A DNA stretch of 28,703 nt, from positions 1 through 28,703 of IMG/VR virus record IMGVR_UViG_3300027513_000186; one strand, 5' to 3'. This DNA comes from a virus. The position numbers and the translations under genes were made by a program. Each line of letters starts with the position of its first letter. Position 1 is the stretch's first letter. Positions 1 through 28,703 of this stretch are shown one piece after another. The notes beneath the pieces are model-generated. The model ran no database searches, was not told the DNA's origin, and was given only the letters and a program-made list of their open reading frames with translations.

Positions 1-72
1 CTGAGCCCCGACCTGAGCCCAGACCTGATCCCCGACCTGAGCCCCGACCTGAGCCCAGACCTGATCCCCGAC
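1..72 (-). repeat. Tandem repeat: two 36-bp copies built of 12-bp units, in frame
   Basis: Positions 1-36 and 37-72 are identical. Each copy consists of three near-identical 12-bp units (CTGAGCCCCGAC, CTGAGCCCAGAC, CTGATCCCCGAC on the plus strand). Both periods are multiples of three, so copy-number changes would keep the frame of the minus-strand gene and only change the number of AQVG/DQVW units. The repeat continues to the window edge, so the true copy number is unknown. Confidence 0.9.
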
Positions 73-309
73 CTGAGCTCCGGGCAGCTGCGAGAGCATC
101 CACGAGCCGATCGCGCCGGAGAACGGCGAGTCCAACCAGACCACGATCCGCGGCGGCTCAAGCCCCGCCGCCCGGTACGCCTCGCCAACCCCCGCGACCG
201 CCTCCTCCCGGTTGGCCCGGGCGGTGGACAGGCCGTGGGCCAGCCACTCGTCGCGGACAACCGGCATGAGGGCTTCCTGCTCTGGGGTGAGGCGGTCGAT
301 GCGGGTCAT
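1..309 (-). CDS. DUF6745-like repeat protein, N-terminal part (runs off the window)
   Basis: The frame is open from ATG at 309 to the window edge, giving 103 residues with no stop, so the C-terminus is missing. It begins MTRIDRLTPEQEALMPVVR and continues with a helical region containing LSTARANREEAVAGVGEAYR and GLEPPRIVVWLDSPFSGA. A run of four-residue units of the type (A/D)QV(G/W) follows, encoded by the tandem repeat at 1-72. This N-terminus followed by variable QV/SV-rich repeats is what I recall of actinobacterial DUF6745 proteins, whose function is not established. The ATG overlaps the stop of the upstream gene (ATGA, 309-306), so it is probably translationally coupled as the last visible gene of the early operon. 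The number of repeats and any catalytic domain cannot be judged here. Confidence 0.75.
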   Translation of the reverse strand, partial: MTRIDRLTPEQEALMPVVRDEWLAHGLSTARANREEAVAGVGEAYRAAGLEPPRIVVWLDSPFSGAIGSWMLSQLPGAQVGDQVWAQVGAQVGDQVWAQVGAQ

Positions 310-689
310 GACGCACCTGCTGGCGGGATCATGCGGTGCTCGGAAACCGTGATCACCAGGTCCGCTCGCGGGCCGAGCCAATCCTTGACCTCGACGGTGA
401 AGTAGCGGGTGATCGACCACGTGCCAGCGGCCCAGTGACGGCTGGTGGAGTCGCGACCGTCGAACTTGATGACGGCGGGGACACCGAGGGCTTCGGCCCA
501 GCGGGTTACCTCGGCCTCGGTGGCCAGGTGGACGAACATGTCGTACTGGCCGATGAGTGACTTGTACTGCTGGCCGTGGTCGCACCACGTGCGGGTGACG
601 GGGTCGGGCAGGTTGTGCTCGGCGATGAGCGCGTCGAGCCGGTGGTTCGCGAACGTCTCGTCCACAGTGGACGTGGTTGGGGCGGTCAT
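306..689 (-). CDS. Phage early protein of unknown function, 127 aa
   Basis: I do not recognise this protein. It starts at ATG 689, which overlaps the previous gene's stop (ATGA, 689-686), and its own stop overlaps the next start (309-306). It is therefore embedded in a translationally coupled operon, which argues strongly that it is real. It is soluble, with no membrane segment. The N-terminal part (HRLDALIAEHNLPDP, about residues 17-31) looks helical. The centre and C-terminus are alternating hydrophobic/charged, consistent with a small alpha/beta fold (VTRWAEALGVPAVIKFDGRD, then TWSITRYFTVEVKDWLG). There is no metal-binding Cys/His cluster. A role in early phage metabolism or takeover is only inferred from position. 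Confidence 0.8.
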   Translation of the reverse strand: MTAPTTSTVDETFANHRLDALIAEHNLPDPVTRTWCDHGQQYKSLIGQYDMFVHLATEAEVTRWAEALGVPAVIKFDGRDSTSRHWAAGTWSITRYFTVEVKDWLGPRADLVITVSEHRMIPPAGAS

Positions 690-1219
690 TTGCGCAGCCC
701 GGCCTTCACCGCGTCGGCCAGCAGCTCGGCCGCCTTGCCCTGCACGGCCGCGACAACCTTGGCCTTCTCCTCGGCGAAGATGGCCGCCATCGCCTTCACC
801 AGTTCGGCCTCCACCAGTGCGGCGATGACCCGCTCGGCACCGGTCAAGCTCGGGCCGCGGCCGTAGTCGTTGTTGGACTTCTTCTCGGTGAAGAACTTCT
901 CGGCCTCGCCGACGATCAGCGCGCGCAGGGTGGTGGGCGGCTTACCGGTCGGCTCGCCCCACTGGTTGGTCTGCTGCACCGGCTCGGTCATCACAGACGC
1001 GATCTCTGTCTTGACCACTTCGCGGATCTCCTCGTCGCGAATGATCGCGACGCGCTTGGCCAGTCCACTGTGGATCTCGCGGTACTCGCCGTCCTTGGCG
1101 AGGTGCTGCACCGCTGCCGTGACGATTGCGTCGGCGAGGGTGACCGGGGCGTCGTGGTACCCGGCACCGATCACGGTCTCTAGGGACAGGTCGGTGATCG
1201 CGATGTTCAGGGGCGTCAT
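686..1219 (-). CDS. Phage early protein of unknown function, helical/coiled-coil C-terminus, 177 aa
   Basis: The gene runs from ATG 1219 (ATGA overlap with the upstream gene) to TGA at 686 (ATGA overlap with the next). The N-terminal third (residues about 1-60) is mixed and contains ADAIVTAAVQHLAKD. A short variable linker carries NQWGEPTGKPPTT (about 86-98). The C-terminal half (about 100-177) is strongly helical and Ala/Glu/Lys-rich, with heptad-like spacing (VIAALVEAELVKAMAAIF and onward), which suggests a coiled coil and oligomerisation. Similar mid-size helical proteins are common in early regions of actinobacterial phages without known function. No enzymatic motif is visible. Confidence 0.8.
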   Translation of the reverse strand: MTPLNIAITDLSLETVIGAGYHDAPVTLADAIVTAAVQHLAKDGEYREIHSGLAKRVAIIRDEEIREVVKTEIASVMTEPVQQTNQWGEPTGKPPTTLRALIVGEAEKFFTEKKSNNDYGRGPSLTGAERVIAALVEAELVKAMAAIFAEEKAKVVAAVQGKAAELLADAVKAGLRK

Positions 1220-1668
1220 GACCAGGAGCCGATCTCGTCGACGCTGGCCAGCCGCCGGATGGGGCCGCCGTCACCGGTGTGGACCTCGTGCCACCTTCGG
1301 CCGGTGCCGGTTGTCGCGTCCATCAGGCACGTTGTGCGGTTGGCGGCGGTGCCGTTCTGGAACGCGAACAGGCGGGTGCCGGTCTGGGTGATCCACACTT
1401 CGCCCGGCTGGGGGACACCGTCGGCGGGCACCGACCGGGCGATGTGCAGGTTCTTGATGCGGCGCGGGATGTGGATGTAGACGCGTTCGCCGGCGTCGTC
1501 GACGGCCTCGAACACGAGGGCGTCCGTTGCGCCGTAGCCGACGGCCGCGCCGCGGAGTTCGACGTTGACGACCTCGCCGGGCTGAAGGGCGTCGGCTGGG
1601 TTGTGCTGGTTGGTGTCGGTGGCGGGTTCTACAGTGGACGGCTCAACGGTGGCGGTAGTGTGCTCCAT
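1216..1668 (-). CDS. Phage early protein of unknown function, 150 aa
   Basis: The ATG at 1668 is preceded on the minus strand by a clear Shine-Dalgarno (GAGAGGAGTG, with AGGAG nine bases before the start). This is one of the strongest ribosome sites in the window and opens a new translational unit after a 121-base gap. The first 30 residues are Thr/Glu/Pro-rich and probably disordered. The rest is beta-rich (GEVVNVELRGAAVGYGATDALVFEA, continuing through a YIHIPRRIKNLHIA stretch). I know no family for it. The stop overlaps the next start (ATGA, 1219-1216). The hairpin at 1691-1718 lies just 5' of the ribosome site and could affect its expression. Confidence 0.8.
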   Translation of the reverse strand: MEHTTATVEPSTVEPATDTNQHNPADALQPGEVVNVELRGAAVGYGATDALVFEAVDDAGERVYIHIPRRIKNLHIARSVPADGVPQPGEVWITQTGTRLFAFQNGTAANRTTCLMDATTGTGRRWHEVHTGDGGPIRRLASVDEIGSWS

Positions 1669-1690
1669 GAGAGATCACTCCTCTCGTTCG

Positions 1691-1725
1691 GAGCTCCGGT
1701 CAGTGGCGATCGGAGCTCTGTTTTT
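1691..1725 (+). terminator. Intrinsic-terminator-like hairpin with T-run (plus-strand sense), 5' of the 1668 gene
   Basis: GAGCTCCG (1691-1698) and CGGAGCTC (1711-1718) are perfectly complementary with a 12-base loop, followed on the plus strand by TG and five Ts (1721-1725). In the plus sense this has the form of an intrinsic terminator, although no plus-strand gene lies to its left in the window. In the minus sense the same hairpin lies in the leader of the 1216-1668 gene, directly upstream of its ribosome site. Either role is inference. Confidence 0.45.
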
Positions 1726-1747
1726 GTGGGTGGTTTTGCTTTGGTGG

Positions 1748-1787
1748 GGTGGCGGGGCCGGGCCCCCTCAGACCGGGCCCCGCCACC
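1748..1787 (-). terminator. GC-rich hairpin directly after a minus-strand stop codon
   Basis: GGTGGCGGGGCC (1748-1759) pairs perfectly over 12 bp with GGCCCCGCCACC (1776-1787), with a 16-base loop. The stem begins two bases beyond the stop codon (1792-1790) of the minus-strand gene 1790-2194. A strong stem without a clear U-run is a common form of actinobacterial terminator. It probably ends or attenuates the first part of the early operon before the gene at 1668. Confidence 0.5.
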
Positions 1788-1789
1788 GT

Positions 1790-2194
1790 TCAGCCGCTCG
1801 CCGCGGGGTCCAGCCTCGGCGGCGGCACCGCGCCAGCAGGGCGCGCGGGTTTTGGGGCACGGCCGCCCAGCCCGGTGCCGGGGCTGGGGGCCGCTGGTGC
1901 GAGACCGCGGGGTGCTGCACCATTCGTGGCACGGCTTGCCGTGCTTCCAAGTGCCACGCCCGTCTGTGGGATCCCGGCCGTGTCAGGTGTGTGGCGGGGG
2001 TCGTCGTACCAGCCCCAGCAGTGGATGCACTGGTTGAGCCAGCCGGGCCGTACGGGCCGTTCCTGCCCGGGGGCGAGCGGTGTCGGTTCCGGCGTGCTGG
2101 TACGGAACCGGTGCGGCGGGATGAGCCGCCACAGCGGGACACCGGCGGCTGGTTGGCCTTTGTGCCGGGCACGGACGAGGTTCACGGTGGTCAT
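1790..2194 (-). CDS. Small phage protein with CxxC-x-W motif, 134 aa
   Basis: The ATG at 2194 overlaps the stop of the gene before it (ATGA, 2194-2191), which decides the frame in a region where other frames are also open. The N-terminus MTTVNLVRARHKGQPAAG leads into a Pro/Arg-rich stretch and a central motif NQCIHCWGWYDDPRHTPD (about residues 59-76). The single CxxC could bind a metal if paired across a dimer. The C-terminal 50 residues are Pro/Ala/Gly-rich and probably disordered. Small proteins with a CxxCxGWxDDxRH-like patch occur in actinobacterial phage early regions, but I cannot assign a function. Confidence 0.7.
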   Translation of the reverse strand: MTTVNLVRARHKGQPAAGVPLWRLIPPHRFRTSTPEPTPLAPGQERPVRPGWLNQCIHCWGWYDDPRHTPDTAGIPQTGVALGSTASRATNGAAPRGLAPAAPSPGTGLGGRAPKPARPAGAVPPPRLDPAASG

Positions 2195-2718
2195 GACTCG
2201 TCCTCATCGAGGTCCACATTGGACTCGGGCTGTGCCTCGTCGTCTTTCCACAGGCCCGTCTCACGCACGCACGCATCCCAGGTCACCTCGTGCGGAGGCC
2301 GACCGTCGGCGAGCTGGTCCGCGGCCCACACTGCGAAGTGGCCCATCTCGGTCTGCTCGCGCGCTGCGGTGTCGAACGCCCGCTGCGCGTCGGCCTGAGC
2401 ACGGCCAGCCACGGCGACTTTGAACTTCACCGGCGCGTGCTGGTTCTCGATGATGTTGCCGCCGTCGTCAGCGAGTAGCCGATGAGGCTCGTAGGCGTAG
2501 TGCTCCAGCCCTGGGATCACGATCGATCCCTCCGGGGCGGTCTGCCCGGGCCTCTTGCGGCGGGCGACCACTCGCTGCGCGAGCCCGAGCCGGGCCTTGT
2601 CCGGGTCGAAGTCGATTTGCTCGGCGAGGAGCGTCACGAGGCTCGATTCGACGATGCTGCCGTCGGGGTTGCGGTCGGCGTGGTCGAATGCGTAGCCGTA
2701 CGCCTGGTCACTCTTCAT
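2191..2718 (-). CDS. Phage early protein of unknown function, 175 aa
   Basis: The ATG at 2718 has a good ribosome site (AAGGGGA about eight bases upstream) and overlaps the end of the HTH regulator gene by 11 bases. The protein is soluble and charged. It has an N-terminal stretch AYGYAFDHADRNPDG, a basic patch VARRKRPGQ (about 51-59), a central VKFKVAVAGRAQADAQRAF and a very acidic tail (last 15 residues, Asp/Glu-rich). No catalytic motif is recognisable. Position directly after a ParB/HTH-like protein in a coupled operon suggests a DNA-transaction or regulatory role, but that is inference only. Confidence 0.8.
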   Translation of the reverse strand: MKSDQAYGYAFDHADRNPDGSIVESSLVTLLAEQIDFDPDKARLGLAQRVVARRKRPGQTAPEGSIVIPGLEHYAYEPHRLLADDGGNIIENQHAPVKFKVAVAGRAQADAQRAFDTAAREQTEMGHFAVWAADQLADGRPPHEVTWDACVRETGLWKDDEAQPESNVDLDEDES

Positions 2719-3484
2719 GGTCGAGTTCCCCTTCGAGCAGGTCGATTGCCTTGCGCAGCTCGCGGATCATGTCGGCGGTGACGAGGCCTCGTTCGCCCAG
2801 CCGGGATCCGCTGACGACGGTGACGACGGCGGCCAGGACGGTGGTGACGATGGTCTTGGATTCGCGTCGGGCGGCTTCGATGGTCTGGATGCGCTGGACT
2901 TCCGCCTCGTGCTGGCGGCGTTCTTCGGGATCCCACTTCGGTGGCTTCGGGCGCTCGGGCTCCGCAGCAGGCTCGGCTGCTGGTGGTAAAGCTTGACCGT
3001 TCAATGTGGACGGTGCCGGCGGTGCTGACACGGGCCGGCTGGCCGGGTAGGTCTTGCCGTCGGCGCCCCTGACCGCCTCTGGAAGGTGGCTACTTTTAGC
3101 CACCTGTTCAAGGTCGTTCTCGACGGTCCGTTTGCTGACACCGAGGCTCGCGGCGATGCCCCGCTGGCTCATACCCTGCGCGCGCAGGTCCTTCGCGGCA
3201 TCGCGCCGGTCGTCCCGCGTGAGTCCGCGCAGCGCCTGGCTGAACTCGGCCTCCACGTACGCGAACCACGACGGGTAGCCCAGGGCTGCCCAGTCCCGCT
3301 GCGCGTAGGCGTCGGCGATGTCCTGCCGCATCTGCGTGTACGAGGTGAGCCCGGCCCGGATCCGGGTGGCCCGGGCGCGGGCGAGGTCGGCGGTGACCTG
3401 GGGCAGGTCGGCGTCGCGGTCGATGAGGTCGGCGGGGCTGGTGCCGAGCAGGTCGGGGATGGCGGACACGGTGGTGGCGATCAT
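2708..3484 (-). CDS. HTH DNA-binding regulator, ParB-like helix-turn-helix type, 258 aa
   Basis: The start at ATG 3484 overlaps the stop of the small membrane gene (ATGA). The frame stays open further upstream, but that part is Arg-rich shadow sequence. Residues about 85-125 contain a clear helix-turn-helix (AKDLRAQGMSQRGIAASLG, then VSKRTVENDL), preceded by a helical region (about 27-90). After the HTH comes GADGKTYPASRP, a signature often found behind the HTH of ParB-like and replication/regulatory proteins of actinobacterial plasmids and phages. A Pro/Ala linker (150-185) and a charged helical C-terminus (about 186-258) follow, the latter probably a dimerisation coiled coil. The ParB N-terminal nuclease/CTPase motifs are not visible, so this is a DNA-binding regulator or replication-associated factor rather than a full ParB. 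Confidence 0.8.
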   Translation of the reverse strand: MIATTVSAIPDLLGTSPADLIDRDADLPQVTADLARARATRIRAGLTSYTQMRQDIADAYAQRDWAALGYPSWFAYVEAEFSQALRGLTRDDRRDAAKDLRAQGMSQRGIAASLGVSKRTVENDLEQVAKSSHLPEAVRGADGKTYPASRPVSAPPAPSTLNGQALPPAAEPAAEPERPKPPKWDPEERRQHEAEVQRIQTIEAARRESKTIVTTVLAAVVTVVSGSRLGERGLVTADMIRELRKAIDLLEGELDHEE

Positions 3485-3660
3485 CGGGTCACGACCGCGA
3501 CGAGGCCGAGCAGCCCGGAGCTGATCATGACGCCGGAGCCGACCGCGACCAGGACGAGGCAGCCGGAGCTCTTCGACCCGCCGCCACCGCGCCGACCTCC
3601 GCCGCCACGGACCTTCGGGCCGCGACCGCCGCCACCGCGCCTTCCCGGCGGGCGGCTCAT
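3481..3660 (-). CDS. Small basic glycine-rich single-span membrane protein, 59 aa
   Basis: Both ends fix this short gene. ATG 3660 overlaps the upstream stop (ATGA, 3660-3657), and its TGA overlaps the next start (3484-3481). Residues 1-30 are Arg/Gly-rich (RRGGGGRGPKVRGGGGRRGG). Residues about 32-57 form one hydrophobic segment (CLVLVAVGSGVMISSGLLGL). The positive-inside rule predicts the basic N-terminus in the cytoplasm. Function unknown. Being second in the early operon next to the Cro-like gene, it could act at the membrane early in infection (for example in exclusion), but nothing in the sequence proves this. Confidence 0.65.
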   Translation of the reverse strand: MSRPPGRRGGGGRGPKVRGGGGRRGGGGSKSSGCLVLVAVGSGVMISSGLLGLVAVVTR

Positions 3661-3863
3661 GACGCGACCCGGGTCTCGGTAACGATGCGGTCGGCGAACC
3701 AGAGTCGCAGGGTCTCCCAGCTGACCTTGACCTTGGTCCGCTCGGACAGGTCGTCGGCGATCGCCCGCCACGACTCCGTCGCTCGCCGTGCAGCGACGTG
3801 CTCGGCAAGCGGCTCACCGAGGCGGTCCTCGATCAGCTGGTAGAGAGGTGACGGTTGTGACAT
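3657..3863 (-). CDS. Small HTH protein in the Cro position, 68 aa
   Basis: The ATG at 3863 lies at the edge of the intergenic region shared with the divergent repressor. There is no obvious Shine-Dalgarno, so it may be leaderless or start very close to its promoter. Residues about 31-57 (SWRAIADDLSERTKVKVSWE, then TLRLWF) form a helix-turn-helix, and the whole protein is little more than that. Its position as first gene of the minus-strand early operon, divergent from an XRE repressor and next to an integrase, is where Cro is found in temperate actinobacteriophages. It probably represses the repressor promoter or modulates early transcription. An excisionase/RDF function is the main alternative for a protein of this size. 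Confidence 0.75.
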   Translation of the reverse strand: MSQPSPLYQLIEDRLGEPLAEHVAARRATESWRAIADDLSERTKVKVSWETLRLWFADRIVTETRVAS

Positions 3864-3975
3864 GGCCCGAAGTTTGTCAGGGACAAGCTAGTTGCGCAAG
3901 TGGCCACGTTAACTTCCTGTGACACAATCTGTTTGGCATTGCCAACAGGTTTGTCGATCAGGCAGGATCTACCCC
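3864..3975. promoter_or_regulatory. Divergent control region between the Cro-like gene and the repressor, with candidate operators
   Basis: This 112-base stretch must contain promoters for both directions. GTTTGTC occurs twice in direct orientation (3872-3878 and 3949-3955). The first copy is half of an imperfect 7-bp dyad with GACAAGC (3882-3888, one G:T pair). CTGTTTGGCATTGCCAACAG (3929-3948) is a near-palindrome with one bulged T. TTGCGCAA (3892-3899) and GTGGCCAC (3900-3907) are adjacent perfect palindromes. The stretch is AT-richer than its neighbours. I could not fix convincing -35/-10 hexamers. The dyads are good candidates for repressor and Cro binding sites. Confidence 0.6.
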
Positions 3976-4356
3976 ATGACAGAGATTGATGAGCGCGAGG
4001 GCCGACTGGTCCGGGCGATCCCGGTCGACAGCTTCGGCAACCGACTAATGCTGGTCCGCGCACACCTGGGGCATCTCACCGTCAAAGACGCCGCCGAACG
4101 CTGCGGCCTCAACTACGGCAGCTGGTCCAACTGGGAACACGGGAAGCTACCGCGCGACATCCTCGACGTCGCCGAAGCGGTCGCTGAGGGCCTGAGCATC
4201 GACCGGGACTGGCTCCTGCATGGCGGGCCGTTGGCCGAAACCGCGCGACGTCAGCGGCGAGAGGTTAGGTCACCCTACTCGCCATCCACGAGCGGACCGG
4301 GTCGCCACCTGCGCCGACCGCGGCGCCTTGACCGCCATGAGCGAATTCCCGCATAG
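3976..4356 (+). CDS. Phage immunity repressor, XRE-family HTH, 126 aa
   Basis: ATG 3976 (MTEIDEREGRL) is preferred over an earlier in-frame ATG near 3919, because the upstream codons cover the operator-like dyads. Residues about 20-80 form the DNA-binding domain: FGNRLMLVRAHLGHLTVKDA, then AERCGLNYGSWSNWEHGK, an XRE-type helix-turn-helix, ending with RDWLLHGGPLA. This pattern is characteristic of short repressors of temperate actinobacteriophages. There is no peptidase/LexA-like C-terminal domain. Residues about 88-126 are Arg/Pro/Ser-rich, low complexity, and end in Ala. The integrase gene follows on the same strand. In BPs-type phages the repressor has this size and place, and its C-terminal part is removed by integration at an internal attP. 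That would explain the odd tail here, but it is inference. Confidence 0.85.
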   Translation: MTEIDEREGRLVRAIPVDSFGNRLMLVRAHLGHLTVKDAAERCGLNYGSWSNWEHGKLPRDILDVAEAVAEGLSIDRDWLLHGGPLAETARRQRREVRSPYSPSTSGPGRHLRRPRRLDRHERIPA

Positions 4357-4465
4357 CTTCGAAGGACTTCGAACCCGTTCGTCCAATGCTGACCGTCCGT
4401 GTCGCTGTGATCACAGGCCGTTTAGCTGTAAACCGTCTATGCAGAAAGCGAGTTGCATCTTCGCC
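4357..4465. promoter_or_regulatory. Repressor-integrase junction with clustered dyads; candidate attP and Int/RDF binding region
   Basis: Four symmetric elements fall within 109 bases. CTTCGAAG (4357-4364) is followed ten bases on by a second CTTCGAA (4367-4373). CTGTGATCACAG (4405-4416) is a perfect 12-bp palindrome. GTTTA-GCTG-TAAAC (4420-4433) is an inverted repeat with a four-base centre. ATGCA (4439-4443) and TGCAT (4454-4458) are inverted around 10 bases. Read on the minus strand, 4364-4377 contains GGGTTCGAAGTCC, which resembles a tRNA T-arm but has one base too many. Tyrosine integrases use inverted core sites and repeated arm sites, so this stretch and the adjoining repressor 3' end are the best attP candidates. 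The core itself cannot be defined without the host site. Confidence 0.4.
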
Positions 4466-5350
4466 ATGTCTGATCTCATCGCCCGACACCTCGCAGCATT
4501 GCGAGCCAAGGGCCTATCCGAGAACACCGTCCATGACCGCAAGCGCCTCCTCAAGGCGCTCGACCGCGACCTCCCCCACGGCGTCGACCAGGCCGCCACC
4601 GAAGAGCTACAGGAATGGCTGGGCCGCGAGGGCCTCGCCGCGAAGACCCGCGAGACGTACTGGTGTCACATCGTGGGTTTCTACCGCTGGGCCGCTCGGG
4701 GTCGCACTCCTCGCCTGGACTGGGATCCCAGCGAGGAACTCGATCGGCCCGTTCCCGGCCGTCATCATCCCCGCGTCGCCGCCGACGACCAACTGCACCA
4801 GTGCCTGCTGAGACTCGGCCACCCCGTGCGCCTCGCCGTCGTCCTCGCCGCCGGCCTGGGCATGCGCTGCGCCGAGATCTCCCGAGTGGCCCGTGAGCAC
4901 TTCGACGGGCACCGGGTCCTCATCCGCGGCAAGGGTGACAAGGAACGCAGTGTCCCGGTCCCGGCCGACGTGTGGGAGGAGGTTGAGCCGCTCCCGCCAG
5001 GGCTGCTCGTGGTGAACCGGTGGGGGCAGGCGATGTCCGCTGACGCCGTTGGGCAGGCATGTGCGAGTGCGTTGGACGCTGTAGGCTTCCCGACTCTGAC
5101 GATCCACTGGTTCCGGGGTGCCTACGCGACGAGGCTCCGCCGATCGGGGGTTGACCTGTCGGTCATCAGCCGTCTGCTCGGCCACTCGTCGGTCGCCACC
5201 ACCCAGCGGTACCTCGAACTCACGGAGGCCGACTTGGATCAAGCCATCGCCCACATGCCGACGCTGATGCAGTCGAGCTGGCGGGCACCCCGTCCCGTGG
5301 AGCCCGAGCCGGCCAGTAACCGGCTCGGACCCACCGCCGAGGCGGCGTAA
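4466..5350 (+). CDS. int: Tyrosine recombinase (phage integrase), 294 aa
   Basis: It catalyses site-specific integration and excision of the phage. The start chosen is ATG 4466 (MSDLIARHLAALRAKGLSEN), where the SAM-like N-terminal DNA-binding domain begins. An in-frame ATG at 4439 is possible, and the frame is open further upstream across the repressor end. Residues about 1-90 are the core-binding domain (TVHDRKRLLKAL, then TRETYWCHIVGFYRWA). The catalytic domain follows with all expected residues: Arg134 (GLGMRCAEIS), Lys156/159 (RGKGDKERSVPV), His214-x-x-Arg217 (IHWFRG), His240 (LLGHSSVATTQRY) and nucleophile Tyr249. About 45 residues extend past the Tyr and end in Glu-Ala-Ala, a terminus of the kind read by ClpXP. 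The gene is co-oriented with and downstream of the repressor, and the hairpin at 5362-5395 ends the unit. Confidence 0.93.
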   Translation: MSDLIARHLAALRAKGLSENTVHDRKRLLKALDRDLPHGVDQAATEELQEWLGREGLAAKTRETYWCHIVGFYRWAARGRTPRLDWDPSEELDRPVPGRHHPRVAADDQLHQCLLRLGHPVRLAVVLAAGLGMRCAEISRVAREHFDGHRVLIRGKGDKERSVPVPADVWEEVEPLPPGLLVVNRWGQAMSADAVGQACASALDAVGFPTLTIHWFRGAYATRLRRSGVDLSVISRLLGHSSVATTQRYLELTEADLDQAIAHMPTLMQSSWRAPRPVEPEPASNRLGPTAEAA

Positions 5351-5361
5351 CCCAGCATGAC

Positions 5362-5395
5362 GCCAACCCGCCGGTGCTGTCACCGGCGGGTTGGC
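5362..5395. terminator. 15-bp perfect hairpin between convergent genes; probable bidirectional terminator
   Basis: GCCAACCCGCCGGTG (5362-5376) and its exact reverse complement (5381-5395) flank a four-base loop, CTGT. It lies 12 bases after the integrase stop and 39 bases beyond the end of the minus-strand gene at 5435. It has no U-run on either strand, as is common in high-GC actinobacteria. The symmetry and convergent context make it a likely terminator for both directions. Confidence 0.8.
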
Positions 5396-5434
5396 CATCT
5401 CATGGGCCGAGACGGACATCAATGAACGGGGGGG

Positions 5435-5899
5435 CTAGTCCAGGCCCGTCAGGGACTGCAGACTCCAGTTCTCCCCAGCCGCGGGACGCACCGTGCACAC
5501 ATAGTTGTGCCGCAGCATGGCGCCGAACGAGTTTTCGGCATCGACCGATCCGCTGACGGTCCACGTTGTCCCGTCGTTGGTGACCTTCGCGTGTGAGAAC
5601 TTGGCCGTGGACGGCGCCTTGAGCCGTCGCTCGACAAACGTCTGACATACGGTTTGGGCTCCCAGGTCATCCGGTTTGCCCTCGTCCGATGTGGACTTGA
5701 AGTAGAAGAATCCGCAGCAGCCGAGCACGAGCACCACCGCACCGATGACGAACCAGGCCGGGGCCTTCCGTTTGGTTGGCGCCTGTTCCTCGTCGGCCTC
5801 TTCTTCGTCTTCGACCTGCTCCTCGTCGGCGTGTTCGTATGTGTCGGGGACCTGGCGTGTTACCCAACGCTTGCCCCGCCTCGGCGTGTCGTCGCTCAT
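5435..5899 (-). CDS. Single-span membrane protein with extracytoplasmic C-terminal domain, 154 aa
   Basis: ATG 5899 (MSDDTPRRGKRWVTRQV) is preferred over ATG 5923, which would overlap the upstream gene by 17 bases. The N-terminal cytoplasmic tail (1-47) is very acidic in its second half (Glu/Asp run, about 23-39) and then basic (TKRKAP). Residues about 48-67 are one transmembrane helix (WFVIGAVVLVLGCCGFFYF). The outer domain (about 83-154) carries CQTFVERRLKAPSTAKFSHA, then WTVSGSVDAENSFGAMLRHN, with Cys85 and Cys135 possibly paired. This domain type occurs in many actinobacterial membrane proteins of unknown function. Location between lysis genes and integrase suggests a prophage-expressed accessory gene, for example in superinfection exclusion, but this is unproven. 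Confidence 0.8.
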   Translation of the reverse strand: MSDDTPRRGKRWVTRQVPDTYEHADEEQVEDEEEADEEQAPTKRKAPAWFVIGAVVLVLGCCGFFYFKSTSDEGKPDDLGAQTVCQTFVERRLKAPSTAKFSHAKVTNDGTTWTVSGSVDAENSFGAMLRHNYVCTVRPAAGENWSLQSLTGLD

Positions 5900-5906
5900 G
5901 CGCGGT

Positions 5907-6380
5907 TCACCCGCCCAACGCAAGAGCGACGAACGTCACCGTCGTGAGGACCGTGCTGAGCGCCCCGAGCATCGCCCCGGCGATGGCCATGCCTTCGCCG
6001 GACTTGATGCCGGTGCGGGTGTCCTTGAGGGCGCGGCGGGTGCACAGGATCGCCAAGATGCCGACGCCGGGCAGCGGGCAGATCAGCAGGCTGGTCAATC
6101 CGAACACGAGGCTCCACGCCGCGTCACGGGACGTAGGCCGGTACGGGCCGAACAGGCTGGCACGTACGGCCTCGATGTCGCCGGGATCGAACCCCGCCCG
6201 GGCATAGGAGGCGAGGAAGCCGGCCTGGTCGCCGCGGGCTTCGGTCGCGGCTCGCCGGACTATCTCGTCGTGGAGTAGCTGCTGATCGTCGGTGAGCGCG
6301 TTCATGCTGCGCAGGGTGACAGACGGTTGCACTAGATCACCGTCGGATGATCGGACGAACCCATTCCGTGTGCCCATCAC
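5907..6380 (-). CDS. DUF4190-like membrane protein, up to 157 aa
   Basis: The C-terminal half has two hydrophobic segments, about 88-112 (WSLVFGLTSLLICPLPGVGI) and about 131-156 (MAIAGAMLGALSTVLTTVTF). They are separated by a basic loop containing RRALKDTRTGIKSGEG, the pattern of DUF4190 proteins common in actinobacteria. The N-terminal part is a soluble helical domain (TDDQQLLHDEIVRRAATEAR). The start is uncertain. GTG 6380 overlaps the upstream stop (GTGA) and has an AAGG-type site before it, with ATG 6377 in the same frame. ATG 6305 (MNALTDDQQ) fits the conserved part better but lacks a ribosome site. It is probably co-expressed with the membrane protein at 5435-5899. Function unknown. Confidence 0.75.
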   Translation of the reverse strand: MMGTRNGFVRSSDGDLVQPSVTLRSMNALTDDQQLLHDEIVRRAATEARGDQAGFLASYARAGFDPGDIEAVRASLFGPYRPTSRDAAWSLVFGLTSLLICPLPGVGILAILCTRRALKDTRTGIKSGEGMAIAGAMLGALSTVLTTVTFVALALGG

Positions 6381-6631
6381 TGCCCGGCCTTCATCGGTGC
6401 GTGTACCGGGCGGACACCCAACGCCCGCAGCAGGTCCGCGGCGGCCAGCGATGCGACGTGCATCTGGTTGGGGGCCGGATCGATGTCGATGCCGACCTGC
6501 GCCAGGACTCGCGTCACGGCCAGGACCAGCCCGGCGGGCGAGTACTGCGGCTGCGAGTCGGTGCTGGACCCGGAGATCCAGCCGCCCACGTCGGGCACGG
6601 GCGCGTCGGGGATCGGTACGGTGTTGGTCAT
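6377..6631 (-). CDS. Small phage protein of unknown function, 84 aa
   Basis: ATG 6631 is preceded by AGGAAG at a rather long distance. The stop overlaps the next gene's start (GTGA, 6380-6377), which supports the reading. The first 30 residues are Pro/Ser-rich and probably flexible (IPDAPVPDVGGWISGSSTDS). The remainder is helical (SPAGLVLAVTRVLAQVGIDI, then VASLAAADLLRALGV). No motif is recognised. It opens a three-gene minus-strand unit that faces away from the plus-strand HTH gene at 6806. Confidence 0.65.
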   Translation of the reverse strand: MTNTVPIPDAPVPDVGGWISGSSTDSQPQYSPAGLVLAVTRVLAQVGIDIDPAPNQMHVASLAAADLLRALGVRPVHAPMKAGQ

Positions 6632-6805
6632 GGTCAGGACTCGCTTCCTGGTCTAGAGCCCGGCCAGCGCTTCAGACCGCTGCGCCGGGCTCGTCTATGA
6701 GGGTCCACTCACCGTAGACCCTGGGTGGCCTCTCCGTCACCCTGTCGGGGGGCCTCGAAGGGATAGCCGCAGGTGGGGCCGCGTGTCGCCTGCCAAAGTG
6801 GCCTC
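6632..6805. promoter_or_regulatory. Divergent intergenic region, 174 bases
   Basis: This lies between a minus-strand gene (start 6631) and a plus-strand gene (start 6806), so promoters for both are expected. An inverted repeat AGGGTC (6700-6705)/GACCCT (6717-6722) with an 11-base centre could be a binding site for the HTH protein encoded at 6806. No convincing -35/-10 pair was found. I see no gene in it. Confidence 0.4.
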
Positions 6806-7051
6806 GTGACGGGCGACCTTGATGCGGCGGTGCAGGCGTACCGGGCTGCGCAACAGCGGGTCGTCGACGTCCGCGCCGAGGAGCGGGCCGCGGTGGCGGC
6901 GGTGCCTGAGGCCCGCGCCCAGCTGGCGGCGGCGATCGTGGCTGAGGCGCGGGCGGGTGGCCGGGTGGTCGACCTGGCACGGCGGACCGGGTACGGCCGC
7001 GAGCAGGTGCGGCGGATCCTGCGCGCCGGCGGTGTCGAAGCCGACCCGTAG
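6806..7051 (+). CDS. Small helix-turn-helix protein, 81 aa, on the minority strand
   Basis: A GTG at 6806 gives TGDLDAAVQAYRAAQQRVVD after the initiator. An earlier in-frame start near 6773 is possible, but the family type begins with this helix. The first 50 residues are an Ala/Arg/Glu-rich helix, probably a coiled coil for dimerisation. Residues about 57-76 (VVDLARRTGYGREQVRRILR) are a clear helix-turn-helix. Short proteins of this design are common regulators in actinobacterial phages. It is one of only three plus-strand genes in the window, lies convergent to the holin-like gene (17 bases between stops) and divergent from the membrane-protein cluster. It may regulate that cluster through the dyad at 6700-6722, which is inference. 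Confidence 0.7.
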   Translation: MTGDLDAAVQAYRAAQQRVVDVRAEERAAVAAVPEARAQLAAAIVAEARAGGRVVDLARRTGYGREQVRRILRAGGVEADP

Positions 7052-7068
7052 CTCCCGTTCCGACCGGG

Positions 7069-7395
7069 TTATCCGCGTGGGACGTCCTTGGCGGCCTCGA
7101 GGATCTGCCCGTTCGTGGCGGTGGTGGTGGCCTCCCCCGGCGCGACCGTGCCGGGCGCTCCCACTGGATCAGGGGCCTCCACGACGACCCGCGCGTTGGC
7201 GGTGACCGCCGGCCGGGTCCACAGCAGCTGGACGACGGCCATCAGCGGCACCCAGAAGCCCAGGATCGTGTCGGGCAGGCCGGGGGCGATGAGGATGCCC
7301 AACGCGCCGGCCAGGCCCAGCAGGCCCGTGAGAACGCCCCGGAGGACGGTCGGCTCGAGGTGCACGAGCCGCCACCAAAACGTGTCCTGGGTCAT
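7069..7395 (-). CDS. Holin-like two-span membrane protein, 108 aa
   Basis: ATG 7395 has an excellent ribosome site (TAGGAGTAGAT before the ATG). The N-terminus MTQDTFWWRLVHLEP leads to two hydrophobic segments, about 18-37 (LRGVLTGLLGLAGALGILIA) and about 43-60 (TILGFWVPLMAVVQLLW), joined by a short GLPD turn. A flexible Ala/Pro/Thr-rich tail follows (about 62-108). Size, two spans and location three genes after the endolysin are typical of actinobacteriophage holins, which permeabilise the membrane to release or activate the lysin. Two other membrane proteins lie in the same cassette, so which one is the true holin cannot be told from sequence. Confidence 0.75.
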   Translation of the reverse strand: MTQDTFWWRLVHLEPTVLRGVLTGLLGLAGALGILIAPGLPDTILGFWVPLMAVVQLLWTRPAVTANARVVVEAPDPVGAPGTVAPGEATTTATNGQILEAAKDVPRG

Positions 7396-7403
7396 ATCTA
7401 CTC

Positions 7404-7733
7404 CTATTCGTTTCGGCGGCCGCGGCGTGGGCCGTTGGGTTGACGCTGAGGCACCGGATTCGCCGGGACACCGCCGGGGTTGCCGTGCCAGTCCAAATGC
7501 CGCTCCAACGCCTCGGTCTGGGCGGCCTGCGTCGTTTCAATGTTGGCCACCCGCTTCAGCAAACCCTTCTGCCCGGTGACCGGATCGCCGATCCATTCGT
7601 CGAGCACACGGTTGATTTTGCGGACGAGGCGGAACATTCCACGTGCCCCCTTCCACACATAGACACCGAGGGCGATGGCAGTGAGCAGTGCCCCGCAGAT
7701 GATGCCCAGTGCCTGCCAGCGTTCAACGTTCAC
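7404..7733 (-). CDS. DUF2746-like lysis-cassette membrane protein, 109 aa
   Basis: GTG 7733 starts NVERWQALGIICGALLTAIA. Residues about 8-27 are one transmembrane segment. A basic amphipathic stretch follows (WKGARGMFRLVRKINRVLDE, about 27-46), then a region with RVANIETTQAAQTEALERHL that looks like a short coiled coil. The tail is Pro/Arg/Asn-rich and ends RRGRRNE. The order of one span, a basic helix, 'DEWIGDP...GLLKRVANIE' and a coiled coil resembles the DUF2746 proteins found beside holins in mycobacteriophage lysis cassettes. It probably works with the holin-like gene, whose start lies nine bases downstream. Confidence 0.75.
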   Translation of the reverse strand: MNVERWQALGIICGALLTAIALGVYVWKGARGMFRLVRKINRVLDEWIGDPVTGQKGLLKRVANIETTQAAQTEALERHLDWHGNPGGVPANPVPQRQPNGPRRGRRNE

Positions 7734-7787
7734 TAGGCCGCCGTTCGTGTGGTGCTGCCCGCCGGCAGGGTCCAGACCAGCGGGTTG

Positions 7788-8402
7788 CTACTTCGTGAAG
7801 TACGCCAGTACCGCGATCGCAGCCACGACGAGGGCAACGACCGTGGACAGGGTGAGCCGGGATTCTCCGCGCACGTCGCGGGTTTCGACCACCTGCGCCC
7901 GCTGTCCGGCCTGCTCGTACTGGACGCGCCGCAGGTCTGCGAGGGCGATCAGGATGTCGGCCACCTGCTGCTGAATCGGCACCAGCGACTTCGACACCAG
8001 GTCGGCTTGTGCCTGGGCGGCAACGACCACGGACGCGCGGAGCGTCTCGGCCGACGTCGCCACCTGCGCGGCCAGGGTGGATGCCTGCGTCAGCTGTACC
8101 TCGGCCGCGCGCTGGACCGCGCCGACGTCCACGGCCCTGATCGCGTCGATGCGTTTCGACTCGGCCTCGCGCAGCAGCCCGTCGTATTGCGAGCGCAGCT
8201 CTGCCATCTGGTCGGCGCGGCGCTGCTCGGCCACCTGCAGACGCCGATCGGCGTCCCTCAGATCGTCCTGTCGTTGGATGGCGGCGGCCACCAGGTCGAG
8301 CACGTTGCGGGTTGGGTCGACCACCGGACCGCCGGCGGCGTCGACCCCTAACCCTGACTCGGGCTGCGGCCGGCGGCGCTGTGACCTACTTGTCGGGGCC
8401 AT
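7788..8402 (-). CDS. Tail-anchored coiled-coil membrane protein of the lysis cassette, 204 aa
   Basis: ATG 8402 overlaps the endolysin end by 17 bases. The frame is open further upstream, but only inside the endolysin gene. After a basic N-terminus (SRSQRRRPQP) comes a very long helical region (about 32-175) rich in Ala/Gln/Glu/Arg with heptad-like periodicity. It includes RDADRRLQVAEQRRADQMAE and ESKRIDAIRAVDVGAVQ. A single C-terminal transmembrane helix ends the protein (about 183-201, LSTVVALVVAAIAVLAYF). The topology places the coiled coil in the cytoplasm with a membrane tail anchor. Similar proteins follow lysins in actinobacteriophages. A holin-accessory or membrane-organising role is likely, not demonstrated. 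Confidence 0.75.
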   Translation of the reverse strand: MAPTSRSQRRRPQPESGLGVDAAGGPVVDPTRNVLDLVAAAIQRQDDLRDADRRLQVAEQRRADQMAELRSQYDGLLREAESKRIDAIRAVDVGAVQRAAEVQLTQASTLAAQVATSAETLRASVVVAAQAQADLVSKSLVPIQQQVADILIALADLRRVQYEQAGQRAQVVETRDVRGESRLTLSTVVALVVAAIAVLAYFTK

Positions 8403-9885
8403 CGCGCTCGGGATCAGCGACCAGCGTGTCCGCGGTCGCGTCGGCGATCGCCGCCACCGACTCGTCCGACACCTTGACAGGCCCGCCGCCGCCACCCTCT
8501 GAGCTGGCTGGAACGTAGGGCCGTGCGGGACTCGCGAACGTGTCGAACGTCCGACCACCCGGCACCGTCCACGCCCAGTTCTTATCGCCGAACGTGGTCA
8601 CGCCGGCCTTGGCCAGGTTGGCGCGCGTCTCATCGCTGTTGTCTGGAATCCCGCGGTAGTAGATGTCGCTGCCGTTGATCCAAACGATGGCCATCCCATT
8701 CGGGTCCTCACCGAGCCATGCGATCATGTCGTCCTCGTCCTCTGCGTTGGTTGGCCGTTGGCCGGCCGGCCACTGGCCGAAGTCTGCCGCCTTGGCGCGG
8801 CAAAGATCAACGGTGCCGCCGGCCAACGCGACGCCGTTGCGGTACTGCTCAACGTGGTTACCCGCGAACACGCGACCCTGCGACCACGACGACGCAGACA
8901 GCGTCTGAAAGAACCAGGCGGCCACACCGTCGCGCTGTGCCCACTCCATCGCCTGCACGTCCCCGTACACCCCGACCCGGGCCAGGCCGTCGACGTCGCA
9001 CGCCCCGCGCAGGTACTCCCTTGCGGGCGGCCAGTTGGCTGCTGTGATGTCGTAGTCGACGGCGTAGTAGATCGGCACCGTGTCGGGAAAACCCAGCGTC
9101 CTCGCGTGTGCACGGGCCGACTGTGCATGCGCCCGGCCGACCGCATAGCCGCCCGCAGCGCCGTCGGCGGTGCCCTCCGCGAGCAGGAAGATGGCGATCC
9201 CGTTCGCGACCAGCGCGTCACGCTCGGCCGCGTCGAGGTGCTTGCCCGACCCGGGGCCTACGTACCGGCCGGCGAACCGCTTCCCGGCGGCGGCGAGGCC
9301 GGCCGCGGTCGGCCGCTGGAATGAGTAATCGACACCCTCCGCTCCGGCGTCGACCACGGGCCAGCCACCGCCACCAGTTGCGGCCGCCACGGGGTAGGAG
9401 TAGCCGCGGGCCGCGATCCACGTCGCCAGCGCCGAGGTGGTCACCCAGTAGTCGCGCGGGATGGCTATGTCGGCCACCAGCGCCTCATCACCGCCGCTGC
9501 GGTATCCGACCACGGCCACGTAGTGCCCGCCGTTGTACGCGTACGCCTTGCCGTCCAGCGTGGCGATCCGGCCGACCACGTTGGCGACCAACGCATGGCC
9601 GGCGTCGATGCTGGCCACCAGGTCGGCCTTGAGGCGGCTCTTCTCGGCCGGGGTGGCGTCCTGCCCGGGCACGAACCGGGCCGCATACGTGCCCGCGCCC
9701 AGATGCGCATTCATCACGCGCACCACATCGTTGGCCGAGTCGGTGCCGTTGACGGTCGTGCGCAGCTCGACGGCCAACGATTCCTGTGACGGCAGCAACC
9801 CGCGGCAGCTCAACGCGCACCGCACGGCGGCGGGCCCGCAGTAGTAGGGGGTGTGCTGTCCCTGCGTGATGTGCGGCAGCTCCAT
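8386..9885 (-). CDS. lysA: Endolysin: C39-like peptidase plus DUF1906 glycoside hydrolase-like domain, 499 aa
   Basis: It degrades host peptidoglycan at the end of the lytic cycle. ATG 9885 has a GGAAGGGA ribosome site. Residues 1-165 are a C39-like cysteine peptidase: Cys16 in YYCGPAAVRCAL, His121 in GGHYVAVVGYR and Asp139 in LVADIAIP are the probable catalytic triad. Residues about 184-365 are a DUF1906 (Rv2525c-like) domain. It starts GVDYSFQRPTAAGLAAAGKR and contains GRYVGPGSGKHLD, then PIYYAVDYDIT, then VGVYGDVQAMEWA. The remaining part (about 387-460, IAWLGEDPNGMAIVWINGSD and WAWTVPGGRTFD) matches nothing I know and may bind the cell wall. A Gly-rich linker and acidic tail end the protein. 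There is no signal peptide, so export depends on the holin. Confidence 0.9.
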   Translation of the reverse strand: MELPHITQGQHTPYYCGPAAVRCALSCRGLLPSQESLAVELRTTVNGTDSANDVVRVMNAHLGAGTYAARFVPGQDATPAEKSRLKADLVASIDAGHALVANVVGRIATLDGKAYAYNGGHYVAVVGYRSGGDEALVADIAIPRDYWVTTSALATWIAARGYSYPVAAATGGGGWPVVDAGAEGVDYSFQRPTAAGLAAAGKRFAGRYVGPGSGKHLDAAERDALVANGIAIFLLAEGTADGAAGGYAVGRAHAQSARAHARTLGFPDTVPIYYAVDYDITAANWPPAREYLRGACDVDGLARVGVYGDVQAMEWAQRDGVAAWFFQTLSASSWSQGRVFAGNHVEQYRNGVALAGGTVDLCRAKAADFGQWPAGQRPTNAEDEDDMIAWLGEDPNGMAIVWINGSDIYYRGIPDNSDETRANLAKAGVTTFGDKNWAWTVPGGRTFDTFASPARPYVPASSEGGGGGPVKVSDESVAAIADATADTLVADPERDGPDK

Positions 9886-9899
9886 AACGTCGTCCCTTC

Positions 9900-10388
9900 C
9901 TACCGTCCCTCGTGAACGTCAGCCGCCCTGCGAAGCAAGGCGGGCGAATCGCCGAGTTGTCCCATGCCCGTATTACATGCGGCACAGAGCAGCGCGATTA
10001 TCCGACCTGTGTCATGGTCGTGGTGGACCGACAGTGGCCACGGAACGCCAGTCGACCTACCGCCCCGGGACTCTTCTTTGCCGCAGACCGCACAGAGCCC
10101 GCATTGCGTCAACACCATGCTGTTGTATTCGGCGACAGTCAGGCCGAAGTTCCGGAACAGAGCATATGCGCGACCCTTTGCTTTGAACTCCGGATGCGAT
10201 CGCGTTGCCGCCACGTAGCGAGCGCGCGTTTCGGGATGGGCTGCTCGCCATTCCCTCCCGTACGCCGCTCGGCAGGGCCGGCATTGTTCGTCCAGCCCGT
10301 CCGGTCGGGCTGCGTTGGAGCCAAACACGGTGATTACCTGCGTCACGTGGCATCGCGAACACGTCTTCATGCCGCCGACACTGTTCAT
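9900..10388 (-). CDS. Endonuclease VII-type HNH nuclease, 162 aa
   Basis: ATG 10388 overlaps the stop of the tail fibre gene (ATGA). A later ATG at 10370 (MKTCSRC) would also keep all motifs. Residues 10-39 carry two CxxC pairs (Cys10/13 and Cys36/39), an N-terminal zinc ribbon. The catalytic core follows with CGLCAVCG (96-103), HHDHDTGRI (122-130) and LLCAACNTGMGQLGD (134-147). This is the beta-beta-alpha-metal fold of recombination endonuclease VII relatives, cutting DNA with a divalent metal. It lies between the tail fibre gene and the lysin, outside any replication or packaging module. It may therefore be a free-standing homing-type gene or an accessory debranching nuclease. Confidence 0.88.
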   Translation of the reverse strand: MNSVGGMKTCSRCHVTQVITVFGSNAARPDGLDEQCRPCRAAYGREWRAAHPETRARYVAATRSHPEFKAKGRAYALFRNFGLTVAEYNSMVLTQCGLCAVCGKEESRGGRSTGVPWPLSVHHDHDTGRIIALLCAACNTGMGQLGDSPALLRRAADVHEGR

Positions 10389-12529
10389 GCGGTCCACGCT
10401 CCAAATGCCGATGCGCCATTCGTGCCGTTCGATAACACCTGGTATTCGTAGGCCACCCCGGCGACGGCCTGCCAGTCGTCGTAGGTGCCGTTGTTCGCCA
10501 CACCGGTGCCGACCCGCAGGGCGGTCAGCGGGGCGCCCACCGTCCGCCGGTACACGTCGTTTGTGGTGACTGCGGGCTGGCCGCCGCCCGGGGCCGGGTT
10601 GGTGATGACCACCCGGATCACGCCGAGTGTCGGTTGTGGTGTTGCCACCAGAGTGGGTGTGGCCGGCGGCACGTAGGCCACGGTGAAGTTGACACTCTGC
10701 GTCGCCGATGCCAGACCCTCGTTATTGCGCGTGGTGAGTTGCAGCGTCCAGCCGGTCCCGTTGGCCAGCACGTACGGCACGGTGAACGTGAGCTGTGTTG
10801 GCGTTCCGGGCACCAGATTGTTGGGTGCCCACCCGGTGTCATAGGTGAGCACCGCGCCAGGGTTGGTGAGCAGCGAAATCCGCCACGCGGTCTGTTCGGC
10901 CACGGTCCACGTAATCGTCACGTGGTCGCCGGTAATGACCGCCGCCGGTGCCGGCGCCGTGATCGTCGGGTTAACCGGGGTAGACGGCACCAACGCCAAC
11001 GCATCGGAGTAGGCAGATGGCACGTTGGCCTGATCCCACACCTTCACCTTGTACGTGTGCACGGCATCGGTGGCCACGCCCCAGCCGGCGGCGAGAATCT
11101 TGTTGGTGGTGCCGCTGGTGTTCTGCACCTCGGCCGGCTGCCAGGTTGAGTCCGATGCACGCCAGTACGCCAGAGCACCGGCCCCGATCTGTCGGCTCAA
11201 CGCATACGCAGATTGGGTGTCGGCCGGATCGGGGTCGGAGAACACCCAGTCGAGGAATTGACCAATGGCCACGTCCGCCGCCTGGCCGCTGACCGGAAAC
11301 ACCCACGTCGGCGCGAACGGCGCAAACGACAACGATTGCTGAGTGTGGGTCAGGGTGTTGGGTGCGCCCGAATGTGCGGTGTAGACGTCGTATTTACTAT
11401 CGCCGGCGATGCCCGGTCGCACGCCCCAGTTGTTGCCGGTCGCGCCGAGCACCGCGGTCGCGAGAACCGTGGTCCAGCTCGACCACAGTCCGGTGGCTCG
11501 GATGAAGTCGACGTAGTACAGCACGGTGGTGGAGGTGCCCACCGCGTACACGCGGATGTCGCCGGTCACCGGGTTATACGACAGGGAACAGTTCCGCACG
11601 ACCCCGGTCGGGTGCACGGGCGTGGTGCGTTCGATCGTGGCGCTGTTGGCCCGGTTCCGTTCGAACACGCTGACTGTGCTGGTCGCGCCGGCTGTCGGGT
11701 TGGGCACGGCCATCAGGAATCGTTCGCCGTCCCACCGACCCACGATCGCGTCCTGCGCGGTGATGCCCTCACGGATCAGCACCGGCGTGGACGGGCCGGA
11801 CCAGCCGTTGCCGTTCCACGCCAGCTTGACCGCGTACAGCTTGGTAGAGCCGAACGTCAACCACAGGTGAGGGCTGACGCCGTAGCCGGCTGGGCCGCCG
11901 CCGCCGTCGCCCGGATGCTCCAGATCCAGCGACGGGCCAACCCGGCCGGACCCGGCCTCGGGCCACCATTCGAACGTCCCGCCGATGATGGCCTGCGTGA
12001 CCTGGAAACTGTTCGGGTCGTAGTAGTCGTATTCGTATACGCCGTACAGGCTGCAGCCGACGTTGGCGCCGACCTTGCTTCCAACCGCGACCACGACAAA
12101 CGTCCCCGACACGGGGGTGACGACCACCCGAATGTCCATGCCCTGATAGACCGCACCGGCGACACCACCGTTACCCACAACGGATACCAGCCGTTCAGAC
12201 TCCCACGTGCCGGTGGTCAGGTCGAATCGCCGCATGTAGATGCGGTCCTGGCTGGACTCGTTGGTGCGGTACACCCAGTACAGGAACCACGGCGGGGCAC
12301 CACCAGCGGTGAGGATCGACCCGATCTCAATGATGCTGGCCCGGACCACGCTGGTGTACGACGCCCACGACACGCCACCGTCGGTCGACCGGTAGATCGT
12401 GTACGTATTGGCGGTCGAGGACTTCACCATGCACCACATGTCGTTGAGCCCGAACACGTCGTACACCATCAGCTTGGTGCCCGGGTAGATGAACGGGGTG
12501 GTGTTGGTGGTAGTTGCGATCGTGGGCAT
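10385..12529 (-). CDS. Tail fibre / receptor-binding protein, beta-propeller-like plus Fn3-like domains, 714 aa
   Basis: ATG 12529 has an AAGGGA ribosome site. The first about 380 residues are beta-rich with repeated aromatic blades and contain a sialidase-type Asp-box, STDGGVSW (48-55). They also contain NPVTGDIRVYAVGTSTTVLY and similar strands, suggesting a BNR/sialidase-like beta-propeller. I see no complete sialidase active site, so binding rather than cleavage is more likely. From about 390 on there are Ig/Fn3-like modules (PTWVFPVSGQAADVAIGQF, then HTYKVKVWDQANVPSAYSD, and PATPTLVATPQPTLGVIRVV). Such modules are common in phage tail tips and bind host surface polymers. It is the last structural gene before the lysis cassette. 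The protein is probably the main or accessory adhesin that recognises the actinobacterial cell surface. Confidence 0.8.
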   Translation of the reverse strand: MPTIATTTNTTPFIYPGTKLMVYDVFGLNDMWCMVKSSTANTYTIYRSTDGGVSWASYTSVVRASIIEIGSILTAGGAPPWFLYWVYRTNESSQDRIYMRRFDLTTGTWESERLVSVVGNGGVAGAVYQGMDIRVVVTPVSGTFVVVAVGSKVGANVGCSLYGVYEYDYYDPNSFQVTQAIIGGTFEWWPEAGSGRVGPSLDLEHPGDGGGGPAGYGVSPHLWLTFGSTKLYAVKLAWNGNGWSGPSTPVLIREGITAQDAIVGRWDGERFLMAVPNPTAGATSTVSVFERNRANSATIERTTPVHPTGVVRNCSLSYNPVTGDIRVYAVGTSTTVLYYVDFIRATGLWSSWTTVLATAVLGATGNNWGVRPGIAGDSKYDVYTAHSGAPNTLTHTQQSLSFAPFAPTWVFPVSGQAADVAIGQFLDWVFSDPDPADTQSAYALSRQIGAGALAYWRASDSTWQPAEVQNTSGTTNKILAAGWGVATDAVHTYKVKVWDQANVPSAYSDALALVPSTPVNPTITAPAPAAVITGDHVTITWTVAEQTAWRISLLTNPGAVLTYDTGWAPNNLVPGTPTQLTFTVPYVLANGTGWTLQLTTRNNEGLASATQSVNFTVAYVPPATPTLVATPQPTLGVIRVVITNPAPGGGQPAVTTNDVYRRTVGAPLTALRVGTGVANNGTYDDWQAVAGVAYEYQVLSNGTNGASAFGAWTA

Positions 12530-12540
12530 CGGGGCGTCCC

Positions 12541-13632
12541 TTACGCTGGCACTTCACGAACACGGAATGAGCAGAGGTCGTTGGTATCCATGGTGAACGT
12601 GTTTCCACCGCCTGACCCAATTAGCAATGCCACTCGCAGAGCTGTTCCTGAATATGATCCGGCTGGAAGTACTCCCCCTGCAACTCTGCCAATACCGGAT
12701 ATAGGAAAGTGAGTATTTGCAGGGTTGAAAGCTAATACGCCACAGGTATAGTCGACGCCATTGATAAGAATTGCCAGGCCCACCGTAAGCACGTTGGCAA
12801 CGTTGGCATATCCAGCTCCGTGTACTTGTAAGTCAAGTGCGGTATCGTCATATCCTTTGACAAAGGTTACAGTAGGAATTCCAACAACGTTGGTATACGC
12901 CCCTGACGTATAACCGGTATTGGTTGCGAAGTTGCCTGGGACCAGTGCCTGTGAGGCTGTGACTAGTTTGGCCTTCACCTCTAGCCGGGAATTGTTGACC
13001 AGGCCGAATTGCGCATTGGTCCAAAAGGCCACGGTGTGGTCTTTGAAGATGGTGTTCGGGAACTGGGCGAACATGTCCATCTGAAAGTTGGTCTTGACCT
13101 CCGACACCGTGGCCGATGCCGGGTTGCCCGGGGTGGGATAGGAGACGTTGCCGAACACCAGGGAGCGCGAGTCCGGTGAGTCCATGATGTTGGACACGGC
13201 GATGAAGAAGTAGCCGACCTCCAAACCGGTGACACTGTCCAACGTGAACGCGATCATCGCCACGGTCAGCCCGTACGACTGCAGCTCGGGTGGGGTGTCC
13301 GCGCCCCACTGCATCCGCTGCTCGCCGGTCTTGGTCTCGTCCGGCATGGTGATGCTGCGACGGCGGGTGAACGTTCCGACCACGGTCCACTCAGACCCGA
13401 TGCGGACCAGCCCGACCCGGTCGCCCTCCATGACCTCGACGTCGCCGAACACCTTGACCGGCACGGCCAGGGCGGAACCGTCGAGCGTCACCATGCATGT
13501 GGTGGAGCCGGTGCGGTAGTTGATGGTTCCGGAGGTGGCACCGGTGAGGGCCGCCGCGCCTCCCGCGAACGCAGCGATCCGCGCATCCGCACGCTCGTCG
13601 ATAAGCCGCAGCAGCTCATCTGGGTAGGTCAT
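12541..13632 (-). CDS. Minor tail protein with AT-richer C-terminal domain, 363 aa
   Basis: The start at ATG 13632 overlaps the upstream stop by one base (TAATG), giving MTYPDELLRLIDERADARIA. Earlier in-frame starts inside the upstream gene are less likely. Residues about 30-90 form a small beta domain (SGTINYRTGSTTCMVTLDGS, then VEVMEGDRVGLVRIGSEWTV) resembling the OB-like domain seen in actinophage minor tail proteins. From about residue 185 onward (gene positions 13080 to 12541) G+C falls to about one half, against about two thirds in the neighbours. The encoded sequence is beta-rich, with many Asn, Thr and Gly residues. This pattern suggests that the C-terminal part is an exchanged receptor-binding module on a conserved phage-attached N-terminus. 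Confidence 0.78.
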   Translation of the reverse strand: MTYPDELLRLIDERADARIAAFAGGAAALTGATSGTINYRTGSTTCMVTLDGSALAVPVKVFGDVEVMEGDRVGLVRIGSEWTVVGTFTRRRSITMPDETKTGEQRMQWGADTPPELQSYGLTVAMIAFTLDSVTGLEVGYFFIAVSNIMDSPDSRSLVFGNVSYPTPGNPASATVSEVKTNFQMDMFAQFPNTIFKDHTVAFWTNAQFGLVNNSRLEVKAKLVTASQALVPGNFATNTGYTSGAYTNVVGIPTVTFVKGYDDTALDLQVHGAGYANVANVLTVGLAILINGVDYTCGVLAFNPANTHFPISGIGRVAGGVLPAGSYSGTALRVALLIGSGGGNTFTMDTNDLCSFRVREVPA

Positions 13633-14756
13633 TACAAGAGTGTCCATCCGTGAGTCATGAGCGATCCGTCCAACGGCAGCGTCCACGTGGTCGACAGCAC
13701 GTCGGCGACCGGACCGACGCTCGGATCGTTGAGGGTGAGCCGGTCAAAGTGCCAATGCAGCGGGTTGGAGAATGACGCGAGTGACATGGTGGCCGAGGTG
13801 CGCGTGTCCGCGTCGATCGTCCGCTGCGCGGCCGCGATCAGCGACGCCTGGTCGGCCGCCTCCACCGGCACCACCTTGCTGATGATCCGGCCCCGGGCCT
13901 CCACCGACGTGTCACCCGCGAACTGGTTGACGTAGGTGAAAATCCCGTTGCCCTCCACCGGCGCCGGCCCGTCAATGTGGTTGGTGCGCATGGCCACCCA
14001 CCGATTCGGCGCGTCGAAGTAGTCGCGCCGGAGCCTGCGCAGCGTGTCCAGCATCGACGTGACCGGGTCCACGTCGTACGTCCACTCCGACGCCCTGGCC
14101 GAGGGTGACTGGTAGCGGTGCACCCGCAGCCACCCGTCCCAGTCCGACCAGATGCCCTGATAGCCGACCGCACCCAACAGGTCATTGACGATCGTCAACC
14201 ATTTGGTCTGTTCGTCAATCGGCCACACCCGCGCCGACGGCAACACCACACCGGCCGCGTCCTGATCCATCACAACCCGCGAGTATCCCTGCGTCGCCAG
14301 GATCGTCGCCACCGCCTGCAGGTAGCCCACACCGGCATCGACGGCGTACGCCTCGCCGACCGTCGTGGCCAGGCCGTGCAGAATGTCGTACCCCGCGACC
14401 GCGTACGTCTCGGGGCTCTCCCCGATGACCCTCTCTGGCGTCGATGTGAAGTAGGCGCCCAGGTTGAACCGCGGTGTGGTGGTGCCGTCGCTCATCTTGA
14501 TGTACGGCCGCACGATGGCCCGGCCCCAGTCAACCACCCGGGTCAGGCCGAGCGTCGCCGTGCCGTGCAAGGTGGCGTAGGCGTTGCGGGCCACCGACCC
14601 GCCGGTGAAGTCGTCGGTGACGTCGTCGAGGACCTGCAACCCCATGTCCAGGAGCTCCAGCCCCGCAGAGAACTCGACTGCCGGCTCATCGCGGATGATC
14701 CGGCGCACGTCGGCGTCGGTGAGCAGCTGCCGTGGCGGTGCGGTGGTTGCCTGCAT
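13632..14756 (-). CDS. Minor tail protein, probable tail-tip/baseplate hub, 374 aa
   Basis: ATG 14756 overlaps the upstream stop by one base (TGATG). The protein is soluble alpha/beta. It has LTDADVRRIIRDEPAVEFSA near the N-terminus, then VVDWGRAIVRPYIKMSDGTT and PRFNLGAYFTSTPERVIGES. The middle has VAGYDILHGLATTVGEAYAV and the C-terminal part YVNQFAGDTSVEARGRIISK. These segments are typical of actinobacteriophage minor tail proteins lying after the tape measure and distal tail genes, and recall gp27/hub-like folds that close the tail tube and anchor fibres. The assignment rests on gene order and general pattern. Confidence 0.75.
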   Translation of the reverse strand: MQATTAPPRQLLTDADVRRIIRDEPAVEFSAGLELLDMGLQVLDDVTDDFTGGSVARNAYATLHGTATLGLTRVVDWGRAIVRPYIKMSDGTTTPRFNLGAYFTSTPERVIGESPETYAVAGYDILHGLATTVGEAYAVDAGVGYLQAVATILATQGYSRVVMDQDAAGVVLPSARVWPIDEQTKWLTIVNDLLGAVGYQGIWSDWDGWLRVHRYQSPSARASEWTYDVDPVTSMLDTLRRLRRDYFDAPNRWVAMRTNHIDGPAPVEGNGIFTYVNQFAGDTSVEARGRIISKVVPVEAADQASLIAAAQRTIDADTRTSATMSLASFSNPLHWHFDRLTLNDPSVGPVADVLSTTWTLPLDGSLMTHGWTLL

Positions 14757-15127
14757 CAGGCACCCTCAACCACAGTCACAGTCCGCAAAATGAACTCGGC
14801 AACGTACAGCGTTGGGTCCTTACGCTCGATGATGTTCACGCCGAAGAACACGCCGAAGAATCGCTGTCCACGGTGGTCGCGCACCTGCACGTCCCGGCCG
14901 ATCCAAGTGCGCAACAGGTCGATGGTGGTCAGCGTGACGTCCTCGAGCCGGAACGTGAACTGGCCGCGCTCACCGGCCACCGTCCGGGACCGTTGCCGGC
15001 CGCCGGCGTAGGTGCGGACCTCGCCGAACATGTCATGGGCGCGGGCCCGGCCCGACGACTGCGCGGACACGGCCGCGCCGCCGTCCATCCGGTTCAGCCA
15101 CAGCTTCGTCAGCGTCAGTGTCGCCAC
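14756..15127 (-). CDS. Distal tail-like minor tail protein, 123 aa
   Basis: GTG 15127 is preceded by GAGGGGATGATCC, a usable ribosome site, and follows the tape measure stop by four bases. The protein is beta-rich: LTLTKLWLNRMDGGAAVSAQ, then REYxF-type strands, then VAGERGQFTFRLEDVTLTTI, WIGRDVQVRDHRGQRFFGVF and YVAEFILRTVTVVEG. Size, fold type and place directly after the tape measure suggest the distal tail or tail-tip adaptor protein that connects tube to hub. No catalytic residues are seen. It could instead be a small domain protein unique to this phage group. Confidence 0.65.
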   Translation of the reverse strand: MATLTLTKLWLNRMDGGAAVSAQSSGRARAHDMFGEVRTYAGGRQRSRTVAGERGQFTFRLEDVTLTTIDLLRTWIGRDVQVRDHRGQRFFGVFFGVNIIERKDPTLYVAEFILRTVTVVEGA

Positions 15128-15131
15128 CGGA

Positions 15132-17402
15132 TCATCCCCTCGCCCGAGCCAGTTGATAGGTGGCCGCGGTCGCCCCGGTCAGCTGCGCCCCAACACCGGG
15201 CGCGATCCGCTCCACGGCATCGAGCAGCCGGGCCAGCATCTCCACCACACGCTCAACACCGGCCGATCCTGACCCGAGTGCCAGATCGCCGCCCACCCCG
15301 CCCGCAGAGCTGCTCTGCGGGTCGCGCGTCGCGAGGGCGTAGCCGAACATGTTGGCGATCTCGGCCAGGACGGCGGTCGAGCGGGTGCGTTTGGACGGGG
15401 CCAGCGGAATGTAGCCCTCGCCGCCGGTTTCGGGCTCGCCCCAAACCCGCCACGTGCCTGCCTTGGTGATCTGTGCGACGTGGTTCTCAAACCCGCCGCC
15501 GGCAAAGAACTTGAGGATGCCGCCGTGGGCTTCCAGGACCCCGCGGCCCCAGACGGTGTTGTCGGTGATGTTGTGGGTGATCCGATTCGTGATCAGGTTG
15601 ACGGTGGAGGTCACTTCCTTCGGGATCGAGAACAGCCGCTCGGCCAGGATCCGGATCTGCTCGGCCTCGGCGCCGGTGGCGCCAGTCGCGGTGATGGCGG
15701 CGTTTTTGAACTCGTCGATCAGCGCGGCGGCCGTGTCGTGCGAGGCACCGTTGGCCATGGCCTCGGCCGCCGCGTTCTGCGCAGCCGCCGCCGACCGCTC
15801 GAGCGCGACCCGGTTCTCAACGGCGGCGCGGCTGTTGCCCTCAACCGACTTGGAGCCCTCCTCGAACGCCCGCGTGATCCCGTCGATGCTCTCGTGCGCG
15901 GACAGCATCGCGTCGTCGGCTGAGATCATCGTGTCGTTCAGGTTGTTCCACGTGTCGATCAGCGCCTTACCGGCGGCGGATGCTTCAATTTCGGCCTTCG
16001 CTGTAGCAGTCATGCCCCGCTGCATGGCGGCGTTGGCGTTGGCCCACTTCGGGAACAGGGCGTTGGCCTCATCTGCGGTGATCTTCCCGGCCTGCATCAG
16101 CTGGTAGACCGCAGCCCGGGCCTCGGCCAGGTTCCCGCCGCGGGCCAGCTGCGCCAACGCCGCGTCAAGGTTGTTGATGTTCTCCTGCGCCGACGCGAAC
16201 GACGCGCCGAAGTTGTTTTCCATGGCCTGCCGGGTCAGCGGAATCAGACCCTCAAGGCTGCGGGCCAGACCGTTGACACCACCGCCAGCCAACGCAACAT
16301 CAGCCTGGAATCCGGACAGGTCGGAGCCGAACAGGCGCACCAGCTCGCCGCCGCGTTCGTTGGTGGCGCCCAAATTTTTCAGCGACTCGTTGAGGCCCTC
16401 GACGTCGGTCGTGTCGGAACTGATTGCGTTCAACGCCTGCGCAGCAACAACGATGCCGCCGATCGCGAGGGCAGTCCGCGACGCCCGTCGCGCCGTGGCG
16501 TCCATGCCGATACCGAGCGCGCTCTGGACGAGCGTCCACGCCTTCTGCGCGGCGATGACGGTGCCGATGACTACGGCCAGGCCGGCGATTGACCCGGCCA
16601 GCGGTACCAGCCACGCCTGATTCTTCACCCCAAAGTTGAGGATCGATTCCAGTGTGGGCAACAACTTCTTACCCACCTCCTCCTGGAAGTTGCCCCACGC
16701 TACCCGCGCCTTGTCCGCCGGCGACGCCGCCGCCGCGGCCGCACCACCGAACTGTGTGGTCAGCTCTGCGAGGATGATTTTCTGCGCGGACATGACGTCG
16801 CCGGCCTCAACGAACGCCTTGATCTGTTCCTTCTGCTGTTCGGTGAGCTGCACGCCCGCTTTCTTCAATGCGGTCAAGCCGGCGATCGGATCGTTGAGGG
16901 CCTTCCCGACCAGGATCATCGACGCCTGCAGGTCGGTGCCCAACGCCGCGGACAGGTTCAGGGCAGCCTCTGACCCCTGGTTGAAGATGTCGTTGCCCTT
17001 GCCGGCCTCGTTGCGGATGCGGGTGAACGTCAGCAGCACATTCTCGCCGGACTGGATCACCTCGTCGTCGACGCCGGACAGATCCGACAGGCGCCCGGCC
17101 AGGTCTTCGATGTCGGCGGCGGTGAGGTTGGCAACCTCACCGGTCGACTTCAATGCGGCGTTGGTCAGGCGGGTAACCCGGGCCGCTTCCTCCGCCTCAG
17201 CGAACGCACCCTTAAAGAAGTCGATAATCTTGGCGCCGGCGAAGATGGCGCCCACACCGGCGAGCATGCCGCCGGCGAACATGGTGCCGGTCTGCTTGCC
17301 AACCGCGGTCGAGCTGCTGCCGATCTGCTGCTGCAGCTCGCCGGCGAACCGTTTGCCGTCAGGCCGGACCCGCGCGAACACGTCGGCGAGAGTGGTTGCC
17401 AC
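15132..17402 (-). CDS. Tape measure protein, 756 aa
   Basis: GTG 17402 has AGGTGA before it. The protein determines tail length and is threaded through the tail tube during assembly. The usual architecture is visible. The N-terminus is a short basic region (ARVRPDGKRFAGELQQQIGS), followed by a hydrophobic segment at about 41-67 (MFAGGMLAGVGAIFAGAKII). A long helical region includes EEAARVTRLTNAALKSTGEV and KKAGVQLTEQQKEQIKAFVE. A second hydrophobic stretch lies at about 264-288 (WLVPLAGSIAGLAVVIGTVI), then long Ala-rich helices. At about 0.15 nm per residue the tail would be around 110 nm, normal for a siphovirus. The length is shorter than the very long (1000+ residue) tape measures of many mycobacteriophages. 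Confidence 0.93.
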   Translation of the reverse strand: MATTLADVFARVRPDGKRFAGELQQQIGSSSTAVGKQTGTMFAGGMLAGVGAIFAGAKIIDFFKGAFAEAEEAARVTRLTNAALKSTGEVANLTAADIEDLAGRLSDLSGVDDEVIQSGENVLLTFTRIRNEAGKGNDIFNQGSEAALNLSAALGTDLQASMILVGKALNDPIAGLTALKKAGVQLTEQQKEQIKAFVEAGDVMSAQKIILAELTTQFGGAAAAAASPADKARVAWGNFQEEVGKKLLPTLESILNFGVKNQAWLVPLAGSIAGLAVVIGTVIAAQKAWTLVQSALGIGMDATARRASRTALAIGGIVVAAQALNAISSDTTDVEGLNESLKNLGATNERGGELVRLFGSDLSGFQADVALAGGGVNGLARSLEGLIPLTRQAMENNFGASFASAQENINNLDAALAQLARGGNLAEARAAVYQLMQAGKITADEANALFPKWANANAAMQRGMTATAKAEIEASAAGKALIDTWNNLNDTMISADDAMLSAHESIDGITRAFEEGSKSVEGNSRAAVENRVALERSAAAAQNAAAEAMANGASHDTAAALIDEFKNAAITATGATGAEAEQIRILAERLFSIPKEVTSTVNLITNRITHNITDNTVWGRGVLEAHGGILKFFAGGGFENHVAQITKAGTWRVWGEPETGGEGYIPLAPSKRTRSTAVLAEIANMFGYALATRDPQSSSAGGVGGDLALGSGSAGVERVVEMLARLLDAVERIAPGVGAQLTGATAATYQLARARG

Positions 17403-17406
17403 GCGG

Positions 17407-17619
17407 TCACCTACCCCTCAACCCGACGGCCTCCAACATGACCGATGCCTCGCGGTCCACTCTCACCGGCTCCGCAGCGAGCGCCTGATCGAACCTGCGT
17501 CGCGCCTCCAGCAGGTCCGGCACGTCGACCTGCCGGCCCAGGTACTGCGCGAACAACGCCGCCTGCATCGACGCCAGGACCACCTGGTCCAGCCGGCCCA
17601 CCAGGTGCAGGTACGACAT
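17407..17619 (-). CDS. Second tail-assembly chaperone-like protein, 70 aa, with its own start
   Basis: ATG 17619 (MSYLHLVGRLDQVVLASMQA) has a good ribosome site, CGAGGTG, seven bases upstream. It follows the first chaperone gene by 20 bases. The frame is -1 relative to that gene and open far upstream, so a frameshift product in the lambda G/GT style is formally possible. I see no canonical X-XXY-YYZ slippery heptamer near the junction. The protein is helical (YLGRQVDVPDLLEARRRFDQ, then VDREASVMLEAVG). Position between chaperone and tape measure marks it as the T-like partner needed to hold the tape measure before tail-tube assembly. Confidence 0.65.
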   Translation of the reverse strand: MSYLHLVGRLDQVVLASMQAALFAQYLGRQVDVPDLLEARRRFDQALAAEPVRVDREASVMLEAVGLRGR

Positions 17620-17639
17620 GGCGCACACCTCGGCGAGCC

Positions 17640-18209
17640 CTAGTTGCTCTCCGCCGCTTCCTGGTATGCCTTGACGGCCCGCTCGCCCGACGTCGTCGGC
17701 GCCGACCGCTGCGCCTGCGCCAGCTGCGCCTGCCAGATGATGCGTTTGATGTCCGGGCGGCCGTTGGCCAAAACCATCGCCTGCTGCGCGACCGACAGTG
17801 AGCCGGGAGCGAAGTTCCCACCGGTGCTCAACGGCCCAGCCGACGAGTCGCCAGGCCGCCCAGTAGGGAAACGCGCCACCGCCGCAACAATGTCTTTCGC
17901 CACCTGCATGAGGTCGTGATAGTTCTGGTTGTTGTCGCCGGCCAGTTTCAGGAACCGGTCCCAGTCCTCGGGGTGCACCTGTTTGCGCAGGAACCGGTGC
18001 ACGGCCAGGTTCACCCCCACCTCGTCCCCGATGTCGATCTGCTGCGCCTCGGTCAGGAACTCGATCAGCGGCACATCGCCGGCGGTCTCTGCGACCCGGA
18101 TCTGTTCGCCGAACCACCGAAAGGACATCTTGATCGGTGTGCGTGGACCCCGGGACAGGTCCCCAAGGTCCCGCACGTCGTCTCCGCTGGACGTTGCGGG
18201 GCTGGTCAT
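17640..18209 (-). CDS. Tail assembly chaperone (G-like), 189 aa
   Basis: ATG 18209 (MTSPATSSGDDVRDLGDLSR) lies two bases after the major tail protein's stop. An upstream extension of the frame is shadow of the tail gene. The protein is soluble and mainly helical. It has RTPIKMSFRWFGEQIRVAET at about 28-47, a charged middle with VHRFLRKQVHPEDWDRFLKL and a flexible Gly/Ser region (about 135-145). The C-terminal helix contains RPDIKRIIWQAQLAQAQRS and ends ERAVKAYQEAAESN. The order major tail, chaperone, second chaperone, tape measure is conserved in siphoviruses. It is expected to coat the tape measure during assembly and be absent from virions. Confidence 0.82.
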   Translation of the reverse strand: MTSPATSSGDDVRDLGDLSRGPRTPIKMSFRWFGEQIRVAETAGDVPLIEFLTEAQQIDIGDEVGVNLAVHRFLRKQVHPEDWDRFLKLAGDNNQNYHDLMQVAKDIVAAVARFPTGRPGDSSAGPLSTGGNFAPGSLSVAQQAMVLANGRPDIKRIIWQAQLAQAQRSAPTTSGERAVKAYQEAAESN

Positions 18210-18211
18210 GC

Positions 18212-18808
18212 TCAGACCCCGAGCCGGCCAGTACCCGCGGCGTATGTCGCGAACGGCTGCTGCGGCGCCCCGGTCGGCACCTCCATGTTGAACATGCACG
18301 GGATCGTCGCGTACGCCGGAGCTTTCTTGTACGCCGACTTGATCGTGCCGCTGTTGATGGCCTGATAGACGACCACCCGCATCGTGTGGTCCAACGACTC
18401 CCACCCGAGCATCGCCCGCGTCTCACCGCCGGCCGCCGGCGGCAGCAGCTTCGACGACAGGGTCACGCCGGCACCGGACACAGTGGACAGGGTGCCGCCG
18501 TTGTACGCGCGCTGCAGCTGCTTGAGGGTGTAGCTGGCCAGGTTGAAAGCGAACGACCCGGAACGTTCGGTGGTCGACCAGCGGATGGGGTCGAAGAACT
18601 CGGCGCACTTGACCGCCTCCACCTTCGACTCATACGACAGCTCCGAGCCGTCCTCGGTGGCGCCGAGCGGAATCCACGCGACGGGCCACACGTCCAGGTC
18701 GTACGTGGAAGCGAGCGCCGCGTGGGTTGGTTCGGTGGTGAGCAGCGGCGCCCAGAACAGGAACCCGGGGTCGGTGAGGATCAGCGGTACCGCGGTGGTC
18801 AGCGACAT
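18212..18808 (-). CDS. Major tail tube protein, 198 aa
   Basis: ATG 18808 follows the previous stop (TAA, 18814-18812) by three bases and has GAAGGG upstream. The protein is beta-rich: TTAVPLILTDPGFLFWAPLL near the N-terminus, then ALASTYDLDVWPVAWIPLGA and SELSYESKVEAVKCAEFFDP. A variable centre has FAFNLASYTLKQLQRAYNGG, and the C-terminus has RVVVYQAINSGTIKSAYKKA. This sequence style (an N-terminal 'tail tube' sandwich with ELSYESKVEAVKCAE) is that of actinobacteriophage major tail proteins, which stack as hexameric rings around the tape measure. Place before the chaperone genes agrees. Confidence 0.88.
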   Translation of the reverse strand: MSLTTAVPLILTDPGFLFWAPLLTTEPTHAALASTYDLDVWPVAWIPLGATEDGSELSYESKVEAVKCAEFFDPIRWSTTERSGSFAFNLASYTLKQLQRAYNGGTLSTVSGAGVTLSSKLLPPAAGGETRAMLGWESLDHTMRVVVYQAINSGTIKSAYKKAPAYATIPCMFNMEVPTGAPQQPFATYAAGTGRLGV

Positions 18809-18811
18809 GGC

Positions 18812-19153
18812 TTACTGCCCTTCATCCGTAGGGGTCGCCGCGTCGGCCGGCGCTGCCGGCCTCGCCGGCCCGCGTGCTGGTGTCGCCGGCTCGGGCTCGA
18901 GGGTGGCGGCAATCTCGGGTGCGTGGTCGACCCCGTCGGCCAGGACGACCTGGTCGTTGTGCCAGTAGCCGTGTTTGACCACGTTGGAGATCGGCACCGG
19001 GTGCCCCACTTCGTAGGCCAGCGCGCCGGACGGCGCGTAGATGCGCACCGACGCGACGTAGGTGCCGTACTCGACCCGCTGCGCCTCCAGCGCCGCCGCC
19101 AGCTCGCCGGTGGGGTCGAGGTCGTTCGGGTCCAGCTCAGTCGGTCCGGTCAT
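18812..19153 (-). CDS. Small acidic phage protein upstream of the major tail gene, 113 aa
   Basis: ATG 19153 is preceded by GAGAGGAGCACG at a somewhat long spacing. The first about 80 residues have mixed structure: GELAAALEAQRVEYGTYVAS, then VRIYAPSGALAYEVGHPVPI and KHGYWHNDQVVLADGVDHAP. The last 35 are Ala/Pro/Asp/Glu-rich and disordered. No family is known to me. It sits between the HK97-gp10-like gene and the major tail gene, where head-tail joining and tail-related small proteins are usually found, so a structural or assembly role is likely but undefined. Confidence 0.75.
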   Translation of the reverse strand: MTGPTELDPNDLDPTGELAAALEAQRVEYGTYVASVRIYAPSGALAYEVGHPVPISNVVKHGYWHNDQVVLADGVDHAPEIAATLEPEPATPARGPARPAAPADAATPTDEGQ

Positions 19154-19186
19154 CGTTGCCGTGCTCCTCTCGTTGTGCGTGGTGGA

Positions 19187-19486
19187 TCAGCTCCCGAACG
19201 CGGGTCCGAGGAACGGCCGCGCCGGCATGTGTTTCGTGCCCCGCTCGTGGAAGTACATGTAGAAATAGAGCCGATCCCACGCCACCCGGGCCGACTGCAG
19301 ATCGTCATCGAGGACGGCCTCGGCCGTGATGCTGTCGGCGCCCGAACCGGTCAGCCGGGGCGCGTTCGCCCGGGCCGCCCGGACACCCGGTTGCGACACG
19401 TCGACCAACGCCCGGCCCATCTCGTCGGAGGCGAGCCAATCCCGCACCGCACCCTCGTCGACCACCACCGTGATGTCATCGGCCAC
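19187..19486 (-). CDS. HK97 gp10-like head-tail / tail completion protein, 99 aa
   Basis: GTG 19486 follows the upstream stop (19495-19493) and has GGGTGAGC before it. Residues about 10-60 are helical (EGAVRDWLASDEMGRALVDV, then RAARANAPRLTGSGADSI). The C-terminal part has WDRLYFYMYFHERGTKHMPA and RPFLGPAF. The FHERGTKHMPARPFL motif is the hallmark of HK97 gp10-like proteins, which join the connector to the tail. Here it is complete and of usual length. It lies between the tail terminator-like and tail tube genes, the standard place. Confidence 0.9.
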   Translation of the reverse strand: MADDITVVVDEGAVRDWLASDEMGRALVDVSQPGVRAARANAPRLTGSGADSITAEAVLDDDLQSARVAWDRLYFYMYFHERGTKHMPARPFLGPAFGS

Positions 19487-19492
19487 GGCAGC

Positions 19493-19990
19493 TCACCCGC
19501 CCCACGTCAGTTGGCCATGCAGCCGCAACTCGAACGCGTACCGCGACACGGTCTCGTCGTCGGTGTTCTCGTAGTCCCCCAGCCCGCCCGGAAACCCGTC
19601 GACCCGATACCCCGGATACGGCTCCGGATGGGCCTTCAGCACCGAGGCCAAACCGACACACACCGTGTTGGCGATCGCATCGGTGTCCTCCACCGCACAC
19701 GCCGGCCGGACCTGCACCCGAACGTTGATGCTGAACCGGATCACCTCACGCACGAGCAGCCCCGGCCCCTCAGCCGTGTAGTCCTCCTGCTCGAACCGCC
19801 ACCCGCCGCCGTACACCGCCACCGGACCGATGTCGCTCTTCCAGCCGTACCGCACATCCACCGGCGCGAGGGCCACATCACCGCCGGGGCCAGTCGGCGC
19901 GATCAGCAGCCCAGCCGGTACGGCCTGCGCTTTGAACAGGTCGAACACGGCCTTCTTGATGATCGTGGCGCGCGTGATTGGCGTGGTCAT
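19493..19990 (-). CDS. Tail terminator / neck protein-like, 165 aa
   Basis: ATG 19990 overlaps the connector stop (ATGA). The protein is alpha/beta with an N-terminal helix (TRATIIKKAVFDLFKAQAVP), then VDVRYGWKSDIGPVAVYGGG. Beta strands follow around EVIRFSINVRVQVRPACAVE, with a helix at AIANTVCVGLASVLKAHPEP and a closing strand SRYAFELRLHGQLTWGG. Size, this fold order and the place between connector and gp10-like protein fit tail terminator proteins, which cap the tail tube and contact the head. Sequence identity in this family is low, so the call rests mostly on context. Confidence 0.72.
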   Translation of the reverse strand: MTTPITRATIIKKAVFDLFKAQAVPAGLLIAPTGPGGDVALAPVDVRYGWKSDIGPVAVYGGGWRFEQEDYTAEGPGLLVREVIRFSINVRVQVRPACAVEDTDAIANTVCVGLASVLKAHPEPYPGYRVDGFPGGLGDYENTDDETVSRYAFELRLHGQLTWGG

Positions 19991-20859
19991 GCGAACCCGC
20001 CCGGGTCGAGCGTGGCGCCCTCGTAGGCGGCGTCCACGTCAGGGATGCCGGTCTTGTACCGGCCAGGAGTGGACAGCCGGTACGTGCCACCCTCCACTGT
20101 GGAGAAGCTGATCGCCCGATAGGGCACGGACGTGTCGCCCTTGGTGAGGCGGGACCGTAGCCGCACGACCGCGGCCTCGCTGATGCCCATCGACGACATG
20201 TCGTAGCCATGCTCGTACTCGGCGATGATGTTCCGGTTCCCACGCGGCCAGACACCTTGTGCGGTCCAACCGGTGTCGAGGGTGATCAGGCCCGAGTCGG
20301 TCACCCCCACCGCGGCCAACTCGGGCCCGCTGAACGGGGTTCCGTTGACTGTGATGGCCCGCAGCGTGCGCAGCATCAGATCGGGGGTGACGATGTTGGG
20401 GGTGCCGTTGCCAGAGAACACCCGCCGCTTGAACCGTGGCACGAACGCCACCCGGCACATGTCCTCACACTCCTGCTCGGTGCCGATGCGTTTCGCCGCC
20501 AGCATCGCATCGGGATACAGCGACGCGCTCAGCACCGGCGGCATCGACCGGGCCTCGAACAGGCTGAACAGGAACCCGCCCACATGCTCGACGAAATCCC
20601 GCACGGTGACCGGTGCTCCGCCGAACGTGCCGGTCCAGTCGATGGTGTGCGTGTCCAGCACCGCCGACGCCTGCAGCGGGAACGTGTACACCCCCGCGCC
20701 GCCGGGGTGGGCGGCGGTGCCGTTGGCCACGGCCGTTCCGTCGAGGCGCTTCTGCGTCCAGGTGACGGGGCCGGCGGCGTCGGTGGCCACGCCGTCCACG
20801 TAAAACGTGTGCGACATGGTCACCGATGACGTCACCTGCACCCGCACCAAAGACGGCAA
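19987..20859 (-). CDS. Head-tail connector / adaptor protein, about 290 aa
   Basis: The start is uncertain. TTG 20859 gives PSLVRVQVTSSVTMSHTFYV after the initiator and has AGGGAA upstream. ATG 20817 (MSHTFYVDGVATDAAG) is the first ATG. Residues about 8-95 are a small Ig-like beta domain (TWTQKRLDGTAVANGTAAHP, then GVYTFPLQASAVLDTHTIDW). The rest is more helical, with AKRIGTEQECEDMCRVAFVP and GYDMSSMGISEAAVVRLRSR. It ends with a segment seen in neck proteins (YRLSTPGRYKTGIPDVDAAY). The last part (about 205-290) is typical of head-tail adaptor proteins in actinobacteriophages. The protein probably bridges portal and tail. Confidence 0.75.
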   Translation of the reverse strand: MPSLVRVQVTSSVTMSHTFYVDGVATDAAGPVTWTQKRLDGTAVANGTAAHPGGAGVYTFPLQASAVLDTHTIDWTGTFGGAPVTVRDFVEHVGGFLFSLFEARSMPPVLSASLYPDAMLAAKRIGTEQECEDMCRVAFVPRFKRRVFSGNGTPNIVTPDLMLRTLRAITVNGTPFSGPELAAVGVTDSGLITLDTGWTAQGVWPRGNRNIIAEYEHGYDMSSMGISEAAVVRLRSRLTKGDTSVPYRAISFSTVEGGTYRLSTPGRYKTGIPDVDAAYEGATLDPGGFA

Positions 20860-20874
20860 CGAGATTCCCTACTT

Positions 20875-21273
20875 TCAGGTAGTGGTCTTGCCCGCGGCCG
20901 GGGGTGTGGTCGAACGCCCGGCCGGGGCCGAGGAGCTCGAGGTGCCCGACGCCGCCCGCTTCTGGGCTGCGGCCCGTTTGGCGTCGTCCTCGTCCTCGTC
21001 CGCCGGCGCACCCGCTGCGGCGATCGTCTTGCGCAGACGGGTAAGCGAGTCAGGATCCTGACCGGCGGCGGGAACCACCTCAGGTCCAGCGTTCGCCTCG
21101 GCCTCAGCCCGCTCGGCTGCCGTCTTGTCCGCAGCCGTCCGTGCCTCGTTCGCCGCTGCCGCAGTGTCGGCGTTGGCTTTCTCCACCGCCGCAGCCGCCT
21201 CGGCCTCAGCCTTCGCGTCTGCCTTATCGGCCTTCTCGGCCGCAGCCGCTGCGGACTTGTCAGAATCAACCAT
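20875..21273 (-). CDS. Alanine-rich low-complexity phage protein, 132 aa
   Basis: ATG 21273 has a good ribosome site (GGAAAGGGA before the ATG). The frame is open far upstream only as a shadow of the neighbouring genes. The first about 65 residues are an Ala/Glu/Lys/Asp helix (EKADKADAKAEAEAAAAVEK and onward), likely a coiled coil. The middle contains PDSLTRLRKTIAAAGAPADE. The end is Ser/Thr/Pro-rich and basic. Such proteins directly after capsid genes in actinobacteriophages have no known role. Head decoration or connector assembly is possible. Confidence 0.72.
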   Translation of the reverse strand: MVDSDKSAAAAAEKADKADAKAEAEAAAAVEKANADTAAAANEARTAADKTAAERAEAEANAGPEVVPAAGQDPDSLTRLRKTIAAAGAPADEDEDDAKRAAAQKRAASGTSSSSAPAGRSTTPPAAGKTTT

Positions 21274-21325
21274 CGTTGGTCCCTTTCCTTCTGTTGTGTT
21301 TCCCAACCCAGACCGGCGGGGGCGT

Positions 21326-21526
21326 TCAGGTGCGCACCGTGCCGGCCGTGGCGACGTCGTACGCCAGCTGCGCCTGTTCCAACGCCTCTTCCCCGTCGAT
21401 ACCGGCCGCATCGAGTCGTTTGACGGCCGCTGTCGTGTCCTGCCCCAGCGCAATGGCGTTGGCGAGCTCGTTGCGCGCCTGCACCACGTGCTGCGCCTCC
21501 TTGGGTTGCGTCTTGTCCTCAGCCAT
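21326..21526 (-). CDS. Small helical phage protein, 66 aa
   Basis: ATG 21526 is chosen because AAGGAG lies eight bases upstream. An earlier GTG-type start would place the ribosome site inside the gene. The sequence MAEDKTQPKEAQHVVQARNE continues as one amphipathic helix-rich chain (LANAIALGQDTTAAVKRLDA, then EEALEQAQLAYDVATA). It overlaps the end of the glycosyltransferase-like gene by eight bases. It may be an accessory capsid or assembly protein. No family is recognised. Confidence 0.7.
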   Translation of the reverse strand: MAEDKTQPKEAQHVVQARNELANAIALGQDTTAAVKRLDAAGIDGEEALEQAQLAYDVATAGTVRT

Positions 21527-22073
21527 CGATGGACTCCTTCGCAAAGGTTGGCGTGCGGTAGTGGAGGTGGACAGGCCGGACGTCCCAACAGATCGGCACG
21601 TCCTGGCTGAGGTTGGCGTAGTGGTACATCGAAAACTCGAGGTCTCCGAAGTGGTTGGCGAATTTGGTGCGCAGGAACCCGCGTATCGCCTTGCGCGGCA
21701 GGTAGATCATGCCCAGGCCGAACAGGTTGCAGTGCGGGTCCCCTGTGGACACCGGCTCGGTGCCGACAGGTCCGACCATGCCCTTCGGTTCCCCGCCCCA
21801 ATGCCGGTGCGCCCAGATCGGTTCGGGCAACGTCGGGTAGTAGATGCGGTATGGGCCGACCAGGACCCGCGACGGGTCGGCCTGCGCCTGTGCCGCGAAC
21901 GTGACCAGGTCCTCTCGGGACACTGCAATGTCCCACTCGAGCAGCAAAACGTCGTCGTCGATGTCGCCGAGGGTGTTGTAATCGCAGTTGTCGATCACTA
22001 GCCGTTCGATGTCGTCGACCACGTAGTGTCGCCCGTCTGGGACGTGCAGCGGCCACGAGCGGATCAGTCTCAC
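21519..22073 (-). CDS. Glycosyltransferase-like protein (GT-A type), 184 aa
   Basis: GTG 22073 overlaps the methyltransferase stop (GTGA). The sequence has the look of a compact GT-A glycosyltransferase. An N-terminal strand and turn come first (HYVVDDIERLVIDNCDYNTL), then DDDVLLLEWDIAVSREDLVT (40-59), in which Glu46-Trp-Asp48 stands where a DxD metal/nucleotide-sugar motif is expected. A central acceptor-side loop is rich in Trp/His/Tyr (RIYYPTLPEPIWAHRHWGGE, 76-95), followed by CNLFGLGMIYLPRKAIRGFL (115-134) and a C-terminal VRPVHLHYR with His170. It probably transfers a sugar to a virion protein or host glycan. The short length is unusual, and I am not sure of the acceptor. Pairing with a methyltransferase behind the capsid gene suggests virion glycan decoration. 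Confidence 0.62.
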   Translation of the reverse strand: MRLIRSWPLHVPDGRHYVVDDIERLVIDNCDYNTLGDIDDDVLLLEWDIAVSREDLVTFAAQAQADPSRVLVGPYRIYYPTLPEPIWAHRHWGGEPKGMVGPVGTEPVSTGDPHCNLFGLGMIYLPRKAIRGFLRTKFANHFGDLEFSMYHYANLSQDVPICWDVRPVHLHYRTPTFAKESIDG

Positions 22074-22627
22074 GTCACCACCGCCGGCACGTCAATGTCG
22101 TCCAGGACACCGGGTTTATGGGTCCACGGCGACGACTTGCGGGCCAGGCAGAACACACCCGGCGAGTTGGGGTCGGTGTCCTCGCACAGCTGCATTGAAC
22201 CGAACCCGACCGCCACGAGAATGCGCCGCATCAACGGCACGGTGTAGCGCCAGTAGTCGCCCGGGAACGGGTGGTACGGGAACCCGGGGCCCCTGGTGGT
22301 GAGTACCAGCAAACCGCCGGGCCGCACCACCTGCGCGATGGCCTGCATGCACGCCCGCCAATTCTCGGCGTGTTCCATCATCTCGGTGCAGATCACGACG
22401 TCGAAGCCGGCCGGGAACTGCGCAGGCAGGTCCTCGGCCGGCATGACCCGATCCACCCGAGGGCCGGCCGTCGAATCGACGCCAAGATACGACGCCGGGC
22501 GCAGCCGCTCCACGAACGGCCGGACCGACCCGTTGACGTCGTACGCCCCAACCTCCAGGACGTGTCGGCCGGCGATGTCGGCACGGGTGAGCGTAGCGCC
22601 CACCCATGCCATGACACTCGGGTGCAT
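22070..22627 (-). CDS. Class I SAM-dependent methyltransferase, 185 aa
   Basis: ATG 22627 lies nine bases after the capsid stop with AAGG upstream. The Rossmann methyltransferase motifs are all present in order. Motif I is VLEVGAYDVNGSVRPF (23-38), motif II SYLGVDSTAG (46-55), motif IV FDVVICTEMMEHAENW (75-90), and the later strand VVRPGGLLVLTTRGPG (100-115). This is a Methyltransf_11-like enzyme using S-adenosylmethionine. The C-terminal part has FPGDYWRYTVPLMRRILVAV, common in glycan- and small-molecule-modifying members. There is no DNA-recognition domain and no DPPY/PC motif, so it is not a standard DNA methylase. Its coupling to the glycosyltransferase-like gene suggests O-methylation of a sugar, an inference from context. 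Confidence 0.85.
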   Translation of the reverse strand: MHPSVMAWVGATLTRADIAGRHVLEVGAYDVNGSVRPFVERLRPASYLGVDSTAGPRVDRVMPAEDLPAQFPAGFDVVICTEMMEHAENWRACMQAIAQVVRPGGLLVLTTRGPGFPYHPFPGDYWRYTVPLMRRILVAVGFGSMQLCEDTDPNSPGVFCLARKSSPWTHKPGVLDDIDVPAVVT

Positions 22628-22636
22628 CGCAGTGCC

Positions 22637-24061
22637 TTACGGGAACGTCGGAGTAGCGAGACCGACGCCGCCGAGCTTCTGCATGCCGTTGGCGTAACGG
22701 CGCAGCGAGTAGGCGAAGTACCCGTACAGGACCAGCGTCACGGCCATGTCCTTGGCCCGTGGCTGCTCGGCCCGGATGAACGTAGGCGCGGCCGGGTCCT
22801 CCCACAGGTGAACCTCTTCGGCCGCAACCACGTAGATCTCGTCCTGCGTGGTGGTGCCGACCGTGGTGGGCACGTTGGCGTCGACAATGGCCACCAGCCC
22901 GTTGGGCAGGATGCCCCGTGCACCCTTGCCGTACGTCTCGGCCAGGTTGACGCCGCCGGCCTGAGTCGGCACACCCGGCTGCGCCATCGCCGGCCAGGTG
23001 GAGATCATCTGCGCGTTGAGCCAGTGCCAACGCCGCGGGTGCATGACCGCGAACCCTGGTGTGGCGAAGCCGAGATACACCGACTCGGCCGCGGCCTGCG
23101 CCTGCCCAAACTTCGGGTAGATGGCGGCGAAGGTCGCAGTCGGGCAGTCGTTGTACTGCGACACGGCCGACAGACCGGTCACCGCCTGGTTGATCATCGT
23201 GAAGTCGACCCGCGACGCGTACCGGCGGAACAGGTCGTCCATCGTCACGTCCTCGATGCCGGTGCCCCGGTCGATCGCCTGACGAGACAGATCCTGGAAG
23301 CCGGACGCTGTCTGAACGTTCTCCGTCAGGAGAGTGTCATCGAGCGACTGGCCGGTGGCGGTCGCGAACTCGGACGCCTGCAGTGTCACGTCCGATCCGG
23401 TGGTGATCTGCGAAATGTTGACCGTCATACCGTCCGGCGGAAGATCATGCTTGTTGGCGATGTCCGCCAACGGCCGCATGGCCGCCACCTTCGGCGCGTA
23501 CAGCTCGGTCAGGTACTGCGGCACCACCAGGCCCGTGAACGCGCCTGTACCGGCGTCACCGGCCGCACGTGTGAGCTGCCCCGCACGCTCAACCCGCTCC
23601 TCCTGCATGTGCCGCGCCAGCCGCATGCCGGCTTCGATGTCCTTGTTGACGTAGTCGCGCATCACGTCCCGCAGGAACGCGCCACCGCGGGGGGAGCTTT
23701 GCGGGTTGTAGGTCCGCTCCTCGCGGCCGACCCGGGCCACCTGGTCGTACGCCGGCTTGGGCGGCCGGGCGGCCGGGTCCGGGGTGCGGTCCGCCATCGC
23801 CTGGTCGTTGGCGTCTTCCAGCGCCTTCGCGGTGCGCAGGTCGACGAGCTTCTTCTCCGTCTTCTTGCGGTCGGTCTCGGCCTGCGTGTGGCGTTCCATG
23901 CACGCTGCGACGTCGGCCTCTTCGTCGGCCGTGGCTGCGCGTGACTCGGCGCGCACCTTGGCATAGATCTGCTTGACGGTTGCGAGCGCCCGTTCGCGCT
24001 CCTTGATCGCCTGACCCAACTCCACCTCGGCGGACAGGATCAGCTCATCGAATGTGAACAC
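22637..24061 (-). CDS. Major capsid protein, HK97 fold with N-terminal delta domain, 474 aa
   Basis: The start is GTG 24061 (then FTFDELILSAEVELGQAIKE), with AAAGG seven bases before it. The frame is open for another 140 codons upstream but is non-coding there. Residues about 2-90 are a charged coiled coil (RERALATVKQIYAKVRAESR and onward to EKKLVDLRTAKALEDANDQ). This is the delta/scaffolding domain usually removed by the prohead protease. The linker (about 91-120) holds DRTPDPAARPPKPAYDQVAR. From about 125 the HK97 capsid fold follows: GAFLRDVMRDYVNKDIEAGM, then VVPQYLTELYAPKVAAMRPL, YASRVDFTMINQAVTGLSAV and a C-terminal FAYSLRRYANGMQKLGG. The gene order portal, protease, capsid agrees. There is no separate scaffold gene. 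Confidence 0.93.
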   Translation of the reverse strand: MFTFDELILSAEVELGQAIKERERALATVKQIYAKVRAESRAATADEEADVAACMERHTQAETDRKKTEKKLVDLRTAKALEDANDQAMADRTPDPAARPPKPAYDQVARVGREERTYNPQSSPRGGAFLRDVMRDYVNKDIEAGMRLARHMQEERVERAGQLTRAAGDAGTGAFTGLVVPQYLTELYAPKVAAMRPLADIANKHDLPPDGMTVNISQITTGSDVTLQASEFATATGQSLDDTLLTENVQTASGFQDLSRQAIDRGTGIEDVTMDDLFRRYASRVDFTMINQAVTGLSAVSQYNDCPTATFAAIYPKFGQAQAAAESVYLGFATPGFAVMHPRRWHWLNAQMISTWPAMAQPGVPTQAGGVNLAETYGKGARGILPNGLVAIVDANVPTTVGTTTQDEIYVVAAEEVHLWEDPAAPTFIRAEQPRAKDMAVTLVLYGYFAYSLRRYANGMQKLGGVGLATPTFP

Positions 24062-24171
24062 GATGATGCCTTTCGACACAGGGATATGGATCCCATGCGC
24101 CGACTGCCACCGAATCTCCGGCTCGCTGTCGAGCGGTCCGCCCGGGGAATCTGCCCCGGCGGGAGTTGGGT

Positions 24172-25044
24172 TTACTGCTGTGCGTCCACCAATTCGATCC
24201 ACGACCGCCACGAATCTTGCAGCGGCGTCCGATCTGCGGTGGAACTGTCGTCGGTTGCCTTGTGGACGGTCGGCGTCATCTGCGCCAGGTCCGTCCGGTG
24301 GTTCAGCCGATCCAACGCCGCACGTGCGACACCGGCCGGCAGTTGGTCGAGCGCGTCCAGAATCTCCCGGCTGCGCGCTGCAATGGATGTGTACGGGTTC
24401 GCGCCGTAGTTTACTGCGCTCGTGTCGCCGCGGTCGATGTCGTACTCGTTGATCCGGTACTCCATGTAGTCCGGGCTCCACTGCCCAGACGTGATCATGA
24501 ACGCGAACGACTGCTCTGTGGTCACCCCGTCCTCAATGTTCAACACGAGGTCTTTCACGTCGGAGCGGGCGGGGTTGAGCCACGCCCGGTCGCCGCCGCC
24601 GGTCTCGTCGCTCCACAGCTCCAACGTGCCCGCCACATGGGTGCGGGCCATCGCCAGCCCACGATGGTTGACCAGGAACACGACGTCCGGATTGGCGTTA
24701 GTTGTTTTCTCGCCCGCGCCGGCGCTCACGATCTCGGTGTACGGCCCCGCCCAGTCCCACATCTCATAGCCGCGCTCGTACACGGTGTAGTAGCCCTCGA
24801 CCAGATAAAACGGCTTACCGTCCTTCTCGACCTTCTTCGCCCGCAACCGTGGCGGCATCGGCTGATCGCCCCGCTTGAGCCAGGCCGTGTCCACCATCCG
24901 GGCCGCCCCGCCAGGCACCTGCAGCCGCGACTGCATGTCGGCGCTGGACGACGACGCGGCCTCGGCCCGACGTTCGGCCGCGTCACGCATCTGGACGGAC
25001 GGTTCGGTCATGCCCACCCCGGAATCATTCTTCGGGTCTGTCAT
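24172..25044 (-). CDS. HK97-type prohead protease, 290 aa
   Basis: ATG 25044 overlaps the portal stop (ATGA). It cleaves the delta domain of the capsid protein and other head proteins during maturation. The protease fold has VEGYYTVYERGYEMWDWAGP (82-101), the catalytic His in NPDVVFLVNHRGLAMARTHV (His127) and the Ser in GVTTEQSFAFMIT (Ser179), as expected for the U35/S78-type caudoviral prohead proteases. Between them lies AGTLELWSDETGGGDRAWLN. The N-terminal about 65 residues and the C-terminal about 75 (REILDALDQLPAGVARAALD and onward) are helical extensions, probably self-cleaved. A gap of 110 bases separates it from the capsid gene, where a promoter or processing site could lie, but none was recognised. 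Confidence 0.92.
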   Translation of the reverse strand: MTDPKNDSGVGMTEPSVQMRDAAERRAEAASSSSADMQSRLQVPGGAARMVDTAWLKRGDQPMPPRLRAKKVEKDGKPFYLVEGYYTVYERGYEMWDWAGPYTEIVSAGAGEKTTNANPDVVFLVNHRGLAMARTHVAGTLELWSDETGGGDRAWLNPARSDVKDLVLNIEDGVTTEQSFAFMITSGQWSPDYMEYRINEYDIDRGDTSAVNYGANPYTSIAARSREILDALDQLPAGVARAALDRLNHRTDLAQMTPTVHKATDDSSTADRTPLQDSWRSWIELVDAQQ

Positions 25045-26312
25045 CGGTTCGGCTCCTCCCACTGTATGGCCTCGCCCACGGTCGCGACCGCATGCACTGG
25101 TTTCCGGGTGTCCGCCAGCTCGGCCTTGACCGCCGGCGGCTCGGCTGGCGTCGGGTTGGTTCGCGGCGCGCCATACAGCACATCGAACTGCGCAATTTCG
25201 GCTGCCGTGAGCGGCGGCTCGTCATAGAACGCCCGCGCGCCGGTGTTGGTCAACGTCTTGTCCATGAGCCGCTGGTGAATCACCTTGGCCTGCGTCTCCG
25301 GGTCCATCCGCAGCAGCGTGCCGGTGTTGAGCTTCACGAACCTAGGTTTGGGCTGCGTCTTGGACAGGTCGTTTTCCGCGAGCGTGACCGCCGGCTGCAG
25401 GTTCATGATCAGGAACTGCAGGTTGCGTGACAGCGCGGTCTGGTAGAGGAGGCTGCCTGGTGCGTTGATCGCAGCGTCGATGAGGTCGGCGGGGCAGTCG
25501 AAGAATCGGGCAACGTCGGTCAGGCCGAACCGCCGGCCCTCCAACCACTCCATGCCGGCGCTCTGCGCCTGCATGAAGTCGTACTCCCAATCGTTGCCAT
25601 GCACGAACAGGTCACCGTTGGATATCGACGCCTTCCACCGGTCCTTGACGACGCCGGCTTCCTTGTCGTTCAGCGTCTTCTGCGTGTTCTTCAACCGGGC
25701 CTTCGGCACCCCGCCCGCGCCGAACCAGTCCAACGCGAACTGCTGCAGTGACAGATACTCGCCGATCGACCAGGCGGCGTAGGCGAGGGGAGACAGCCCG
25801 ACGTCCAGGCCAGCGATGACGTTGACCCGCTCGTGCCAGACTTTCTCCGGCGCATATTCCTTGTTGTCAATCTTGTAGACGAGCGCGCCGGTGCCGCCCT
25901 TGCGGATCAACTTGCACTTTTCGATGGGCTGCAAGTCGATGCGCGCTGGCAGGTTCAGCGCGTTGCGTTCGGTGATCAACCCGATGCAGTTGCCGGCCCG
26001 GTCCAAGTCCATCTGCCGAGCCTTCATCCAATGCAGGTAGTCCCACTGCGGACCGCCCGGTTCGATCAGGAGCTGCGGCGTCGGCAGCGCCACCCTCACA
26101 TCCACCCCGTCGATCCGCTCCTTGCGGTACACGTCCACAGGGAACGTCGACATGAGATTGGACCGCAGCCGAAGACACGCCCAAACCGCAGAATGCCGCA
26201 TCGCGCTGTCCGATGTGACCGCCACCGACCCTGTCTTAGGCGACTCGCGCCGGGGGATCAGATCCAGCATGGCCGCGCCAGCCGCACGGCGCCTCGGCGC
26301 GAACAGACTCAC
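25041..26312 (-). CDS. HK97-family portal protein, 423 aa
   Basis: GTG 26312 overlaps the small membrane gene's stop (GTGA). The protein forms the dodecameric ring through which DNA enters the head. Typical portal segments are RHSAVWACLRLRSNLMSTFP (39-58), then GPQWDYLHWMKARQMDLDRA, KVWHERVNVIAGLDVGLSPL, LQQFALDWFGAGGVPKARLK and RRFGLTDVARFFDCPADLID. Near the end come LSRNLQFLIMNLQPAVTLAE and FVKLNTGTLLRMDPETQAKV. Length and motif order agree with HK97 portals. The C-terminal tail (about 380-423) is variable. Confidence 0.95.
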   Translation of the reverse strand: MSLFAPRRRAAGAAMLDLIPRRESPKTGSVAVTSDSAMRHSAVWACLRLRSNLMSTFPVDVYRKERIDGVDVRVALPTPQLLIEPGGPQWDYLHWMKARQMDLDRAGNCIGLITERNALNLPARIDLQPIEKCKLIRKGGTGALVYKIDNKEYAPEKVWHERVNVIAGLDVGLSPLAYAAWSIGEYLSLQQFALDWFGAGGVPKARLKNTQKTLNDKEAGVVKDRWKASISNGDLFVHGNDWEYDFMQAQSAGMEWLEGRRFGLTDVARFFDCPADLIDAAINAPGSLLYQTALSRNLQFLIMNLQPAVTLAENDLSKTQPKPRFVKLNTGTLLRMDPETQAKVIHQRLMDKTLTNTGARAFYDEPPLTAAEIAQFDVLYGAPRTNPTPAEPPAVKAELADTRKPVHAVATVGEAIQWEEPNR

Positions 26313-26518
26313 GACTCACGCTCCGCCGGAGCCCGCCGACGCTCCACCAGCTCGGCCAGCCGGACCGCAACGAACACGAACAACCCCGCCGGCACCGCCG
26401 CTGCCAACCCGAGATACGGAAACAGCCCCCCAAACACGCCACACGCGATCGCGAGCACGGCGATCACATCCAGCGCGGTCGTCACCACCTCGCGGTAATC
26501 ATCAGGCAATGCGCTCAC
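26309..26518 (-). CDS. Small two-span membrane protein between terminase and portal, 69 aa
   Basis: The GTG at 26518 (then SALPDDYREVVTTALDVIAV) is preferred because AGGAAGGGAAGGG directly precedes it, an unusually strong ribosome site. GTG 26542 inside the terminase end is possible. Two hydrophobic helices are visible, at about 15-35 (TALDVIAVLAIACGVFGGLF) and about 37-56 (YLGLAAAVPAGLFVFVAVRL). A charged tail LAELVERRRAPAERES follows, and the stop overlaps the portal start. Membrane proteins here are seen in several actinobacteriophages without assigned role. It could act in exclusion, head assembly at the membrane or lysis. Confidence 0.7.
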   Translation of the reverse strand: MSALPDDYREVVTTALDVIAVLAIACGVFGGLFPYLGLAAAVPAGLFVFVAVRLAELVERRRAPAERES

Positions 26519-26535
26519 CCCTTCCCTTCCTCGGG

Positions 26536-28254
26536 TCAGCACTCCGGGGTGTCATCAACTGCATGCAGCCACACCGTGACCTTGGAGCCGTCGTATTGCT
26601 GCTCATCATGCCCGTACAGTGACCGCCCGCACCTCAGGCAGGGACGTCCACCATCAACAGACTGCGTCACGTCATAGTCGTCAACGCCCTTCACCTCCGA
26701 CCCGAGCAGCGCCAATACCACCGCATTGAGGTGGATCAGCTCGTCGCCGCTGCCTCGAGCAACGAACTTGAACGCGCCGCCCGGACCCTGATCCAACGGC
26801 ACCGCCAAACCCAACGACAGGTCCAGCTCAGGCTGTCCGATGTGGAACATGCGCACCCCGTCGTCAGGCGGCTCGTCCTCGGTGCGCTCGCGTTCCCGGT
26901 CGCCGGTCAAGTCCACGAATCGGCCACAGGCCCCGGCCACTTGCCCGGTGTTTGGGGTGAACACGTCCACGCCCGCATTGCGCAACGGCACGATCAGTGA
27001 CGACGCCGGCCGGGACGGATCAATCACGACCGTGCACGGCTTCAGCTCGTCCACCATCTCCAACAGCCGCGGAAGCATCCACGCGACACCGATCGTGCCC
27101 GCATCGACCCGCCCGCCTGGCTCCACAATTTCGCCGTGCCGGTGCCCGTCCGCCCGGTAGCCGCCCGCGGCGACCACCCCCGCGGTGCGGTCCTCGGTGA
27201 TCTCAGCCGACAATGCCAGCCGTGACGCGATCTGCGAGGACGGGTCGTACCGGTCAGCCCACGTCGTCTCCTTGATCACAATCCACCTCGGTGCTCTCTG
27301 TTTCGGCTCCCACCCCAGGTACTCGGCCTGAAAGTCCACCGGGTTGGCCTTGCACATCTCGTCGTGGTCGTCCTGCACGGCCTTGAGCGACACGGTGCGC
27401 CCGAGCCCCGGCATGCACGCGTACCAGGTGGCCGGATCGTCCGGGTCGGCATCGTCGGGGGCGGTGAAGTCGAAGAACGCCACGCCCGAGCGCACCCCCG
27501 CCTCCACCATCGCCCGGCCCGTCGACCGCTTCTGGTGCAGGTACTTCCACGTCCCCGGCGCGGCGCGGCTGATCCCCGGGATCATCGACGTGATCCACAG
27601 CTGCCGCCACGGCCGGGTGAGCATGGCCGGCCGTAGCCCCAGCTCGGTCCGCATATCCATCCGCGACCAGGCCTCATCGATCCAGCCCAGGTCCACGGTG
27701 TCACCGGTACCGCCCGTCTTCCCAGTGGTGGACGCCGGCGACCACATGGATCCGTTGGCCCAGAACATGGCCTCCTTGTTGGTGGTCAGCCGGGTCCGGA
27801 ACTGTGCCTTGGGCTTAAAGAACGACGACTTCTGCAGCCGGTCCACGTGCACGTCCCGCCACTTCTTGCGCGCATCGTCTGCGGTCTGGGCGGTGTACAG
27901 CACCGTCTGCGCCCCCGGCGTGGAGACCTCGTGGCCCAGGTTGTCCCAGATCCACTTGGACAGCTCATCACCGAACCCGGTGCACCGGTGCGTCATCACC
28001 GGCAACGCAAGCTCCGTCTTACCAGTTGCCTGCCGCGGACCAATCACCACGATCTGCGAATAGGCCAGATAGCCCGTCGACGGATCGATCTCAAACGCAA
28101 TGTCCGCGATCATCTGCTGATGCGGCATAAACGGCTTCCCCAGGCGGCGAGCAACCTCAGCGACCCGCGGCCCCAGCGTCGGACGGCCCGGACTCCGCGG
28201 CGTCCCAAACAGGGGTACTGGATTGCCCATCCTCGTCGCCAGCAAAGCCGTCAC
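26536..28254 (-). CDS. terL: Terminase large subunit, 572 aa
   Basis: GTG 28254 has a strong ribosome site (GGGAGGTGG) and lies 98 bases inside the small terminase gene. It is the ATP-driven DNA-packaging motor and headful or cos nuclease. The ATPase shows Walker A GPRQATGKT (72-80) and Walker B TVDLGWIDEAW (186-196, Asp193-Glu194). The nuclease domain (about 340-515) has LALSAEITEDRTAGVV with Glu351 where other terminases often have Asp, then CTVVIDPSRPASSL with Asp412, and GDELIHLNAVVLAL. The C-terminus carries PCLRCGRSLYGHDE (Cys539/542, His549) and ends in Cys572, a zinc-ribbon-like addition not part of the core. The N-terminal PHQQMIADIAFEID resembles the adenine-binding motif of phage terminases. 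Length is normal. Confidence 0.95.
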   Translation of the reverse strand: MTALLATRMGNPVPLFGTPRSPGRPTLGPRVAEVARRLGKPFMPHQQMIADIAFEIDPSTGYLAYSQIVVIGPRQATGKTELALPVMTHRCTGFGDELSKWIWDNLGHEVSTPGAQTVLYTAQTADDARKKWRDVHVDRLQKSSFFKPKAQFRTRLTTNKEAMFWANGSMWSPASTTGKTGGTGDTVDLGWIDEAWSRMDMRTELGLRPAMLTRPWRQLWITSMIPGISRAAPGTWKYLHQKRSTGRAMVEAGVRSGVAFFDFTAPDDADPDDPATWYACMPGLGRTVSLKAVQDDHDEMCKANPVDFQAEYLGWEPKQRAPRWIVIKETTWADRYDPSSQIASRLALSAEITEDRTAGVVAAGGYRADGHRHGEIVEPGGRVDAGTIGVAWMLPRLLEMVDELKPCTVVIDPSRPASSLIVPLRNAGVDVFTPNTGQVAGACGRFVDLTGDRERERTEDEPPDDGVRMFHIGQPELDLSLGLAVPLDQGPGGAFKFVARGSGDELIHLNAVVLALLGSEVKGVDDYDVTQSVDGGRPCLRCGRSLYGHDEQQYDGSKVTVWLHAVDDTPEC

Positions 28255-28618
28255 GCGCCACCTCCCTCAACTGGCCCAGCGTGACACGCAACTCCTGCGC
28301 CAACTTCGCCCGAGCCGTCAACGGCCCCTCCTCCGCATCCACGGCCCGCGCGAGAATCGCGGCGATCTCGGCCAGGGCGTGCCCGCCGGACGGTAGGTCC
28401 CCGATGTCACGCAGATCCCGCCGCACCGCGAGCTCCAGTTTGCCGGCCCGCCGGCGGTGACCCTTGGCGCCAGCGGAATGACCATCGATCCAGCCCCTGC
28501 GCCAGCCCGCCAGCCAACCAACACCGGCGCTCGCCTTGCTCCCCGGACCTGTGTGCTCAGCCAACCACTCAGCCGGCGGCGCCGGCGGCTCAGGCATCGG
28601 CACCTCGGCCTCAGCCAC
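28157..28618 (-). CDS. Terminase small subunit-like protein, 153 aa
   Basis: GTG 28618 starts AEAEVPMPEPPAPPAEWLAE after the initiator. Its ribosome site is weak, and ATG 28597 is the alternative. The N-terminal part is Pro-rich, followed by a basic region (GHRRRAGKLELAVRRDLRDI, about 53-72). A helical domain LAEIAAILARAVDAEEGPLT then RAKLAQELRVTLGQLREVAR follows. Such helix-rich proteins with 'ALARAVD...LTARAKLAQELR...TL' occur directly upstream of the large subunit in actinobacterial phages and bind the packaging site. It overlaps terL by 98 bases. The tail (DGQSSTPVWDAAESG) is acidic. Confidence 0.8.
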   Translation of the reverse strand: MAEAEVPMPEPPAPPAEWLAEHTGPGSKASAGVGWLAGWRRGWIDGHSAGAKGHRRRAGKLELAVRRDLRDIGDLPSGGHALAEIAAILARAVDAEEGPLTARAKLAQELRVTLGQLREVARDGFAGDEDGQSSTPVWDAAESGPSDAGAAGR

Positions 28619-28703
28619 CGCACACCGTCATAAGTGCCAGCCCGCGCCCAGCCCCCAACAAACCCGAAAAAATCTTGGCCGCACACACAAAACCACGAGT
28701 CAG
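28619..28703. promoter_or_regulatory. Upstream end of the packaging operon, no gene seen
   Basis: These 85 bases precede the small terminase gene. On the minus strand they contain an A/T-rich stretch with a run of six Ts (28666-28671 area) and a TTGTT element, but no convincing -35/-10 pair. No reading frame with a ribosome site was recognised. The packaging (cos or pac) site might lie here or further right, outside the window. Confidence 0.25.

What the first reader, a model, noticed from the sequence alone, without database searches (positions are those of the whole stretch)
3657..5350. Compact switch that fits integration-dependent immunity (Rep-Int with a divergent Cro)
Seen: a 126-aa XRE repressor is followed on the same strand by a complete tyrosine integrase, with a 68-aa HTH gene divergent from it. 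The repressor has an Arg/Pro-rich tail without a domain and ends in Pro-Ala. The integrase ends in Glu-Ala-Ala, beyond its catalytic Tyr. Known: in mycobacteriophages such as BPs and Brujita, attP lies inside the repressor gene. The viral repressor carries a C-terminal degradation tag that integration removes, so only integrated phage makes stable repressor, and Int is also tag-regulated. Inference: the same logic operates here, in a phage whose structural genes look unlike a typical mycobacteriophage.
Basis: partly seen in the sequence, partly recalled or inferred. Interest (0 to 1): 0.68.

Follow-up and report, generated by a model that had tools for sequence, protein, structure and literature searches.

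The report
Phage repressor probably switched by integration
An uncultivated actinobacterial virus carries a compact repressor-integrase switch from a family whose other members make a working repressor only after the virus has inserted into the host chromosome; it very likely works the same way, but its own insertion site was not found.

Summary
A 126-aa HTH repressor (3976-4356, +) is followed 109 nt later by a complete tyrosine integrase, whose real start is ATG 4466 (294 aa). A 68-aa HTH-like gene (3657-3863, -) is divergent. Two uncultivated phage contigs share the layout (repressor 62/57%, integrase 54/59% identical), the Arg-rich repressor tail, its R-I/V-P/T-A end and the integrase EAA end.

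The repressor belongs to the family that includes Brujita gp34 and Mycobacterium abscessus and Gordonia repressors, in which attP lies inside the repressor gene. In four of five chromosomal relatives the gene ends in a tRNA gene or antisense-tRNA-like sequence; none has an integrase next to it. Two TTGNCNNNGNCAA operator-like sites sit in the cro-repressor gap.

Not shown is this phage's own attP or attB. Its repressor gene holds no tRNA 3' end, unlike Brujita, Reyja, YungMoney and EricDab, and searches of sampled actinobacterial genomes found no attB. A codon-atypical conserved site, TTAGGN4CCTA, at codons 97-101 is the best attP candidate.

Verdict: integration-dependent immunity is the best explanation (about 0.7) and a new member of a known kind. 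The repressor end is not an ssrA-like -AA tag.

The parts
3657..3863 (-). divergent 68-aa HTH-like (Cro/excise position) gene
   Evidence: Translation; conserved in place and sequence in L003 (3682-3885) and L004 (3666-3872); no PHROG/Pfam hit at 1e-3
3874..3886 (.). operator-like palindrome TTGTCAGGGACAA in the cro-rep gap
   Evidence: TTGNCNNNGNCAA occurs 3 times in the 28.7-kb window (0.31 expected), 2 of them in this 112-bp gap; same motif in the cro-rep gaps of L003 and L004
3933..3945 (.). operator-like palindrome TTGGCATTGCCAA
3976..4356 (+). immunity repressor, 126 aa, viral (full-length) form
   Evidence: HTH_19/HTH_31, phrog_2328; homologues L003, L004 at 62/57%
4240..4353 (+). repressor tail (codons 89-126), Arg/Pro-rich, predicted disordered, ends HERIPA; proposed to be lost on integration
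   Evidence: pLDDT under 50 for 89-126 except residue 114, against about 75-83 for the HTH body; Arg pattern and end conserved while codons differ
4264..4278 (.). candidate attP core or integrase site GTTAGGTCACCCTAC inside the repressor tail (codons 97-101)
   Evidence: NTTAGGN4CCTAY conserved in all three phages, with the rare AGG Arg codon (14 of 298 Arg codons) at the same aligned Arg; same depth in the gene as the annotated truncation of prophiGD36-2 (codon 99 of 127). Inference only
4391..4421 (.). conserved non-coding block in the rep-int gap (GACCGTCCGTGTCGCTGTGATCACAGGCCG); arm-type integrase site, int control site or alternative attP
   Evidence: alignment of three gaps, GTGTCG...T.AC.G.C.G invariant
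4466..5350 (+). tyrosine integrase, 294 aa
   Evidence: catalytic Arg134, His214, Arg217, His240, Tyr249
5213..5347 (+). integrase segment beyond the catalytic Tyr; its last residues (A/T)EAA are conserved in all three phages (possible -AA degradation tag)
5363..5394 (.). perfect 14-bp inverted repeat between convergent int and late genes, terminator-like but without a T run
   Evidence: read from the sequence; the terminator scan found no T-tailed stem

Best explanation
This is the lysis-lysogeny switch of a temperate actinobacterial siphophage that uses integration-dependent immunity. In the virus, repressor and integrase are made together from a promoter facing away from the divergent cro-like gene, and the repressor carries a disordered 38-residue Arg-rich tail that makes it unstable or inactive. 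The integrase, itself probably short-lived through its -EAA end, recombines an attP inside the last third of the repressor gene with the host site. That removes the tail, moves int to the other prophage end, and leaves a shorter, active repressor that binds the TTGNCNNNGNCAA operators and shuts the early genes. Shown: gene layout, homology to the integration-dependent repressor family, conservation and predicted disorder of the tail, operator-like sites. Inferred: attP position (best guess codons 97-101), truncation, instability of the long form, co-transcription.
For: Same order and orientation as Brujita (repressor gp34 70 nt before the integrase, divergent excisionase) and as phiT45-1, Reyja, Clown, YungMoney and EricDab. 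The repressor HTH is homologous to theirs. The nearest annotated prophage records (prophiGD36-2, GD05-2, 62-3, 108-1) have the repressor at the prophage end with a note that attP lies inside it. prophiGD36-2 is cut at codon 99 of 127; the window has 126 codons. Chromosomal homologues end in tRNA-Arg(CCG) (L152), tRNA-Lys(TTT) (L208, L209) or antisense-tRNA-like sequence (L206), and none of these loci holds an integrase. Viral homologues Brujita, Reyja, YungMoney and EricDab carry an antisense tRNA T-arm inside the repressor gene at codons 91-121. The tail is conserved as protein, not DNA (2 of 12 conserved columns share codons). Mechanism in BPs: gp33 of 136 residues is degraded and gp33 of 103 residues is stable (PMC4557955). 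M. abscessus groups without an -AA repressor tag are known (PMC8092301).
Against: attP and attB were not found. A 221-bp query in 297 actinomycete genomes, a 22-mer with 3 mismatches in 247, and a 65-bp query in 98 gave only chance-like matches. No tRNA T-arm lies in the repressor gene or in the gap to int. The best-conserved non-coding block lies in the rep-int gap, outside the repressor gene. The repressor ends -PA, not -AA. No integrated copy of this three-member clade was found. The host is unknown.
Confidence: 0.7

Rival explanations
1. Conventional switch: attP lies in the 109-nt rep-int gap (or downstream of int), integration leaves the repressor intact, and the Arg-rich tail is a permanent part of the protein, for example for oligomerisation or DNA contact.
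For: The most conserved non-coding block, GTGTCG...T.AC.G.C.G, lies in the gap at 4391-4421. The tail is conserved at protein level. No attB match to the tail was found.
Against: The prophage records recovered with homologous repressors place attP inside the gene, and four of five chromosomal relatives run into a tRNA gene or antisense-tRNA-like sequence. The gap block could equally be arm-type integrase sites or an int control element. The gap has no tRNA-like core either.
Confidence: 0.2
2. Integration does change the repressor's C-terminus, but the lost tail is not a degradation signal: the long form is stable and differs in activity (for example the Arg-rich tail adds nucleic-acid binding or protein contacts that favour the lytic state).
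For: The tail is strongly basic and ends in -PA/-TA rather than -AA. BPs gp33 of 136 residues, when stabilised, was reported to raise Prep activity modestly, suggesting the tail can act on transcription (PMC4557955).
Against: In BPs the tail destabilises the protein. The basic end followed by hydrophobic and small residues could itself be a ClpX-type signal (from general knowledge of MuA-like ClpX motifs, not tested).
Confidence: 0.1

Closest known systems
Brujita gp34/gp33 (Mycobacterium phage, studied example of integration-dependent immunity)
   Same: homologous HTH repressor of 128 aa, integrase 70 nt downstream on the same strand, divergent small DNA-binding gene
   Different: Brujita carries an antisense tRNA T-arm inside the repressor gene (codon 91) and ends -HAA; the window has no tRNA sequence there and ends -IPA
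prophiGD36-2 / phiT45-1 repressors of M. abscessus (attP annotated inside the immunity repressor of prophiGD36-2; repressors without -AA)
   Same: 43.8/42.5% identical HTH, viral forms of 127 and 129 aa against 126; GD36-2 ends ESERIAS, the window HERIPA; phiT45-1 also lacks a tRNA T-arm in the gene
   Different: tails do not align beyond the last few residues; the window's integrase is at most about 32% identical to any phage record; phiT45-1 int ends -TVT, not -AA
BPs gp33/gp32/gp34 cassette
   Same: proposed logic: long unstable viral form against short stable prophage form, rep and int from one promoter, divergent cro-like gene (PMC4557955)
   Different: reported BPs operator CGACATATGTCG, here TTGNCNNNGNCAA; sequence relation to BPs gp33 not tested (record not held)

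Membership tests
Integration-dependent immunity systems (Broussard et al. type) | repressor and tyrosine integrase adjacent and co-directional, small DNA-binding gene divergent | tested here: met
   conserved in three contigs
Integration-dependent immunity systems (Broussard et al. type) | attP common core lies inside the repressor coding sequence | tested here: inconclusive
   No host match found; met in homologous prophage records and chromosomal relatives
Integration-dependent immunity systems (Broussard et al. type) | prophage form of the repressor is shorter than the viral form | tested here: inconclusive
   No integrated copy of this clade is held; relatives GD36-2, L152, L206, L208 and L209 fit
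Integration-dependent immunity systems (Broussard et al. type) | viral repressor carries a C-terminal degradation tag (often -AA) | tested here: inconclusive
   Ends -IPA/-VPA/-ITA, not -AA; known members also lack -AA (PMC8092301); stability not testable here
Integration-dependent immunity systems (Broussard et al. type) | integrase with C-terminal -AA (in many, not all) | tested here: met
   AEAA/TEAA/AEAA in three integrases
Actinophage HTH repressor family that includes Brujita gp34 | homologous HTH domain followed by a variable tail | tested here: met
Tyrosine recombinase (phage integrase) | Phage_integrase domain with R...H-x-x-R...H...Y | tested here: met
   PF00589 E 9e-16; residues invariant

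The most novel reading that the evidence does not exclude
An integration-dependent switch whose viral-form repressor is disabled not by an ssrA-like -AA tag but by a conserved Arg-rich tail ending R-[I/V]-[P/T]-A, with attP at a site that is not a tRNA gene: a different degradation signal, or a tail that changes the repressor's activity instead of its stability.
Probability: 0.25. Interest if true: 0.5.

Novelty: new member of a known kind. Interest (0 to 1): 0.34.

Why it matters
It extends integration-dependent immunity to an uncultivated actinophage clade with structural genes far from known phages, and supports the view that this repressor family as a whole depends on integration. The conserved non-AA tail in three phages offers a concrete candidate for the unidentified inactivation signal of the -AA-less M. 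abscessus systems.

Tried and rejected
(1) tRNA-derived attP at 4365-4375 (TTCGAACCCG, just after the repressor stop): rejected, because the base opposite the invariant T-stem G-C pair is wrong, ARAGORN finds no tRNA in the window, and the genome matches there fall in stretches without a tRNA. (2) tRNA-Leu anticodon reading of GTTAGGT: rejected, no T-arm follows in any of the three phages. (3) attB of the TTAGG site: a 22-mer with up to 3 mismatches in 247 genomes gave 2 chance-like hits; the reversed-pattern control also gave 2. (4) Finding integrated copies of the clade by integrase or repressor in viral and genome collections: two other viral contigs only; genome hits were distant integrases. 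(5) Long integrase start at 4220: rejected on comparison. (6) A shared terminal motif R-[IV]-x across all non-AA repressors: not general, prophi62-3 ends ...PAVASK. (7) The integrase model was too poor for structure searches (mean pLDDT 52). (8) BPs is not in the phage collection under the two accessions tried.

Full report
Observation. The window is an entire IMG/VR virus record of 28,703 bp classed linear; it is probably not the full phage genome. Structural genes (terminase, portal, major head protein, tape measure, endolysin) run leftwards. Between the late genes and the leftward early genes lies a rightward pair: a repressor, 3976-4356, 126 aa, and a tyrosine integrase ending at 5350. A 68-aa gene at 3657-3863 is divergent from them. 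The integrase ORF opens at 4220, but its real start is ATG 4466: the closest relatives start there and the upstream extension is not shared. All catalytic residues are present.

Relatives of the same clade. Two other uncultivated phage contigs carry the same three genes in the same order: IMGVR_UViG_3300005518_000010 (L003) and IMGVR_UViG_3300031949_000024 (L004). Repressors are 62 and 57% identical to the window's, integrases 54 and 59%. The repressor tails share an Arg pattern and the ends HERIPA / LERVPA / RDRITA; the integrases all end EAA. Within the tail, only 2 of 12 columns with a conserved residue use the same codon in all three, so selection acts on the protein. AlphaFold2 gives an ordered HTH body to about residue 88 and a disordered tail from 89 to 126 (shallow alignment, modest confidence).

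Control sites. TTGNCNNNGNCAA occurs three times in 28.7 kb against 0.31 expected; two copies lie in the 112-bp gap between the divergent genes. The same motif is in the corresponding gaps of L003 and L004. This fits a repressor that governs both divergent promoters, though binding is inferred.

The repressor family. tblastn against 50,697 phage records finds homologues in Gordonia, M. abscessus, Arthrobacter and others at 38-46% identity over the HTH. In prophage records (prophiGD36-2, GD05-2, 62-3) the repressor sits at the prophage end and the record says that attP lies inside it. In prophiGD36-2 the gene is split, 297 nt at one end and 87 nt at the other, the end that holds the integrase, giving a viral form of 127 aa cut at codon 99. 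Brujita gp34, whose system is experimentally known, falls in the same alignment and tree. Four viral members (Brujita, Reyja, YungMoney, EricDab) carry an antisense tRNA T-arm within the repressor gene at codons 91-121.

Independent check in chromosomes. A profile of the three repressors was searched in 395 genomes of the class and 351 of the family of Mycobacterium sp. SM1. Of five clear chromosomal homologues, L152 ends inside tRNA-Arg(CCG), L208 and L209 end inside tRNA-Lys(TTT), L206 ends in antisense-tRNA-like sequence (VGLEPTTCGLKVR), and L207 is short with no tRNA. None has an integrase in the 3-kb locus. A sixth hit, L210, is more distant. So repressors of this family, when integrated, usually run into a tRNA gene, which is what integration-dependent immunity predicts.

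What could not be shown. The window phage's own attP is unknown. Unlike most relatives its gene holds no tRNA 3' end. phiT45-1 also has none, and shares with prophi62-3 a non-tRNA stretch (CAATACAGTTCTTACTCACGAGTA) at the point where prophi62-3 is cut. Three searches of sampled actinobacterial genomes found no attB, but only a small fraction of species was sampled, only the top candidates per genome were scored, and the host is unknown. By position and by conservation the best candidate is NTTAGGN4CCTAY at codons 97-101 (4264-4278): it is conserved in all three phages and keeps the rare AGG codon at one aligned Arg (14 of 298 Arg codons in nine window genes). A second conserved block in the rep-int gap (4391-4421) may be integrase arm sites, an int control element, or, in the rival reading, attP itself.

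Mechanism. Literature on BPs shows the logic: the 136-residue viral repressor is degraded through a C-terminal tag, while the 103-residue prophage form is stable and active (PMC4557955). In M. abscessus several groups have attP in the repressor but no -AA end, and are presumed to use other signals (PMC8092301). The window fits that second class: the integrase ends in -AA, the repressor does not. Calling the Arg-rich end a ClpX-type signal is an inference from general knowledge.

Verdict. Ordinary in kind, new in lineage. Integration-dependent immunity is the best explanation at about 0.7; a conventional switch with attP outside the gene remains possible at about 0.2.

Noticed in passing
window 3481-3660 (-): A 59-aa Gly/Arg-rich small protein with one hydrophobic segment (MSRPPGRRGGGGRGPKVRGGGG...) directly follows the cro-like gene; similar small proteins sit in the same place in L003 (from 3512) and L004 (3478-3669).
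   Followed up: partly
L003 4252-4376: The repressor tail region of L003 holds eight YTAGG/CCTAR boxes in about 125 bp, including the 8-bp inverted repeat CCTAACTG-CGC-CAGTTAGG, out of 19 in 8.3 kb: a cluster of possible binding sites mostly inside coding sequence.
   Followed up: partly
L193 3234-3257 region and the end of L215 (prophi62-3): phiT45-1 and prophi62-3 have quite different repressors but share a 24-bp stretch CAATACAGTTCTTACTCACGAGTA at the attP position, suggesting exchange of the att-int module between repressor types.
   Followed up: partly
L206 1387-1500 (-): A chromosomal repressor homologue ends in an antisense-tRNA-like peptide, but ARAGORN finds no intact tRNA there; possibly a decayed or altered tRNA at the junction.
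   Followed up: no
window 2708-3817 (-): A 369-aa ORF with a weak HTH_38/HTH_23 match overlaps the cro-like gene; its real start is probably further downstream.
   Followed up: no
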